From Companilactobacillus zhachilii (GTDB lineage: Bacteria; Bacillota; Bacilli; Lactobacillales; Lactobacillaceae), in assembly GCF_003606365.2 (NCBI RefSeq), contig NZ_CP031933.2:2650974-2714973 (forward strand): DNA of 64,000 bases, given 5' to 3'. This document shows, one piece after another, positions 1 through 64,000 of the stretch. How positions within the stretch are numbered: position 1 is the first letter of the stretch; each line of letters begins with the position of its first letter. A program made the translations under genes and the position numbers. Below the pieces are notes generated by a model. The model was not told where the DNA came from. It did no database searches and saw only the letters and a program-made list of their open reading frames with translations.

Positions 1-70
1 GCAAAAACCGGTGTGCAATTTACAGTTCTACGAAAATGCTCGGAAATTCCCGGGCCTGCTCCGCTCTCTG
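1..70. repeat. Family D hairpin repeat, partial copy
   Basis: This is the right-hand part of a family D unit cut by the window edge. It shares the motif 'aaatgctcgg' and the terminal 'ccgctctct' with the complete copies that follow. No coding capacity is seen. Confidence 0.6.
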
Positions 71-76
71 ATATTT

Positions 77-200
77 AAACGAGCTACGGCAGGGCAACTC
101 CTTCCGCTTTGCCTAACTTCCCAAATCATCCGCAAAAAACGCGGATAATTCGTGAAGTCATGCAAATGCTCGGGAGCTGAACGCCCTGCCTTCGCTCTCT
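77..200. repeat. Family D hairpin repeat, copy 2
   Basis: This unit of about 124 bp begins 'aaacgagct' and ends 'cgctctct'. The outer arms (gagctacggcagggc and gccctgccttcgctc) are imperfect inverted repeats. The inner core, catccgc-loop-gcggat with flanking gaattatc/aatcat, forms a second hairpin ending in 'cgtgaag'. It is nearly identical to the copy beside mnmG at 58221-58348 except in the outer arm, which changes on both sides. Confidence 0.75.
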
Positions 201-207
201 TGTTCTT

Positions 208-331
208 AAACGAGCTGCGGACGACAGATTCCTGTGCATTTCTACGCTTCCCAAATCATCCGCAAAGTTCGCGGATAATTCGTGAAGCTAGGAAATTGCT
301 CGGAATCTAACCGGTCGTCCTCCGCTCTCTT
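208..331. repeat. Family D hairpin repeat, copy 3
   Basis: This is a tandem neighbour of copy 2, with the same 'aaacgagct' start, the same catccgc/gcggat core and the same 'ccgctctct' end. Its outer arms are different but still complementary (gcggacgac and gtcgtcctccgc). It ends in a T-run beside the stop codon of the DUF1129 gene, so it may also act as that gene's transcription terminator. Confidence 0.75.
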
Positions 332-333
332 TT

Positions 334-1089
334 TTAAAAGAAAGAACGTTCCTTATATCCTGTCATTGAACGGAACAAGAATCTTCCACCGAAGGCAACT
401 GCTGCTGCTATGAAGTAGCCGATTGCGTTTAGTGGTGGGTTGATTGATGTTGGTACGGCTGTCATGGCTGCTAGGAAGACGAACATGAAGACTAGTCCGA
501 CTACTAAATAACCGATGGTTATTCCCCAGCCTGGTCGTTCGGACTTAGGTTTCTTCATTTGGTTATTGAACCATGATAATAATGCACCCCACATTGCTGA
601 CAAGACGATCAATGTAATGATACCTGTCTGGCTGTTAGGATCATTCTTAGCAGCGCCTTTGCTTGTTAAAGCAACGATTCCGTATAACAATCCAAACAAT
701 GAAAAGAACAATAGTGAAGTATCAAGCCATGAAGCCCAGAATGGTGTCTTCTTTGGCTTTTTCACTGGATGTGTAATATCCTGAGCTCTTTGTGTCACGG
801 GTCCATAAAGTTGGTTAGCTGGAATCCCTTTGATTTGGTTTTCGATAATTTCGGGAAGAAGTTTGTCAATTTCGGTCTTGGCTTCATCTTCTTTAAATCC
901 ATCGTCCATCAAATACTTATTAAGTTTAAAAATGTATTCGGCATTTTTATTACTTAATTTTTTGCGTAAATCATCAGCATCTGCACTGTAGATTTCGCTT
1001 TTGATTTCTTCTTTTTTTTCATTCTTAGCTGAAGCAACTTTTTGTTTTTCAGCAGCTTGCTTATTCTTTTCTCTTAAATCCTCAGACAT
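334..1089 (-). CDS. DUF1129 family membrane protein
   Basis: The product is a 251-residue membrane protein. The first 110 residues are charged and soluble, with a Lys/Glu/Ala-rich start that probably forms a helix. Four hydrophobic segments follow at about 121-143, 156-174, 189-212 and 220-239. This layout fits the DUF1129 family of lactic acid bacteria, which commonly sits downstream of ychF near oriC; the function is unknown. The ATG is preceded by GGGGGAG at good spacing and lies 15 bp after ychF, so it is probably the last gene of the parA-parB-DUF951-ychF run. The family assignment is from memory of similar proteins. Confidence 0.8.
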   Translation of the reverse strand: MSEDLREKNKQAAEKQKVASAKNEKKEEIKSEIYSADADDLRKKLSNKNAEYIFKLNKYLMDDGFKEDEAKTEIDKLLPEIIENQIKGIPANQLYGPVTQRAQDITHPVKKPKKTPFWASWLDTSLLFFSLFGLLYGIVALTSKGAAKNDPNSQTGIITLIVLSAMWGALLSWFNNQMKKPKSERPGWGITIGYLVVGLVFMFVFLAAMTAVPTSINPPLNAIGYFIAAAVAFGGRFLFRSMTGYKERSFF

Positions 1090-1104
1090 ATTACTCCCCC
1101 TGGT

Positions 1105-2208
1105 TTAGACGTTGAAGCGGAATTCGATAATGTCACCGTCTTGAACTTCGTAATCCTTACCTTCAACTCGTAATTTACCGGCTTCTTTGACGGCTTTTTC
1201 ACTACCTAATTCATCTAGATCACTATATGCCATAACTTCAGCACGGATAAATCCACGCTCGAAGTCAGAGTGAATGATACCAGCAACTTGTGGTGCTTTC
1301 ATGCCTTCGTGGAATGTCCAGGCACGTGTTTCCTTACCACCAGCTGTAAAGAATGTTCTAAGGCCTAATAGTTTGTAACTAGCTTTAATTAATTTATCAA
1401 GACCTGATTCAGTTACACCTTCAGCTTCAAGGAATTCTTTTCTTTCATCGTCATCTAATTCAGCAATTTCTTCTTCAGTTTTTGCGGAAACACCGATTAC
1501 TTGAGCATTTTCTTTCTTAGCGTAATCTTCAATAACTTTGTAATACTTCGAAGCTTCAGGATCAGCCATATCATCTTCAGCGATATTAGCAACATACAAG
1601 ACTGGTTTTGATGTTAACAAGAACAAACCTTTAACAATTTTTGCTTCATCTTCATCAAAGTCGATTGAACGAACTGAACCGCCTTCTTCAAGGACTGGCT
1701 TAATCTTTTCTAGAACTTTGAATTCAGCTTGGGCTTCTTTATCTTTTGCACTCTTAGCAGCTTTTTCAACACGTGTATAACGTTTATTAACACTATCAAG
1801 GTCAGCTAGACCAAGTTCCAAATTGATAGTTTCGATATCATCTAATGGATCAACTTTACCGGTCACACTAGTAATATCGTCATCATCAAATGCACGAACA
1901 ACGTGAACGATGGCATCAACTTGACGAATGTTTTCCAAGAACTTGTTACCAAGTCCTTCACCTTTACTAGCACCTTTAACGATACCAGCAATATCAGTAA
2001 ATTCGAAAGTTGTGTGGATTAATTTTTTAGCAGGGATCAATGAATCGATTCTTGCAAGACGTGCATCTGGTACTTCAACCATTCCGACGTTAGGATCGAT
2101 CGTTGCGAAAGGATAGTTGGCCATTTCCGCACCGGCCTTTGTAATAGCATTAAATAAAGTTGACTTACCAACGTTTGGTAGTCCGACGATTCCGGCAGTT
2201 AGAGCCAT
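1105..2208 (-). CDS. ychF: Redox-regulated ATPase YchF (Obg-related GTPase family)
   Basis: This P-loop NTPase of the translation-factor class has family-typical length (367 residues). The G1 motif GLPNVGKST lies at about residues 8-16, the G3 motif in TDIAGIVKGAS at about 70, and NIAE replaces the usual NKxD G4 motif, which is the YchF hallmark giving ATP rather than GTP preference. A TGS domain occupies about residues 280-365. YchF binds the ribosome and responds to oxidative stress in other bacteria. It starts 3 bp after the DUF951 stop, so the two are cotranscribed. Nothing unusual is seen. Confidence 0.97.
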   Translation of the reverse strand: MALTAGIVGLPNVGKSTLFNAITKAGAEMANYPFATIDPNVGMVEVPDARLARIDSLIPAKKLIHTTFEFTDIAGIVKGASKGEGLGNKFLENIRQVDAIVHVVRAFDDDDITSVTGKVDPLDDIETINLELGLADLDSVNKRYTRVEKAAKSAKDKEAQAEFKVLEKIKPVLEEGGSVRSIDFDEDEAKIVKGLFLLTSKPVLYVANIAEDDMADPEASKYYKVIEDYAKKENAQVIGVSAKTEEEIAELDDDERKEFLEAEGVTESGLDKLIKASYKLLGLRTFFTAGGKETRAWTFHEGMKAPQVAGIIHSDFERGFIRAEVMAYSDLDELGSEKAVKEAGKLRVEGKDYEVQDGDIIEFRFNV

Positions 2209-2211
2209 TAG

Positions 2212-2475
2212 TTATTCCTCATTTCTTTTAATAAAATTTGATGGCATTAATTGATCTTTTTTCAAATAATGTTCTTCATTTTCTGGTTTGACCTGGTCAG
2301 CTTGGGTTAAAACTTTTTTGAATTTCTTATTGAAATCAGCACGTGGAATCATCACGATATGTCCACAGCCTAAGCATTTAACCTTAATATCCGCCCCTAA
2401 GCGAATAACTTCCCAGCGATTTTCCCCACATGCGTGAGGCTTTTTCATTGTGATAATATCTCCAAGTTTAAACAT
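2212..2475 (-). CDS. DUF951 (YyzM-like) small zinc-ribbon protein
   Basis: This 87-residue protein has the conserved CGENRWEV and VKCLGCGHIVMIPR blocks of the DUF951 family. Three cysteines (one in ACGEN, two in CLGC) suggest a small metal-binding fold, but no function is established. The ATG follows an AGAGGAATTGT leader. It sits 9 bp after parB and 3 bp before ychF, the standard Firmicutes order, so it belongs to the parAB-ychF transcript. Confidence 0.92.
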   Translation of the reverse strand: MFKLGDIITMKKPHACGENRWEVIRLGADIKVKCLGCGHIVMIPRADFNKKFKKVLTQADQVKPENEEHYLKKDQLMPSNFIKRNEE

Positions 2476-2484
2476 ACAATTCCT

Positions 2485-3354
2485 CTAATCTAAATGGATT
2501 CCTAATATGTCTAAAATACGGTTCAAATCTTCCGTATTTGTAAAATCGATTTCGAGTTTTCCATGACCGCTGCGAGTTTCTTTAACTGAAACTGGCGTAT
2601 CAAAACGTTCCACCAATTTTTCTTCAGTTGCCCGAATGTAAGGTGACTTTTGAGCAACTTTCTTTTTCTTCTTACTATCATGTTTTGATTCAGTAGCTAA
2701 CTGCTCGAGTTGACGAACTGTTAAATCTTCACTGACTGCACGCTTAGCAAGTTTATCAATTTGATCTTTATCTTTCAAACTGAGCAAGGTTCTCGCTTGT
2801 CCCATTGAAAGTTCACCGTTTTGAACTAATTTCTTAGTTGCATCAGGTAAATTCAATAGTCGCAAGTAGTTAGCAATGTAAGGACGACTCTTGCCTAATC
2901 TTTGGGAAACCTGTTCTTGAGTAAGATTCAATTTCGTAATCAAGGTTTGATATGCATCAGCCTCTTCAAGTGGCGTTAAATCTTCACGTTGTAAGTTTTC
3001 CAAAACAGCGATTTCCATCATCCCTGATTCACTCAACGGCCGAACAATAGCTGGGATAGTGGTTTTCTTAGCAATCTTACTTGCACGGTAACGTCTTTCA
3101 CCAGCGATAATTTCAAAACCATTGACACTTTCACGAACAATGATTGGTTGGAAGACACCATTTTGTTCAATGGAATGAGCTAATTCGTTCAAAGCATGCT
3201 CATCAAAAGTTTTTCTAGGTTGGTACGGATTAGGACGAATATCATCGATCGATAGGTCAACAACTGTCTCACTATTTTCATCGATGGCTTCGAATTCAGA
3301 AAAAATCGCGTCGATTCCTCTGCCTAAACCTTTTTTATTTTTGCTTGATGCCAT
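2485..3354 (-). CDS. parB: Chromosome partitioning protein ParB (Spo0J)
   Basis: This CTP-dependent DNA clamp loads at parS and spreads to recruit SMC near the origin. It has 289 residues, typical of the family. The N-terminal GLGRGIDAIF is the ParA-stimulating tail. The nucleotide-binding boxes GERRYR (about 85-90) and ENLQRED (about 119-125) are present, the helix-turn-helix lies at about 144-166, and the dimer domain is at the C-terminus. It overlaps the end of parA by 20 bp, implying coupled translation. A parS-like site lies 51 kb away at 54451-54466. Confidence 0.97.
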   Translation of the reverse strand: MASSKNKKGLGRGIDAIFSEFEAIDENSETVVDLSIDDIRPNPYQPRKTFDEHALNELAHSIEQNGVFQPIIVRESVNGFEIIAGERRYRASKIAKKTTIPAIVRPLSESGMMEIAVLENLQREDLTPLEEADAYQTLITKLNLTQEQVSQRLGKSRPYIANYLRLLNLPDATKKLVQNGELSMGQARTLLSLKDKDQIDKLAKRAVSEDLTVRQLEQLATESKHDSKKKKKVAQKSPYIRATEEKLVERFDTPVSVKETRSGHGKLEIDFTNTEDLNRILDILGIHLD

Positions 3355-4111
3355 TACGCTTTAACACCTCCTTAGCAAGATCACGATAAGCTTTAGCCCC
3401 CTTTGACTTAGCGTCATAGTCAACAATGGGTTGTCCATAACTAGGTGCTTCAGCTAGACGTGTGTTTCGAGGAACGATTGTTTTATAAACTGAATCGCCG
3501 AAATATGATTTAACTTCGTCGACAACTTGAGCGCCCAAATTTGTTCGAACATCAAGCATGGTGATCAAAACTCCTTCGATAGCTAAGTTAGTATTGAAAT
3601 GTTTTTGAACTAAACGGATAGTGTTCAACAATTGACTCAATCCTTCCAGCGCATAATACTCACTTTGAACTGGAATAATAATTGAATCACTTGCTGTAAA
3701 GGCATTAGTTGAAAGTTGTCCCAGTGAAGGTGGGCAGTCGATCAAAATAATATCGTATTCTGAATCGACCTCTTCAATTCCAGCTCGTAAACGAGTTTCA
3801 CGGGCCATCATGGAAGTAAGTTCCATCTCTGCACCGGCCAATTGAATTGTTGCAGGAACAATATCAAGATTTTTATGTTCAGTATGAATAATCGTCTTCT
3901 TGAGCGGATATTCATTTACTAAAACATCGTAAACATCTTTTTCAACATTGGCTTTTTTAATACCTAATCCGCTGGTTGCATTTCCTTGTGGATCAGTATC
4001 GATAATCAATACTTTTTGACCCATATCAGTTAAACATGCTCCCAAATTGATGGTGGTTGTGGTTTTTCCGACACCACCTTTTTGATTTGCAACAGATATT
4101 TTTCGTGCCAT
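3335..4111 (-). CDS. parA: Chromosome partitioning ATPase ParA (Soj)
   Basis: This deviant-Walker ATPase works with ParB in origin segregation and, in Bacillus, in control of DnaA. The 258 residues begin with the signature KGGVGKTT at positions 11-18; IDTDPQGNATSG and LIDCPPSLG match the Walker A' and Walker B regions. It has no N-terminal DNA-binding extension, so it is the chromosomal (Soj) type. A family A repeat fills the gap between it and rsmG, unlike the tight spacing usual in Firmicutes. Confidence 0.97.
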   Translation of the reverse strand: MARKISVANQKGGVGKTTTTINLGACLTDMGQKVLIIDTDPQGNATSGLGIKKANVEKDVYDVLVNEYPLKKTIIHTEHKNLDIVPATIQLAGAEMELTSMMARETRLRAGIEEVDSEYDIILIDCPPSLGQLSTNAFTASDSIIIPVQSEYYALEGLSQLLNTIRLVQKHFNTNLAIEGVLITMLDVRTNLGAQVVDEVKSYFGDSVYKTIVPRNTRLAEAPSYGQPIVDYDAKSKGAKAYRDLAKEVLKRNGIKQK

Positions 4112-4237
4112 TTTATTCCCCTATCTCTAGAAATTGCCGAACAACTTCACAAAATATTTATCTATGGTAATCACTCTTTGGCGCTTTTGCCATAACTCTA
4201 TAATCTTATCATTTTTATTCAATTGTTTAATAGGTTT

Positions 4238-4419
4238 GCCGTTTCCGGAGCCAAGAAAGATTAACTGGCAGTGCGGACCGGTCTGAGCCAAGGTCTCAGA
4301 CCTCAGTTTGAAGCCTTGCAAGCAAGTCTCCAAACATGCCCGGTGCTGTAAGGCCGAGAAAACCACTCGACCTAACACCACTTTCACTGCCTGTTAATCT
4401 TTCTTGGCTCCTCCGACTA
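4238..4419 (-). repeat. Family A multi-arm palindromic element, copy A1
   Basis: This element lies between parA and rsmG. The outer arms (ggagccaagaaagattaa and ttaatctttcttggctcc) pair almost perfectly. Inside are a gagccaaggtctc hairpin, a second arm, and the 'gcccggtgctgtaa' arm. It carries the subfamily II core (CCGGGC where most copies have CGGGAC). The strand call is arbitrary: minus means the TTACACCAC core reads on the minus strand. Confidence 0.8.
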
Positions 4420-4454
4420 TGGTATTTGTTATATTAATATTTTTAGATTAGTGA

Positions 4455-5180
4455 CTACTTCACGAGTGGTTTTTTAGCGGGTGTTCCTGGTTTACGAGGG
4501 TACTTCTTCGGTGTTTTGTTAATTTTACTTACAAAGATAAAATTACGGATTCCAGCGTCGTTTGGTAACTCGACTGATTCTTGTTGCTTAATTTCTCCAC
4601 CTAATGTTTGGATAGCAAATTTTGCTGTTTCCAATTCTTCTGGGGCTTTTTCGGATTTCATTGCAACAAATTGACCGCCAATTTTAACTAATGGTAAACA
4701 AAATTCTGTTAATACATTCATGGCTGCCACGGCTCTGGCTGTTACTACATCAAATGATTCACGGAATTGGGGATTTTTACCAACTTCTTCTGCACGTCCA
4801 TGAACTAAATTGACGTTATCCAAATTCAACTTGTTAACTAATGTATCTAAAAACTTGATCCGTTTATTCAACGAGTCAACGATGGTAATTTTTAGTTTTG
4901 GATTGATAATTTTTAATGGCAATGATGGAAAACCTGCTCCTGATCCGACATCACATAAGGTTAATTCTTCATTTAATAATTTTTCATCCACAAATCCTAA
5001 GACGATTGAATCATAAAAATGTTTCAAATAAACTTGGTCTTCTTCGGTAATTGAAGTTAAATTCATAACCTTGTTGGTCTCGACTAATTCATGAAAATAA
5101 GTTGCGAACTGATCTTTCTGTGTTGCACTTAAATCAATGCCCTGTTTAGCTAGAGCTTCAAAAAATTCTTCCGGTTTCAT
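4455..5180 (-). CDS. rsmG: 16S rRNA (guanine-N7) methyltransferase RsmG (GidB)
   Basis: This SAM-dependent enzyme methylates G527 of 16S rRNA. It has 241 residues. The SAM motif CDVGSGAGFPSLPLKI, the IVDSLNKRIKFL strand-helix and VTARAVAAM are all present, and the tail is the basic Lys/Pro-rich type seen in lactobacilli. I place the start at the second ATG (5180), because the GGAGG stands 7 bp before it but directly abuts the upstream ATG. In most Firmicutes this gene follows mnmG directly; here mnmG is 53 kb away. Confidence 0.95.
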   Translation of the reverse strand: MKPEEFFEALAKQGIDLSATQKDQFATYFHELVETNKVMNLTSITEEDQVYLKHFYDSIVLGFVDEKLLNEELTLCDVGSGAGFPSLPLKIINPKLKITIVDSLNKRIKFLDTLVNKLNLDNVNLVHGRAEEVGKNPQFRESFDVVTARAVAAMNVLTEFCLPLVKIGGQFVAMKSEKAPEELETAKFAIQTLGGEIKQQESVELPNDAGIRNFIFVSKINKTPKKYPRKPGTPAKKPLVK

Positions 5181-5342
5181 TGACATACCTCCACTCGTGA
5201 AACACATGTTTCACACCCTTTTATCCTATATTAATGAGAGCGTTAATTCAATGATGAGTTCAGAAAGTCTTTTTAAATTATTGTTGTACTTGCAACAAAA
5301 TAGTTTTATTATATTCTTAATTTATTTTAACGGAGGTTACTG

Positions 5343-5771
5343 ATGATTAGCGTTAAAAGTACAAATGAACTCAGTCCTAAAGAATTGATTGATATTTTAA
5401 AAGCTCGTGTAGCTGTTTTTGTAGTTGAACAAAACTGTCCTTATCAAGAAGTGGATGATGATGATTACAACGACTTGCATGTTTGTTTAATCGAGAATGG
5501 CGATTTGGAGGCCTACACACGTATTATCGACAAAGGTGACCATATTACTTTCGGTCGTGTCTTAGTTGTTGAGAAGTATCGTAAGCATGGTTTAGGTGCA
5601 AAAATTGTCGGTGCAACGATTGACGAGATCAAAAAACGTTTCCCTAATATGCCTATTCAAATTCAAGCACAGGCTTACTTACAGGATTTTTATGCGGGAT
5701 TTGGTTTCAAAGCTATCTCCGAAGTGTACTTAGAAGATAACATCCCTCATTTGGACATGTTAATGAAATAA
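5343..5771 (+). CDS. GNAT family N-acetyltransferase (ElaA-like)
   Basis: This 142-residue single-domain acetyltransferase has the ElaA-type start (LKARVAVFVVEQNCPYQEVD, in which RxxVFVxEQ is diagnostic). The acetyl-CoA loop appears as FGRVLVVEKYRKHGLGAKI (R/QxxGxG/A form). The ATG is preceded by GGAGG at 7 bp. The substrate is unknown. It is read away from rsmG and is followed by a family C hairpin that can serve as its terminator. Confidence 0.85.
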   Translation: MISVKSTNELSPKELIDILKARVAVFVVEQNCPYQEVDDDDYNDLHVCLIENGDLEAYTRIIDKGDHITFGRVLVVEKYRKHGLGAKIVGATIDEIKKRFPNMPIQIQAQAYLQDFYAGFGFKAISEVYLEDNIPHLDMLMK

Positions 5772-5835
5772 AAAAGTGTATCGGCAAAATATGTGAATTG
5801 GTTCTTTCTCAACTTTGGTCATAGAAGTAAATATA

Positions 5836-5886
5836 AAAAGGGCTAGATATTTTTTCTTGGTATCCAGAAAAAATATCTAGCCTTTT
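5836..5886. repeat. Family C hairpin (terminator-like), copy C1
   Basis: The arms aaaagggctagatatttttt and aaaaaatatctagccttttg pair around a short loop (cttggtatccag). It works as a bidirectional Rho-independent terminator between the GNAT gene and the convergent copY-like gene. The same arms recur at 37471-37519 and 44696-44753. Confidence 0.8.
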
Positions 5887-5984
5887 GATTACGTTAAATC
5901 TTAATTTTTCCAATTTATTTAGTAAAAAAGCGTCCAATCATCAAATGATTGAACGCCGTGTCGCCCCTGCCAAGGAACTTAATT

Positions 5985-6434
5985 TTAACACATCTCAGCG
6001 CAACCTTCAGGTAAGCAATCGCATTTAACATGTTCAGGAGCAGTTGCCAATTTCCTATCAAGTGTCTTTTGAAGCATCTTGATATCTGCTTGGCTAATAT
6101 CCATTGTTTCAATCAATTCATCTAAGACTGAACCAGATTTATGGGCACAAAAATCGGCGAATAAACTATTAGCATATTCATTCATAGTTGCCTGTTCTTC
6201 AACCGTTGCAGAATAAATGTAACGTCCTTTTTCCTTTTCACGGCTAAGGAATTCCTTTTTAGTCAAACGAGTGATCAATGTCTTGATGGTGGAATCAGAC
6301 CATGTTTGTTTCTTTTGCATCAGATTGATTATTTCGGAACTTGTCACATGTTTCAAGGTCCAGACAATTCTCATAATTTGCCATTCAGCTGAAGAAATCT
6401 CAACTTTTTTCTGTTCTTTCTTTACGGTATCCAT
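5985..6434 (-). CDS. CopY/TcrY (BlaI/MecI-type) transcriptional repressor
   Basis: This 149-residue repressor has a BlaI-type winged helix (SSAEWQIMRIVW at about 14, then TSSEIINLM and SDSTIKTLITRLTKKEFL). The C-terminal tail CDCLPEGCAEMC carries four cysteines, close to the CxCx4CxC copper-binding tail of CopY but with CxxxC at the end. The start is the second codon of the open frame, since AGGAAGG precedes the ATG at 6434. No copper ATPase or chaperone gene adjoins it, so it may act elsewhere. An ACAnnTGT core lies just upstream. Confidence 0.8.
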   Translation of the reverse strand: MDTVKKEQKKVEISSAEWQIMRIVWTLKHVTSSEIINLMQKKQTWSDSTIKTLITRLTKKEFLSREKEKGRYIYSATVEEQATMNEYANSLFADFCAHKSGSVLDELIETMDISQADIKMLQKTLDRKLATAPEHVKCDCLPEGCAEMC

Positions 6435-6467
6435 CAAAACCTTCCTCTCATAATGACAACATTATAT

Positions 6468-6477
6468 AACAACTGTC
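6468..6477. promoter_or_regulatory. Possible cop-box-like operator
   Basis: The sequence aACAACTGTc contains the ACAnnTGT core of the CopY operator (TACAnnTGTA) but lacks the outer T and A. It overlaps the promoter region of the copY-like gene and would suit autorepression. The match is weak. Confidence 0.3.
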
Positions 6478-6523
6478 GTCTGCAAACTGGAGAAATGAGA
6501 TGATTGTCATAAATTAGACCTTT

Positions 6524-7258
6524 TTAATTAGCCAATTCTTTCTTTTCATCATAAACTTCAACACAATAGTCTTTTTGACCACAGGCTGGACAAACAAGTT
6601 TTCTAGCTCTTGCGTTGTGCTTCCCCCAAAAAGCCGCCCAAAACTTTGGTTTAAATTCGGTATTACAGTTCGGACAAATATAATTGGTATTTTGATAATA
6701 AAAGCGGCTTAACCAAGCGGCCATTACCAAAACCAATGTCATTCCTAGCGCAAATGGCAACCAATCGCCCTTCATAATTCCCCAAACTAAAGTACCAACT
6801 TCAATAATGTCTAGCGGAAAACCCAAAAGCAACATCTTCATATGAACTTTTCTTAAAGCTTTTTTATTTTTCATAATATTTTCGATATCTCCAATGTCTT
6901 TAATTTTTACTTGGTCGATTTGTGGCAAACTACGCTTTATTTCTTCAATTTTTTTTATTTGTTCTTTGGAAGTTTGTAATTGTGTTTTTAAACCTATCAA
7001 TTGTTGATCCAGCAAAAGGTTCATAACTTTCATTGAATTATTACTATCCAGAATTTCACTAATTGATTTTAGCGTTAAACCTAAATTTTTTAATAATAAA
7101 ATCAATTTCAGTTTATTTAAATCCGCATCGGTATAAATACGTTTGCCATTAGCATAAATTTCACTCGGCTTTAGTAAATTCTTTTTATCATAGTACTGAA
7201 TTGTTCTGACCGAGACTTGAGTCATTTTGGCTAACTCACCAGTCGTATACTCGGACAT
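6524..7258 (-). CDS. MerR family regulator with transmembrane hairpin and C-terminal zinc ribbon
   Basis: The product is 244 residues. The N-terminal MerR domain reads YTTGELAKMTQVSVRTIQYYD and is followed by a coiled-coil region (about 85-120). Two hydrophobic segments follow (MKMLLLGFPLDIIEVGTLVW and LPFALGMTLVLVMAAW), then CPNC and CPAC pairs about 30 residues apart. I read it as a membrane-tethered regulator with a zinc ribbon on the same side as the DNA-binding domain. No known MerR sensor domain is seen. The start is ATG 7258; the upstream GTG directly abuts the AAGGAGG. Confidence 0.8.
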   Translation of the reverse strand: MSEYTTGELAKMTQVSVRTIQYYDKKNLLKPSEIYANGKRIYTDADLNKLKLILLLKNLGLTLKSISEILDSNNSMKVMNLLLDQQLIGLKTQLQTSKEQIKKIEEIKRSLPQIDQVKIKDIGDIENIMKNKKALRKVHMKMLLLGFPLDIIEVGTLVWGIMKGDWLPFALGMTLVLVMAAWLSRFYYQNTNYICPNCNTEFKPKFWAAFWGKHNARARKLVCPACGQKDYCVEVYDEKKELAN

Positions 7259-7470
7259 AATATTCACCTCCTTGATTCTATTTATAGCTTATTACCTTAG
7301 GTCGTCTGCAAGCTTTATTTATGGAAAAAAGCATAACGGCGTTTTATAATGAATTTGCATAAATATATTTGTTAATGTTATTTACAGAATTTGTATATAC
7401 CATTGATATAAATTCGGAATTATCATAAAATATTCTATTATCAGTCAATATTGAGATAGGGGGAATTAAT

Positions 7471-8124
7471 ACGAAATATAGTTTTTTTGTACAGTCACAA
7501 GTAAACAAAAGTGACAATTCAGTTTTTGGCTATGAAGTACTCTTGCGTAAGGAAGATAATGGTGCTTGGCACTTGCCACAAGACTTTACGGAGTTATCCA
7601 TTGAAGATCAAGTGCAATTGGTCGAGCAAACGGCTGCTGTCATTAAGAAGAATGCTGGTAGTAACAAGGTTATATCATTTAATTTAAATAGTGAACAAGC
7701 CAATGATCCATATACACTTGGGGAAGTAATTGCCTTAAAAAAACGTATTAACCCCGTTGCCCTAACAATTGAATTGACTGAAGCAATGCCTTTGGAACAA
7801 ATCAAACAATTTAGCGTCCTACTTCATCAATATGGTATCTCATTAGTTATCGATGATGTCGGTACCGGTTCAAACACCTTTGATAATATCAAACATCTTT
7901 TACCTTACGTTGATAAAATCAAACTAGCAATGCAAAACCTTCGTATGTCTGGAAAAGCTAATAAGATTCCTGAATATGTTTCATTCTGGGTTCAACAAGC
8001 TGAAAGATACTGTCTAGACATGGTTCTAGAGGGTGTTGAGGATGGCAAAGATCAACTACTTGCTAAGAAATACGGAATTAATATTCAACAAGGTTACCTT
8101 TACGGTAAGCCTGTTATGCCTTAG
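7471..8124 (+). CDS. EAL-domain protein (putative c-di-GMP phosphodiesterase), probable non-canonical start
   Basis: The EAL motifs look complete: EVLLR, the Asn in FNLN, ELTE, DDVGTGSN (usually DDFGTG), the Lys in VDKIKLA, EGVE and QQGYLYGKP. No GGDEF domain or membrane anchor is present. The EVLLR motif sits exactly at the first usable start, TTG 7543, so a start there would cut into the domain. The frame stays open upstream to an AGGGGG site; seven bases after it stands ACG (7471), giving T/M-K-Y-S-F-F-V-Q, a normal EAL beginning. I place the start there. The alternative is TTG 7543 (193 residues). Function is inferred from motifs. Confidence 0.75.
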   Translation, partial: TKYSFFVQSQVNKSDNSVFGYEVLLRKEDNGAWHLPQDFTELSIEDQVQLVEQTAAVIKKNAGSNKVISFNLNSEQANDPYTLGEVIALKKRINPVALTIELTEAMPLEQIKQFSVLLHQYGISLVIDDVGTGSNTFDNIKHLLPYVDKIKLAMQNLRMSGKANKIPEYVSFWVQQAERYCLDMVLEGVEDGKDQLLAKKYGINIQQGYLYGKPVMP

Positions 8125-8157
8125 CCATAGATACTGAATTAATTTAAGTACACAAGC

Positions 8158-8201
8158 AAAAAGCAGTTTAACAATCTTTCATGGTTGTTAAACTGCTTTT
8201 A
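8158..8201. terminator. Bidirectional Rho-independent terminator
   Basis: The hairpin aagcagtttaacaa / ttgttaaactgctt with a 10-base loop is flanked by A- and T-runs. It follows the EAL gene. Confidence 0.85.
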
Positions 8202-8210
8202 TTTTTGTCT

Positions 8211-8390
8211 GCCGTCTCCGGGAGCAAGGGATTTAGGTTGCTGTGGGGACCACCTGGAGCCAAGGTCTCCAGGTTCGATTTTGAACTTCGAGAAAATCAC
8301 TCGAATTTCAAAACTCGTCCCGTGGTGTAGGCGCTAAAGCGCCAACGCCACCTTCACTGCTACCTAAATCCCTTGCTCCCTCCGACTAGT
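8211..8390 (-). repeat. Family A element, copy A2
   Basis: This element lies between the convergent EAL and pepC genes. The outer arms agcaagggatttaggt and acctaaatcccttgct pair. The inner hairpins are ctggagccaaggtctccag, a gaacttcgag/ctcgaatttc arm, and ggtgtaggcgctaaagcgcca. The subfamily I core (GTCCCGTGGTG) reads on the plus strand. Confidence 0.85.
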
Positions 8391-8488
8391 TCATTCGCTA
8401 TTTCTAATAAAATTGCCCAATAGTTTGAAGTTTCGTCGATTTTTTACACTTAACTGAAGATAAAAAATCACCTTCATCAAATTATCTT

Positions 8489-9820
8489 CTATGCCAAAGC
8501 ATCCCAAGCTGACAATACAACGGGTTCTTGATTATACTCGGAAAGTTCTTTTTCGGTTAGATACTTTTTATTGATGACAACATCATAGACGTAGTCTTCA
8601 AACCACTTTTGGTCCATTGTGTAATAACCTTTTTCGCCGTATTTTTCGCCCCATGAGTTTTCTACTTTCCAGCGATTTGGTTGTCCTTGAATAAGGTTTA
8701 CACCGGTTAAGGTCATTGCATGGGAAACTTCTCCTTGGCCGTAATCGAGTCTTTGAGCTTTATCCATTTGTGAATCAATCCCGAATAGTTGGTCATATTG
8801 ATAAATATTTCCTAACAAATACCCATTTTTACGGTCAGAATCTTCTAGCACGTCGTTTCCAAACCAAATTGGATCATTGCCTTTTAGTTGTTCAATGGCC
8901 AATTCTTGAAGGCGTTCCATTGGTAGGTTGAGAAACTTTTGCGTCTTACCTCCTACCATGCTGCTTTCGGTATCAATTGAATATACTTGATGATATTTTT
9001 TATTTGTCTGTGGTGAGTTTACTAAATCAACAAAATCATCAACATCAATCGTAAAGTAACGTTTTAAAAATTCTTTAGGTGTGATTTTGTCAGCGGCGAT
9101 TAATTTACCATCGTCTGCTTGTAATGACAATTCAAAATCAGTTGGTGGCATTCCGAATGAGTAAACACATAACTTGTAAACTTCAGCCAACATGTCATCG
9201 AGTCGCTTATCTAACTCATCTTTGGTTGCTTTATCATGCACCATTTGTCTCAATTCAATCCCATTTTTACGGAGCAATTTGCCTAGTACATCGTCAAATT
9301 CAGTTGTATTATCTGATGCACTCGTTTCAGGCATGACGTAATTTGGCACGACACCATATTTTTTAACTAAATTGGCTGCATTTTGCCATAATCCGCCGTC
9401 ACCATTAGGATAGGAGAATAAAGAATTGACCTTTCGATCTTCGACTGGCAAATCAGCCGTCTGCAAAATTTCTTGATAAAAATAATTTGATTTTTCTAGA
9501 CGATCCCAGAATGATAAATAATTTTGAGAAAGCTCAAAGTCTTTCAGATTATGCTTGTTAGCAAAATCAGTTCTCAATGTGTTCAAGGCTGAGAACAACC
9601 AGCAACGTCCAGAGTGCTTTTGATCAGATACTTTTCCCGTATCAACAGTCACGTTGAATGACGGATTAAGGATCGTTTTTACTTCCGGATTTTCAGTAGC
9701 ACTAAATATTCCAACTTGTGCTACTGCATTTTTAAGAACATTATTAATTGCATCTTGATTTAAGTTCTTGTTAAAATCTGCTAAAATCTCTTTATTGATT
9801 TCTTTTGTCAATTCAATCAC
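8489..9820 (-). CDS. pepC: C1 cysteine aminopeptidase PepC (bleomycin hydrolase family)
   Basis: This cytoplasmic peptidase of the papain-like C1B family removes N-terminal residues from peptides. It has 443 residues, the normal length. The nucleophile Cys73 lies in SGRCWLFSALN, the catalytic His in VSHAMTLTG (about 364) and the Asn in VENSWG (about 386). The oxyanion Gln is in DQKHSGRC. Lactobacilli often carry several PepC-type paralogues (PepC, PepE, PepG), and I cannot say which this is. The C-terminus lacks the extended arm of some members, ending WDALA. It is monocistronic and divergent from gatD. Confidence 0.88.
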   Translation of the reverse strand: MIELTKEINKEILADFNKNLNQDAINNVLKNAVAQVGIFSATENPEVKTILNPSFNVTVDTGKVSDQKHSGRCWLFSALNTLRTDFANKHNLKDFELSQNYLSFWDRLEKSNYFYQEILQTADLPVEDRKVNSLFSYPNGDGGLWQNAANLVKKYGVVPNYVMPETSASDNTTEFDDVLGKLLRKNGIELRQMVHDKATKDELDKRLDDMLAEVYKLCVYSFGMPPTDFELSLQADDGKLIAADKITPKEFLKRYFTIDVDDFVDLVNSPQTNKKYHQVYSIDTESSMVGGKTQKFLNLPMERLQELAIEQLKGNDPIWFGNDVLEDSDRKNGYLLGNIYQYDQLFGIDSQMDKAQRLDYGQGEVSHAMTLTGVNLIQGQPNRWKVENSWGEKYGEKGYYTMDQKWFEDYVYDVVINKKYLTEKELSEYNQEPVVLSAWDALA

Positions 9821-9870
9821 CTCGTTGTTTAACTATATTACAACATTTCTAATTATATTGGAGAAAAATT

Positions 9871-10545
9871 ATGTCTAAAGTTATAAAAATTGCTTATTTG
9901 TACGAAGATTTAATGAACACTTATGGAGATAGCGGTGACGTTAAGATTCTTAGCTTTCTTCTTAAAGAACAAGGTTATGATACTCAAGTCGATAACATTA
10001 GTTTGGAAATGAAATTCAATGCTTTCGATTATGACTTCCTCTTCTTCGGTGGTGGCCAAGATTTCGAACAATCAGTTGTTGCAACCGATTTACAAAGACA
10101 TCGCCAAACTATTCAAAACTATATTGAAGCTGACAAACCTATGCTTTGTATCTGTGGTGGCTACCAATTCCTCGGTAAATATTACGAAACCAGTGGTGGT
10201 CAAACTATCCAAGGCCTTGATATCCTACCTTTCCATACCGTATACAAAGCTGACAGTCGTATGATTGGTGACACAGAATATAAGACTGAATGGGGAACTG
10301 TTCGTGCTTTCGAAAACCATAGTGGTAGAACCTACTTTGACGATAAGAGCAAATTAAAACCTTTCGGTGAAATGATTGAAGGATATGGTAACAATCCTGA
10401 CGACAAGCAAGAAGGTATGCATTATAAGAACGTTATAGGCAGTTACTCACACGGTCCTATTTTGAAAAACGAAAATGTTGCCCGTGCCATTGCTGATAAA
10501 ATTATTGCTTCACATAAACAACGTATGGCAGCAATCGTTAAATAA
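9871..10545 (+). CDS. gatD: Type 1 glutamine amidotransferase, GatD-like (lipid II amidation)
   Basis: This 224-residue class I glutamine amidotransferase resembles CobB/CobQ. The nucleophile Cys lies in CICGGYQFLG (about 95) and the catalytic His in YSHGPIL (about 194). FFGGGQDFEQ is typical of GatD, which supplies ammonia to MurT for amidating the D-glutamate of lipid II. Its usual partner murT is absent next to it, upstream or downstream, so the amidase must either pair with a murT elsewhere or have another role. The ATG has a GGAG 8 bp upstream. Confidence 0.8.
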   Translation: MSKVIKIAYLYEDLMNTYGDSGDVKILSFLLKEQGYDTQVDNISLEMKFNAFDYDFLFFGGGQDFEQSVVATDLQRHRQTIQNYIEADKPMLCICGGYQFLGKYYETSGGQTIQGLDILPFHTVYKADSRMIGDTEYKTEWGTVRAFENHSGRTYFDDKSKLKPFGEMIEGYGNNPDDKQEGMHYKNVIGSYSHGPILKNENVARAIADKIIASHKQRMAAIVK

Positions 10546-10582
10546 AAAAACATCAAATCCATGACGGATTTGATGTTTTTTT
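10544..10582. terminator. Bidirectional terminator between gatD and ackA
   Basis: A perfect hairpin, aaacatcaaatcc / ggatttgatgttt, with a 5-base loop is flanked by A and T runs. It serves both convergent genes. Confidence 0.9.
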
Positions 10583-10587
10583 ATTGT

Positions 10588-11772
10588 CTATTGTAACGCC
10601 GCTACCTGACGCACCATAGCTAATTCTTCATCAGTTGGAATCAATAGAACTTTAATAGCTGAATCAGGACTACTAATTAAGCCTTCTTTTCCAGCTTCAT
10701 TTAATTTAGCATCTAATTTAACATTAAAAATTGCCAATTCATCAATAATTTGTTGACGTAATTGAACATTATGTTCGCCGATTCCTCCAGCAAATACCAA
10801 AGCATCAGCACCATGTAGTTCAGTTATATAACTACCTGCATATTTAACGATTCGGTTAACAAAAATTTCAATAGCCAACTTAGCTTGAGGATTAGTTGCT
10901 TCTTGAGCTTTAATTTCACGCATATCCGGTGAGATACCAGAAACGCCAAGTAGACCAGATTTTTGATTTAACATCATCATGATTTCATTTGGATCTGTAA
11001 CGTTTAATTCTTTCATCAAATAAGGTACTAAGGCTGGATCAACATCACCAGCACGTGTTCCCATCGTTACACCAGTTAAAGGTGTGAATCCCATTGAAGT
11101 ATCAAAGGCTTTCCCATCTTTAACTGCCGCTAATGAAGCGCCACTACCTAAATGCATCGTTACAAGATTGATTTTATCTTTAGGCATATCTAATAATTCA
11201 GCTGCACGCCCCGTCAAGTAACCATGAGAAATTCCATGTTCACCATAACGGCGAATTTGATATTTCTTCGTCAATTCATAAGGCAAACTATAAATCGCAT
11301 TCATTTCAGGTAAGTCCGTAAAGAATTGGCTGTCAAAAACAGCATATTGCTTAACATCAGGCAAAGTCTTCGCCATTGTTTCAATCCCTTGAGCTTCCAT
11401 TGGATTGTGCAGTGGTGCAAAGTTACTGAGTTCTTTAATTTGCTTCAAAACTTCAGGTGTCACTTCAACAGCTGATTTAAAAACTTGTCCACCAGCAACT
11501 ACACGATGTGCTACCGCTGTGATCTCACTCAAGTTTTGAATAATTTCCAAACGTTGTAATTCGTCGAAAACCATTTGTGCTGCGTGAGCTTGGTCCAAGT
11601 TATCAACCGTTGTTTCAAATTTTTGGTGATCACCGTATTTAATTGTAAAAATAGATCCTGGCATACTGATTCTTTCCACTAAACCATTGGCTAAAACAGT
11701 CTCAGCGGGCATTTCAAACAATTGCCACTTCAAGGATGAACTACCAGCATTAATAACTAATGTCTTTTGCAT
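10588..11772 (-). CDS. ackA: Acetate kinase (first copy)
   Basis: This enzyme converts acetyl phosphate and ADP to acetate and ATP. It has 394 residues, full length. The signatures are VINAGSSSLKWQLFE at the start, VAHRVVAGG, LHNPMEAQGI, MHLGSGASLAA and FAGGIGEHN. The start is ATG 11772 after GGGAGAG; the open frame extends about 100 codons further upstream, but that part runs through a family A repeat and is not coding. A second AckA of similar length lies at 28334-29539. Confidence 0.95.
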   Translation of the reverse strand: MQKTLVINAGSSSLKWQLFEMPAETVLANGLVERISMPGSIFTIKYGDHQKFETTVDNLDQAHAAQMVFDELQRLEIIQNLSEITAVAHRVVAGGQVFKSAVEVTPEVLKQIKELSNFAPLHNPMEAQGIETMAKTLPDVKQYAVFDSQFFTDLPEMNAIYSLPYELTKKYQIRRYGEHGISHGYLTGRAAELLDMPKDKINLVTMHLGSGASLAAVKDGKAFDTSMGFTPLTGVTMGTRAGDVDPALVPYLMKELNVTDPNEIMMMLNQKSGLLGVSGISPDMREIKAQEATNPQAKLAIEIFVNRIVKYAGSYITELHGADALVFAGGIGEHNVQLRQQIIDELAIFNVKLDAKLNEAGKEGLISSPDSAIKVLLIPTDEELAMVRQVAALQ

Positions 11773-11839
11773 CGAAATCACTCTCCCATGTAATAGCATA
11801 CCGGATTTTCTGAAAATTTGTTGAGATTTATTTAAATAT

Positions 11840-12021
11840 GCCGCCTTCAAGAGCAAGAAATTTAGGTCGCTATGGGGACCGATTGGAGCCGAAAGGCGGT
11901 CTCCAATCTCGATTTTGAACCTCGCATAAACCGCGAGTTTCAAAAGTCGTCCCGTGGTGTAGGCGCTAAAGCGCCAACGCCACCTGCACAGCGACCTAAA
12001 TTTCTTGCTCTTTCCGGCTAG
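11840..12021 (-). repeat. Family A element, copy A3
   Basis: This element lies upstream of ackA. The outer arms agagcaagaaatttaggtcgct and agcgacctaaatttcttgctct pair perfectly. The inner arms are ttggagccgaaaggcggtctccaa, gaacctcgc/gcgagtttc and ggtgtaggcgctaaagcgcca. It forms an inverted pair with A4 in the same gap. Confidence 0.88.
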
Positions 12022-12353
12022 TCCTTTGTAATGAAATAATAATTGATTAGCAATCTTATTCGCTTGTACCATAAAAATAGAACGTTTATATTCCTTGCAC
12101 TCATTAAATTACTTAATGTATAGGACCTTGCACAACGCGTTATTCCAAAGCAAAGAACACAATTAATTCAGAAGAAATTAATAATTCAGAATATCATCAA
12201 AGTATTATTGACGAAAAAATATACTTCAAAAACAGTGCATATAACGTTTCTTGATTTTTACTACAATCTTGAATCATCTTATGCACTTAACCGAGTATTG
12301 AAAAAAAAATACGCAAACTCAAATACTCAAAATTATCCAAAACGACAAATACC
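12022..12353. other. AT-rich spacer between inverted elements A3 and A4
   Basis: About 330 bp without a plausible gene, tRNA or clear hairpin. It is the loop between two oppositely oriented family A copies. I see nothing recognisable in it. Confidence 0.5.
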
Positions 12354-12530
12354 CTAGCTGGAGGGAGTAAGTAATTTAGGTCGCTGTGAAAGTGGCGTTA
12401 TGGCTTTAGCCATTACACCACGGGACGACTTTTGAGACTTGCGGTTTTTGCAAGGCTCAAAATCGAGTCTGGAGACCTTGGCTCCAGACGGTCCCCATAG
12501 CGACCTAAATTACTTACTCCCGGAAGCGGC
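12354..12530 (+). repeat. Family A element, copy A4
   Basis: The outer arms gagtaagtaatttaggtcgct and agcgacctaaattacttactc pair perfectly and differ from A3 on both sides. The variable arm is atggctttagccat. The core TTACACCACGGGACGA is on the plus strand. Confidence 0.88.
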
Positions 12531-12536
12531 ACCAAC

Positions 12537-13181
12537 CTAATTATCCAAAAACTTATTAGATTTCAATAGAGCAGTAGAAATAGCCGGTGCAATTATAATT
12601 GCGACAATCATTTCAGGAACTCCATTTGTTCCGACAATGACCAATAATAATTTATTCAACAAATCAGTTTGAGTTGCGTATGCTTGTGCCATTGCGCTAG
12701 CGTACATTAGTCTCATCAAACCTAAAACTAAAACTGTATTCGTCAGTGAGCCTGCACCTGATGCAAGCGCCATACCTAAAACTTTCTTATTTGTATGATT
12801 TTTAAACCATAAATAAATCCAGCCAGCAACTAAACCAACGATCACTCGAGGTAAAATTGCCACGATTGGATTTGTAAAGACTGTTGTATCAATAATTGAT
12901 GTTGGACTAGTGAAAGCACGAATGACCGTACCAATTCCCCAAACTAGACCAACGATTGCCCCATCTTTTGGACCTAATAAAATTGCGGCTACGATTACAG
13001 TAATATGAATAATTGTAATATTTATAAAACCAGTTGGTATGTATCCTAAAAACGGTACCATTGATTGTACAAAAATTATCGCAATCAGCACACCCAAAAT
13101 TGCTGTCCGATACGCCTTTCTTCTTTGCAAAATACACGTACCCCTCAATATTAATTTCCTTAATTTTAACCGATTGCTCAT
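12537..13181 (-). CDS. ECF transporter S component, substrate unknown
   Basis: This small integral membrane protein of about 200-214 residues has five to six hydrophobic segments. The blocks FINITIIHITVIVAAILLGP and GAIVGLVWGIGTVIRAF are typical of S components that dock on the shared EcfAAT module for vitamin uptake. The pattern resembles the PanT/HmpT-type annotations, but I cannot assign a substrate. ATG 13181 has a poor ribosome site; TTG 13130, 10 bp after TGAGGGG, is a good alternative. No ECF ATPase genes lie in the window, as expected for group II systems. Confidence 0.78.
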   Translation of the reverse strand: MSNRLKLRKLILRGTCILQRRKAYRTAILGVLIAIIFVQSMVPFLGYIPTGFINITIIHITVIVAAILLGPKDGAIVGLVWGIGTVIRAFTSPTSIIDTTVFTNPIVAILPRVIVGLVAGWIYLWFKNHTNKKVLGMALASGAGSLTNTVLVLGLMRLMYASAMAQAYATQTDLLNKLLLVIVGTNGVPEMIVAIIIAPAISTALLKSNKFLDN

Positions 13182-13284
13182 TAAAGAACAAAAAAAAGTC
13201 TATGAAAAATAATTAGAGCTTGTCTTCATTTTGGTTATACATGAAGGGACAAAATCACTTTTGTCTTAAACCATGCGAATAAAT

Positions 13285-13393
13285 GTGAAACAAAACATAA
13301 CTTTTTCCGCTTAAAACAAACAGCTTCAGCAATCCAAGGTCGGATTACTGGAGCTGTTTGTTTTAAGGCTCGAAAACTGAACATGTTTTGTCC
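13285..13393. repeat. Family B hairpin repeat, copy B1
   Basis: Outer arms gaaacaaaacataac... and ...atgttttgtcc enclose the inner stem aacagcttcagcaatcc / ggattactggagctgtt. The 'ctttttccgcttaaaa' side and 'ttttaaggctcgaaa' side also match the other copies in reverse orientation. It lies between proC and the ECF S gene. Confidence 0.8.
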
Positions 13394-13424
13394 TACTCTC
13401 TACCTTACAATTTTCAATACTCAA

Positions 13425-14192
13425 TTATTCATTTTCTGCAGCATCAACTGCTTTAATAACTGCATTTCTAAAGCCATACTCTTCCAAAGCTGCCACACCG
13501 CGGATTGTTGAACCACCTGGTGAAGTAACTTCATCCTTCAAAGCAGAAACATTTAAATCTGATTGTTTAGCTAATTTACTTGCACCAATTGCCATCCCAA
13601 TAGCGGCATCATAGGCTAACTTACGACTCAAACCATGTTTCACGCCAGCATCACTCAAAGCTTCGATGAAGACATCTAAGAAAGCTGGAGAACAACCAGC
13701 TACCGTTCCTAAAATACCTAGTTCATTTTCAGGAACTTCAACTAATTGACCTGTATAACCTAAAACAGAACCAATCTTCTTCTTGTCTTCTGGTGTAAAG
13801 TCATCTGAATACGTAATTCCAGTAAATCCGGCACCAACTTTAACTGGTGTATTTGGAATTGCATGAGCTACTTTAACATCACCCAAAAGTTGCTTAAGAT
13901 GCGTTACAGAAGCACTACCTGTGAAAGCCACAATTAATTTACCGGCAGCAATTTCCTTCAATTCTTTCGCAACACTGCTCAATGCGTCAGCACCAACTGC
14001 AATGAAAATAATCTCTGTATCTGCTAATTGCTTTACTTTCTTGACCATTTGAAAACCTAATTGATCACACAAAAGTTTTGTTCGATTTGAACGGCCACCT
14101 TTGACAATAATATCTTCAGAATTGTAACCATTCTTTACTAGACCCGTTATAACGGCTCCACCAATACTACCTGCGCCAATAAATCCAATCAT
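13425..14192 (-). CDS. proC: Pyrroline-5-carboxylate reductase
   Basis: This enzyme catalyses the last step of proline synthesis, NADPH-dependent reduction of pyrroline-5-carboxylate. It has 255 residues. The Rossmann motif FIGAGSIGGAV is at the start, HAIPNTPVKVGAG is the NADPH/substrate region, and the C-terminal signature is LKDEVTSPGGSTIRGVAALE. The start is ATG 14192, preceded by AAAGGAG at 9 bp; an upstream in-frame ATG has no ribosome site. No proA or proB is nearby. Confidence 0.95.
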   Translation of the reverse strand: MIGFIGAGSIGGAVITGLVKNGYNSEDIIVKGGRSNRTKLLCDQLGFQMVKKVKQLADTEIIFIAVGADALSSVAKELKEIAAGKLIVAFTGSASVTHLKQLLGDVKVAHAIPNTPVKVGAGFTGITYSDDFTPEDKKKIGSVLGYTGQLVEVPENELGILGTVAGCSPAFLDVFIEALSDAGVKHGLSRKLAYDAAIGMAIGASKLAKQSDLNVSALKDEVTSPGGSTIRGVAALEEYGFRNAVIKAVDAAENE

Positions 14193-14306
14193 GATGTAAT
14201 TCTCCTTTATCAAACTTTGTAATTATTATATAACAAATTAAAAGCAAACATTTTCTTATACGCTTCGTCTCATGTATCCTATAAGAGTACAGAGGGGGTG
14301 AACGAT

Positions 14307-15020
14307 ATGAAAACATATCGCACACGAGCAGAGTTAAAATACGAAGTTAAAAATTTACTCAAGGGTAATTGGAAAAAGGCTATTTTACTATACCTAATTC
14401 CACTGATTATTTTTGTCCTAACAAATGGCTACAATAATTCCAATTCACGCGCGACTTTCAGATACAATACATCTAGTTTTGATATTGGAACTTTCTCCAA
14501 AATTGTTACTACTTTTGGAATCATTGGTTTTATTACTAGTTTAATTTTCTTATTAATCAATTTATCAGCTAACTTTCGGGCTTTTGATTGGTTAGGTGAC
14601 CACGACCTTGATTTCGATCCCATCAAAAGTAATTTCACTTACTTTAGAAGTCCTGATTGGTGGCAATTAATTTTCATTTACGTAATTATTAATATTTTTA
14701 CCTTTTTATGGACCCTATTATTGATTATTCCTGGAATTGTCAAAGGCATTGGTTACTCACAAACGTATTTTGTTTATAAAGATCTCAATGACCGCGGCTT
14801 AACTGATGGTTATTCGTTAACGACTTACATTACAAAGAGTCAACAATTAATGATGGGCAACAAGTGGCGTTACTTTGTTCTCCAACTTAGTTTCATTGGT
14901 TGGTGGATTCTTGGCGTTATAACTTTAGGAATCGGATTTATTTGGATCTTCCCATATTACAAACTTACAATGGCCAACTTCTATCGCGATTTGGTTGAAA
15001 AAAATTCTACATACTTATAG
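14307..15020 (+). CDS. DUF975 family membrane protein
   Basis: This 237-residue membrane protein opens with RTRAELKYEVKNLLKGNWKK, the usual basic N-terminal helix of DUF975. Five or so hydrophobic segments follow (about 29-44, 75-95, 120-150, 195-230). The family is common in Firmicutes and has no assigned function. The start is ATG 14307 after GAGGGGGTG; the GTG at 14298 lies inside the ribosome site. Confidence 0.85.
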   Translation: MKTYRTRAELKYEVKNLLKGNWKKAILLYLIPLIIFVLTNGYNNSNSRATFRYNTSSFDIGTFSKIVTTFGIIGFITSLIFLLINLSANFRAFDWLGDHDLDFDPIKSNFTYFRSPDWWQLIFIYVIINIFTFLWTLLLIIPGIVKGIGYSQTYFVYKDLNDRGLTDGYSLTTYITKSQQLMMGNKWRYFVLQLSFIGWWILGVITLGIGFIWIFPYYKLTMANFYRDLVEKNSTYL

Positions 15021-15026
15021 CGAGAA

Positions 15027-15143
15027 AGTGGGACAAAACATGGTCAGCTTTCGGGCATTAAAATAATAGCGCTAGCAATCCGATTTTGGATTACTAGCGC
15101 TATTTGGTTTAAGCGGAAAAAGCTATGTTTTGTTCCACGTTTA
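15027..15143. repeat. Family B hairpin repeat, copy B2
   Basis: The outer arms gtgggacaaaacatggtcagcttt and aaagctatgttttgttccac pair imperfectly. The inner stem tagcgctagcaatcc / ggattactagcgcta has a sequence unlike the other copies but remains complementary. Its right end reads TGTTCCACGT, the first ten bases of a parS site. Confidence 0.85.
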
Positions 15144-15167
15144 AGGGCACCGATAGTCTTGTTTATT

Positions 15168-15695
15168 TTAATTTACCATTGCATATAAATTGGCATCATG
15201 GAAAGCTCCATTTGAATAAATCTCATCCTTTAACTGACCTTCCAAAACAAAACCAACTTTTTTTGCGACCGCATTACTGGCTTCATTAACTTGTTCAGCT
15301 AGCAACTTAATCTTATGTAAATTTAATTCTTCAAAGCCTATTTCCAATAGTTTACTTAAACAATCAGTCATAACGCCGTTACCCTGATATTCACCACCAA
15401 GCCAATAACCAACTTCAGCTTTTTCATTATCAGAATCGATGTTATGAAGATCAATCATCCCGACAGCTTTGCCATCAATAATAATACTTGCATTCCAGAG
15501 TTTCTGTTCTGCGATTCGTCCTTCACAATATTCCAAAAACACTCGTTCATCTTCCACTGACTTAGTTGAATCACCCCAGGGCATAAACTTAGCTAACTGT
15601 GGCCGAGTCTTTTCTATTTGTTCGTACAAACTAGCAGCGTCATCAGGATCAACTAGACGTAATTTCACATTTGGGCGCACCGTCCATTCTTTCAT
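15168..15695 (-). CDS. GNAT acetyltransferase, RimJ/RimL type
   Basis: This 175-residue protein has the RimL-type order: the N-terminal LRLVDPDDAASLYEQI, then VGMIDLHNID, then EVGYWLGGEYQGNGVMTD (acetyl-CoA loop QGxGxxT/D), then LHKIKLLAEQVNEASNAVAK. Related enzymes acetylate ribosomal protein N-termini or small amines; the substrate here is unknown. The gene ends 18 bp before the start-side of a MerR/TipAS gene on the same strand, so the two are probably cotranscribed. Confidence 0.85.
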   Translation of the reverse strand: MKEWTVRPNVKLRLVDPDDAASLYEQIEKTRPQLAKFMPWGDSTKSVEDERVFLEYCEGRIAEQKLWNASIIIDGKAVGMIDLHNIDSDNEKAEVGYWLGGEYQGNGVMTDCLSKLLEIGFEELNLHKIKLLAEQVNEASNAVAKKVGFVLEGQLKDEIYSNGAFHDANLYAMVN

Positions 15696-15713
15696 AACAT
15701 CACCTTCAATTGA

Positions 15714-16472
15714 TTAATTTGTATAACGGTATACCACATCGTGCAACAACTGCACAACTGATTCTTTGGCTTTTTCGTCATAGTAGCGTGCAAATCTATC
15801 GTCCGCCAAATACATATCAACTAGACCTCGGTGAGCTTGGGTATTGTAACTAGGCCAAGTGTATTGAAGCCACTGTTTGTGCTCTTGATAAATTTTTTCA
15901 GCTAACGGTGATTCCAAATCAGGCTTTTTCGTCAACATTACTAAGTCATCAATTAACTGTTTTTCAATTGTTTGCATAGCTTGAAAGTCCTTTTCAGTTA
16001 AATTTGAAAATTTCTGATTGGACTGCTCCACTGTTTTTTCACCATACTTCTGGCGGATTTCTGTTCCAAAGTTAGCCTCATTTTCATGCAATTTTTGTTG
16101 TTTAAAGGCTTGAAATTTCTCTGTATCTGTCATTTTTATTTCTCCATGATAATCTTTTATGGTCTGATCAATATTTGTTAGGAGTCGTTCAATTTCTACT
16201 TGCTTGTCTTTCAGCATTTTTCGTTGGTCCTCTAAGGCCTGCAGGCGTGAAAAATTAGGATCATCCAAAAGCTGTTTAATTTGATTGAGTGGGAAACTTA
16301 ACGAGCGATAAAACATGATTTGTTGTAATTTATTTACATTTTTTTCATCATAAATACGATAATTACTTTTATTAACCTCTTCTGGTTTCAATAAACCAAT
16401 TTGGTCATAATATCTCAATGTACGCGTACTGACACCAGCCAACTCGGCTAATTTTTTAATTGTATATTTCAT
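15714..16472 (-). CDS. MerR family regulator with TipAS-type antibiotic-binding domain
   Basis: This 252-residue protein has an N-terminal MerR domain (IKKLAELAGVSTRTLRYYDQ). A long coiled coil (about 75-110) leads into a C-terminal TipAS-like helical domain (about 125-245: KYGEKTVEQSNQKFSNL, HKQWLQYTWPSY, MYLADDRFARYYD). TipAS proteins bind thiopeptides and other multidrug ligands and activate their targets. The start is ATG 16472 after GGGAGAG. The likely target is its own operon with the downstream GNAT gene, an inference from position. Confidence 0.88.
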   Translation of the reverse strand: MKYTIKKLAELAGVSTRTLRYYDQIGLLKPEEVNKSNYRIYDEKNVNKLQQIMFYRSLSFPLNQIKQLLDDPNFSRLQALEDQRKMLKDKQVEIERLLTNIDQTIKDYHGEIKMTDTEKFQAFKQQKLHENEANFGTEIRQKYGEKTVEQSNQKFSNLTEKDFQAMQTIEKQLIDDLVMLTKKPDLESPLAEKIYQEHKQWLQYTWPSYNTQAHRGLVDMYLADDRFARYYDEKAKESVVQLLHDVVYRYTN

Positions 16473-16606
16473 AAATATCTCTCCCAACAATTTGCATTTT
16501 AAAGGTTTACGCTACGTCAAGGTCAAGCAAAACTGCTAAAAATTGCCCACTTTTTTCATAATTCCTGTTAAGATAAGGGTTAATAATTATTAGGTGGGTG
16601 ACTATA

Positions 16607-17416
16607 TTGAATGAATTTACACAAGTTTTAACTATTGCTGGTTCCGACTCTGACGGTAGTGCCGGAGCACAAGCTGACTTAAAGACATTTATGGCTCGTG
16701 GCGTATACGGAATGTCCGTATTGACTGCTGCAGTTGCTGGTAATTCATACGGAATACACGATAGCGTGAATATGCCAGCTAGTTTTATCCAAAACCAAAT
16801 TAAAGATATCAAAGATGACTTCAAAGTTTCAGCTTTTAAAACTGGTATGTTATCTGATTCAGAAATTATTCATACAGTAGCAGATGCCATTAAGGACGAG
16901 CCTTTTGGTACTTTTGTCCTTGATCCTGTTATCATTACTAAACATGGTGCCATGCTTCTAGAAGCTGAAGCTTACCAAACTTTGATCGATGAATTGTTCC
17001 CTCTTGCTGATTTGATTACACCTAACTTTTATGAAGCCAAGAAACTTTCTGGTCTAGAATTAGAAAATAGAGAAGAAATTGTTAAGGCTGCTCATAAATT
17101 ACGCAAATTAGGACCAAAAAATATTATGATAAAGGGTGAACATAGTGACGACTCAATTTCTGAAGTTGAAGACTACGTTCTACTAGAAGATGGCCAATCA
17201 TTCTGGATCTCTGAACCATATGTCAAAACTGAACATATCAACGGTACTGGTGATACATTGTCATCATGTATCGTAGCCGAAGTTGCTAAGGGTCAAAGTA
17301 TGGAAGATGCCATCAAGACTGCAAAAACATTTACTTACAATGCTATTAAACATGAAATTGCTGTGGGACATAAATATGGTCCTATTAACCATTTTATAAA
17401 GGATGATATACAATAG
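16607..17416 (+). CDS. Hydroxymethylpyrimidine/pyridoxine kinase (ThiD/PdxK family)
   Basis: This ribokinase-fold kinase of about 269 residues begins VLTIAGSDSDGSAGAQADLK, the ThiD family signature. The C-terminal catalytic motif appears as HINGTGDTLSS, where the usual form is GxGC/D; the Asp base is present. In Firmicutes such single genes can be PdxK-type pyridoxal kinases rather than ThiD, and I cannot separate them. I choose TTG 16607 because AGGTGG lies about 10 bp before it; GTG 16598 overlaps that site. Confidence 0.85.
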   Translation: MNEFTQVLTIAGSDSDGSAGAQADLKTFMARGVYGMSVLTAAVAGNSYGIHDSVNMPASFIQNQIKDIKDDFKVSAFKTGMLSDSEIIHTVADAIKDEPFGTFVLDPVIITKHGAMLLEAEAYQTLIDELFPLADLITPNFYEAKKLSGLELENREEIVKAAHKLRKLGPKNIMIKGEHSDDSISEVEDYVLLEDGQSFWISEPYVKTEHINGTGDTLSSCIVAEVAKGQSMEDAIKTAKTFTYNAIKHEIAVGHKYGPINHFIKDDIQ

Positions 17417-17445
17417 TATTTGTTAGTAAAATTGGAGGTTTATCT

Positions 17446-18474
17446 ATGGTAAGAATAACAAAAATTTCTGCCGGAATTTTATTACTTATACTGTCAATTA
17501 TTTTAATGATTAAAGCGGGTTTTGAGGGCTTCATCGCAGCACTAGTTGGTACTGGTGCGATTGGTGGTGCAGCAGGGATATTAATGGCTATTACTTACAT
17601 TATTTCCGCTGCAATTTATATTTTAACCAATCGGACATACAGTATCGTGCCTGACATCGTAGGATTCGTCATCCTTATCCTCGGTGGTCTGATGGGACTT
17701 TTCAACGCCAACATGCCTGGTGCTGGATTTCTTAAAATCTGGGCTTGGGTTGGAATTATTATCGGTGCGATCGACTTGATTATCGTTATTGTCGACATGA
17801 TTATGAACCCTGCTCCTGCTGAAGAACCTGAGGAACAATTCGACAATAATAATCAGTTCAACAATCAACCAAATAATCAATTCAATCAACAACCACAATT
17901 CAACCAACCAAATCAATTTAATCAACAACAAAATTACGGTTATAATCCTTACCAGAACAATAACCAAGGATTCAACCAAAACCAAGGTCAAAATCCTAAC
18001 CAATTTCAAGCAAATCAAAATGGGCAATTTAATCAGCCTAACCAATTTAATCCGCAACAAAATCAAATGAACCAACAACAACCAATGAACCAAAATGGGA
18101 ATTTTAACAATGGTAACTTTAACCAGCCACAAATGAATAATAATCAAATGGGTAATGGCTACAATAACCAAGGACAATTTCCAAATCAGAATCAAAATAT
18201 GAATCAACAATCAATGAATCAAAGACGAGGTAATTTCCAACAACCTCAAAATAATAATCAATTCAATAATCCTAACCAGTACAATGGTCAAGGACAAATC
18301 AACCAACCAAATCAAAACTTTGCTCCAAATAATCAATTTAACCAACAACCTAGAAACATGAATAATCAACCTAACCAACAATTTGGTCAGAACAATCAAA
18401 TGCAACTAGGAGCTCCACAACAAAATCAAAATCTTAATAATATGAATCGGACAAGAAGCCGAAGTCATCATTAG
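17446..18474 (+). CDS. Membrane protein with long Asn/Gln-rich prion-like tail
   Basis: This 342-residue protein of unknown function has about 125 residues of membrane domain with four hydrophobic segments (about 5-25, 32-60, 68-90, 98-122). A short acidic linker (PAPAEEPEEQFD) follows, then about 210 residues made almost only of Asn, Gln, Phe, Pro, Met and Gly in irregular FNQ/NQP/NQF repeats. It ends with a basic RTRSRSHH. The tail has no recognisable fold and looks like a disordered or prion-like domain, probably cytoplasmic given the even segment count. GGAGG precedes the ATG. It lies 29 bp after the kinase gene. Confidence 0.85.
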   Translation: MVRITKISAGILLLILSIILMIKAGFEGFIAALVGTGAIGGAAGILMAITYIISAAIYILTNRTYSIVPDIVGFVILILGGLMGLFNANMPGAGFLKIWAWVGIIIGAIDLIIVIVDMIMNPAPAEEPEEQFDNNNQFNNQPNNQFNQQPQFNQPNQFNQQQNYGYNPYQNNNQGFNQNQGQNPNQFQANQNGQFNQPNQFNPQQNQMNQQQPMNQNGNFNNGNFNQPQMNNNQMGNGYNNQGQFPNQNQNMNQQSMNQRRGNFQQPQNNNQFNNPNQYNGQGQINQPNQNFAPNNQFNQQPRNMNNQPNQQFGQNNQMQLGAPQQNQNLNNMNRTRSRSHH

Positions 18475-18483
18475 GATTTTCAG

Positions 18484-18602
18484 AGAGTGTGACAAAACAT
18501 GGTCAGCTTTCGAGCATTAAGGCAAATAAGACCCGCAATCCGATTTTGGATTGTGGGTTTTATTTGTTTTAAGCGGAAAAAGCTATGTTTTGTTGCACGT
18601 TT
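18484..18602. repeat. Family B hairpin repeat, copy B3
   Basis: The outer arms gtgacaaaacatggtcagcttt and agctatgttttgttgcac match copy B2. The inner stem is gacccgcaatcc / ggattgtgggttt, again a different sequence that still pairs. A further partial 'ttaaggcgaaaatagttatgtcac' fragment follows to about 18640. Confidence 0.85.
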
Positions 18603-18729
18603 ATGTTGCATGTTTAAGGCGAAAATAGTTATGTCACAGCCCCTTTTTATAGCCGTTTTAAATCCTTGCTACGGGACTTTAACACTCACTATCTCAGACT
18701 ATTTCATCTAACAATATAAAAACCACAAG

Positions 18730-18913
18730 CTAGCCGCAGGGTGAGCGAAATTTAGTCCGCCGTGAAGGTGGTGTAATGGCATTAGACATTACACCACGGG
18801 ACGAATTTTGAAATTCGAGCGGTTTTCTCGAAGTTCAAAATCGAGATTCGAGACCGCCCTTTGGCTCGAATCGGTCCCCACAGCGGACTAAATTTCTCTC
18901 TCCCTGCGGCGGC
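18730..18913 (+). repeat. Family A element, copy A5
   Basis: The outer arms gcgaaatttagtccgc and gcggactaaatttctc pair with a sequence different from the usual ggtcgct version. The variable arm is atggcattagacat; the second arm is gaaattcgag/ctcgaagttc. It lies upstream of cydA. Confidence 0.85.
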
Positions 18914-19129
18914 CTATTTCAATAAAAAAAATATTATTAATTATTAGTTTTTCCATAAAATGGCACCCTTTTCATTTTCGTAAAATATCTTTATAAATAA
19001 TGGTCCGCACTCGTTTTTTAAACGGTTATATTTTATATGTAAGATCAATATACTGATTTATCTTTTTTATTTGACAAGCTCAGCTGATATGAGTCTTTTA
19101 ATCCCCGTCAAAAGTAGATTTTCATGGGA

Positions 19130-19144
19130 TTGGAAACGATTTTT
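19130..19144 (+). promoter_or_regulatory. Candidate CcpA cre site upstream of cydA
   Basis: TTGGAAACGATTTTT matches WTGNAANCGNWNNCW with one mismatch (T for the C). It lies about 95 bp before the cydA ATG. The remaining 18914-19238 gap is AT-rich leader with a TTGACA-like element near 19071 and nothing else recognised. Carbon-catabolite control of cyd is known in other lactic acid bacteria; the site here is inferred. Confidence 0.35.
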
Positions 19145-19238
19145 TCACAAGTATAAATCTTGCCAAATACTTTAATTAATCATATGATAAATCTGTATAT
19201 ATAAGGGTATAAATTAATGTTTTAAGGAGGTTATCGCC

Positions 19239-20681
19239 ATGCTCGGTATTGGTTTAAGCATTGTCTCTTTGGCACGTTTCCAATTTGCGATGACAACTGT
19301 TTTCCATTTCTTCTTTGTTCCATTTTCAATTGGAATGGGCTTTCTTGTTGCAATCATGGAAACTCTTTACGCTGTCAAAAAAGACAAAGTTTACTTAGAT
19401 ATGGCAAAGTTCTGGGGTAAGATTTTTCTATTGAGCTTTGCTGTTGGTATTGTTACTGGTATTATTCAAGAATTCCAATTCGGTATGAATTGGTCTGAAT
19501 ACTCACGTTTCATGGGTGATGTGTTCGGTGCTCCATTGGCTATCGAAGCACTGTTGGCATTCTTCATTGAATCTGTCTTTATCGGTATTTGGATGTTTAC
19601 TTGGGATCGTTTCAAACCAGGTGTTCACGCCTTTATGATTTGGATGACTTCAATTGGTACCATGCTTTCAGCTATTTGGATCTTAGCTGCTAATAGTTTT
19701 ATGCAACATCCTACAGGTTTCAAAATCAATAACACAACTGGTCGAATTCAATTGACTGATTTCGGCGCTGTCGTTGCTAATCCTCAACTATGGAAGGTCT
19801 TTCCACACGTTATTTTAGCTGCTTTCATGACTGCTGCTGTTGTTATTACAGGTATGAGTGCTTATGGACTTTTACGTAAGAAGAAGGATGAAAATCATTT
19901 CTTCAAGACATCATTACGTTTTGGTCTTTGGGCAAGTTTAATTTTCGCTATTCTTTCTGCTGGTGCCGGAGATCTTCAAACACAACAAATTATCAAAGAT
20001 CAACCGATGAAATTTGCTGCTACTGAAGGTATCTACGAAGACACCAAAGACCCTGCACCTTGGACAGTCGTTGAATTAATCAACGCTAAAGACCACAAGG
20101 CAAGCGGTCAGATCGAAGTTCCAGGTGTTTTAAGTATCTTGGCTTACCACAAGTTAAGTGGTTCTGTTAAAGGTATGAACACTATCAATAAAGAATTACA
20201 TGCTAAGTATGACAAACAATTTGGTAAGGACATGGATTACTATGTTCCACCTAAGACTCTTTTCTGGAGTTTTAGAGTTATGACAGGTATCGATGCACTT
20301 ATCATGTTGGTTTCATTTGTTGGTTTGATCTTCTCACGTAAGAAGAAAGATACTATTGAAAACCACAAGTGGATGCTAGTTGTCTTGGGTCTTTGCATTT
20401 GGGTTCCATTTATCGGTAATTCAGCCGGTTGGTTCATTACTGAATTCGGCCGTTACCCATGGATCGTTTATGGACTCTTCACAATCGCTCAAGCTGTTTC
20501 ACCAACTTCAACTGTTGCTAGTCTCTTGTTTAGTAATATCATTTACTTCTTGCTCTTTACCCTTTTGGGTGGCGTTATGGTTTGGTACAGTAGACAAACG
20601 CTTCATCATGGACCTTACTTTGAAGAAGCAGACTCTAAACAAAACGTTGACCCATTTGCAAAGGAGGCCTTTGGAAAATGA
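19239..20681 (+). CDS. cydA: Cytochrome bd ubiquinol/menaquinol oxidase subunit I
   Basis: This haem-bearing subunit of the membrane quinol oxidase has 480 residues and about nine transmembrane helices. The N-terminal His ligand lies in TTVFHFFFVPFSIG. GIIQEFQFGMNWSEYSRF is the conserved quinol/haem region, FPHVILAAFMTAA supplies the second His, RVMTGIDALIM the Met region, and EFGRYPWIVYG is the C-terminal signature. The Q-loop is short. AAGGAGG precedes the ATG. It is the first gene of an unbroken cydABCD operon with 1-4 bp overlaps. Oxygen reduction needs supplied haem in most lactobacilli. Confidence 0.97.
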   Translation: MLGIGLSIVSLARFQFAMTTVFHFFFVPFSIGMGFLVAIMETLYAVKKDKVYLDMAKFWGKIFLLSFAVGIVTGIIQEFQFGMNWSEYSRFMGDVFGAPLAIEALLAFFIESVFIGIWMFTWDRFKPGVHAFMIWMTSIGTMLSAIWILAANSFMQHPTGFKINNTTGRIQLTDFGAVVANPQLWKVFPHVILAAFMTAAVVITGMSAYGLLRKKKDENHFFKTSLRFGLWASLIFAILSAGAGDLQTQQIIKDQPMKFAATEGIYEDTKDPAPWTVVELINAKDHKASGQIEVPGVLSILAYHKLSGSVKGMNTINKELHAKYDKQFGKDMDYYVPPKTLFWSFRVMTGIDALIMLVSFVGLIFSRKKKDTIENHKWMLVVLGLCIWVPFIGNSAGWFITEFGRYPWIVYGLFTIAQAVSPTSTVASLLFSNIIYFLLFTLLGGVMVWYSRQTLHHGPYFEEADSKQNVDPFAKEAFGK

Positions 20682-21691
20682 CACTCAGTACATTATGGTT
20701 CATCGTAATCGGACTTCTATTTGCTATCTTCCTCTTCTTAGAGGGATTTGATTTTGGTGTCGGTATGTCCACTCGTTTCTTAGCTAAGGACGAAGCTGAA
20801 CGTGCCGCAATCATGTCATCTATCGGTCCTCATTGGGACGGTAACGAAACATGGTTAGTTACTGCTGGTGGTGCGATGTTTGCTTCACTACCTATGTGGT
20901 ATGCATCATTGTTTTCAGCCTATTACATTCTTTTCCTACTCGTTTTAGTTGGTTTGATTCTACGTGGTGTTTCCTTCGAGTTTCACAAACATGCTGAAAC
21001 AAGCACGGGTCGTAATCTTTGGATGTGGGCCTTTTTCGTTGGTAGTATCATCCCACCATTCTTCTTATGTATGATTCTTTTGAGTATGGTTCAAGGTATT
21101 CCAATGAATGCTAACGGCGATGCTTTCCCTAAGTTCTTCGACGTTGTTAACTTATTATCAATCGTCGGTGGCGTTGCCGGAGTATTGCTATCACTCGTTC
21201 ACGGATTAAACTTCATCAGATTAAGAATGGAAGGTCCATTACGTGATCGCGCTCGTAAATTAAATAAAATTCTTTACCCAATTCTTTTCCTTGGTGAAGT
21301 AGTCTTCGCAGTCCTTGTCTTCTTACAAACAGACTTCTTTACTAAGAGATTTACTTCATCTTTAATCATCACAGCCCTAATTGTTTTATTCTCGCTATTG
21401 GGCTACTATGGAGTCCTAAAGAATAGAGAAGGTTGGAGCTTTGCTGGTAGTGGATTATCACTAAGTATGGTCATTGTTTTATTATTCAACGGACTATTCC
21501 CACGTGTCATGATTGCTACTAATCCAGCACACAGTATTTTGATTAAAAATGCTGCTAACTCACAATATACCTTGACGATTATGACAATTGTCGCCTGCAT
21601 CTTGGTACCAATTGTGGCTATTTACTTCATCTGGTCATACTCTCTATTCACAAAGAGAATAAATCCAAGAGAGAATACGGTGAAATATTAA
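20678..21691 (+). CDS. cydB: Cytochrome bd oxidase subunit II
   Basis: This second core subunit of the bd oxidase has 337 residues and eight or so transmembrane segments. The family block LFLEGFDFGVGM near the start, GPHWDGNETWLV and VSFEFHKHA are all typical. The ATG overlaps the cydA stop by four bases (ATGA), implying coupled translation, with an internal AGGAGG at the cydA end. Confidence 0.97.
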   Translation: MTLSTLWFIVIGLLFAIFLFLEGFDFGVGMSTRFLAKDEAERAAIMSSIGPHWDGNETWLVTAGGAMFASLPMWYASLFSAYYILFLLVLVGLILRGVSFEFHKHAETSTGRNLWMWAFFVGSIIPPFFLCMILLSMVQGIPMNANGDAFPKFFDVVNLLSIVGGVAGVLLSLVHGLNFIRLRMEGPLRDRARKLNKILYPILFLGEVVFAVLVFLQTDFFTKRFTSSLIITALIVLFSLLGYYGVLKNREGWSFAGSGLSLSMVIVLLFNGLFPRVMIATNPAHSILIKNAANSQYTLTIMTIVACILVPIVAIYFIWSYSLFTKRINPRENTVKY

Positions 21692-23424
21692 TGATTGATA
21701 AGCGTTTATTTCGCTTACCAGGAACAAAACAACTATTTCTAATGCTTGCAGGATTAACTCTCTTGCAAGCATTTGTTGTTTTATTCCAAGGTAAGTATTT
21801 AGCAGAAGCATTAGTAAATTCTTGGGAACAAAAGTCCTTGCAAACGATCATCTATCCGATGGTCTTTTTTGCGATAGCTTTTGTTCTACGACATCTTTTT
21901 AATTGGCTCAACACCAAAATAGTTGAAAATTATGCTAGTAAGACGTCGGAGAATATTCGGTCACAATTATTGGAAAAAGTATATGTTGCTGGTCCCGAAA
22001 TGATTTCTGAAGAAGGAACCGGTAATTTGGTGACCTCTTCTCTGGACGGTATCGATTTAATTGAAAACTACTTCAAATTGATTTTTACCAAGTTAATGAA
22101 TATGTCGATTATTCCGCCAGTTTTATTAGTCTATATTTATATGCAAAACGTGGCATCAGGAATTACTCTAACAGTGATTGTCCCCTTAGTAATACTCTTT
22201 ATGATCATCTTAGGACTCGCTGCACAGTCAAAAGCAGATGCCCAGTATAAACAGTACACAATTCTATCAAATCACTTCTTAGACGCTCTTAGAGGCTTAC
22301 CAACTCTAAAAATGTTAGGGCTAAGTAAACGCTATGCCAAAAATATCTACACTGTCAGTGACGAATATCGCCGTCGGACAATGAATACTTTACGGATTGC
22401 GATTTTATCGACTTTTGCTCTCGATTGGTTGACAACCTTAGGAATTGCGATTTTAGCAGTCTTCTTAGGCCTAGGCTTGATCAACAACAGTTTTCCGCTC
22501 TTTCCTGCTCTAGTTACTTTAATTTTGGCACCTGAGTACTTCCTACCTTTGCGTGATTTTTCCAATGATTACCACGCAACGTTAAATGGGAAAAATGCTT
22601 TGAATGCTATCTTTGAAATTTTAGACCGTCCTAGTGTCGCAAAAGATGACACACTAACAGATTTTTCTTGGAATCAAGATTCAAAAGTAGACGTTAAAAA
22701 TCTTCAATTCACCTATCAAGGTTCTGGTGAACAAGCTGTCAGTCTAGATATTGATAGCCTCAAACTTGCAGGCTACCAACGTGTCGGCGTTATCGGTAAA
22801 TCCGGTTCTGGTAAAACAACTTTGATCCGTACTTTAGGCGGTTTTCTGGTGCCTGATAAAGCCGATATCAAAATAAATGACCAGTCGATTCCTAACTTCA
22901 AGCAGACTAATTGGCAAAAGAAATTAACCTTCTTACCACAATCACCATATTTGTTTGCTGGCTCAATTGCTGAAAATATTGCCTTCTATCGTCCTAAAGC
23001 TTCAATGGATGAGATAAAAAAAGCCGCTCATGCGGCCGGTTTGGATGACTTTTTGAACACTTTAAATTCTGGCTATGACACACAGATTGGTGAAGGTGGC
23101 CGTGGCATTTCTGGTGGTCAACAGCAACGAATCATGTTAGCTCGGGCATTTCTAGCTGATGATCGTCATGTTTTAATTTTTGACGAACCAACAGCTCACT
23201 TAGATATCGAAACAGAATATGCTTTAAAGAAACCTATGGAACAGCTTTTCCAAAATCATCTCGTTATCTTTGCAACCCATCGGCTCCACTGGATCAAAGA
23301 AATGGATTATGTCATCGTTATGGATAATGGACAAATTGCTGAACAAGGTACTCCTGAAGAACTCGGGCGTCATAACGGTGCCTATTCTCAATTAATTAAT
23401 AATATGCGAGGTGATCAACTATGA
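21691..23424 (+). CDS. cydD: Heterodimeric ABC exporter subunit CydD
   Basis: This 577-residue half-transporter has six N-terminal transmembrane helices and a C-terminal ATPase with Walker A GKSGSGKTT, signature ISGGQQQR and Walker B VLIFDEPTAHLD, then the H-loop in FATHRL. CydDC is required to assemble cytochrome bd; in E. coli it was assigned cysteine/glutathione export and more recently haem binding. The start codon overlaps the cydB stop by one base (TAATG). Confidence 0.95.
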   Translation: MIDKRLFRLPGTKQLFLMLAGLTLLQAFVVLFQGKYLAEALVNSWEQKSLQTIIYPMVFFAIAFVLRHLFNWLNTKIVENYASKTSENIRSQLLEKVYVAGPEMISEEGTGNLVTSSLDGIDLIENYFKLIFTKLMNMSIIPPVLLVYIYMQNVASGITLTVIVPLVILFMIILGLAAQSKADAQYKQYTILSNHFLDALRGLPTLKMLGLSKRYAKNIYTVSDEYRRRTMNTLRIAILSTFALDWLTTLGIAILAVFLGLGLINNSFPLFPALVTLILAPEYFLPLRDFSNDYHATLNGKNALNAIFEILDRPSVAKDDTLTDFSWNQDSKVDVKNLQFTYQGSGEQAVSLDIDSLKLAGYQRVGVIGKSGSGKTTLIRTLGGFLVPDKADIKINDQSIPNFKQTNWQKKLTFLPQSPYLFAGSIAENIAFYRPKASMDEIKKAAHAAGLDDFLNTLNSGYDTQIGEGGRGISGGQQQRIMLARAFLADDRHVLIFDEPTAHLDIETEYALKKPMEQLFQNHLVIFATHRLHWIKEMDYVIVMDNGQIAEQGTPEELGRHNGAYSQLINNMRGDQL

Positions 23425-25160
23425 ATTTCTTCAAGACATTCAAACATGATACTTGGGTCAAACCATATATCAAACAATACAAAGGTTTGTTGATCACTGC
23501 TTTAATTTTAGGATTATTAACTTCTTTCTGTGCCGCCGCTTTGATGTTCACATCCGGTTATACAATCGATAAAGCCGCCACTCATCCAGTTAATATCTTA
23601 TTAATTTATGTGCCAATTTTATTAACCCGTGCTTTCGGTATTGGTCGTCCAGTTTTTAAATATATCGAACGTCTCAAAAGCCATAATTGGGTGCTACGTG
23701 TTACTTCCGACTTAAGAACCCGTCTCTACAAAACGCTTGAAAGTGACGCTTCATTCTTTACTGAACACCATAAAACTGGTGACATCATGGGACTGCTATC
23801 AGAAGATATCAGCCACTTGCAAAATCTTTATTTAAGAACTATTTTTCCAGCAGTTATTTCATATTTACTAACAATCATTGGTTCATTAGCACTAGGTATT
23901 TTTAATCCTTCATTTGGCTTTTTCGTCTTCCTATTGCTCTTTGTTGAAGTATTTATCGTTCCATTATTTTCCGTTGCAATTGAAAGTGCCCGTCGTGCCT
24001 ATCAAAAGGAAGTCAAAAGTGACCTCTATGTTCAATTGACCGATAATATTTTAGGTGTTGACGATTGGATTATTTCCGGTCGAAAAGATGACTTTAAAAA
24101 TCTTACTTCCAAAAATATTCACGACTTAGATCAATCAAAAAACAAGTCGAAAGCTTTCCGTCGTAACCGTGACTTTGCTTTACAATTAGTCTTCGCAGCT
24201 ATGGTAGTTTGTTTCCTAATTTTTACTAATCTGACCATGACTCATAATCAGGAACAAGCTAACTTCGTTGCTGCCGTTGTCTTAGCCGTTTTCCCACTAT
24301 CTGACGCTATTATTCCTGTCAGTCAAGGCTTCGAAGAATGGCCTGTCTATAAAGATTCAATTTTACGACTCAATACTATCAAGCCCGTTCCCAATACCTT
24401 ACCTGAACAAGTGGAATTAAAGCCGGCTGACTTCAAAACTTTAAAGCTTGATAACATTACTTTCGAATATAACGATGACTCACCAATTTTAATCAAGAAT
24501 TTTTCGCAAACAATCAAACGTGGTGAAAAATTGGCGCTCTTAGGGCCAAGTGGTATTGGTAAAACTACTATTCTCCAATTGATTTTAGGTGACTTATCGC
24601 CCCAACAAGGTCAAGTCAAAATTAATGATCTTGATATTTCACAAATTCAAGTTCATCGTGAACAAATTTTTTCTGTATTGAATCAGAAGCCATTTCTTTT
24701 CAATACAACCTTACTTAACAATGTGCGCTTAGGTAACGAACATAAATCAGATGCGGAAGTAAAGAAAGCTCTGGAGCGCGTCGGTTTAAAAGATTTAGTC
24801 GAATCATTGCCTGACAAATACAATACAATTGTTGGTGAAAATGGTTCTCGTTTCTCCGGTGGTGAGCAAGAACGGATTGCTTTGGCACGTATCCTCCTTC
24901 AGGATGCACCAATCGTCTTACTAGATGAACCTACCGTTGGACTAGATCCAATCACGGAAAACGACTTGCTGGAGACCTTCTTTGACGTTTTGAAAGATAA
25001 AACAATTATCTGGGTCACTCATCATTTACAAGGCATCAATCATGTTGACCATGTGGTCTTTATGAATAGTGATGAAATCGAAATGGAAGGTGCACCTGAG
25101 GAACTTTATCAAAGTAACGCACATTTCCAAGAACTTTATAAAATGGACCAAGGATTATAG
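23421..25160 (+). CDS. cydC: Heterodimeric ABC exporter subunit CydC
   Basis: This 579-residue partner of CydD has the same layout: six transmembrane helices, then an ATPase with Walker A GPSGIGKTT, signature FSGGEQERIALAR, Walker B VLLDEPTVGLD and H-loop WVTHHL. FTSGYTIDKAATHP and LTRAFGIGRPVFKYIERL are typical of CydC. It overlaps cydD by ATGA and closes the operon before a strong terminator. Confidence 0.95.
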   Translation: MNFFKTFKHDTWVKPYIKQYKGLLITALILGLLTSFCAAALMFTSGYTIDKAATHPVNILLIYVPILLTRAFGIGRPVFKYIERLKSHNWVLRVTSDLRTRLYKTLESDASFFTEHHKTGDIMGLLSEDISHLQNLYLRTIFPAVISYLLTIIGSLALGIFNPSFGFFVFLLLFVEVFIVPLFSVAIESARRAYQKEVKSDLYVQLTDNILGVDDWIISGRKDDFKNLTSKNIHDLDQSKNKSKAFRRNRDFALQLVFAAMVVCFLIFTNLTMTHNQEQANFVAAVVLAVFPLSDAIIPVSQGFEEWPVYKDSILRLNTIKPVPNTLPEQVELKPADFKTLKLDNITFEYNDDSPILIKNFSQTIKRGEKLALLGPSGIGKTTILQLILGDLSPQQGQVKINDLDISQIQVHREQIFSVLNQKPFLFNTTLLNNVRLGNEHKSDAEVKKALERVGLKDLVESLPDKYNTIVGENGSRFSGGEQERIALARILLQDAPIVLLDEPTVGLDPITENDLLETFFDVLKDKTIIWVTHHLQGINHVDHVVFMNSDEIEMEGAPEELYQSNAHFQELYKMDQGL

Positions 25161-25194
25161 GCGTTATAACGTTATATCTAAATTTGTTAATATC

Positions 25195-25240
25195 AAAAAA
25201 GGTAGATGAAATCTGAACGGATTTTATCTACCTTTTTTTT
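25195..25240 (+). terminator. Terminator after cydABCD
   Basis: The hairpin aaaaaaggtagatgaaatc / gattttatctacctttttttt has a 6-base loop and a long T-run on the plus strand. Confidence 0.9.
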
Positions 25241-25336
25241 CAATATTTAAATTTAAGCTTTTACCTAAAGATTAAATATACTTTAAATGCTTGGCACTAC
25301 AGAACTATATCCCAATTTACTAACTATTTTAATCCC

Positions 25337-25672
25337 TTAATGTGGAATAACTGCTCCATTAATTGCACCAATAAAACTGTCTTTCAACGATTTTCGGGAC
25401 AACGTTCTTAATTCATTTATAACGTCGTTTTGTTCTGAACTAAAGTGATATTTTTTACTCAAGGCCAACCTCTGAAAAGAAACATCCAAATCACTGATTG
25501 CATCCTGAACCTGATTAAATTGTTGACTAACTTTTTCGGGGCGATTAATGTCATTATATGCTTTTTGAATCAAACTTTTCACTTGCTCATCATCTTTAGG
25601 TGTAGACTTATCCAATCGCTCTAAAAGGTTATCTATCTTTCCAACAAAAGCCTCTTTTTTCTGACTATTCAT
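25337..25672 (-). CDS. Small helical protein, possibly bacteriocin-immunity-like
   Basis: This 111-residue all-helical soluble protein has no signal peptide. The spacing of hydrophobic residues and the block FQRLALSKKYHFSSEQNDV resemble the four-helix enterocin-A-type immunity family, but I am not certain and no bacteriocin precursor is visible nearby. It starts 17 bp after the prenyl synthase stop on the same strand and may be cotranscribed. It should be treated as hypothetical with a weak family hint. Confidence 0.55.
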   Translation of the reverse strand: MNSQKKEAFVGKIDNLLERLDKSTPKDDEQVKSLIQKAYNDINRPEKVSQQFNQVQDAISDLDVSFQRLALSKKYHFSSEQNDVINELRTLSRKSLKDSFIGAINGAVIPH

Positions 25673-25688
25673 ATATACTCCGAACTAA

Positions 25689-26660
25689 TTATTTTATTCT
25701 ATTAACTAATCGCTTAACGACAGCCTTTAAGACTTTTTGACTGTTATTTTTTGGTAGTTTATCAAGTTCATCAATAGCTCGTTTGGTATAACTCCGGGCA
25801 ATATCTTTCGCCTGATTCAAATATCCATTATCAACCACGATATTCGTAGCCATTTTATCATCAGTCGATGTTAGCTCTGCTTTGGATAACACCTCGACCA
25901 ATTGTTCATTCCCCGCTTCCAATCCCAAAATATATGGCAGCGAGTAAACGCCGTTTTTCAAATCTTCATGTGCTGGTTTACCTGTCTGTGTTGAGTTGCT
26001 GAAATCTAAAATATCATCAATGATCTGAAAGGCCATTCCGATATCATGTCCAATGCCCTTACAACGGTCAATCAAATCTTGGTCTCCACCACTGACAACT
26101 GCACCCATAGCAGCACTCAAACTGAACAGTTCGGCTGTTTTACCAGAGATTTCATGCAAGTACATCTCGGTCGTTGCCTTAACGTTGAAATTGATCAACA
26201 TTTGGTCTAGTTCACCAACTAAAATTTTCTTCATGCTAAGTGCATTGCGTAAAATATCAAGATTTGACGTTAAATTGCGAGAAATCAATTCAAAATATAA
26301 TGTAAACAAATAATCACCCGCATAAATAGCGTTACGACGACCGTATTTAGTATGAATCGTTGGTTGTGAACGGCGTAACGGAGAATCGTCAATCACATCA
26401 TCATGAATCAACGTTGCAACGTGTAAAATTTCTAGCGACGCCGCCAACGGAATCAGTTCAGCCGTTGTTTTTTTATTTTCCCCAAAGTCACTGAACAGCA
26501 AGAAAAAGGCCGGACGCAACATTTTGCCACCAGAAGTTAAATCAATGATCATGGAACTGATATCAAGATTGTTGATTTTCACTGCTTGATGAATATAATC
26601 AGTCGTTAAATCTAACTTTTCTCCGAGCTGAGGATAACTTTTCCATATTGTATTCGCCAT
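25689..26660 (-). CDS. Polyprenyl (heptaprenyl-type) diphosphate synthase
   Basis: This trans-prenyltransferase of 323 residues builds long isoprenoid diphosphates for quinone side chains. The first aspartate-rich motif is LIHDDVIDDSPLRR and the second is FQIIDDILDFS, both intact; GGKMLRPA is the family N-terminal motif. Long-chain synthases of this class often need a small partner (HepT/HepS type); no such partner is recognised here. Its neighbour on the opposite strand is menA, which would use its product. Confidence 0.92.
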   Translation of the reverse strand: MANTIWKSYPQLGEKLDLTTDYIHQAVKINNLDISSMIIDLTSGGKMLRPAFFLLFSDFGENKKTTAELIPLAASLEILHVATLIHDDVIDDSPLRRSQPTIHTKYGRRNAIYAGDYLFTLYFELISRNLTSNLDILRNALSMKKILVGELDQMLINFNVKATTEMYLHEISGKTAELFSLSAAMGAVVSGGDQDLIDRCKGIGHDIGMAFQIIDDILDFSNSTQTGKPAHEDLKNGVYSLPYILGLEAGNEQLVEVLSKAELTSTDDKMATNIVVDNGYLNQAKDIARSYTKRAIDELDKLPKNNSQKVLKAVVKRLVNRIK

Positions 26661-26804
26661 AAAATATTTCTTACCCCTATAACTTTGTTGTTTTCTAATT
26701 ACTTAATCAAGATAATTTTATAATAACGCACGATACTAGTAAATTATCTTCTAATGCATACATGACGCTAAGATGTGTCTTCAAATTATTTATATTATGA
26801 ATAT

Positions 26805-26981
26805 GCCGTCTCCAGATTCGGACAGTGGTCACTGGCGGTGCGGAACGGCCCGAGCCAAGGTCTCGGACCTCGGTTTAAGCCTTGCAAGTTCGGCAAGTCT
26901 TAAACACGCCCGGTGGTGTAAGAGCTAAAGCTCTAACGCCACTTTCACTGCCCGTAACCACTGTCCGAATCTTCCGACTAG
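26805..26981 (-). repeat. Family A element, copy A6 (subfamily II)
   Basis: The outer arms attcggacagtggtcactggc and gcccgtaaccactgtccgaat pair with a mismatch or two. Inner arms are cccgagccaaggtctcgg, a cttgcaag-type arm and aagagctaaagctctaac. It carries the CCGGGC core like A1 and A13, with GCGGAACG opposite. It forms an inverted pair with A7. Confidence 0.82.
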
Positions 26982-27124
26982 TTCTTTATAAACTCTAAAA
27001 TGGCTTGATACCTCAAATACTTTTTCTGGCTTTCATTACCATCTTGATAGGATTCTGGAACAACCATGCTCTTAAAATATTTATCCGTATAAGAATAGAT
27101 TCTTCTCAAACTAAGAAGAATAAA

Positions 27125-27306
27125 CCAGCCGGCAAGAGCAAGAAATTTTGGTTGCTGTACAGGTGGCGTTAGGGATTTATCCCTTACACCACGGGACGAC
27201 TTTTGAAACTCGCGGTTTTTGCGAGGTTCAAAATCGAGATTCGAGACCGCCCTTTGGCTCGAATCGGTCCCCATAGCGACCAAAATTTCTTGCTCTTGGA
27301 GGCGGC
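27125..27306 (+). repeat. Family A element, copy A7
   Basis: The outer arms agagcaagaaattttggt and accaaaatttcttgctct pair. The variable arm is tagggatttatcccta. Its right flank 'catatttaaccagcacca' is identical to that of copy A11, so the mobile unit may extend past the palindrome. Together with A6 it fills the gap of about 770 bp between the prenyl synthase and menA. Confidence 0.88.
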
Positions 27307-27429
27307 ATATTTAACCAGCACCACGAATCCCACTATCAAATTAATTTTCAAAACCAATCAATAACACTCACTCAAATTTCCCAGTAGTTTTATAATAAAA
27401 CAGACTACAAAAACAAAAGGAATGATTAT

Positions 27430-28344
27430 TTGAAACCATCTGTCTTCTTCGAACTTGTCGAGATTAAAGCTAAAACAGCCAGTGTCTTCCCATTTCTCAT
27501 GGGAACTTTGTATTCATATTATCACTGGCACTCTATTAACGCTCTCGATTTGATTCTCTTTTTTATTGCCATGTTTTTATTCAATATGGCTGTCGATATT
27601 AACGACAATTACTGGGATTATAAAAATGCCACTGGCGTTGAAAGCTTCCGTCGTGACACTAACGTTATCGGCATCAATCATCTGAATATTCATCTAATTG
27701 GTTGGCTCGACTTTTCATTTACCGCCATCGCCGCTATTATCGGTTTATTCATTGTTTCTAGAACCGGATTACCATTACTCTATTTAGGACTCTTCTCATT
27801 TGCAGTTGGCTTTTGCTATGCTGGTGGTCCTTGGCCTATCAACCGTGGTCCTCTAGGAGAATTTTTCTCCGGTTTCACAATGGGCTATATCATCTACTTA
27901 ATTGCCATTTACATTAACGTGGTCCACAATCCAGTTGTCATTTTGGACTTCAAGTTTTATGCGGATGCTTTACTATCATCACTACTGACTTTTTTTGCCA
28001 TTTCCAACTTACTCTTAGCCAACAATATTGCTGACCAAGAAGAAGATGTGAAATTAGGTCGTAAAACACTGGTTTACTATTTGGGCAAAGCTAATACTAT
28101 TTTTATTCTCAAATCTTTATACGTACTAGGCTATCTAGCACTACTTTGTTCTGTTATTTTAGGATTATTGCCTAAAATGATGCTCTTAACTTTTCTTATT
28201 ACTCCCATTGTCTACAAAAATGCCAAAGCTTTCAGTAAAAATCCTATCAAAAAGAAAACTTTCCCTTTGATTATCAAGAATCTTTTACTGATCACTTTGG
28301 CAGAGACAGTGACATTTATTTTGGGCGTGATCTTTAATTTTTAA
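27430..28344 (+). CDS. menA: 1,4-dihydroxy-2-naphthoate prenyltransferase (MenA, UbiA family)
   Basis: This 304-residue membrane enzyme with about eight transmembrane helices attaches the prenyl chain to dihydroxynaphthoate. The first Asp-rich motif is DINDNYWDYKN and the second is NNIADQEEDVKLGRKT, both UbiA hallmarks. The start is TTG 27430 (K-P-S-V-F-F after it) behind AAAGGAATG. No other men genes are in the window, so the cell may import the naphthoate precursor. It overlaps the convergent second ackA by 11 bp. Confidence 0.92.
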   Translation: MKPSVFFELVEIKAKTASVFPFLMGTLYSYYHWHSINALDLILFFIAMFLFNMAVDINDNYWDYKNATGVESFRRDTNVIGINHLNIHLIGWLDFSFTAIAAIIGLFIVSRTGLPLLYLGLFSFAVGFCYAGGPWPINRGPLGEFFSGFTMGYIIYLIAIYINVVHNPVVILDFKFYADALLSSLLTFFAISNLLLANNIADQEEDVKLGRKTLVYYLGKANTIFILKSLYVLGYLALLCSVILGLLPKMMLLTFLITPIVYKNAKAFSKNPIKKKTFPLIIKNLLLITLAETVTFILGVIFNF

Positions 28345-29539
28345 CGCCATCTAATAATTTAGCAAAACCATATGTATCCTGAGCAATCATCAATTCCTCA
28401 TTGGTTGGAATGGTGTACGCCGCAATTTTAGAATCATCAGTTGTTATTCTAATTTCTTTACCACGAACTTGGTTATTCTCTTGATCGATCTTCAAGCCCA
28501 TGAACTCAAATCCACTAAGAATATCTTCACGGACTTCAGCCGAATTTTCACCGACACCAGCGGTAAAGGCAATTACGTCGATACCACCCATTTCAGCAAT
28601 GTATGAGCCCATAAACTTAATAATGCGATTACGATACATTTCCAAAGCCAATTTAGCTCGTTGGTTAGTATCTTCTGCTGCTTCAATATCACGCATATCG
28701 GGTGAAACACCTGAAATGCCTAACAATCCTGACTTATGATTCAAAATATCAATCATGTCGTTGATATCAGTAATATCAAGTTTTCTCATCAAGTATGGCA
28801 AAATTGAAAAGTCGATATCACCGCTACGAGAACTCATCATAATTCCGGCTAGTGGTGTGAAGCCCATTGAAATATCAAAGGCTTTACCATGCTTGATTGC
28901 ACTAATTGAAGCGCCGCTTCCTAAATGAAGTACGATAACATTTTTATCTTGAATTCCACCATCAACAATTTTATCCAAACGTTGAGCGATATAACGATGA
29001 CTTGTACCATGTGCGCCATAACGACGAACATGGTATTTTTTGTAGTCATCCATATCGATACTGTACATGTAATTTTCTTTTGGAATATCAACGAAAAATG
29101 ATGTATCAAAGACAGCCACTTGAATAGCCTTAGGTACCAATTTCTTGAAAACGTCAATGTAATATGCTTCGACCTTGTTATGTAACGGTGCATATTCCGA
29201 TAAATCTTCAATTTTACGTAAGTTTTCTTCTGTAACGATTTCCGACTTCTTAAACTCTTCTCCACCGGCAACAACACGGTGACCAAAAGCGACAATATCT
29301 TCAAAACGGTCAATGATCTTCATGTCTTTTAAGGCATCAAGAATTGACAAAACAGCGACATCATTGGATTTGATGGCTTCTTCATGTTCAATTTTTTTAC
29401 CGTTATACTTCAACTTGAACACAGCTTTAGGACTACCCAGGCGATCAATCATACCTGATGCAATTGTTGTTTTTTCAGGCATTTCAAAAAGTTTCCACTT
29501 CAAGGTTGAACTACCTGCGTTTATAGCCATAATCTTCAT
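28334..29539 (-). CDS. ackA: Acetate kinase (second copy)
   Basis: This is a full-length paralogue (401 residues) of the enzyme at 10588-11772, with the same motifs: AINAGSSTLKWKLFE, GHRVVAGGEEF, LHLGSGASISA, TAGVGENS. By eye it shares about half its residues with the first copy. AAAGGAGAG precedes the ATG. The reading frame is intact in every motif I can check. It is not next to pta or a phosphoketolase gene. Confidence 0.94.
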   Translation of the reverse strand: MKIMAINAGSSTLKWKLFEMPEKTTIASGMIDRLGSPKAVFKLKYNGKKIEHEEAIKSNDVAVLSILDALKDMKIIDRFEDIVAFGHRVVAGGEEFKKSEIVTEENLRKIEDLSEYAPLHNKVEAYYIDVFKKLVPKAIQVAVFDTSFFVDIPKENYMYSIDMDDYKKYHVRRYGAHGTSHRYIAQRLDKIVDGGIQDKNVIVLHLGSGASISAIKHGKAFDISMGFTPLAGIMMSSRSGDIDFSILPYLMRKLDITDINDMIDILNHKSGLLGISGVSPDMRDIEAAEDTNQRAKLALEMYRNRIIKFMGSYIAEMGGIDVIAFTAGVGENSAEVREDILSGFEFMGLKIDQENNQVRGKEIRITTDDSKIAAYTIPTNEELMIAQDTYGFAKLLDGVKN

Positions 29540-29665
29540 ACAAAAACTCTCCTTTTTTTGGTCTAGGTATTCTCTTTAAATAGCTTTATACCAGACTTTA
29601 CACCAATATAAAAAAATGCTACTCTTTAGTAACTATTATAAGTCTTTTTATGGGGGAATTCATTC

Positions 29666-31582
29666 GTGAAATTTTTAGACATGCTACGTAAAATTGATGA
29701 GAAGCCAGAGCAGCCCGTAACACCCGCTCCTAATTCTCCTAAAAAGGACCAAAGTCCTGAACAAAGCGCTCCAGAATCAACTTCTGATAGCCAAGTTGCC
29801 ACGCAACCAGAGAATGAAAAAGAGAATCTACCAATGTCTGTTCATGATAAACGTATCAATATTGAAGAGCAAATGAACGATCTTTCTCATCAATATGCAC
29901 AATTACGCAACGACCTTAAAACGAACCTTTTCACTGAAAAAGATGATTTCGAAGCTAAGAAAGATACGCTTGATAAGTATCTTAAGACACTTAAGCGTGA
30001 TGAAAAAGAATCAAACGATAAACTTGCCGATACAAAAGCCCAAAACGATGATGCTGCTAAAGAACATTTAGCTAGTGTCAATGCTGATCGTAAAGAACAA
30101 GAAGAGAATCTTGCCAAATTACAATCAGAATTAAACGAATTGAATGCCGAAATCAATACTAAGACTGCCAAGCTAGAATCACTTCAAAGTGATTTGGCTA
30201 AAAATGAACAATCCGAAGCAGATATGTCAACTTCTATCAAAGAAGAAAAAGACTTACAAAAGATGCTTACTTTGATGGAAGACCAAAAAAATTCTATCAA
30301 TACACTTTATGACCAAAGAAAAGATCTTAAGAGTCAAATCAATGATGCTCAAGAAGATATTACTAAACTTAACGGTGAAGCTGACGACTTAAATACCAAT
30401 ATCCGTCAAGTTAACTCCCAAATCAATGATTTCAAACAACAAGCAAATGAAATCGAAGACAAGATGAAGAGCGACCACAACTACCGAATCGAAACAATCG
30501 CCGGTCTGGAACGTCATATCCAAAGTCTTGGTGAAGAACATTCTAAAATTGATGGTGAACTCAGTGAAGTTAATGACAACATCGACTACATCAGCAAATA
30601 TATTAAAGATGTCTTCCATTCAGCTTATCTAGTGCGTGACGTTTATCTTGATAAAGATAAAGAATATTACGTAGCTGCCGATGATTTTGGTTCTGAAGCA
30701 GTTCAAAATGACCTCTTCGGTATGATCAACTACCTTGAAACTAAACTTCAAAAGCCCGTTACAGTTGTTTCAACTTTCTATAACAATCATATCCACGAAA
30801 TCATTGACGCTAAAGCAAAGTCAGAACACTTACCAATTCCAAACGTTGTTAATCTTTTTGATCAACTTCAATCAAGTCCTAATCCTACTGACAAAAAGGT
30901 CGCTATTCCGGCCAATGAAAGCTGGGTAACTAGAACTGATGTCGAATCACAAGATACTTTCATCTATGATCAAAAACAAACTTTACTTATGACAGTTGAA
31001 TACTTCGATAAGAATATTGATCGGATTAACTATTACAAGAACGATCAAATCGTTAAGACAAATATTTATAACGGTGATGGTCAATTATCATCAACCCAAA
31101 ACTTCAATAAGAACAAGGAACTATCTGAACAAAACTTCTATAGAACTGATGGTTCAATCGTATTAACAGTTATTTTTGAAAAGAACAAACCTGTCAGTTA
31201 CCAACTATTTGACAAGAATGGTCTTTTGGAACATGACTTCAATGAAAAGTCAGAGCTTATCACATGGTGGCTAAAGAGTATCTCTCCAAATACCGAAAAC
31301 TCAGTCTTTGTTGGTAACAATTCTGATTTACTATATCAACTAATCATGAGTGTTAATAGTATTTCTAGTGACGATACAATTCGTCTACTCCAAGATGTTG
31401 TTAAGAATATCGATGCTGTAATTGATTTGCTTGATAAAAATAACGATATTAAAGATATCTTCGTTCAAACAGATGACGACCTTCACGCAATTGAGAATAA
31501 GACAAACCGTGATATTAGTGTTAGTGTTATTAATACATCAAGCAACGGCATGTTATCTCTTCCCGAATCATTAAAAATCTAA
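29666..31582 (+). CDS. Large coiled-coil protein with C-terminal YD-like repeat region, function unknown
   Basis: The product is 638 residues. Residues 1-60 are Pro/Ser/Gln-rich and probably disordered. About 60-320 is a long coiled coil rich in Lys, Glu, Asp and Asn. About 420-530 contains short repeats of the kind YFDKN-INYYKND-IYNGDGQL-FNKNKEL-FYRTDGS-LFDKNGLL, reminiscent of regions in accessory-Sec or teichoic-acid glycosyltransferases. No signal peptide or membrane segment is present. The start is GTG 29666 after GGGGGAA. A terminator separates it from a GT2 glycosyltransferase 59 bp downstream. Confidence 0.7.
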   Translation: MKFLDMLRKIDEKPEQPVTPAPNSPKKDQSPEQSAPESTSDSQVATQPENEKENLPMSVHDKRINIEEQMNDLSHQYAQLRNDLKTNLFTEKDDFEAKKDTLDKYLKTLKRDEKESNDKLADTKAQNDDAAKEHLASVNADRKEQEENLAKLQSELNELNAEINTKTAKLESLQSDLAKNEQSEADMSTSIKEEKDLQKMLTLMEDQKNSINTLYDQRKDLKSQINDAQEDITKLNGEADDLNTNIRQVNSQINDFKQQANEIEDKMKSDHNYRIETIAGLERHIQSLGEEHSKIDGELSEVNDNIDYISKYIKDVFHSAYLVRDVYLDKDKEYYVAADDFGSEAVQNDLFGMINYLETKLQKPVTVVSTFYNNHIHEIIDAKAKSEHLPIPNVVNLFDQLQSSPNPTDKKVAIPANESWVTRTDVESQDTFIYDQKQTLLMTVEYFDKNIDRINYYKNDQIVKTNIYNGDGQLSSTQNFNKNKELSEQNFYRTDGSIVLTVIFEKNKPVSYQLFDKNGLLEHDFNEKSELITWWLKSISPNTENSVFVGNNSDLLYQLIMSVNSISSDDTIRLLQDVVKNIDAVIDLLDKNNDIKDIFVQTDDDLHAIENKTNRDISVSVINTSSNGMLSLPESLKI

Positions 31583-31585
31583 ATT

Positions 31586-31613
31586 AAAAACGCTCATTCG
31601 TGAGTGTTTTTTT
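31586..31613 (+). terminator. Short Rho-independent terminator
   Basis: The stem acgctca-ttcg-tgagtgt with a UUCG-type tetraloop is followed by seven Ts. It lies between the coiled-coil gene and the glycosyltransferase gene. Confidence 0.75.
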
Positions 31614-31640
31614 ATAATTATTGCGAAAGTGAAAGAAGTT

Positions 31641-32573
31641 ATGAAAACTATATCGATTATCGTTCCTTGTTTTAACGAAGAGGAAACCATTAATATTTAT
31701 TATGACGCGATGACCAAACTCAAAGAGGAAACTAATAAATTCAAGATTGAATATTGGTTCATTGACGATGGTTCAAAAGACCGCACTTATTCAATTCTCA
31801 AAGATCTACAAAAAAACCACAGTGACGAAGTTCACTTCATTTCTTTCTCAAGAAATTTTGGTAAAGAAGCGGCGTTATATGCTGGTCTTAACGCTGTAAC
31901 TGGTGACTATACTGCCGTTATGGACGTTGATTTACAAGATCCTCCTGAGATGTTACCTGAAATGTTCGATCTTCTTGAAAAGAACGAATATGATTGTGTC
32001 GGTACCGCTCGTATGGACCGTGAAGGCGAAAATAAAATTATTTCCTTCTTCTCTGAAGGCTTTTACAAAGTCATCAATAAAATGTCACAAACTAAAATCA
32101 TCCCCGGTGCTAGAGATTACCGCTTAATGACTAGACAGATGGTCGAAGCAATCAAATCAATGACCGAATACAACCGTTTTTCTAAGGGAATCTTCAGTTG
32201 GGTTGGTTTCAAAACCAAATACTTACCTTACAAAAACCGTGAACGCTCAGCTGGTACAACCTCATGGAACTTCTGGAAACTACTCAAGTATGCCATTACC
32301 GGTATCGTCGATTTTTCCGAAGGCCCATTAATGTTTGCTACATGGATGGGAACAATTTTCTCCATCACTTCAATAGTTGCAATTATTGGAATAATCATCA
32401 GAAAATTCATTAATCCATTAAGTAGCGTTAACGGCTGGGCTTCACTAGTATCAATCGTTTTATTGATCGGTGGAATTCAATTGCTCAGTATTGGTATTTT
32501 GGGGGAATATATCGGGAAAATTTTCCTAGAAGTGAAGAAACGTCCAATTTATATCGTTAAAGATAAAAAGTAA
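31641..32573 (+). CDS. GT2 family glycosyltransferase, DPM1/GtrB type
   Basis: The product is 310 residues. The GT2 domain runs from ISIIVPCFNEEETI through FIDDGSKDRT to the catalytic VMDVDLQDPPEM; YRLMTRQMVEAI and FSWVGFKT follow. Two C-terminal transmembrane helices (about 235-260 and 270-295) anchor it. Such enzymes load glucose or another sugar onto undecaprenyl phosphate for later transfer to wall polymers. The sugar is unknown. I place the start at ATG 31641; the GTG 12 bp upstream is the alternative. Confidence 0.9.
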   Translation: MKTISIIVPCFNEEETINIYYDAMTKLKEETNKFKIEYWFIDDGSKDRTYSILKDLQKNHSDEVHFISFSRNFGKEAALYAGLNAVTGDYTAVMDVDLQDPPEMLPEMFDLLEKNEYDCVGTARMDREGENKIISFFSEGFYKVINKMSQTKIIPGARDYRLMTRQMVEAIKSMTEYNRFSKGIFSWVGFKTKYLPYKNRERSAGTTSWNFWKLLKYAITGIVDFSEGPLMFATWMGTIFSITSIVAIIGIIIRKFINPLSSVNGWASLVSIVLLIGGIQLLSIGILGEYIGKIFLEVKKRPIYIVKDKK

Positions 32574-32625
32574 CAGCAGCATAGAAATGAGAATTATTCA
32601 CATCATTTCTGCGCTGCTTTTTTTT
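32574..32625 (+). terminator. Rho-independent terminator
   Basis: The arms cagcagcatagaaatgag and catttctgcgctgctg-like sequence enclose an AT-rich loop and are followed by an eight-base T-run. Confidence 0.85.
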
Positions 32626-32705
32626 TATATTTCATCTCTCGAATTGAGAATAATCAACCTGTAATATTCCAAACTACTTACCATTCATCCAAAACAAAGA
32701 ATAAC

Positions 32706-32883
32706 TTAGCCGGAAGAAGCAAGAAATTTAAGTCGCTGTGCAGGTGGTGTAAGAGCTTTAGCTCTTACACCACGGGACGACTTTTGAAATTCGCGTACTT
32801 TGCGAAGTTCAAAAGCGAGCTTGGAGACCTTGGCTCCGAGCGGTCCCCATAGCGACTTAAATTTCTTGATTCTGGAGGCGGCC
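32706..32883 (+). repeat. Family A element, copy A8
   Basis: The outer arms aagaaatttaagtcgct and agcgacttaaatttctt pair and differ from other copies at the same base on both sides (aag / ctt in place of tgg / cca). The variable arm is aagagctttagctctt. Confidence 0.88.
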
Positions 32884-32975
32884 CCCCACAAAAATAACTA
32901 TTTAGATATTATCGCATGATAAACGATATACATTACTATATAATAATAGACGAATAGACTAAGGGGATTAAAAAA

Positions 32976-33563
32976 ATGAATGTACGTGATCAGCAAGCTG
33001 AAAATACTAAGAAGGCAATTTTGAAAACTGCCGCCGAAATGTTTTTATCTCAAGGCTATCAAGCCACTTCAACGCGTAAAATCGCTCAAGAACTCAACAT
33101 TACTCAACCAAACATGTATCACTATTATAAAAATAAAAAGGTCCTCTATGTGAAGGCCATTGAATATGCCGTCAGTGGCTTTAGTGACAATCTTTTAGAC
33201 GCATATAAGAGCCACAAAGACCTACCTTTTGAAGAATTATTACTGTACATGTCTCAATATATGATTGAAAACTTCCGGATTAACTATTTTGTTATGCGAA
33301 ATGATATTGAGAACTTCTTTACCGATGAAGAACGACGTGACCTCAGTAAAAACTGGGACGGAGGCTATTATAAAGTCCTCTTCAACGTCTTCCAATCTCA
33401 CAAAAGTGAACTCCGTTCTGACCTTGCCATTCCGGTTCAAGTTGGAACTTTTTTGACAATGTTACTCCCTTACATTGAATACAATGATGCCAAAAGGAAG
33501 CGCAATATTGCTAATCTAAAAACGGTTATCAATATTTTTATCAATGGCATTAAGAAAGAATAG
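32976..33563 (+). CDS. TetR family transcriptional regulator
   Basis: The product is 195 residues with the N-terminal TetR helix-turn-helix (AAEMFLSQGYQATSTRKIAQ, then LNITQPNMYHYYKNKKVLY). The C-terminal ligand domain is unassigned. It sits 9 bp before an antiporter gene on the same strand and presumably controls it and itself. The ATG follows GGGGATT at reasonable spacing. Confidence 0.88.
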   Translation: MNVRDQQAENTKKAILKTAAEMFLSQGYQATSTRKIAQELNITQPNMYHYYKNKKVLYVKAIEYAVSGFSDNLLDAYKSHKDLPFEELLLYMSQYMIENFRINYFVMRNDIENFFTDEERRDLSKNWDGGYYKVLFNVFQSHKSELRSDLAIPVQVGTFLTMLLPYIEYNDAKRKRNIANLKTVINIFINGIKKE

Positions 33564-33572
33564 GAATTTGCC

Positions 33573-34721
33573 ATGGAATTTATCACCCTTTTAGCATTAA
33601 TGCTTTTCTTAACTCTCATCATCAGCCACCTGTTCAATCGTCTAAACTTACCTGCAGTTGTCGGCCAATTAATTTTGGGGGTCATCTTAGGTAAAGGCGT
33701 TTTGAACATCGTCAAACCCACCCATGAAGTGGAACTCTTTGCCGATATTGGCGTTATTTTATTGATGTTTCTAGCTGGTCTTGAGAGTGACCTAAAATTA
33801 CTTCGTAAACATCTACTACCTAGTATCAACGTTGCTATTTGCGGCGTTATCTTACCTGTTGCCTTAACACTGGGAACAGCTTTAATATTTGGTATCAACT
33901 TAAAAGAAAGTATCTTCATGTCCGTTGTATTTGCCGCTACATCAGTTTCAATTTCGGTCGAAGTTTTGAAAAGTTTAAACTACCTTTCTAGTACGTCCGG
34001 AACCGTTATATTAGGAGCTGCGGTGGCCGATGATATTTTAGCTATCTCTATTTTGAGCGTTATGTCAGGAACTTTGACCGGTGACTTTTCACTCAAAAAA
34101 ATCTTATTATTACTAGCTATGTGGATTTTCTTCGGCGTTTTAATTGTTGTCTTACACAAATGGGTTATCCCACAATTGATGAAATTATCAGATTACGTTG
34201 AAGCGACACATGCTCAAACGATCTTTGCCCTAGTAATTTGTTTCATCATGGCTTTTATCGCTGACAAAGTTCAATTGGACTCTGTTTTAGGTGCTTTCGT
34301 TGCCGGCATCGCGGTTTCAAATGCCGCTGATTTTGATGAAAAAGTTAGTCGTAATATTGAATTAATTGGTTATTCTGTCTTTATTCCTATTTTCTTTATT
34401 AGTATTGGTCTCAATTTAGAATTCAATAGCTTTATCCACGACTTCTGGCTCATCGCCCTCTTTACTATCACTGGAATTATCGGGAAACTCTTTGGTGCTG
34501 GCTTTGGCGCTCGTATCTCTGGCTTCGATATGAAGGATTCTTACGTCATCGGATCAGGTATGATTTCCCGTGGTGAAATGGCCTTGATCGTTGCACAAGT
34601 TGGATATGGGGTGCATCTATTATCAGAAGAATACTACTCAGCAGTTATTTTCAGTGTCATTTTAATTACAATTATTGCCCCATTCTTTTTAAAACACTCA
34701 ATTAGTAAAAATCCTTTGTAG
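33573..34721 (+). CDS. Cation:proton antiporter, CPA2 (Kef/NapA-like)
   Basis: This 382-residue membrane protein has about twelve hydrophobic segments. LNLPAVVGQLILGVILGKG near the start and ADDILAISILSVM in the centre are typical CPA2 blocks; the AxDD pair is probably the ion-binding site, and ISRGEMALIVAQVG matches the C-terminal half. There is no cytoplasmic RCK/TrkA-N domain, so it is more like NapA than KefC. It is translated with the TetR gene. Confidence 0.88.
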   Translation: MEFITLLALMLFLTLIISHLFNRLNLPAVVGQLILGVILGKGVLNIVKPTHEVELFADIGVILLMFLAGLESDLKLLRKHLLPSINVAICGVILPVALTLGTALIFGINLKESIFMSVVFAATSVSISVEVLKSLNYLSSTSGTVILGAAVADDILAISILSVMSGTLTGDFSLKKILLLLAMWIFFGVLIVVLHKWVIPQLMKLSDYVEATHAQTIFALVICFIMAFIADKVQLDSVLGAFVAGIAVSNAADFDEKVSRNIELIGYSVFIPIFFISIGLNLEFNSFIHDFWLIALFTITGIIGKLFGAGFGARISGFDMKDSYVIGSGMISRGEMALIVAQVGYGVHLLSEEYYSAVIFSVILITIIAPFFLKHSISKNPL

Positions 34722-34750
34722 CATATGATTTTTAGAATCTACGCGAACGA

Positions 34751-34777
34751 TATATAATAGTAACGTAAACGTTTAAT
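34751..34777 (+). promoter_or_regulatory. ndh promoter -10 with overlapping cre-like palindrome
   Basis: TATATAAT (34751-34758) is a good -10 element. Just downstream, CGTAAACGTTTAAT contains a TAAACGTTTA palindrome close to the cre consensus TGWAANCGNTNWCA, with two mismatches. Its position over the transcription start suits repression by CcpA. This is inferred only. Confidence 0.4.
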
Positions 34778-34806
34778 TTCGAAATAGAAGGAGAAGGTAA
34801 GTAAAT

Positions 34807-35994
34807 ATGGCACACATTTTAGTTTTAGGTGCTGGCTATGGTGGTTTACGAGCTGCTCGTGACTTGGCTAAAGAAACCCCAGCAGGCACACAAATTGATT
34901 TAATTGATCAACATGAAAAGCATGTTGAAAAAACAGCTTTACATACTATTGCAGCAGGAACTAACCGCGCCGATGGAATTAGTTTCGACGTTCGTTCAGT
35001 TCTTCCTTCAAATGTTAACTTCATCAAAGCAACTGTTTCCAAACTCGATTTGGACAACAAAACGGTTGAATTCTCTGACCATGACGACATCACATACGAC
35101 TATATCGTTGTAGCTCTAGGTTTCCGTTCTGAAGACTTTGGACTTGAAGGTGCCAGCGAAAATGCTTTGATCCTTCAAGATCTCGAAACAGCTAAAAATA
35201 TTTACAAAAAGATTAATGAAAATATCGCTAATTACAAAGAGTCACAAGATCCTGCCGACTTATCCATCGTCGTTTGTGGTGCCGGATTTACTGGTGTCGA
35301 GATCTTAGGTGAATTAGTTGATACTGTTAAGATTTTAAAAGCTAAATATGACGTTCCTGAAATAAAAGTTACTTGTCTAGAAATGGCCACAAGAATTTTA
35401 CCAATGTTCGATGAAAACTTAGCCAGCTATGCCGTTGAATATCTTGATAAGAATGGTATCAAGCTCTTAACTGGCGCTAAGATCAAGAAGATCGAACCTA
35501 AAGCTGTTGTCTACATGGATGGTGATACTGAAAAGAGTGTTGCTGGTAGTACAATTCTTTGGACTGTCGGTGTTAGTGGTTCAGACGTCATCAAGGATTC
35601 TGGTATTGAAGCACGTAGAAACCGTGTTATGACAACCGAATTTCTTAACTTAGAAGCTCATCCTGAAGCTTACTTTATCGGTGACGATTCAGCCATTATC
35701 CCTGCTGGCGAAGAACGTCCATACCCAACAACTGGTCAATTGGCTACTGCCGAAGGTGCTGGTGCTGCATTTAACATTGCCGCTGCCTTGAATGGTAAAG
35801 ATTTGAAACCATTCATCTATCACTCAATGGGTACCGTAGCTTCACTTGGTCAAAATCATGGTATTGCTGAAATTACTGACAAGAACCTCAAATTCAAAGG
35901 TCCTATTGCTTCTCTACTTAAACATCTTTCAGCTGACCGTGGAATTATGGAAATTGCTGGTCTTAAGACTGCTATTCGTAAAGGAACAATTTAA
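34807..35994 (+). CDS. ndh: Type II NADH:quinone oxidoreductase (Ndh-like FAD protein)
   Basis: This 395-residue flavoprotein has an FAD-binding motif at the N-terminus (LVLGAGYGGLRAARDL) and an NAD-binding motif at about 160 (VVCGAGFTGVEILGEL). The third signature, AYFIGDDSAI, precedes PTTGQLATAEG, as in NDH-2 enzymes. These are peripheral membrane proteins that reduce menaquinone without pumping protons. With cydABCD and menA it can complete a minimal aerobic chain. AGGAGAAGG precedes the ATG. Confidence 0.9.
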   Translation: MAHILVLGAGYGGLRAARDLAKETPAGTQIDLIDQHEKHVEKTALHTIAAGTNRADGISFDVRSVLPSNVNFIKATVSKLDLDNKTVEFSDHDDITYDYIVVALGFRSEDFGLEGASENALILQDLETAKNIYKKINENIANYKESQDPADLSIVVCGAGFTGVEILGELVDTVKILKAKYDVPEIKVTCLEMATRILPMFDENLASYAVEYLDKNGIKLLTGAKIKKIEPKAVVYMDGDTEKSVAGSTILWTVGVSGSDVIKDSGIEARRNRVMTTEFLNLEAHPEAYFIGDDSAIIPAGEERPYPTTGQLATAEGAGAAFNIAAALNGKDLKPFIYHSMGTVASLGQNHGIAEITDKNLKFKGPIASLLKHLSADRGIMEIAGLKTAIRKGTI

Positions 35995-36010
35995 AATATT
36001 CAAATTATGT

Positions 36011-36039
36011 AAAAAAACTCCCGTTAGGGAGTTTTTTTT
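36011..36039 (+). terminator. Terminator after ndh
   Basis: The hairpin aaaaactcccgttagggagtttttttt is a compact stem with a 4-base loop and a T-run. Confidence 0.9.
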
Positions 36040-36052
36040 GATTTCATTTTTG

Positions 36053-36172
36053 AGATTGGAACAAAACACGGTCAGCCTTCGAGCATTAAGGCAAATGACT
36101 CTAGTAATCTGATTTTGGATTACTGGAGTCATTTGTTTTAAGCGGAAAAAGCTATGTTTTGTTTCACGTTTA
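36053..36172. repeat. Family B hairpin repeat, copy B4
   Basis: The outer arms gaacaaaacacggtcagc and agctatgttttgtttc pair with mismatches. The inner stem aaatgactctagtaatc / ggattactggagtcattt has yet another complementary sequence. The right end reads TGTTTCACGT, identical to the first ten bases of the parS consensus. Confidence 0.85.
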
Positions 36173-36273
36173 TGCTGCATACTCAAAGACAACAATAGTC
36201 TTGCACCAAACTCTTTGATTTAATTTTTGCCCAAATCTATACTGGAACTTGTATAAAGTAAGGGGTGTAGACT

Positions 36274-37035
36274 ATGGCAATCAAGAAGAATCAAATTTGT
36301 GCAATCTGCGGCAATCGCTTTACCATCATGGAGGGACTCTTTTTAAGAGACCTGAGCGATCTGTTAAAACAGCAAGTTATCAAAACCAATAGTTTTGCAA
36401 AAGAATCATCCTTCATCTGCTTAAAAGACCTTCAAACATTGCGTTTAGAACATATGCAGTCAATTATTGATCAAGATCTAAAAATTGATCAGGAAATGAA
36501 CGATAAACTCAAAAAAGAAATGGCTAAGGATACTTACGTCATTACCAATATCAATGAAACCATGTCGGGCAAGCGAACCACTGGTGAAAAATTGGCCGAT
36601 GCAGTGGCTAAGTTTGGTGGTAGTTGGGGATTTATTATTACCTTTACGATCATTTTAGTCATATGGATGACAATCAACGTAGTGCACCTCTTTGGCGTTA
36701 ATTTCGATCCGTATCCATTTATACTACTTAATCTATTTTTAAGCTGTGTGGCCGCCGTACAGGCTCCTATCATCATGATGAGTCAAAACCGACAAGCTGA
36801 CCGTGATCGGGTAGACTCTGAAAATGATTACAAAACAAATATGAAATCAGAAATGGAAATCCGGATTCTGCATGAAAAACTCGACCAATTGAATGAAGTA
36901 CAATGGCCCCACATTTTGGATATGCAAAAAATGCAAATTGAAGTTTTAAGTGAAATTGAAAATGAGATTCAATCATTAAAAGCTAGTGATGAAAAAAAGC
37001 GCGACCGCAATACTCGACACCCTAGTCGTGACTAA
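36274..37035 (+). CDS. DUF1003 family membrane protein
   Basis: The product is 253 residues. The N-terminus has a CAICG CxxC pair and a soluble region. Two transmembrane helices (about 116-136 and 147-167) contain the DUF1003 core (GGSWGFIITFTIILVIWM and FDPYPFILLNLFLSC followed by QAPIIMMSQNRQADRDR). The C-terminus is a helical region rich in charged residues. The function is unknown. It is monocistronic and flanked by B4 and A9. Confidence 0.85.
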   Translation: MAIKKNQICAICGNRFTIMEGLFLRDLSDLLKQQVIKTNSFAKESSFICLKDLQTLRLEHMQSIIDQDLKIDQEMNDKLKKEMAKDTYVITNINETMSGKRTTGEKLADAVAKFGGSWGFIITFTIILVIWMTINVVHLFGVNFDPYPFILLNLFLSCVAAVQAPIIMMSQNRQADRDRVDSENDYKTNMKSEMEIRILHEKLDQLNEVQWPHILDMQKMQIEVLSEIENEIQSLKASDEKKRDRNTRHPSRD

Positions 37036-37049
37036 AAGCACGCATATAT

Positions 37050-37224
37050 GCCACCTCCAAGAGCAAGAAATTAGGTCGCTATGGGGACCGACAAAAGCCA
37101 AGGTCTTTTGTCTCGTTTTTGAACCTCGCACAAATCGCGAGTTTCAAAAACCGTCCCGTGGTGTAAGCACTAAAGTGCTAACGCCACCTGCACAGCGACC
37201 TAATTTCTTGCTCTTTCCGGCTAG
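37050..37224 (-). repeat. Family A element, copy A9
   Basis: The outer arms agagcaagaaattaggtcgct and agcgacctaatttcttgctct pair perfectly. The inner arms are caaaagccaaggtcttttg, gaacctcgcacaaatcgcgagtttc and aagcactaaagtgctaac. The right flank (ctagttcattgtttgtttttgaatcaat) resembles, in reverse, the left flank of A11. Confidence 0.88.
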
Positions 37225-37470
37225 TTCATTGTTTGTTTTTGAATCAATATTAAATAACATTAAGTATAATTTTGACATCAATGACTAGAATTAAAGGGTA
37301 TGGAGTATGTTCTGAATCTTTTGATTTTAAAAACATAAAAATTATTTCAATTCCATAATCAAAAAATCAACTAACACCATGAGTAATACAGCCATTTTTT
37401 TGCTTAGGCTAAATAAGATTCGCAATCCAAAATCGGTTTTTTTCTCAATTTTGAATTGCGAATCGAATAT
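37225..37470. other. Spacer with degenerate family B remnant
   Basis: No gene is seen. Around 37405-37460, aagattcgcaatccaaaatcgg and ttgaattgcgaatc form a hairpin resembling a decayed family B inner stem. It leads directly into family C copy C2, giving the order B-C-A10. Confidence 0.45.
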
Positions 37471-37519
37471 AAAAAGGCTAGATATGTTTTCCTGGTATAG
37501 AAAATGCATCTAGCCTTTT
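37471..37519. repeat. Family C hairpin, copy C2
   Basis: The arms aaaaaggctagatatgttttc and gaaaatgcatctagcctttt (via a 'ctggtata' loop) match copies C1 and C3. The 43 bp that follow (including aaaaaataacaaatatattagtctc) match the sequence after C3. Confidence 0.75.
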
Positions 37520-37562
37520 ATCGAATCAATTAGTTATGCAGTATAAAAAATAACAAATATAT

Positions 37563-37741
37563 TAGTCTCTGGGTGCAAGAAATGTTGGCTGCAGTGCAGG
37601 TGGCGTTAGGACTTTACTATTACACCACGGGACGAGTTTTGAAATTCGCGTACTTTGCGAAGTTCAAAATCGAGGTTCGAGACCGCCTTTCGGCTCGAAC
37701 CGGTCCCCACAGCGCCAACATTTCTTGCACCCAGAGACGGC
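37563..37741 (+). repeat. Family A element, copy A10
   Basis: The outer arms ctctgggtgcaagaaatgttgg and ccaacatttcttgcacccagag pair perfectly with a sequence not seen in other copies. The second arm is gaaattcgcgtactttgcgaagttc. The variable arm (aggactttactatta) is degenerate here and no longer pairs well. Confidence 0.85.
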
Positions 37742-37765
37742 AATTAACCAAATTTAAGAAAGAAC

Positions 37766-38949
37766 TTAAGCTAATTCCAGATTGGGAATGGCAATATCAT
37801 CTTTAAAGACTTTCTTAAGTCCTTGAGTAATCGCTACTCCAACAATTGAAACAAAGGCAATGGTAAAGATAACGCCGAATAACTGTAGTCCAAATTGTTT
37901 CAAACCACCACCATAAAGTAAACCATTCGTTATAACGCTCTTATTAACTGATTTAGTTGCAAAAAGGCCAACGCAAATCGAACCGATTATCCCACTAACA
38001 CCGTGACATCCAAAGATATCTAGATAGTCATTTAAGTGCCATTGATACTTCAAATAATTCATAAAATAAAAACTACCCAGAGCTGAAACCACTCCAATAA
38101 TGACTGAACCAAAGACCGTCACATAACCAGTACCGGGAGTAATCCCAACTAGTCCACAAATACTTCCCGTACAAATGCCGCTCAATGTTACTCGTGCTTT
38201 GAAAATTTGTTCTAGAATGATCCAAGTAACTAGAGCTGAACAGGCTGCTACTGTGGTTGTTAAAACAGCATTTAAAGTTTGGAAACTAACGTTTAAAGCA
38301 CTTCCAGCATTGAAGCCATACCAGCCTAGCCACAATAGAACGGTCCCCATTAAAATCCAGAGGTTATTCCCTTTAGCCTGCTCGTTGTTATATTTATAAG
38401 GTTCACGTAAAAGAATTGCTAAAATTAAAGCTGTAATTCCGGCATTAATATGAATAACCGTCCCACCGGCAAAATCTAGTACCCCAGCTTGGCTAAGAAA
38501 CCGGTTGATGACCAAACAATATGTGCCAATGGATAATAAATAAAAATTGACCAGAGTAACACAAAGAAAACGACGAATCTAATTCTAGTACGACTAGCCA
38601 CGGCGCCTAAAAAAAGAGCTGGCGTCAAAATGGCAAACATCATTTGAAAAAGTAAATAAATTATTGTAGGTAATTTTGTTGTACCATAAGTAGACGATAA
38701 GTCTATGCCTGACAAGAATAGATGGTTAAAATTACCAATCACTCCGAAATTATCACCCTCAAATGCGATAGGAAATCCTATGGCTATCCATAACAACCCA
38801 GCTAATCCGAACATTAAAAAACTGTCAAACAGGATTCTAGTGACATCCTTATGTGGAACGAAACCACTATAAAAAACAGCGATGCCTGGAACCATTAACC
38901 AGACCAATATTGTTGAGAGAATCATAAATACTACATCCATATACATCAC
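37766..38949 (-). pseudogene. amt: Ammonium transporter (Amt family), frameshifted
   Basis: Two overlapping frames together make one Amt protein of about 393 residues. The first (38949-38476) carries the N-terminal half, ending HIVWSSTGFLAKLG; the second resumes with VLDFAGGTVIHINAG and runs to the end, with FGCHGVSGIIGS holding the second pore His. The frame breaks at the CCCC run 38482-38485 (GGGG in the sense strand), where five Gs would restore it. Both pore histidines survive. It is a fresh mutation, a phase-variable tract, or an assembly error. Two separate short genes are unlikely. Confidence 0.85.
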
Positions 38950-39064
38950 ACCCTTTTATACAACGTTTCTTATAATTTTAGGTATTGTATTACAAAATTT
39001 ATTCCATGTATACCAATTAGATTTCTCAACAATCATAAATATTTTGAATTTGAGGTAAAAAAAC

Positions 39065-39103
39065 TATAATAAGCCTTGTATAAATAGCATCTGTATACAA
39101 AGG
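39065..39103 (+). promoter_or_regulatory. kup promoter and leader hairpin covering the ribosome site
   Basis: TATAAT (39065-39070) is followed at the expected start of the RNA by ccttgtata, which pairs with tatacaaagg just before the ATG. The pairing covers the AAAGGAG ribosome site, so the short leader could limit translation. This is an inferred structure. Confidence 0.45.
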
Positions 39104-39110
39104 AGTTCGT

Positions 39111-41153
39111 ATGAAAAAGAGAAATTCATCCTTATCTACCTTGGGTATGTTGATCACCCTCGGCATCGTCTATGGCGATATCGGGACCTCGCCTTTATAC
39201 GTAATGAATTCAATCATCAATAGTGCTGGCACCATGGCAGACGCCAAACCAGAATACATTATTGGGAGTGTCTCGCTCATTTTTTGGACTTTAATGTTAA
39301 TCACTACAATTAAATATGTCCTGATTGCTATGAAAGCAGATAACAATAAAGAAGGTGGTATTTTCGCCCTCTATGCTCTCGTGCGGTCAAAGGGAAAATG
39401 GTTAATTATTCCAGCTCTGATCGGCGGTTCAGCTCTACTGGCTGATGGAACTTTGACTCCAGCTGTAACTGTAACTTCCGCCATTGAAGGTATTAAAGGA
39501 CAAAAATTTGGGAACTTTGTCTTTTCCAATAGCCAGGCAACCGTTTTAATCATCGTTACAACGATTCTTTTAACGATATTTATTATTCAAAAGTTTGGAA
39601 CTGATCGAATTGGTAGATCCTTTGGACCGATAATGTTGATTTGGTTCAGCTTCATTGGTATAGCTGGATTACTTAATCTAACTAATGACCTGAGTGTTTT
39701 GAAGGCTCTCTCCCCAATTTATGCGATCAAGGTTTTGTTCAGTCCCGTTAACAAGGCTGGTATTTTCATTCTTGGTAGCGTCTTTCTAGCAACAACCGGT
39801 GCAGAAGCGTTATACGCCGACATGGGACAAGTAGGCAAACATAATATTTATGCAACTTGGCCATTCGTTTACTTAATGTTGATGCTAAATTACTTTGGTC
39901 AGGCAGCTTGGGTTATCTCTAACTATCAAAATAATCACTACAACCAAATAAACGGCATTAATCCGTTTTATCAAATGTTGCCCGAAGAGTTCAAAATTTT
40001 CGCAATAGTTATCGCCACGATGGCAGCAATTATCGCGTCACAAGCTTTGATTACGGGTTCATTCACCTTAGTTCAAGAAGCAATTGGTTTAAAAATTTTA
40101 CCTCGACTCAAAGTTAAATTTCCTGGTCAAGTACAAAGCCAACTTTACATTGGAACAGTCAACTGGATTCTTTGTGCCATCACTGTCAGTATCGTTTGGG
40201 GCTTTGGCTCGTCAGACCACATGGAAGCAGCCTATGGACTAGCCATAACTTTGACGATGCTCATGACCACAATCTTGTTAAATCAATTTTTAATTATGAA
40301 AAATCACCATATTTTGGCCAATATTTTCCTAGTTGCTTTCTTTGCTCTAGAAAGTTTATTCCTACTATCCAGCCTAATTAAATTTGTTCATGGTGGATAC
40401 GTAACGGTCATCATAACGCTCGCTATTTTAACAATCATGATAATTTGGTTCTATGGCAACAAGCGTCGTGATGCTTATATGGCTGAAAGTGAAAATGTCT
40501 CATTACTAGATTTTATTCCGCAATTGGAGAAATTGAGTACTGATGAAGGCATTCCTACTTATGCAACAAACTTAGTTTATATGCTAAAAATGGGACCAGA
40601 TTACTCTATCAAACGTTCAATCATCTACTCCATCTTGGACCAAGATCCAAAACGGGCTAAAGTCTATTGGTTCATAACGGTGAATCAAACCAATGCACCT
40701 TATGAATGCTACTATTCCGTCGATATGATGCACACAAGAAATGTTGTTAATGTAACGCTGAACTTAGGATTCAAAAAGTCACAACATGTTAATATTTACA
40801 TACGTGAAATCATCAATAGCCTGTTAGATCAAAATATTATCGACGATCAAACACCAACTTACTCCATGGTTCCAAAGCGCCGCGTTGGTTCCTTCAAATT
40901 CGTTATTCAAAATCAACAATTTCAAGACTTAGGTGCCCAAGAATACATGCGGGGCTGGGATCGATTTTTAATTGGTGGACGTTTATTACTCCAAAATATC
41001 ACTATCCCTCCAACACTCTGGTACGGTTTGGAATTCAGTGATGTTGTCGAAGAAAAAGTTCCCTTATTCCTTGGCAGTCATTACGATCAATATCTAACTG
41101 AGAAAAAAGTCAGTAATTCGGTTAAACCTAGCAAAACCTCAAATAGAAATTAA
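39111..41153 (+). CDS. kup: Low-affinity potassium transporter Kup (KUP/HAK/KT family)
   Basis: This 680-residue potassium-proton symporter has twelve transmembrane helices in about the first 440 residues, then a cytoplasmic domain of about 230 residues. The N-terminal signature [16 protein letters not shown] is diagnostic; [11 protein letters not shown] and [16 protein letters not shown] are also present. In lactic acid bacteria related KupA/KupB are inhibited by c-di-AMP. It is monocistronic, with its own promoter and a following bidirectional terminator. Confidence 0.95.
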
Positions 41154-41200
41154 GAAAGAACCACCCCTATCATAACGGTGGGACAAAATTTTAGACATTA

Positions 41201-41245
41201 AAAAAACCGTCACAAGAAATCAAATGATTTCCTATGGCGGTTATT
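41201..41245. terminator. Bidirectional terminator between kup and the ABC permease gene
   Basis: The arms aaaaaccgtcacaagaaatc and gatttcctatggcggttattttt pair with small bulges and a 4-base loop. A 'gtgggacaaaattttagacattaa' stretch just before it looks like a trace of a family B end. Confidence 0.75.
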
Positions 41246-41256
41246 TTTGTTATTAC

Positions 41257-42870
41257 TTATGCTCCTTCAATCAAATCACGTCTTCTATAACCAATATATC
41301 CTGCCACAATCATAACCAAACTAATGACGGTAATTGTAGCAAAGGTTGATCCATCGAACTTATCGATTGGCATTCTTGGTATCCAAGTTTGAATTGACGT
41401 CTTGTTAAACCAGTCTGGCAAATCTAGGATTCCACTAAAGTAATTTAACATGAATGAGTAAATCAAATAGATATAAGCTAATTTGGACAATTTAGGCGCC
41501 CAGCCTAGAGCTAAACCAGCTAAGCCGATAAAGAATAGCATGGATGGGAAGAAGTTAAAGCCAGCTTTGAGAAAGTCACTGATCTCCATCACTGACTTAC
41601 TACTCATACTGGATATGGCCGTTTCTCCTAAAGTACCAGCAGATATGAAAATACCTATGGCACCCATAATGATGGCTAAGCTGATGGTCGACCAGTAAAG
41701 TTTACCCCGTGTTACTTTAGTCGAGAAAGTTTGACTCATCCGACCATGACTTTCTTCCGTGAATAACTTATTTATCAAAACGATTGGCAAAATAGTTGCT
41801 AGTACAATCATGACCATCATAATTGTTGAGGTAAATGACTCTTCAATTGAGTGCCCTGACATCGTAAACATTTGTTTTACCAAAGGACTACTGTTAAGAA
41901 ACTCCTGCATATCTCCGTAAATAGAACCATAAGCAGCGCCCATAACCGCGAAGCCAACTAGCCAACTGATAATGATTCCGCGGCTAAGTCTCAATAAGAA
42001 TCCAGGAATCGACAACATTGTAAAGTTCGCATGTGCTTTTCCTTGAAATTCATGAACATAACCGGATCCCATATCACGATTTCCTTCTAAGACGAAAGAA
42101 ACTAAACCTATTACTATTAAAAAGCTAATACCATACACAATTGGCAACCAATCATTTTTAGTGAATGGATATGTCAGATAGATCCAACTCATCGGATTCC
42201 AAACTGAGTAATCCAAGTTAGATACGTCTGTTCCCGCACGAATAATATAAAGTAGACCAATGATTCCAATTGAACTACCCGTAGCGCCTGAAGCATTTGG
42301 CATTATTTGTGCCATTAAAATTCCAATCGCAGCACCGACTAGACCAGCCATTGCGATGGCAGTACCAAATAGAAAAATTCCTTCAGTAGATAGTGATTTA
42401 AGGCCAAAACTCAACATAACGCCACTAGTAAATAATCCTAAAACGACATTGATGATGATTGTTTCCAAAACAACAGCAACCGAGTTAGCTTGACGACCGA
42501 CTTTGAATGAACGAACTAATTCAGTTAATCCTAAATCTTCTTCTTTTCTAGTGTGACTAACGACGTGTAACGCCGACATAATCATCGCAAATAGGCCACA
42601 GAACAATAACATTTCATTAGAATACATTGCACCAATAGTGTAATTAGCCGCATTTTTGATGGGCGTAGGACCAACCATTGAAATCATGGCTGGGTTTTGC
42701 ATAGTCTCGTACATTCCACGTAAACCATTACCTTTAGCCAGTTCCTTAAAGGCGGGGACAAAAGCTCCAGAAAATAATCCTAAACCAATTATCCAAATAA
42801 CGATTTTTCTCCAATCACGTTTCAGATATTGCAGAAAGAGAGTATCCCAACGTGCAAATTTTTCACGCAT
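41257..42870 (-). CDS. ABC-2 type exporter permease (TnrB3-like, fused double permease)
   Basis: This 537-residue membrane protein has about twelve hydrophobic segments, arranged as two six-helix halves. It fits the large ABC permeases annotated as exporters of polyketide antibiotics. It starts 11 bp after the stop of the ATPase gene, which follows an RBS of GGGGGA, so the two form an exporter. A TetR regulator is divergent. The substrate is unknown; drug or lipid export is inferred from the family and the regulator. Confidence 0.85.
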   Translation of the reverse strand: MREKFARWDTLFLQYLKRDWRKIVIWIIGLGLFSGAFVPAFKELAKGNGLRGMYETMQNPAMISMVGPTPIKNAANYTIGAMYSNEMLLFCGLFAMIMSALHVVSHTRKEEDLGLTELVRSFKVGRQANSVAVVLETIIINVVLGLFTSGVMLSFGLKSLSTEGIFLFGTAIAMAGLVGAAIGILMAQIMPNASGATGSSIGIIGLLYIIRAGTDVSNLDYSVWNPMSWIYLTYPFTKNDWLPIVYGISFLIVIGLVSFVLEGNRDMGSGYVHEFQGKAHANFTMLSIPGFLLRLSRGIIISWLVGFAVMGAAYGSIYGDMQEFLNSSPLVKQMFTMSGHSIEESFTSTIMMVMIVLATILPIVLINKLFTEESHGRMSQTFSTKVTRGKLYWSTISLAIIMGAIGIFISAGTLGETAISSMSSKSVMEISDFLKAGFNFFPSMLFFIGLAGLALGWAPKLSKLAYIYLIYSFMLNYFSGILDLPDWFNKTSIQTWIPRMPIDKFDGSTFATITVISLVMIVAGYIGYRRRDLIEGA

Positions 42871-42881
42871 AATTTATCCCC

Positions 42882-43763
42882 CTAACCTTCATAGTGACGC
42901 ATGAATAAGTCTTCCAATGTTGGTGGAACTGATTCAAACTTCTTGACGCCAAATTTTGTTGCCTCAGTTAAGATATCGTTAATATTTTCATTATCGGCTG
43001 AAAATGTGACCCGATTACCCTTTTGAATAAAATCGTGGACCCCATTTACAAATTGCATATCGGTCGCATTTGTTTCGGTCACCATATTGATTGTTGAACG
43101 AGTTAGATGACGTAATTGATCCAGCGTACCTGATTCAACCACTGTTCCCTGACGAATAATTACCACCTTATCAGCTAGACGTTCAACCTCACTGAGAATA
43201 TGTGAGGATAGTAGGATTGCCTTACCTTCAGCCTTGATTTTTGCCACTTCTTCCTGAAAAACAGCTTCCATCAAAGGATCCAAACCTGAAGTTGGTTCAT
43301 CAAAAATGTACAAGTCAGAATTAACTGACAGTGCCGCAATCAAACCGACTTTTTGACGATTTCCTTTTGAATAGTTCTTAGCCTTCTTTTTAGGATCTAA
43401 TTCAAAACGTTTAATCAAGTAATCGCACTTTCTGTGGCTACCATTACCATGTAATTTCATGAACAAATCAATGATTTCACCACCAGTTAGATTCCCCCAT
43501 AAAGCGATATCTCCTGGTACATAAGAAATCTTTTGATGAATTTGGTAACTATCTTTCCAAACATCCTTACCAAAAACAGTGACATTCCCTGCATCACGTT
43601 TGATTATCCCTAGAATAGTCCGAATAGTCGTCGATTTTCCAGCACCGTTAGGTCCAATAAATCCAACGACTTCACCAGAATCAACCGTAAAATTGATATC
43701 GCGTAAGGCGCGGAATTTACCAAATCTTTTTTGTAATCCTTGAACCTTAACAATTTCCGTCAT
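42882..43763 (-). CDS. ABC transporter ATP-binding protein (drug exporter type)
   Basis: This 293-residue DrrA-type ATPase has Walker A GPNGAGKSTTI, signature YSKGNRQKVGLIAAL, Walker B LYIFDEPTSGLDPL and H-loop LLSSHILSEVE, plus a C-terminal domain of about 80 residues. I place the start at ATG 43763 (M-T-E-I-V-K) after AAGGGAG; the open frame continues about 40 codons upstream without a ribosome site. It pairs with the permease downstream. Confidence 0.93.
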   Translation of the reverse strand: MTEIVKVQGLQKRFGKFRALRDINFTVDSGEVVGFIGPNGAGKSTTIRTILGIIKRDAGNVTVFGKDVWKDSYQIHQKISYVPGDIALWGNLTGGEIIDLFMKLHGNGSHRKCDYLIKRFELDPKKKAKNYSKGNRQKVGLIAALSVNSDLYIFDEPTSGLDPLMEAVFQEEVAKIKAEGKAILLSSHILSEVERLADKVVIIRQGTVVESGTLDQLRHLTRSTINMVTETNATDMQFVNGVHDFIQKGNRVTFSADNENINDILTEATKFGVKKFESVPPTLEDLFMRHYEG

Positions 43764-43868
43764 AATAAAATGACTCCCTTCAAAATATTGATAACGTGCT
43801 TTCCGGTTCAAAAATAATGTTCTAATATAGTCCCTACGGTTCATAAATACCCTATATGCAAATATTTT

Positions 43869-43958
43869 TAAACTAAAGTTCATTTATTAGACCCATAATA
43901 TCCATTGGTAATCGTTTAGTCAATAGATTTATCAAAAAAATATGAACTAACATTAGTT
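43869..43958. promoter_or_regulatory. Candidate pair of TetR operators between the exporter and tetR genes
   Basis: Two related palindromes stand in the divergent spacer: TAAACTAAAGTTCA (43869-43882) and, in reverse, TAAACTAATGTTAGTTCA (complement of about 43943-43960, core AACTAACATTAGTT). One faces each gene, which suits autorepression and repression of the exporter by the TetR protein. Confidence 0.5.
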
Positions 43959-44035
43959 TATTAGTCCATAATATATTACAATGTAGTAGATAAAGAACTA
44001 GATGACTTTTTAAAGTTTAAAAGTGAGGAACAACT

Positions 44036-44644
44036 ATGGACGGATTTGAAAAAAGAACTTTAGAAAAAAAACGGCAAGTCATAGACGCAACTTTTGATCT
44101 ATTAAACACTCCTAAGGGTGCCGAAAGTATTACTATGGACGAAATTGCCAAACAAGCAAACGTTGGTAAAACTACGATTTTTAAATATTTTGATAATAAA
44201 GATAACCTCTACAAGGCAGTCTATAAAGACTTCCTGAACAATTTAGCAGCTGGGGCGTATAAAATCACCGAGCAAAATTTACCATTTGAAGATACGATGA
44301 TTGCCTTGAGCCAAAACAAAATTAATGCTTTGGAAAAAGTTGATAAGCAATTTTATAACGATATGATGAAGTTCTATACAGAGAAAAAAGATGACGGCTT
44401 AACATTGTTAATGAAAACTTATCAAGAGAATAGTATTTCGTTGATGCTAGATATATTCCATCGCGGTCGTAAGGAAGGCAAGATAGATTTAAAATATTCC
44501 GATGAATTTTTGATGTTGTATTTCCAAGCAATGGTCGAAGGTATATCCAGCCCTGATATCTATAAACGAATCTTGCCATACACCAGTGAATGGACCGAAG
44601 TTCTAGTAAGAGGACTAGCTCCCAAACCAAAAAAGGGCCTGTGA
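44036..44644 (+). CDS. TetR family transcriptional regulator of the adjacent ABC exporter
   Basis: The product is 202 residues. The N-terminal TetR domain reads TMDEIAKQANVGKTTIFKYF, with FDNKDNLYKAVYKDF after it. The C-terminal helical ligand domain is typical in size. It is divergent from the exporter genes with candidate operators in the spacer. GAGGA precedes the ATG. The ligand is unknown. Confidence 0.9.
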   Translation: MDGFEKRTLEKKRQVIDATFDLLNTPKGAESITMDEIAKQANVGKTTIFKYFDNKDNLYKAVYKDFLNNLAAGAYKITEQNLPFEDTMIALSQNKINALEKVDKQFYNDMMKFYTEKKDDGLTLLMKTYQENSISLMLDIFHRGRKEGKIDLKYSDEFLMLYFQAMVEGISSPDIYKRILPYTSEWTEVLVRGLAPKPKKGL

Positions 44645-44755
44645 GATAACTTTTTCCGCTTAGAAAAATAACTCCAACAATTAGAAGTTGAATATAAAAA
44701 AGCTAGATATTTTTTCCCTTGGTATAAATCCAGGAAGAAATATCTAGCTTTTTTG
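44643..44755. repeat. Family B remnant joined to family C hairpin (copy C3)
   Basis: From 44645, 'ataactttttccgcttagaaaa' matches the right part of family B, then a short degenerate stem. The C arms aaaaagctagatattttttcc and aggaagaaatatctagctttttt (44696-44753) follow. The downstream sequence (aaaataacaaatgtattagtctcc) matches that after C2, and A11 follows, so the B-C-spacer-A order recurs. Confidence 0.7.
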
Positions 44756-44872
44756 ATTATATTCAGTTTCAAATGTCGAATTAGTTAGTTACATCGTATT
44801 AAAAATAACAAATGTATTAGTCTCCGGTTGATAATTGGTCTTTTGATTATTGATTCAAAAATAATGAATGAA

Positions 44873-45054
44873 CTAGCCGGAAAGTGCAAGAAATTTTGGT
44901 CGCTGTGCAGGTGGTGTAATGGCTAAAGCCATTACACCACGGGACGACTTTTGAAACTCGCGGTTTTTGCGAGGTTCAAAATCGAGATTCGAGACCGCCT
45001 TTTGGCTCGAATCGGTCCCCATAGCGACCAAAATTTCTTGCGCTTGGAGGCGGC
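44873..45054 (+). repeat. Family A element, copy A11 (clearest example)
   Basis: The outer arms gcaagaaattttggtcgct and agcgaccaaaatttcttgc pair perfectly. The internal arms are ggtggtgtaatggctaaagccattacaccac (split across both sides), gaaactcgcggtttttgcgaggttc, and cgagattcgagaccgcc with its partner ggctcgaatcg. GGGAC and GTCCC close the inner two arms. The gap around it (44756-45179) holds nothing else recognised. Confidence 0.9.
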
Positions 45055-45179
45055 ATATTTAACCAGCACCAAACGCTTTCCTCATATATATTATGAGAGA
45101 TTTTTAGTATCATTACAAGACTGTTATTTAGCAGTTTAACGTATTACCATTAGATATCTAATATACAGGAGGTATCGTT

Positions 45180-47252
45180 ATGGATAAAACTTTCGCATTG
45201 GAACAAAAACATTTAACCATGGTTCACCAGACGCTCCAAGAAACTCTTGCTAAGATTGAAATATTACTGTCCGACAATGCAAATCAGGCAAAAGATTTCA
45301 AAAAAACTGCCGGTAAAGAAACGGCCCTAAATTTTGACAGTTATGCTGACAATTTAGATACCTTCGCCGCAATTGAAACCATGAATAAGCAAATTGATTC
45401 TTTCAATAACAAGCAATCTCAACTTCAAAATACCAAATCAAGTGTGACCCGTTTGTTACCTGCTCCTTATTTTGCTCGCATTGATTTGAAATACCCTGAC
45501 GAAACGGAATCAATTCCCTTTTACATTGGCTCCGCGGGATTTTCTCCAACACCTGAAGAACCAATGATAATCGATTGGCGCTCACCAATTGCCGACTTAT
45601 ATTACAACAACAAAATTGGCAAAACACATTACATCGCTAACGAACGAACAATCGATGTGACAGTTGCCACAAGAAGGCAGTTTTTATTACATAACGCCGT
45701 TTTAGAGGATGTTTTTGACACCGATGTTGCGATTCAGGATCCGCTGCTAGTTAAGACTTTACAAGCAAATAAAAATAGCCAGATGAGTTCCATTACCGCA
45801 ACAATTCAGCAAGAACAAAACATCATCATTCGTGATACCAAAAGCCCAGCACTGTTAGTAAATGGAATCGCTGGTAGTGGCAAAACCTCAGTTGTCTTGC
45901 AACGAATTGCTTATTTACTTTACCGTTACCGCGATAATCTAGTATCAAGTGACATGTTGCTCCTTACCCCAAACACATTATTTACTAACTACATCAATCA
46001 AGTTCTCCCTAGTCTCGGTGAAAAATCGCCGTTACAAATGACCTTTGCTCAACTAATGACTACCTTTATCAATAAATCAATGCCTTTTGAATCGGATACC
46101 AGTCATGTCCAAGATTTAGCCAATAAGTTAGATGATTTGGTACTGACAGTGGCTGACTTCAAAAATATCACTTTGAACGATGTCACTATTTTCAGTCAGG
46201 CAGATATTAAGCAATTTTTCGAACAAACGTCGAAAACTATGTCTTTGGCTAAGCGTATAACGGCGTTATCTTCCATTTTGACTGCTGAAATCGAATCAAG
46301 AATTGAACACGCTTCGAAAGATGGTAAAGTTCAGGCTGAATTATCAGACTTAACCGACTCTCAGCAGGAAAAAATCTTTGGTCGTTTAATTTCACCCAGT
46401 TCCGACCTTGCCGTTCAAAAAGCCACTAAAAAAATGTTACTATGGCGCAATCGTCAACTTCTGAATCAGATTGACCAAAAGGCATGGTTGAATATTTCTC
46501 AAATTATAAAATCAGTCTTGAATACCCATAAAATTAACGATTTAGATTATACTTTCACCCGTTTAAAACTATTGGATCTAGCACAGAAGAATCTTAGATT
46601 TGTGATGATTGACGAAATTCAAGATTATTCTTTAGACCAAATATTATTTTTGCTGACTGCCTTTCCCAAGGCACATTGGACCTTGGTAGGAGATCAATTG
46701 CAATCTATTTTAGAGTCCAGCCATCCTTTGACCTTTAATAATCTAATGGGGCTATTTGAGTCACATCATATCGCCGTTACACAAAGAAATTTGTATACCA
46801 GCTATCGCTCAAGTGGTGCCATCACTAAGGCTTTCATCAAACACGGATCTCCCGATTTAATTGATAAGGTCAATACGATTCAGATCGGTGGTAAAGAACC
46901 TGAACTTATTGAAAATCAAGATTTTGAATCACTACTTATTAATTTAAAGTCTGAAATAAAACAGCTAGATAACGGTGAACTCTCGGCCATCATAACAAGT
47001 GACCTTCACCTAGCTCAAGCAATTCATGACCAAATAAAACAGACAGTTCTGGGCACTACTGCCGAGAAACTGCCTGCATCTGGAATCATAGTTTTACCCT
47101 TAACTTTAGCCAAGGGACTGCAATTCGACAATGTTATTATTGCCGATGTTAATTCAAAATATTATCTTGATACTCAATTTGGTCAAAATCGTCTTTATAC
47201 TGCTTTTTCAAGAGCATCACGAACACTTATCATTAATTCCATTGTTGATTAA
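45180..47252 (+). CDS. helD: HelD-like superfamily 1 helicase (RNA polymerase recycling factor)
   Basis: The product is 690 residues. The N-terminal coiled coil (about 1-100) fits the RNA-polymerase-inserting arm of HelD. Walker A is GIAGSGKTSVVLQR, Walker B VMIDEIQDYS, with SYRSSG and the C-terminal LAKGLQFDNVIIAD and YTAFSRAS of UvrD-type helicases. WRSPIADLYY between arm and motor is typical of HelD. It removes stalled RNA polymerase from DNA in Bacillus. CAGGAGG precedes the ATG. It overlaps the convergent next gene by 4 bp. Confidence 0.9.
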   Translation: MDKTFALEQKHLTMVHQTLQETLAKIEILLSDNANQAKDFKKTAGKETALNFDSYADNLDTFAAIETMNKQIDSFNNKQSQLQNTKSSVTRLLPAPYFARIDLKYPDETESIPFYIGSAGFSPTPEEPMIIDWRSPIADLYYNNKIGKTHYIANERTIDVTVATRRQFLLHNAVLEDVFDTDVAIQDPLLVKTLQANKNSQMSSITATIQQEQNIIIRDTKSPALLVNGIAGSGKTSVVLQRIAYLLYRYRDNLVSSDMLLLTPNTLFTNYINQVLPSLGEKSPLQMTFAQLMTTFINKSMPFESDTSHVQDLANKLDDLVLTVADFKNITLNDVTIFSQADIKQFFEQTSKTMSLAKRITALSSILTAEIESRIEHASKDGKVQAELSDLTDSQQEKIFGRLISPSSDLAVQKATKKMLLWRNRQLLNQIDQKAWLNISQIIKSVLNTHKINDLDYTFTRLKLLDLAQKNLRFVMIDEIQDYSLDQILFLLTAFPKAHWTLVGDQLQSILESSHPLTFNNLMGLFESHHIAVTQRNLYTSYRSSGAITKAFIKHGSPDLIDKVNTIQIGGKEPELIENQDFESLLINLKSEIKQLDNGELSAIITSDLHLAQAIHDQIKQTVLGTTAEKLPASGIIVLPLTLAKGLQFDNVIIADVNSKYYLDTQFGQNRLYTAFSRASRTLIINSIVD

Positions 47253-47809
47253 ATAGCGGAGACTATCTCAGCTCCTAAGCTATTTTGAAAGTGATCCAAC
47301 GCCCAAGCATGACCAGCTTGATTAAATGATGCTACGCCTTGTTCATGAACAACAATGTGATAATTCAAATTATAAGCATCCACCGCTGTATGTAGCACGC
47401 AAATATCAGTACAGACACCGACTAAATGTAAGGTGTCTATTTTGCGTTCACGTAAGCGAATATCCAAATCAGTTCCTGCAAAGGCACTGTACCGGGTTTT
47501 ATCGAACAACTTAACCTTTTCATCATCATTGTTAGCATCAAACCATTCCTTTAAACCACCGTACAATTCACGCCCCCAAGTACCACGAACATTGTGGCTC
47601 GGAAAAAGTTTTGTTTCCGGATGATATGGGTCGTTGGGCTTGTGTACATCAGTTGGCAAAAAGACCCAATCACCATTCTTATGCATCTTTTCAGCCAAAT
47701 AAATGATTTCAGATTCAATCTCCTGACCAGGCTTACCGCAAGTTAAGGCACCCTTTTCAGCAACAAAATCATTCGTATAATCAATAATTAGTAACGCTTG
47801 TGAAGACAT
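47249..47809 (-). CDS. Isochorismatase-family cysteine hydrolase (nicotinamidase-like)
   Basis: The product is 186 residues. The catalytic Asp lies in LLIIDYTNDF (Asp10), the Lys probably in FDKTRYSAF, and the Cys in VGVCTDICVLHT, with the cis-peptide preceding it. The metal-binding pattern DVHKPNDPYHPE resembles nicotinamidase (D-x-H-x-x-x-H variant), so conversion of nicotinamide to nicotinate in NAD salvage is the most likely role, though other amidases share the fold. It is monocistronic. Confidence 0.85.
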   Translation of the reverse strand: MSSQALLIIDYTNDFVAEKGALTCGKPGQEIESEIIYLAEKMHKNGDWVFLPTDVHKPNDPYHPETKLFPSHNVRGTWGRELYGGLKEWFDANNDDEKVKLFDKTRYSAFAGTDLDIRLRERKIDTLHLVGVCTDICVLHTAVDAYNLNYHIVVHEQGVASFNQAGHAWALDHFQNSLGAEIVSAI

Positions 47810-47894
47810 AGTAATTCCTACTTTCTTCCAGTTATTCAGTTACGCTCACATTATCCAAAATAAATGAGTCTTAGGTCAATTTATCTGCATATGT

Positions 47895-48076
47895 GCCGCC
47901 TCCAAGAGCAAGGAATTTTGGTCGCTATGGGGACCGATTCGAGCCAAGGAACGGTCTCGAATCTCGCTTTTGAACCTCGCAAAAACCGCGAGTTTCAAAA
48001 GTCGTCCCGTGGTGTAGGTGCTAAAGCACCAACGCCACCTACACAGCGACCAAAATTCCTTGCTCTTTCCGGCTGG
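47895..48076 (-). repeat. Family A element, copy A12
   Basis: The outer arms agagcaaggaattttggtcgct and agcgaccaaaattccttgctct carry a compensatory A-to-G/T-to-C change relative to A11. The inner arms are gattcgagcc/gtctcgaatc, gaacctcgcaaaaaccgcgagtttc and taggtgctaaagcaccaa. It sits between divergent genes. Confidence 0.9.
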
Positions 48077-48230
48077 TTCGTTCTTTGATTTGCATCAACA
48101 GGGAATAATCTTAAATCTATAATCAAAAAATCAACACACGCATATTAATATTTTTAAAAATGAAGACGATTTGAACATAAGAAAATCAACTCCAGCATCC
48201 AAGTCGAAATAATCTTTTATGTTATAATCA

Positions 48231-48262
48231 CCCTAATAATTCACTATTAGGGGTTTATTATT
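48231..48262 (+). promoter_or_regulatory. Leader hairpin covering the Shine-Dalgarno site
   Basis: The -10 element TTATAAT stands at about 48222-48228. The RNA would begin near CCCTAATA, which pairs perfectly over eight bases with TATTAGGG around a 6-base loop. The right arm includes most of the AGGGG ribosome site for ATG 48263. This could make translation temperature- or factor-dependent; it is inferred. Confidence 0.5.
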
Positions 48263-48787
48263 ATGCATAAGAAACAACGCGGTTCTTTCAATACAAAATA
48301 TCTAATTTTTACCATTGTTGGTGTCGTAATCTTTGCCATTTTATTATCCGTTATAACGCTAAAGGGTCCTAAGCCAGCCGGAAATACTGCAACAAGCACT
48401 AAGCCTAAAACTGAATACAAGACCGTCAAAAAATCCCTCGACAAACAATTTAATCAAAACGGACGTGTTGTTGTCATTAAGGAAGAGCACAATATCAACG
48501 ACAGCACTAGTAAACATCCCCATACTGTCATTGTTGTGAAATTAACCGATAATCAAACCCAAAAATACTTGAAAACAACTTATGAAGCAGTCCAAAATAT
48601 TCAGGCTACAGATGATCAAAAACAGTATATTTATTCAATTCAAAAAATTGTTTCTGACGAAGCCAAAAAGCTACACAACAATTACGACGTTATCCAATTC
48701 GTTTATAAGGATGGCAAAAAATACATCCCTGTCGCTAGTTCCCAAAAACATAAATTTTTGATTTCACCTGTCCGACTAAGCAACTAA
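48263..48787 (+). CDS. Membrane-anchored extracytoplasmic protein, function unknown
   Basis: The product is 174 residues. A basic N-terminus is followed by one hydrophobic segment (about 12-34). A Thr/Lys/Pro-rich linker and a soluble domain of about 110 residues, rich in Lys, Asn and Gln, follow and are probably outside the cell. No cysteine suggests a lipobox, and no catalytic motif is seen. The gene ends 4 bp inside the convergent mazG-like gene. Confidence 0.65.
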   Translation: MHKKQRGSFNTKYLIFTIVGVVIFAILLSVITLKGPKPAGNTATSTKPKTEYKTVKKSLDKQFNQNGRVVVIKEEHNINDSTSKHPHTVIVVKLTDNQTQKYLKTTYEAVQNIQATDDQKQYIYSIQKIVSDEAKKLHNNYDVIQFVYKDGKKYIPVASSQKHKFLISPVRLSN

Positions 48788-49137
48788 ATCTTTGAACTAG
48801 AAGTAACACTTTTTTCCAGAGGCTTAAATCTTTTCGTCAATTTAACTTCACTACGTTTTAATAACGTTTCAGGATTAACATCATACTTACTACTGATCAT
48901 CAAAACTTGATCTAAAACGTCAGCTAATTCTTCTTCTAAATTATCCATTAATTCTTCATGGGTCTTTTTAGCTTCACCGGGATGGTCACGTCCAATTTCT
49001 AGAGTACGCACTGCTCGAGACAATTCTCCAACCTCTTCGGTCACAAAATTTAAATGAATAAATGTTGGATATTGATACCAACCGCGACCTTCGTAGAATT
49101 CTTTAAGCCATGCTTGGTGATCTTTTAAATTAGACAT
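48784..49137 (-). CDS. MazG-like nucleotide pyrophosphohydrolase
   Basis: This 117-residue all-helical protein has the MazG fold pattern: FVTEEVGELSRAVRTLEIG (EExxE) followed by NLEEELADVLDQVLMISS (ExxD). These acidic residues bind Mg2+ for hydrolysis of (d)NTPs to monophosphates. It is a single-domain member. The ATG is preceded by AAGGAGATA. Cleaning of the nucleotide pool is the likely role. Confidence 0.85.
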   Translation of the reverse strand: MSNLKDHQAWLKEFYEGRGWYQYPTFIHLNFVTEEVGELSRAVRTLEIGRDHPGEAKKTHEELMDNLEEELADVLDQVLMISSKYDVNPETLLKRSEVKLTKRFKPLEKSVTSSSKI

Positions 49138-49390
49138 AATATCTCCTTATTTTTTTACTTTAACGAGTTTGTGTTATGCGGATGACAACAGCTTTATTGC
49201 ACACTCTGGCACCTACAATAATACCGATTTTCTTGAGAACTTGTTTAATATCACTAGAACTTTTAAAATTATCATTTTTCTATTTTTAAACACGACAATC
49301 CTCTTTAGATCAAGTTATTTTGTAAATTATAGTAACGCAGTTAATTTTATGAGTTATCGGCAAATTTCAATAATGCGTTATGAAATATAA

Positions 49391-49486
49391 TGGGACCGTG
49401 ACATAACCATTTTTTCATCAAACGTGCATCTAAATAAATAGCTCCAGTAATCCGATTTTGGATTACTGGAGCTATTTATTTAGACC
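49391..49486. repeat. Family B repeat, truncated copy B5
   Basis: The inner stem taaataaatagctccagtaatcc / ggattactggagctatttattta is perfect, but the outer arms are reduced (gaccgtgacataacc on the left only). It lies directly after the stop of the alpha/beta hydrolase gene and can serve as its terminator. The upstream 49138-49390 stretch has a short AT-rich frame with no ribosome site and nothing else. Confidence 0.8.
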
Positions 49487-49487
49487 C

Positions 49488-50342
49488 TTAACTATTTTCA
49501 GGTGCTTCTTCATCTTTAACTGTTGTTTCATCAAACTTAATAATCTTTTGGGCGATTTCCTCAGGTTTTTCCATCATAGCCAAGTGACCAGCGCCTTTGA
49601 TGTCTTCAATCTGCAAGTCCGGTACACGTCCGATAGTTGCTTTAGCATCCTTAACGCCGTTTTCTGTTAGGACTTGATCACCATCACTAAACAAGGCCAA
49701 GGTAGGAATCTTAAATGAACGTAGACGCTTGTTTAAGGCTTTCTCTGACAAGTAATCAACTGACATCTTTTGTAGTTTTCTAGCAGTCTTTCTGTCGACA
49801 CTATTAGCGGCTTCATCAACTACCTTGGGGTTCTTCAAACTATTACGATCAAAGTTCTTCTCAAAGTACATGCTAGCTTTAACTGGTGACTTAGCCAATT
49901 TGCCTAGCAATGGAATACTTGCGACAGCCGAATGAGCGTCCATATCAGCGTAGTTATCATTAGCGGGTGTATTTAATAGGATCAACTTATTAATAGTGAA
50001 TCCACGCATTTCTGCCATATTTACGGCAATCAAACCACCAACACCGTATCCAAAAATAACTAACTTACGAGATATTTTTAAACGCGCCATCGCTTCTAAT
50101 AAATTCCATGCTTCTGAATCAATTGTATATTGATCATTCTTGGAATTAGATGATTTGCCTTGACCAAGAAGATCAAGCGCAACGATTGTTTGGTACTTAC
50201 TCTTTAAATAGGGAATCATTTCATTGAAATACTCAATTGAACCATTGATTCCGGGTACCAGGACAATAATACTGTCGCTGTCAACGGGACCGATTAGATT
50301 TGTATTTACACTACCCTCAGATGTAGATAATATTTTTTCCAA
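49488..50342 (-). CDS. Alpha/beta hydrolase fold protein with altered nucleophile elbow
   Basis: The product is 284 residues. The fold is clear: VLVPGINGSIEYF (oxyanion region), LDLLGQGKSSN, LALFSDGDQVL (acid) and IKGAGHLAMMEKPEE (His). The nucleophile elbow reads FGYGVGGLIA, with Gly where GxSxG needs Ser, so a normal serine hydrolase mechanism is not possible. It may be a binding protein, use another residue, or be inactive. The start is TTG 50342 after AGAGG at 9 bp. Confidence 0.8.
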   Translation of the reverse strand: MEKILSTSEGSVNTNLIGPVDSDSIIVLVPGINGSIEYFNEMIPYLKSKYQTIVALDLLGQGKSSNSKNDQYTIDSEAWNLLEAMARLKISRKLVIFGYGVGGLIAVNMAEMRGFTINKLILLNTPANDNYADMDAHSAVASIPLLGKLAKSPVKASMYFEKNFDRNSLKNPKVVDEAANSVDRKTARKLQKMSVDYLSEKALNKRLRSFKIPTLALFSDGDQVLTENGVKDAKATIGRVPDLQIEDIKGAGHLAMMEKPEEIAQKIIKFDETTVKDEEAPENS

Positions 50343-50480
50343 ATTATTCTGCCTCTTTAGTTTTTACTCATACTAAAAATATACCTAACTTATGAAGATT
50401 TTGCATGGTTTCTAACGTTTTTTAAAATATTTTTATTTAATAGCCTAATTTTATTGACAATTTTCCCAAAATGCATTAGA

Positions 50481-50494
50481 TTGGACTAGACCAG
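50481..50494. promoter_or_regulatory. Candidate NagR (GntR-type) operator upstream of nagB
   Basis: TTGGACTAGACCAG is an inverted repeat (TGG-N6-CCA form) close to the dre-type site of NagR/YvoA regulators. It overlaps the -10 region downstream of a TTGACA at 50455-50460, fitting repression relieved by amino-sugar phosphates. Confidence 0.5.
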
Positions 50495-50520
50495 AAAGAT
50501 AGAGATGGGAGAGTAATACA

Positions 50521-51225
50521 ATGAAGATAATTAAAGTTAAAGATACACAAATGGGTGGTAAGGAAGCCTTCAAGCTTGTTAAAGCTGATATCGAAAACGG
50601 TGCTAAAGTTCTTGGTTTAGCTACTGGTAGTAGCCCAATCACACTTTACAACGAAATGACAAGTAGCGACCTTGACTTCTCAAACATGACTTCAGTTAAC
50701 TTGGACGAATATGTTGGATTAAAAGCTGACAATGACCAAAGTTACCACTACTTCATGAAAGAACACCTATTCAGTAAGAAACCTTTCAAGAATTCATACG
50801 TTCCCGATGGTTCAAATCCTGACGCAGCTGCTGCTACATCAGCTTACGACAAGATTATTGAAGAAAATCCTATCGACCTTCAAATCCTTGGTATCGGTAG
50901 AAATGGTCACATTGGTTTTAACGAACCAGGCTCACCTTTCGATGGCAAGACAAGAAAAGTTGGTTTGACAGAATCAACAATCGAAGCTAACACACGTTTC
51001 TTCGAAGACGAAAAAGACGTTCCTCGCTTTGCTTATTCAATGGGTATCGGCTCAATTATGAAGGCTAAGAAGATCATCCTTCTAGCTTACGGTGAAAACA
51101 AAGCTGATGCTATTGCTGCTACTGTTGACGGTCCTGTTACAGAAGACTGCCCAGCAAGTGCATTGCAAAACCATCCTGATGTAACGCTTATCGTTGATGA
51201 CGCTGCTGCATCAAAATTAAAATAA
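50521..51225 (+). CDS. nagB: Glucosamine-6-phosphate deaminase
   Basis: This 234-residue enzyme converts glucosamine-6-phosphate to fructose-6-phosphate and ammonia. [43 protein letters not shown] and the His base in this region are standard. It is the short Firmicutes form without the allosteric C-terminal extension. GGGAGAG precedes the ATG. It is monocistronic, with a candidate NagR operator upstream and no nagA nearby. Confidence 0.96.
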
Positions 51226-51235
51226 TTAGAAATTA

Positions 51236-51321
51236 AAGTGCAAATTAAGTAAAACAGCTCCAGTAATCCAAAGCGGATTACTGGAGCTGTTTGTTTTACG
51301 CGAAAAAAATTATATTTTGTA
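51236..51321. repeat. Family B repeat, reduced copy B6
   Basis: The inner stem aaaacagctccagtaatcc / ggattactggagctgttt is perfect; the outer arms are shortened to traces (gcgaaaaaaattatattttgt on the right). It lies between nagB and the convergent nhaC and probably terminates both. Confidence 0.8.
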
Positions 51322-51325
51322 TTTA

Positions 51326-52672
51326 CTACTCTACTAAATCTTCCTCAAAGTGATCATAACCATTTTCCGACGTAACTTTTACTTTCGGAAAATCTAAGAA
51401 GACAAACAATAAACTCATAATTAACGTTAAGTAGCAGTACCAAACCCAGGGCACAATCGCAACGGGAGAAATTTTGGCCATTCCTCCGGCAACTAATAAC
51501 TGTCCAGCATAAGGTATCAAGCCTTGAACATGGGTCGCAAACATCGACAACAAAGTTGAAACACGAGCCCGAGATAGTTTAAATTTCCAACCAATTTCTG
51601 TAGCCAATGGGCCTACCGTAATAATGGCAATTGTATTATTAGTTGTTGCAACACACAACAATGTCACCAGCGCTCCAATCGAAAATTCAGCACCATGTTT
51701 TGACTTAGTCTGCTTGCCCAACGTATCCATCAGCCACTGAATTCCACCGAGATATTTCATCAACTCAACCAAGCCGCCAACGATTACGGAAATGATGGCA
51801 ATATCTTCCATACTAGCCATCCCACTTTGAACATATTGCATTGAACCAATCAAACTAAAATCACCATGGATCACACCAATCACGATTCCGGACGCCACAC
51901 CAATAATCATAATTGGCATAACATTTAAACCTACTAACGACAGAACAATGACTAGAATATAAGGTATTAAATCAACCAAATTCCAACTATAAGAACCAGT
52001 TAAAACAACCGTTTTGATTGGATATATTGCCAATAAAATAATGTTAATAACAATAGCTGGCAAATATGTAATAATATTCAATTTGAATTTCTCTCGTTGT
52101 TCAACACCTTGCGTCTGAACAGAAGCAATCGCCGTCGCAGAAATGAACGATAGATTGTCACCAAACATAGCTCCACCAACAACGATTCCTGCCATCAGCG
52201 CTGGGTTAACTCCTGTTTTAGCAGCCACATCAACGGCAACCGGCATCAGTGCAGTGATTGTTCCCATGGAAGTCCCCATCGCAAAACTTAAGATACAACC
52301 GATAATGAAAATTCCTGGCAAAATCATATTTGCTGGTAAAATACTCAGCCCTAAATTGGTTACTGACGAGACGGCATGCATTTTTGAAGCTACACCTTGG
52401 AAAGCTCCCGCTAGGATAAAAATAACCACCATCATGATTAAGGTTGGTTCTCCACCACCTCTGCAAAAGGTCATAACTTTTTCTGAAAATGATAACTTCT
52501 TAGTTCCTTTTGGAGGAGCAATTCCAAAGGCAACCATCGAAGCTAAAATCATCCCTACTAGCAAGGGCATACTATCAAACTTTCCTGAGATAACACCAGT
52601 TAAAGCATACAAAATTAAAAATATAATCAGTGGTAGTAATCCCTTGATACTACCCTTTTTTGTTTCTTTCAT
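51326..52672 (-). CDS. NhaC family Na+/H+ antiporter
   Basis: This 448-residue membrane protein has about eleven hydrophobic segments. The blocks FAMGTSMGTITALMPVAVDV and GGAMFGDNLSFISATAIASV are typical of the NhaC group. It exchanges sodium or a related solute for protons; some members carry malate/lactate or arginine-type solutes, so the exact cargo is unproven. The start is ATG 52672, six bases after GGAG; an earlier ATG overlaps that site. Confidence 0.88.
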   Translation of the reverse strand: MKETKKGSIKGLLPLIIFLILYALTGVISGKFDSMPLLVGMILASMVAFGIAPPKGTKKLSFSEKVMTFCRGGGEPTLIMMVVIFILAGAFQGVASKMHAVSSVTNLGLSILPANMILPGIFIIGCILSFAMGTSMGTITALMPVAVDVAAKTGVNPALMAGIVVGGAMFGDNLSFISATAIASVQTQGVEQREKFKLNIITYLPAIVINIILLAIYPIKTVVLTGSYSWNLVDLIPYILVIVLSLVGLNVMPIMIIGVASGIVIGVIHGDFSLIGSMQYVQSGMASMEDIAIISVIVGGLVELMKYLGGIQWLMDTLGKQTKSKHGAEFSIGALVTLLCVATTNNTIAIITVGPLATEIGWKFKLSRARVSTLLSMFATHVQGLIPYAGQLLVAGGMAKISPVAIVPWVWYCYLTLIMSLLFVFLDFPKVKVTSENGYDHFEEDLVE

Positions 52673-52872
52673 TGAAAACTCCATTTATTTCAAAAATAAT
52701 TTTTCATAAACATACCTTAAAAATATTAAGCCACCTCAATTAATTAGACAAGTCATTCCGACAGTCTGATTGAAATGACATAATGACAATATATCTTAGT
52801 CCGGAAATAATATTATTAAGCAATATCTAAAAAATCATCCCGAGATAAATATCGAAGCTGAATAATATTCAT

Positions 52873-52910
52873 AAAAAAACTGCTAATTCGTTATGAATTA
52901 ACAGTTTTTC
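52873..52910. terminator. Bidirectional terminator after the ClC gene
   Basis: The hairpin aaaaactgctaattc / gaattaacagttttt has a 6-base loop. The rest of the 52673-52872 spacer shows nothing recognised. Confidence 0.8.
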
Positions 52911-54093
52911 TAGACCAAATTTTATTTTTTAAATACATTAATATCGCTACCAGAACAATTATTGGCGTTAATTTCAACGGGAAAAATAACATTATGAAAA
53001 CACCTGCAACAACGGGTGAAATCAATTCACTCATAATGGTTGTGGCAATAATTGCAACAATGAATAATCGGTCAAAATTAGGTAGCATCTGTGCCACCGC
53101 AAAACCTTCAATCATAGCTGCAAAGGTGATTGGGAAAATATGTCCTCCACGCCAATTAAACGTGAGACACCAGGCTAAGAAAAATAATTTTAAAAGTCCC
53201 ATCCCTATCAAAAATATTGCTGTTTTGTTGGCCCAAGCACCAATCAATAAATCTAAACTGTGTTGCCCGGAAAATAATAAATCTGGAGCAAAAAGTGCTA
53301 TCAGCGCAATAAAAATCGCACCTAATGTCACTTTTAATCCTAAAGATAAATTCATTTTACTTATCCACATGTGGAAAACTTTGTAAAATAATTTACACAT
53401 TTTTCCAAAAATAATGCCAGCTATCATCAGCAATGGTAGTAGCCAGATATCCACAGGCTGCCAATTTGAAGTTCCAAGTTTTGTTATGAACGACGGCTGA
53501 TCGGTTTGACGAATCAATAATGCAAACGCAAAAACTCCGTTAATAATAAATACTAGGTATAGAATTCTTTTTTGTTTTATAACTGAGGGGATTTTCGGCG
53601 CGTTAGCGCCGACGTATTTTTGCCTAAATTTGAATGGATTTGAAAGTCGTTTTAGAGATTCCAATAGTGGCATTTTTTTTAACTCGTCATATTGGAAATA
53701 CAAATATCGTAATTTATCAGCCTGCCAGATCGACAATGAAATAATCGCACTCAACAAAGCTGCTTCCGGACCTACCCCGGCGCCAAAACTTAAGATAACC
53801 AATGTAATCAACAAATTGAAAAAAACATCATGGTAATCAATTGTTTGATTTAGTTTTAATTCATGCATTGAATCTTGCGAAGTTTTGGGTAAATCAGGCC
53901 AACGTTTTAACAAATAATAGAGCACTAAACTACCTAAGAATATCAATCCCATTTCAATAATTTGGTTATGACTCGACCAAACTAATTTTGAAGTAAATCC
54001 CTCGACAACTAAAAATGTCGCTGCAATTAGGCCAATAATTGCACTCAAGATAAATCCATAAGCTACTAAAACTACTCGTTTAATCACGCTCAC
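52891..54093 (-). CDS. ClC family chloride channel/transporter
   Basis: This 400-residue membrane protein has about ten hydrophobic segments. GAGVGPEAALLSAIIS matches the GxGxxGPE selectivity region with the gating Glu kept, and FNWRGGHIFPITFAAMIEG corresponds to the GGxFxP region. The first ClC motif (GSGIP) is not obvious, and the protein has a divergent central loop (about 140-175). It is shorter than most ClC proteins and has no CBS domains. Chloride/fluoride/proton exchange is inferred. Confidence 0.82.
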   Translation of the reverse strand: MSVIKRVVLVAYGFILSAIIGLIAATFLVVEGFTSKLVWSSHNQIIEMGLIFLGSLVLYYLLKRWPDLPKTSQDSMHELKLNQTIDYHDVFFNLLITLVILSFGAGVGPEAALLSAIISLSIWQADKLRYLYFQYDELKKMPLLESLKRLSNPFKFRQKYVGANAPKIPSVIKQKRILYLVFIINGVFAFALLIRQTDQPSFITKLGTSNWQPVDIWLLPLLMIAGIIFGKMCKLFYKVFHMWISKMNLSLGLKVTLGAIFIALIALFAPDLLFSGQHSLDLLIGAWANKTAIFLIGMGLLKLFFLAWCLTFNWRGGHIFPITFAAMIEGFAVAQMLPNFDRLFIVAIIATTIMSELISPVVAGVFIMLFFPLKLTPIIVLVAILMYLKNKIWSRKTVNS

Positions 54094-54144
54094 CCTCTCT
54101 TATAATTGCAAGCATTATAACATAGTAGATTTTATGGTTTTTAG

Positions 54145-54204
54145 GAGAGTGTGACAAAAGAGGGTCATTCGAGCATTAAGGCAAAAATAGTTATGTCACT
54201 CCCC
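54145..54204. repeat. Family B repeat, collapsed copy B7
   Basis: Gtgtgacaaaagagggtcattcgagcattaa joins directly to ggcaaaaatagttatgtcac, so both outer arms remain but the inner stem is deleted. It shows that the arms can lose the centre cleanly. Confidence 0.7.
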
Positions 54205-54215
54205 CATTTTGAAGA

Positions 54216-54326
54216 CAAAAAAAGAGGAGAAATTTGCACATCTGCAAATTTCTCCATGTGGTAAGGTGCGACGATTTTCCAAACGCTTGCGCGCCAACCT
54301 TCTACCCTTACCTCGGTTTGGCACCG
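54216..54326 (-). ncRNA. Candidate small RNA with own promoter and terminator
   Basis: On the minus strand, TTGACT (54362-54357) and an extended -10 (TGCAATACT, 54341-54333 region) precede a transcript start near 54326. The RNA would have a CGGT/ACCG hairpin, a long stem closed by GGTAAGG and CCTTACC, and a strong terminator ggagaaatttgca / tgcaaatttctcc with a T-run at 54223-54216. No reading frame of any length exists. It is not SRP, tmRNA, RNase P or 6S RNA by their known core motifs. Length is about 110 nt. Confidence 0.6.
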
Positions 54327-54450
54327 TTATGTAGTATTGCATGAATACTATCTATAAGTCAATCTTTTAATTATTAACTAATCTTATTCGTATTCGCTTT
54401 CACGATTAAAAGTGCTGTAACTCTTGAGGCTACGGCTTTTTTAATTTAAT

Positions 54451-54466
54451 TGTTTCACATGGAACA
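54451..54466 (-). other. parS-like site
   Basis: The reverse strand reads TGTTCCATGTGAAACA, one mismatch from the Bacillus parS consensus TGTTCCACGTGAAACA. It is intergenic, about 9.5 kb from dnaA, the right neighbourhood for ParB loading. A nearby hairpin (gctgta / tacggc with T-run, 54410-54440) may terminate the oxidoreductase transcript. Confidence 0.7.
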
Positions 54467-54519
54467 TATGGTACAAAAACGCATGTTCGTCACTATATGT
54501 TGTGGTACGTTCCAATTAG

Positions 54520-55428
54520 CTATTTTTGTAAAGAATTTACAAGATTGAAACATAACTTATGACTCAAAATTGCTGATTCTGGACTAACTGGATTGGCTGT
54601 TCCTTCAGAAACGGCCTGTAAAAATGCTCTGATAATTGGATCAAATCCACGCGTAACCAAGGTATTTTCCCAATCAGGTCGTGAGGTCTGAGTAACGCTT
54701 CCTGTTTGATAAGTTTGTAATGAGTTGAGATTAGTTACGACTTGACGAGTTTTTAAACCCTGAACAGTTGATAGTTCAAGATTGCTACCACCAACCATAT
54801 TAGTAATAATTTGTGCCTGACTCTTACTGCCGTTCAAAGTGATATAGCCTTGTTCCAAATTTCCATCTTTAGTAACTAAGAAATTATTAACGGTTTTAAC
54901 TTTCTCATCCAGCAAATAAACTGCTGTATCAACGGAATGAATCATTAAATCAAAGATTGCAAATGCCGTGGGTTGCACTGCTTCTTCACGTATTTTTTCT
55001 GAGACAATTGTTCTTTTATCAGTAATTTGTTTCAATTCATGATTGAACGGTGCGAAACGACGATTAAATCCGCACGTTAAGATAAGATGCTTTTCCTCGG
55101 CTAATTTATATAAGGTTTCGACTTCTGATAAATCTTCAGAAATGGGTTTATCAACATAAACGTTAATATCAGCATCCAACAATTGCTTAATAATTTCAAA
55201 ATGCGTCTGTGTGGGTGTATGAACGAATACTGCCAATGGTTTTTCTGCAATTAATTCATCCAAAGTCTGGTGAAAATGTTTAAAGCCGTACTTCTTTTCC
55301 AACATCTCACCTTTTGTGGAATTCCTTGTCGTTAAATGCCATTCAAACTTATCCTGCATCGTTGCCATCACTGGCAAATATGCCTTCTGTGCAATATTTC
55401 CTAATCCAATCACACCAATTTTTTCCAT
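54520..55428 (-). CDS. Gfo/Idh/MocA family NAD(P)-dependent oxidoreductase
   Basis: The product is 302 residues. The Rossmann motif is IGVIGLGNIAQKAYLPV; VFVHTPTQTHFEI and VYVDKPISEDLSE carry the family EKP/DKP motif, whose Lys is catalytic. The C-terminal substrate domain contains FDLMIHSVDTAVYLL with the expected His. The substrate is probably a sugar or inositol derivative but cannot be fixed. It lies 14 bp after the uvrA-like gene on the same strand. Confidence 0.9.
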   Translation of the reverse strand: MEKIGVIGLGNIAQKAYLPVMATMQDKFEWHLTTRNSTKGEMLEKKYGFKHFHQTLDELIAEKPLAVFVHTPTQTHFEIIKQLLDADINVYVDKPISEDLSEVETLYKLAEEKHLILTCGFNRRFAPFNHELKQITDKRTIVSEKIREEAVQPTAFAIFDLMIHSVDTAVYLLDEKVKTVNNFLVTKDGNLEQGYITLNGSKSQAQIITNMVGGSNLELSTVQGLKTRQVVTNLNSLQTYQTGSVTQTSRPDWENTLVTRGFDPIIRAFLQAVSEGTANPVSPESAILSHKLCFNLVNSLQK

Positions 55429-55442
55429 AGTCTCACCTCAAG

Positions 55443-57977
55443 TTAATATTCATTGAACAGTTGCAAATGTTCTTTGAGATACTGTCCGGTTAAGCTGGCA
55501 GGATTATCTGCAACCGTTTTCGGAGTACCCGTTGCAACAATTTTACCACCATTCACGCCACCTTCGGGACCTAAATCGTTGATATAATCTGCATTGGCAA
55601 TAATATCCAAATCATGTTCGATCACAATGATTGTTGCATGCTTTTTCAACAATTTATTGAAAACATCTAACAGCACACCAACATCTTTTGGATGCAAGCC
55701 GACACTAGGTTCATCAAAGATAAATAACTGATTTTTTTGACTGTGCTTCATAAATGTAACTAATTTCATTCTTTGAGCTTCACCACCAGATAAGGTAGGT
55801 GTACTTTCACCAAGCTTGAGATAACTTAAACCGATACTGATCAAAACATCCAGCGTATTTTTAATATTTGGTACATCTTGGAAAAAGTCAGCCGCTTCCT
55901 TAACGGACATATCGAGAATCTCTGCAATATTTTTCCCATGCCAAGTAATATCCAAAATATCCTTCTTATAACGATTACCATGGCAAACAGGACATGTTTG
56001 GACCATATCAGGTAAATACTGAATATCTAAGGTAATGACACCTGTACCGCCACAGTTAGGACAAGCACCTTGCTTATTATTGTATGAGAAGTATGTTGGT
56101 GTAAATTTCTTAGCCTTTGCTTCTGGAGTTTCAGCAAATAACTTACGTAAGTGATCCAAAATTTTGGTATAAGTCCCAACAGTGGAACGGACGTTTTTCC
56201 CAATTGGCACTGAATCAACTTTAACGATATTTTTTATATCAGCGGTTTCGACCGACTTAACAAAATTAGGCAATTTTTCACCTTCAATTTTATCGGTCAA
56301 CGCTGGCAATAAACTGTCAAAAATCAAGGTTGTTTTACCAGATCCAGACATTCCTGAAACTAAATTGAGTGATTCCTTACTAAATTTTGCTGTCAAATCG
56401 TGAATGTTATGTCGATCTTTAATTGACACACTTATCGTGCCATTTTGAAATGGTTTAGTTGCTTTGTGTTTGATAATATCAGCCGTTCCATTCAAATAAG
56501 GTTGAATTACTGACTCTTTTTCAGCTTTGATTTGCTCAACCGTACCTTGGCTAATAATTCGGCCGCCATCACTACCTGAGTCAGGACCAATTTCAATCAC
56601 ATAATCAGCTGCCGCAATAATACTTGTATCATGATCAACCACGATTAGTGAATTACCCAAACGAACTAACTCACGCAAAATTTTAATCAAACCGTCAACG
56701 TTGGCCGCGTGAAGTCCAACACTAGGTTCGTCAAGGACATACAAAACTCCTGTCATTTGGTTCCGAATTGTTCGTGCTAATTGGATTCGTTGCAATTCAC
56801 CAGTCGACAATGTATTTCCAGCTCGCGAAATTGACAAGTAATTCAAACCTAAATCTACGATCGGTGCTAACAAATCTAATAATTCAGTCGTCAAATTCTT
56901 ACCCAAAGCCTGCATATCGGTTGGTAGCCAAGCCATTACTTTTTGACAAAATCCCTGTAATTCAGAAATAGTAAAGTTGGATACTTCAGCAATATTTTTA
57001 CCAACTAACTGATTGCTAAATAATTTAGGATTGAAGCGACTACCATGACAATCTGGACAAACTTTTTCAGAATAAAACCGTTCCAAACGTGTCAAAGTAT
57101 TTTCATTTTTGGTACTTTTCAAACTATTTTTAACCGCTGTAACGGCGTTCTCATATAAGGCATTCAATCTAAATGAGCGACCCGTTTTGGTTGGAACTAA
57201 AATCTCCTTCTTTTGTTCCGGTCCATTAATAACGATATCTTTCTCTTTATCAGTCAAATCTTTGAATGGCACATCGGTTCTAACGCCAAGTTCTTTAATA
57301 ATTTCTTTCTGTAACGTCCGACCAGGTAAATTCCACGATCTAATGGCACCCTCATCAATCGTCAAACTTTCATCAGGAATGATTTTATCGATTTCGATTT
57401 CTTTCAAAAATCCTGTTTCCTGACAAGTAGGACAAGCCCCATCTGAATTAAAAGCAAAATCTTCTGCTCCAAAATTCATGAACTTAACGCCACAAACAGG
57501 ACAAGTTATCATCCCCATATTTTCATCAGAAGTAGGTAGATCCATCGCCTCAGAAATTTTCAAAGTTGGATCCAACCGGTGACCATTAGGACATACAACT
57601 GAGGCCAACCGAGAAAACATTAATCTCAAGATGTTCAAGCTTTCCGTCATTGTACCAACTGTTGAACGCACACTAGGAACAACTGGACGTTGCCGCAAAG
57701 CAATAGTTGAAGGTAGATTTTTGATATCTTTTACATCAGAACGTCCCATTTGGGTAATTCTTCTTCTCGTATAAGTTGATAGTGCATTGAGATATTTCCG
57801 GGCTCCTTCAGCATAAATCGTATCCATCGCTAAAGAAGATTTACCCGATCCTGAAACACCAGTAATTGCTACAAATGAATTTAAAGGTATTTCAACATCA
57901 ATATTTTTGAGGTTATTAGCATTGGCACCAGTAACTTCAATGTTATCCGGAATGTAATTTTTATGTCTTATTGTCAT
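55443..57977 (-). CDS. UvrA paralogue (UvrA2-like ABC ATPase)
   Basis: The product is 844 residues with two ABC ATPase halves. The first half has Walker A GVSGSGKSS and signature LSTGELQRIQLA; the second has Walker A GMSGSGKTT and signature LSGGEAQRMKL. Zinc fingers of the UvrA kind are present (CPVCG/CPTC and CPNCGG/CPVC). It is about 100 residues shorter than UvrA, and the region after the first Walker A is brief, so the UvrB-binding part is probably missing. Such paralogues are linked to drug tolerance. The start is ATG 57977 after GAGGGGG. Confidence 0.88.
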   Translation of the reverse strand: MTIRHKNYIPDNIEVTGANANNLKNIDVEIPLNSFVAITGVSGSGKSSLAMDTIYAEGARKYLNALSTYTRRRITQMGRSDVKDIKNLPSTIALRQRPVVPSVRSTVGTMTESLNILRLMFSRLASVVCPNGHRLDPTLKISEAMDLPTSDENMGMITCPVCGVKFMNFGAEDFAFNSDGACPTCQETGFLKEIEIDKIIPDESLTIDEGAIRSWNLPGRTLQKEIIKELGVRTDVPFKDLTDKEKDIVINGPEQKKEILVPTKTGRSFRLNALYENAVTAVKNSLKSTKNENTLTRLERFYSEKVCPDCHGSRFNPKLFSNQLVGKNIAEVSNFTISELQGFCQKVMAWLPTDMQALGKNLTTELLDLLAPIVDLGLNYLSISRAGNTLSTGELQRIQLARTIRNQMTGVLYVLDEPSVGLHAANVDGLIKILRELVRLGNSLIVVDHDTSIIAAADYVIEIGPDSGSDGGRIISQGTVEQIKAEKESVIQPYLNGTADIIKHKATKPFQNGTISVSIKDRHNIHDLTAKFSKESLNLVSGMSGSGKTTLIFDSLLPALTDKIEGEKLPNFVKSVETADIKNIVKVDSVPIGKNVRSTVGTYTKILDHLRKLFAETPEAKAKKFTPTYFSYNNKQGACPNCGGTGVITLDIQYLPDMVQTCPVCHGNRYKKDILDITWHGKNIAEILDMSVKEAADFFQDVPNIKNTLDVLISIGLSYLKLGESTPTLSGGEAQRMKLVTFMKHSQKNQLFIFDEPSVGLHPKDVGVLLDVFNKLLKKHATIIVIEHDLDIIANADYINDLGPEGGVNGGKIVATGTPKTVADNPASLTGQYLKEHLQLFNEY

Positions 57978-58068
57978 AATTTCCCCCTCACTCAATGGGT
58001 TGATTATAACATTGGTGGTGGTTTTTTCGTTTTGGGGACACTTAAGCTTTCGTAGCGGCGTTACACTC

Positions 58069-58102
58069 GATTTAATTAATCGTTATAACGGTTAATTAAA
58101 TC
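58069..58102. other. 34-bp near-perfect palindrome
   Basis: The arms gatttaattaa and ttaattaaatc flank a centre whose core is CGTTATAACG; only one symmetric position pair breaks the match. It lies upstream of the uvrA-like gene. It may be an operator or a DNA-binding site. The core recurs at five other places in the window. Confidence 0.7.
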
Positions 58103-58141
58103 CATTCTTTTTTATTTATCGGTCGATAATTAAGCCTAATT

Positions 58142-58185
58142 AAAATACCACAAAGCCCTTTACTCCAGGATTTTGTGGTATTTTA
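58142..58185. terminator. Bidirectional terminator-like hairpin
   Basis: The arms aaaataccacaaa and ttttgtggtatttt with a loop of about 15 bases are followed by a T-run of eight. It could terminate the mnmG transcript. Confidence 0.75.
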
Positions 58186-58220
58186 ATTTTTTTTTAAATT
58201 CGTATATATATGCAGCGGCT

Positions 58221-58348
58221 CTTAAACGAGCTACGACCGGGCAACTCCTTCCGCTTCGCCTAACTTCCCAAATCATCCGCAAAAAACGCGGATAATTCGT
58301 GAAGTCATGCAAATGCTCGGGAGCTGGGAGCCCGGTCTTCGCTCTCTA
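58221..58348. repeat. Family D hairpin repeat, copy 4
   Basis: This matches copy 2 nearly base for base in the core (tccttccgcttcgcctaac, catccgc/gcggat, cgtgaagtcatgcaaatgctcggg). Its outer arms gagctacgaccggg and cccggtcttcgctc have changed together. It abuts the mnmG stop codon, as copy 3 abuts the DUF1129 stop codon. Confidence 0.8.
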
Positions 58349-60241
58349 TTTTTTGGCGATCTTTCCTTGTTCAATATAAACGCTCAAAATTCCAATATCA
58401 GCTGGGTTAACTCCACTGATTCGGCTGGCTTGAGCAATTGTTTGTGGATTGATTTTACTTAACTTCTGAACAGCTTCGGTTGCTAAACTGTCAACCTTCG
58501 TATAGTCGATACGGTCTGGGATCTTCTTTGATTCCATTTTCTTCAAACGATCGATACGCATTTGTTCTTTCTTGATATAACCATCGTATTTAGTAGCAAT
58601 TTCAACTTGTTCAGCTACTCGGTTATCAACTGGAAAATCAGCTGCACCGACCATATCAATAATATCTGCGTAATGTACTTCCGGTCTTCTCAAGAAATGA
58701 TCTGCCAAAACGCCATCTTTCAATGGTTTCAAGTCATGTGCTTTCAAGAATGGCAAAGCTTGTTTTGGTGTAATCATCTTATGAGATAAGCGGTCGAGTT
58801 CTTTCTTGATAGTATCACGTTTGATATTGAAGGCGTTATAACGCTTATCGTTAATCAAGCCTAACTTGTAGCCGTAGTCTGTTAGACGTAAATCGGCATT
58901 ATCGTGACGTAAAATCAAACGATATTCAGCACGACTTGTTAATAGACGATATGGTTCGTTAGTTCCCTTAGTTACTAAATCATCAATCAAAACGCCGATA
59001 TAGGCTTCATCACGGCGAAGAATAAATGGATCTTTACCCTCAGCGCGTAAAGCGGCATTAATACCAGCCATAATACCTTGACCAGCAGCTTCTTCATAAC
59101 CGGAAGTTCCGTTCATTTGGCCGGCGGTAAAGAGATTTTTAACAACTTTAGTTTCCAAATTAAGTTTCAATTGCCATGGTTCGATAACATCATATTCAAT
59201 CGCATAACCAGGACGCATCAACTTAGCATTCTCCAAACCAGCGACTGAATGAAGCATCTTCAATTGAACTTCTTCTGGCATTGAGGTTGAGAAATCACCT
59301 ACGTAATATTCCTGAGTATCTTTACCTTCTGGCTCTAGGAAAATTTGGTGACGAGGTTTGTCAGCAAAACGGACAATCTTATCTTCGATTGAAGGACAAT
59401 ATCTTGGGCCAACACCTTTGATTACTCCGGAGAACATTGGTGCACGATCAAGGTTTTCACGGATGATCTTGTGTGTTTCGGCATTTGTATAAGTCATCCA
59501 ACAAGAAATTTGATGTTGAAGATAACTTGAATCTGGGGTTTCAAATGAGAAGTGATTTGGTTCTTTATCACCAGGTTGTTCGATAGTTTCATCAAACTTG
59601 ATAGTATTTTTATTAACACGTGGTGGTGTACCAGTCTTGAAACGAGTCAATTTAAAACCATGTTTTTCAAGATCTTCTGAAAGCTTAATTGAAGGAATAC
59701 TGTTATTAGGACCTGATGAATACATCAGTTCACCAATAATAATTTTCCCTCGTGATGAAGTACCGGCTGTCAAAACAACTGACTTAGCGTGATATCTAGC
59801 ACCAGTAGCTGTAACGATACCCTTGCAGACACCATCTTCAACAATCAGCTTTTCGGCCATCCCTTGACGCAAAGTTAAGTTAGGTTCGTTTTCCAAAACA
59901 TCCTTCATCATACGGTGATACAAGTTTTTATCAGCTTGGGCACGTAATGCTCGAACAGCGGGACCTTTCCCAGTATTGAGCATTCGCATTTGAATATATG
60001 TCTTATCAATATTGCGGCCCATTTCACCACCCAAAGCATCGATTTCACGGACAACGATACCTTTAGCGGGACCACCAACTGAAGGATTACATGGCATAAA
60101 AGCTACCATATCCAAGTTGATTGTTACGAGCAAAGTTTTTTCACCCATACGGGCAGCAGCTAATGCAGCTTCAGAACCAGCGTGGCCGGCACCAACAACG
60201 ATAACGTCATAAGTTTCTGAATCAAATTCCTTAATTTCCAT
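58346..60241 (-). CDS. mnmG: tRNA uridine-5-carboxymethylaminomethyl modification enzyme MnmG (GidA)
   Basis: This FAD-dependent partner of MnmE modifies the wobble uridine of several tRNAs. It has 631 residues, typical. The FAD motif [19 protein letters not shown] is at the N-terminus; [29 protein letters not shown] and [21 protein letters not shown] are strongly conserved. The ATG is preceded by AAGGTGAAGT. A shortened family A copy separates it from mnmE, with which it is normally contiguous. Its usual downstream gene, rsmG, is 53 kb away. Confidence 0.98.
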
Positions 60242-60365
60242 TTCCTACTTCACCTTTATTATCTAGTTTCACGTTTTGTATTAATTAATTGTTAATAAAA
60301 CATCATTTTAAATTTCATGTTCGGTGCTAGTTACTTTTTAGTATCAATATAAAAAATTAAATTTA

Positions 60366-60513
60366 CTAGTCGGAAGAACCGAGAAACTTAACTGGCAGTG
60401 AAAGTAGCGTTAGAGATTTAGCTCTTACACCACCGGGCGTGTTTGGAGGCTCGAGACCTTGGCTCACGCTGGTCCGCACAGCCAGTAACTATTTTCTCTG
60501 TTCCGGAGACGGC
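60366..60513 (+). repeat. Family A element, copy A13 (one arm missing)
   Basis: The outer arms agaaacttaactggc and gccagtaactattttct pair with bulges. The variable arm agagatttagctct and the gagaccttggctc arm are present. The gaaactcgcg-type arm found in the other copies is absent, leaving about 148 bp. It has the subfamily II core CCGGGC. It lies between mnmG and mnmE, and the flanking 60242-60365 shows nothing else. Confidence 0.82.
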
Positions 60514-60527
60514 ATACTTAAAACAAA

Positions 60528-61919
60528 CTATTTTCCTAAACAGAATTGTGAGAATAATTGGGTAATCAATTCATCTGGATAGCTTTCACCGGTAATTTCC
60601 CCGAGAGTGTCCCAGCAAGCTGTCATATCAATTTGTACAAGATCAATGGGCATTCCTGCTTCAATTCCAGAAATAACGTCATTAAGGCTATTTTTAGCCT
60701 TACGGAGCAAACCAGCTTGACGAGCACTTGTAATAATAACGTTGCTACTATTGTTATCTTCAATTCCGGCATTAAATATCTTACTGATCGTTTGTTTGAT
60801 TGTTTCAATACCGTCATTTTTAATGGCTGATGTTTGCAAAATAATATCGTCTGCCTTTAGTTGCACAACTGAATTAGGCGTAATCACTGGCATCAAATCC
60901 ATTTTGTTAAAAATAACGATGCGACGCTTATCAGCAGTTGCATTCAATAACTCAATATCGTCTTCTTCTAACTGACGACTAGAATCCAAAACCAGAATAA
61001 CTAAATCAGCACCCGCTAAGGCTTTCTTAGAACGTTCCACACCAATTTTTTCAACTTTATCTTCCGTATCACGAATCCCGGCTGTATCAATCAATTTCAA
61101 TGGCACACCATCAATATTGACGTACTGTTCAACCACATCTCGAGTCGTTCCGGCAACATCAGTTACGATAGCTTTATCTTCGTCCAATAAACGATTCAAC
61201 AGACTAGATTTACCAACATTAGGTTTACCAACAATTGCTGTTGCTAGACCATGTTGTAAAATTTCGCCGCTCTCAGCAGTCTTCAAAAGACTATCGATAC
61301 TTGAACTAACTGTTCTGGCTTTTTCTAACAACAATTGTGTGGTCATTTGGTCGGTATCATACTCAGGATAATCAATATTAACCTCGACTTGGGCCAATGA
61401 ATCCAAGATTTCTTGACGTAAGTTACCAATTAAGTGGTGCAAGTTTCCATCCAATTGATTGACGGCGACTTGCATAGCTTTATCAGTCTTTGCACGAATC
61501 AGATCCATGACTGATTCGGCTTGTGTTAAATCAATCCGGCCATTTAAAAAGGCTCGTTTGGTAAATTCACCGGGTTCGGCCATTCTAGCGCCATATCCCA
61601 ACAATAATTGCAGAACTTTGTTGGTTGCAACTATACCCCCGTGGGTATTTATTTCAACCACATCTTCTCGTGTGAATGTCTTTGGGGCACGCATTACTGA
61701 GACCATAACTTCGTCAACTAATGAACCATCGGCTGGATCGACAATATGTCCGTAATTAATCGTATGGCTGGCAACTTTTTCTAAGTCACGTCCCTTAAAA
61801 ATCTTCATAGCAACTTCAACAGCTTGATCTCCGGACAAACGAACGATGGAGATGGCACCTTCCCCAGGAGGAGTTGAAATGGCTGCTATGGTGTCATATT
61901 CAGTTACTGAACTAGGCAT
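60528..61919 (-). CDS. mnmE: tRNA modification GTPase MnmE (TrmE)
   Basis: This GTPase acts with MnmG on wobble uridines. It has 463 residues from ATG 61919 (GGGAG at 6 bp); the longer open frame has no ribosome site. The formyl-THF binding N-domain ends near residue 120, the G domain has [18 protein letters not shown] and FNKMDL, and the C-terminal CWDTLGEI...FCLGK carries the catalytic/tetrahydrofolate Cys motif CxGK. All signature residues are intact. Confidence 0.98.
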
Positions 61920-61949
61920 AATAAGCTCCCTTTCTCTATTTTTGAGCAT

Positions 61950-61991
61950 AAAAAAAGTGCATAATCCGCCATTAAAAGACGGAAAAGCACC
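61950..61991 (-). terminator. Terminator between yidC and mnmE
   Basis: On the minus strand gtgcttttccgtc / ggcggattatgcac forms a bulged stem, followed by seven Ts. It separates the rpmH-rnpA-yidC transcript from mnmE. Confidence 0.75.
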
Positions 61992-62063
61992 TTGACTACT
62001 TTTCTATATATAATCTATGAACAATTTCTAAAACATCTTAACGACATTTTTTACGATTGTCAA

Positions 62064-62906
62064 TTATTTACGATTCTTATAAACACGTTTCTTAGCTTTT
62101 CTAAGACGACGTTGTTTTTCTTTCTCAGCCTCTTCAGCTTCGCGTTGTTCACGACGATATTTGAATGGGTTTTGGAAAGCCAATGTCTGAAGTACTTGGA
62201 ACGCATTAGTGATAACCCAATAAATTGTAATAGCTGATGGGAATGTCAATGCTGGAACGAAGATGAAGATTGGCATTACCCAAGTCATGATCTTCGTTGT
62301 AGCGTTTTGTGTTGGCTGTGAATAGCTGGAAATGTATGTACTTAAGAAAGTAAATACAGCAGCTAAGATAGCCATGATGTAATATGGATCGGCCTTACCA
62401 AGTTGCATCCATAAGAATGTACCATCACGCAATTGGGTGGTCTTATAAATGGCTTGATACAAAGCAAACATAACTGGCAACTGAACGACTAATGGTAAAC
62501 ATCCAGCTACCGGGTTTACTCCGGCTTCACTATATAGTTTCTGTGTCTCTTCACGTAATTTTTGTTGTGTATCGACATCTTTAGCAGAATATTTCTTTTG
62601 AAGAGCCTGCATTTGAGGCTGAATCTTCATTTGCTTATTCATACTGCGGATTTGGAACCAGTTAAGTGGCAACAAAATTACTCTAATGATAACTGTGAAG
62701 AGAATGATTGCCCAACCATAACTATTGCCAACTAGTGAAGCTAACCAAAGGATAAATTGAGAGAAACTATACAAAATATAGTGATCCCAGAATCCAGTAC
62801 TGTGACTTGTGATTGGCTCGTTTAGGTTTGAACATCCAGCTAGAACCAAGACAACACTAAGTAACAGTGCGATACCTATGTATTTCTTTAAGCTTTTCTT
62901 ATTCAC
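62064..62906 (-). CDS. yidC: Membrane protein insertase YidC
   Basis: This 280-residue insertase is in the lipoprotein form typical of Firmicutes. The signal segment ends LAGC (about 22-25). Five transmembrane helices follow, including the conserved WAIILFTVIIRVILLPLNWF, with the functional Arg in the first core helix. The C-terminus is a basic Arg/Lys/Glu-rich tail. It inserts membrane proteins alone or with SecYEG. The start is GTG 62906. The jag/khpB gene that often follows is absent here, and mnmE comes next. Confidence 0.95.
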   Translation of the reverse strand: MNKKSLKKYIGIALLLSVVLVLAGCSNLNEPITSHSTGFWDHYILYSFSQFILWLASLVGNSYGWAIILFTVIIRVILLPLNWFQIRSMNKQMKIQPQMQALQKKYSAKDVDTQQKLREETQKLYSEAGVNPVAGCLPLVVQLPVMFALYQAIYKTTQLRDGTFLWMQLGKADPYYIMAILAAVFTFLSTYISSYSQPTQNATTKIMTWVMPIFIFVPALTFPSAITIYWVITNAFQVLQTLAFQNPFKYRREQREAEEAEKEKQRRLRKAKKRVYKNRK

Positions 62907-62939
62907 GTTTGCACCTATAGTTAATTAATATTTTGTACC

Positions 62940-63281
62940 CTAATTTAATACTTTACCTAATTTCAATAAATGTACAATATTTTTCTTGGATTCAAACATA
63001 TCTAAATCTACCGCCGGTTTTCTTGCAATGATCAAGAAATCCAATTCTGCTGGAATCTCAGGTTTCAATTCCAATAGTGATTGGCGGATGTATCTTTTAA
63101 TTCGATTACGTCCAACTGCAGTATGCGAAACTTTCTTCCCGACGGAAATTCCCACACGGAAATGCTTTTGCCCTTGTTTAGGCATTGTGTACAAAACAAA
63201 ATTGCGATTTGCGACTGACTTTCCGTTGGAATAGACATATTGAAACTCATTTTCTTTTTTTATTCGATAGCTTTTTCTCAT
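62940..63281 (-). CDS. rnpA: Ribonuclease P protein component
   Basis: This basic 113-residue protein binds RNase P RNA and helps cleave the 5' leader of tRNA precursors. The RNP motif [12 protein letters not shown] (about 57-68) and the start [15 protein letters not shown] are diagnostic, and [14 protein letters not shown] is conserved. It follows rpmH on the same strand, the universal bacterial arrangement. Confidence 0.97.
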
Positions 63282-63348
63282 ATGTCACCAGACTACTCTC
63301 GTTTTGTAATAAAAAAAGACCACCAAATTGTTTAGTGATCCTTCAAAA

Positions 63349-63489
63349 CTAAGCTGATAATACTTTACGACCCTTTTTACGGCGTCTTGCTAAAACTTTG
63401 CGACCATTACTTGTACTCATTCTCTTCATGAAACCATGGACGCGTTCACGGTGACGCTTCTTTGGTTGAAATGTTCTCTTTGTAGTCAT
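63349..63489 (-). CDS. rpmH: Ribosomal protein bL34
   Basis: This 46-residue, very basic 50S subunit protein is the first gene leftward of oriC. It begins with the family motif [19 protein letters not shown] and ends [11 protein letters not shown]. The ATG at 63489 is preceded by AGGAGG. It was found by eye, being below the usual size cut-off. A weak G-U-rich hairpin with a T-run (63306-63340) between it and rnpA may act as an attenuator. Confidence 0.97.
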
Positions 63490-63636
63490 CAATAAACCTC
63501 CTGACTCTTAATTATATTTAAAATATTCACTTCTTCAGACAATTGCTTAACTATAATATCATGTTATGCCAACTTTTTAAATAACTAATTTCCTATAAAA
63601 GCAAGTTTTTTTTAGAAAGTTTTTCGCAATTTTCAT

Positions 63637-63969
63637 TGTGGATAATTTGTGGAGCCATTTAACAAGATATTTTTTCCACAAGACTATAAACAAACTTTTC
63701 CAACGTAACTTTTTACTGTGTTTAGGTTTTCCACAGGCATTGTTGATTTCTTGTTTTTTGTATGTAACAGCCTATTTAAAGGGTTTATTTGCTCTATTAC
63801 CTGTGGATAACTATGTGGATAGTTTTTATCAACAGTCTTTTTCCACAAGCCTGTGTATTTAGAAAATACCTGTTGTTATTTACTCTAAATTTAAACGTGT
63901 GTTCTGTGGAAAACTATTTAATAGAATGATAAACTATACTCTGTCATTTTAGGGAAAAAATTATCCACA
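63637..63969 (+). other. Chromosomal origin of replication (oriC), DnaA-box cluster
   Basis: Consensus DnaA boxes TTATCCACA or reverse TGTGGATAA occur at 63637-63645, 63802-63810 and 63961-63969. One-mismatch boxes occur at 63672-63680, 63727-63735, 63815-63823, 63838-63846 and 63905-63913. The spaces are AT-rich. Position between rpmH and dnaA is the standard Firmicutes oriC location. Confidence 0.93.
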
Positions 63970-63991
63970 ACCACAGATTGGGGGGAAATAA

Positions 63992-64000
63992 TTGCAAAAT
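63992..64000 (+). CDS. dnaA: DnaA replication initiator, first codons only
   Basis: TTG CAA AAT begins 6 bp after GGGGGG at the very end of the window. The rpmH-oriC-dnaA order makes dnaA the only sensible reading. Only three codons are visible, so the start is inferred from the ribosome site and the context. Confidence 0.75.

Follow-up and report, generated by a model that had tools for sequence, protein, structure and literature searches.

The chromosome of Companilactobacillus zhachilii carries a new family of MITE-like elements that have an elaborate palindromic core common to two kinds of unit and that show a striking head-to-head order. The core was recognized in a window of 64,000 nucleotides (the whole stretch of DNA that was analysed; contig NZ_CP031933.2, positions 2,650,974 to 2,714,973), in which an earlier note had described 13 palindromic copies in intergenic gaps; the copy at 44873..45054 is referred to below as the named copy. 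These copies probably belong to a large family of mobile DNA elements of the MITE type, which are non-coding and non-autonomous. Sites with the TTACACCACGGGACGA-type core motif number 328 on the 2,714,973 bp chromosome (none for the reversed control), and a profile search of 61 genome stretches totalling 1,263,973 bp yielded 238 elements, a set restricted to hits that span 60 or more model positions (238 of 259 kept). Extrapolation from this 1.26 Mb sample suggests a whole-genome total of approximately 500 copies, with about 3% of the 2.7 Mb genome present as long palindromes. Sister species show filled, empty, and collapsed sites, and the birth, pairing, exchange, and loss of such palindromes are therefore traceable in nature, in bacteria that are associated with food. 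The size of the family, the head-to-head pairs, an A-rich tract, and two unrelated types of terminal repeat all go beyond what the earlier note had reported.

The core is approximately 180 bp long and comprises an outer stem, one hairpin, and a short stem from which two further hairpins branch, such that the palindrome forms two nested three-way junctions. In the named copy (forward strand; 186.7 bits with the covariance model), which runs from its head at 44873 to the tail GGCGGC at 45049-45054, the minimum-energy fold pairs the left arm of the outer stem (44882..44907) with the right arm (45020..45045). Between them lie inner hairpin 1 (44911..44940; 13 base pairs and a 4-base loop), which corresponds to covarying helix 4, and an inner arm (44941..45019), in which a stem (44941-44945/45015-45019) leads to hairpins at 44946-44983 and 44986-45013, corresponding to helices 5-7. 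Folded as RNA, the named copy reaches -106.6 kcal/mol, whereas its shuffles average -53.9 (z -11.8), and its other strand folded as DNA gives a z of -11.2. Outside the palindrome, the flank profile of 194 copies contains a conserved A-rich tract on the head side (44856..44874 on the forward strand at the named copy; T-rich from the tail side), and on the tail side conservation fades within a few bases. Some copies have, by eye, been collapsed to simple hairpins through internal deletion. One core in stretch L017 (approximately 1500-1720) has its inner hairpin duplicated in tandem, and hairpin modules are therefore gainable as well as losable.

All 13 window copies described previously were recovered by the covariance model at the same starts to within 1 nt (37562 versus 37563 for one of them). 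The model was made from 38 aligned copies, eight of which are from the window, and an alignment of the 13 window copies, also made, has the same starts. Within the window, TTACACCACGGGACGA is matched 12 times at no more than three mismatches, six of the matches being exact (0.24 expected from 100 shuffles). Cores on the reverse strand lie at 4238..4420 (144.6 bits, the most diverged of the full-length copies), 8211..8389 (191.3 bits), and 47895..48076 (192.2 bits), and those on the forward strand, besides the named copy, at 18730..18913 (166.3 bits), 32706..32882 (192.9 bits), and 60366..60513 (89.8 bits), the last being a shortened core that has lost its inner hairpin. The remaining copies form head-to-head pairs, each with the left member on the reverse strand and the right member on the forward strand: 11840..12021 (188.5 bits) with 12354..12530 (199.5 bits), 26805..26981 (161.3 bits) with 27125..27306 (182.2 bits), and 37050..37224 (182.6 bits) with the core at 37562-37741 (166.4 bits). 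A short open frame with a hydrophobic start, reading away from the core, was seen by eye at 26982-27124 and in other head flanks; its occurrence beside some copies may be due to chance.

Some cores constitute the right-hand part of larger units, approximately 330-380 bp in length, that lie between inverted terminal repeats (TIRs). The units are of two types, TIR1 and TIR2, which have unrelated ends and the same core, and whose left regions differ by eye. Nine complete units of each type were seen, ranging in length from 195 to 379 bp (TIR1, 327-369 bp with one of 195 bp; TIR2, 330-379 bp), which is too short to encode a transposase. TIR1 ends resemble ACGCGTGGTGCTAGTT, for which there are 55 genome sites at two mismatches or fewer compared with one for a control motif; among 43 matches in the sample, 16 lie just past tails and 17 are inverted and lie 100-160 nt beyond heads. 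Target duplications of 7-9 bp flank seven of the nine TIR1 units, and none of 5000 shuffles did as well; the other two units are without a good duplication, and a first duplication test that allowed no offset was not significant. TIR2 ends resemble GGTTCTTTCTCAA, and perfect repeats of 7-9 bp, one of them a run of A, flank four of the nine units (6 of 5000 shuffles). About half of the TIR2 units are without a good duplication, including the one in the window (37435..37765, forward strand, with TIR2 at both ends around the core at 37562-37741), for which no target duplication was found. Some TIR2 units (L078, L060, and L038) sit, by eye, inside terminator-like hairpins.

Single TIR1-like sequences also occur beside cores of the window, on the head side of 37050..37224 (at 37369-37384), next to 27125..27306 (at 27313-27328), and adjoining the tail of the named copy (45061..45076, forward strand), where the TIR1 search found no matching far end. 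With relaxed criteria, one or more TIR1 was recognized beside 36 elements and one or more TIR2 beside 31 of 208 (1 and 9 of 208 for the TIR2 control motifs), so that most elements have no recognizable TIR. The TIR2 search, the comparison of left regions, and the terminator and T-tract analyses below used elements scoring 80 bits or more (between 200 and 208 of the 238). The complete units thus bear out the earlier proposals of a mobile element and of a MITE, having the TIRs, target duplications, and length of MITEs as well as empty sites in relatives; for the remaining elements, we only infer mobility.

Units of both types would have been moved by transposases supplied in trans, of the ISL3 type in the case of TIR2, and the copies without recognizable ends would be worn descendants of complete units. 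The TIR2 start GGTTCTTTCTCAA resembles ISL3-type ends, and the duplications of about 8 bp are another feature in common with the ISL3 family of insertion sequences, from which the units differ in having no transposase gene. The genome contains one ISL3-type transposase match, at a locus whose ends are, by eye, only distantly similar to TIR2. No autonomous element with either kind of end was found: among the 55 genome sites of TIR1, no inverted pair around a gene-sized body was seen by eye, and the search for TIR2 covered the vicinity of cores in the sample. Not every MITE need have such an autonomous relative. An autonomous parent lying between far head-to-head pairs was considered and rejected: such gaps of 600-5000 bp number 17 in the sample and 4 in Companilactobacillus nantensis, and in the 10 of the 21 that were scanned, with one protein each, all proteins were ordinary and none was a transposase.

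A rival reading is that of a REPIN-like or retro-copied family, in which the folded strand would be the substrate of either an HUH (Y1) transposase or a reverse transcriptase. The inverted pairing of palindromes, as in REP doublets, would suit such an origin, as would a mild replication bias of 141 head-on versus 97 co-directional among the 238 elements (summed by hand, with the origin assumed at the contig start). However, the complete units have DDE-type ends, Y1 (PF01797), which is matched in 18 of 36 genomes of the genus, is matched neither here nor in C. nantensis, and reverse transcriptase (PF00078), which is matched in 12 of the 36 and twice in C. nantensis, has no match here. With neither enzyme matched, REPIN- or retro-type movement today is disfavoured, and such an origin for the family is highly improbable.

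The placement of the elements and the character of their base pairs indicate whether they are better understood as DNA or as RNA. The earlier claim that copies never lie inside genes holds for 226 of 230 placed elements, which are between called genes, and fails for four overlaps, which are hits of 20-57 bits; gene positions in the 61 stretches came from a simple gene caller of our own rather than from curated annotation. Of these 226 intergenic elements, 79 are in sense and 60 in antisense orientation in tandem gaps, with 46 in convergent and 41 in divergent gaps. Pairing is preserved throughout the family: in 150 copies, 98.4% of cells pair, two-sided changes are present at 51 of 66 pairs, and covariation scores 0.422, compared with 0.149 for shuffled and at most 0.079 for slid controls, in an alignment fitted to the model, which favours structure. 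Such strong covariation and a stable fold would be expected of a conserved structured RNA, a regulatory leader or small RNA that occurs in hundreds of copies, with selection acting on the sense-strand transcript, and letters conserved across genera and a preponderance of G-U over A-C cells (136 versus 65, with two fixed positions omitted) point the same way. When the fixed mismatch positions are counted, however, the preponderance shrinks to 198 versus 174 (94% Watson-Crick, 9568 of 10177 cells), and in the model pairs 95.8% of cells (9463 of 9877) are Watson-Crick. G-U accounts for approximately 2% of helical cells compared with 6.6% (69 of 1053) in the tRNAs of these genomes, a control in which ARAGORN brackets only the pairs that it accepts.

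The structured RNA that the earlier note had entertained is accordingly disfavoured by the scarcity of G-U pairs, the slight strand preference, and a placement indifferent to gene orientation, as well as by the TIRs and target duplications of the units, and is quite unlikely. A DNA palindrome fits the data better because pairing is of the Watson-Crick kind, there is little strand preference, and no consistent orientation to genes is seen, although a modest sense bias remains. As a DNA palindrome, the core may persist because its pairing is kept perfect, either by exchange or correction among arms or copies or by selection. The family is a caution for structured-RNA discovery, in that covariation that is ordinarily accepted as proof of a functional RNA occurs in what is probably a mobile DNA palindrome. 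Template switching has reportedly been proposed as creating and maintaining hairpins, and the family provides hundreds of parallel cases within a single genome in which to test it.

Read from tail to head, the 16 nt following the stem are 58% T, compared with 29% on the other side and 32% in the genome (206 copies). Because the core read tail first resembles a terminator, with a strong hairpin and then a T-rich tract, it may make insertions tolerable. A further step would be to regard the elements as bidirectional terminators or insulators kept by the host, with pairs retained as stops entered from the tails and mobility belonging to the past. This is unlikely. Besides the T-rich tract, it accords with the short distance between tails and the stop codons of facing genes (median 28.5 nt; 40 nt or less in 61 of 106 and 10 nt or less in 25 of 97), with the lack of tail-to-tail pairs, and with the antiquity of some pairs and slots, which predate a species split. 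The short distances may, however, reflect no more than short gaps and the terminal position of the core within its unit. Moreover, gene 5' ends are faced by tails about as often as 3' ends (120 versus 106), and cores have been lost or collapsed in many orthologous gaps. A separate terminator was detected beside 6 of 97 tails facing gene 3' ends, with a detector that is itself insensitive, reporting terminators at only 18 of 211 and 2 of 102 element-free gene ends.

Of 54 pairs of neighbouring elements less than 600 bp apart, 45 are head-to-head, 9 are tandem, and none is tail-to-tail; under random orientation, the chances are 3e-19 for the head-to-head count and 2e-7 for the absence of tail-to-tail pairs. 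In four of the nine tandem pairs the gap is negative, probably because a single hit was split. In C. nantensis, 17 of 19 close neighbours are likewise head-to-head, and pairs recur in further species. The orientation is real, and a plain MITE model does not predict this bias. Two simple accounts were rejected. For the pair as a single inserted unit, there is no clear excess of repeats outside the tails, and the two members resemble each other no more than randomly drawn ones do (median 0.718 versus 0.727 in 41 pairs). Nor does a pair consist by rule of two core types, since 25 of 45 pairs are mixed, near the 22 expected by hand calculation. Six orthologous gaps contain two cores in one species and one in the other; at L031, L044, and L072 the single-core species retains, by eye, a collapsed remnant of the second core, and those pairs are therefore older than the species split. 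In other pairs the members are units of different kinds, for example the TIR1-type 37050 and TIR2-type 37562 elements of the window. In one head-to-head pair (L045:1175 and 1886), a tRNA gene (RF00005; L045:1577-1662) lies between the members.

The comparison with C. nantensis, which is 85% identical at a test locus, covered 207 orthologous gaps, of which 170 are core-free, 15 have cores only in C. zhachilii, 4 only in C. nantensis, and 18 in both. Empty sites, which the earlier note had proposed seeking in sister strains, exist in related species as core-free orthologous gaps, among them the counterpart of the gap holding 18730..18913. The gap holding 47895..48076 is 453 bp here and 210 bp and core-free in C. 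nantensis, and that at 37036-37765, with its pair, measures 730 bp against 70 bp in C. nantensis. In Companilactobacillus huachuanensis, a pair precedes a Kup-like gene at a place where the other two species have none. Loss also contributes: at L062 and L039, the sequence of the seemingly empty species contains a collapsed hairpin, which therefore indicates loss there rather than insertion. The C. nantensis gap orthologous to that of the 26805..26981 pair is also paired, the one corresponding to the single core 32706..32882 holds a pair, and the slot of the shortened core 60366..60513 has a full core in the same orientation.

Thirteen cores in the same orientation at orthologous places were compared; this set leaves out L033:4137, L033:6258, L072:14009, L087:3336, and window:32706, where the C. 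nantensis copy was low-scoring or its stretch was not entered, and L035, where the cores have opposite orientations in the two species. Four of the 13 are reciprocal best matches and nine are not. Of the pair changes in the three intact reciprocal-best cores, 24 are two-sided, 1 is one-sided, and none is broken, and the fourth, the shortened window copy at 60366, has 1, 1, and 9, respectively; all 13 together have 173 two-sided, 27 one-sided, and 20 broken changes. Among the closest copies within the genome, two-sided changes number 108 and one-sided changes 102 (43 independent pairs), and because the between-species and within-genome counts disagree, no one-step change of both arms is claimed. 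At L040:14026, L040:16390, and L087:3338, the two species share, by eye, the same tail junction but have different core types, as would result either from an exchange within the slot or from more than one insertion at the same position.

These slots bear on a more specific possibility, less likely than not, namely that the core is a portable unit carried in two unrelated transposon bodies, with pairs at fixed slots that are overwritten by other copies; part of the same proposal is that exchange, or DNA correction templated by an arm, would yield covariation without any RNA function. Exchange in place is supported by the three slots with shared junctions and different core types and by the nine of 13 orthologous cores that are not best matches. 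The nearly equal one-sided and two-sided counts in the closest copies are neutral or weigh against it, and repeated insertion would fit the slots as well.

Beyond these species, the model search of the genome and its relatives that the earlier note had suggested found elements in 14 of 36 Companilactobacillus genomes (E below 1e-30, with no more than 76 scored candidates in each genome) and in two other genera, and counts of the motif across genus genomes range from 0 to 328. Weak matches to the model, seen in 34 of the 36, were not taken to show presence, since even the reverse strand of a copy scores 61 bits. Membership of the genus is also indicated by a HelD-like window protein, below the curated cut-off for that family, which matches ten Companilactobacillus species at 55-79% identity. 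Across the order, at least 5 of 295 genomes reach E 1e-15, two of them Companilactobacillus and three belonging to two further genera within the family, a lower bound given the strict filters and the nine candidates per genome. The two best copies outside the genus have the same layout and keep many of the loop letters. A blastn search with one copy as query gave no match among plasmids or phages, and the exact core motif is absent from the viral contigs searched. There was likewise no match to an Rfam family, none reaching the gathering score and none of nine matches up to E 5 lying at a core copy.

A survey of titles and abstract openings in the lactobacilli literature, conducted mostly outside subscription journals, returned no named family matching this core. 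A table of stem-loop families in PMC2267715 has a row for Lactobacillus johnsonii. As described in part of PMC10969869, prokaryotic MITEs such as QMITE2 are similarly short and non-coding, with TIRs, duplications of 7-9 bp, AT-rich intergenic targets, and stable hairpin folding; relative to those described there, the present family is distinguished by one elaborate core in two end types, by hundreds of copies, and by head-to-head neighbours. The BOX, RUP, and SPRITE elements of Streptococcus pneumoniae, in the portion of PMC3049150 that describes them, are also small, interspersed, strongly folded, modular repeats that are present in hundreds of copies in one species group and insert into one another, and SPRITE shares the T-rich tract after the duplex. 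They are set apart, on these descriptions, by another host group and by the core here of approximately 180 bp with two three-way junctions and head-to-head pairing. REP/BIME palindromes with their RAYT transposases are often paired as well, but the REPs are 20-40 bp long in the relevant part of PMC3733652, whereas the present family has TIRs and duplications and its genome no Y1 match.

The window contains other repeats. A second intergenic repeat consists of a CAATCC...GGATT hairpin, followed in several copies by GTTTTAAGCGGAAAAAGCTATGTTTTGTT, and is found at 13314-13363, 15060-15109, 18520-18569, 36089-36138, 49432-49481, and 51247-51296; part of it (query 724-800) matches several genus genomes. 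It looks like a repeated bidirectional terminator, and some TIR2 units sit, by eye, in such hairpins. Another direct repeat occurs at 75-207, 205-337, and 58222-58354, the copy at 58222 being 92% and that at 205 being 65% identical to the first copy at 75.
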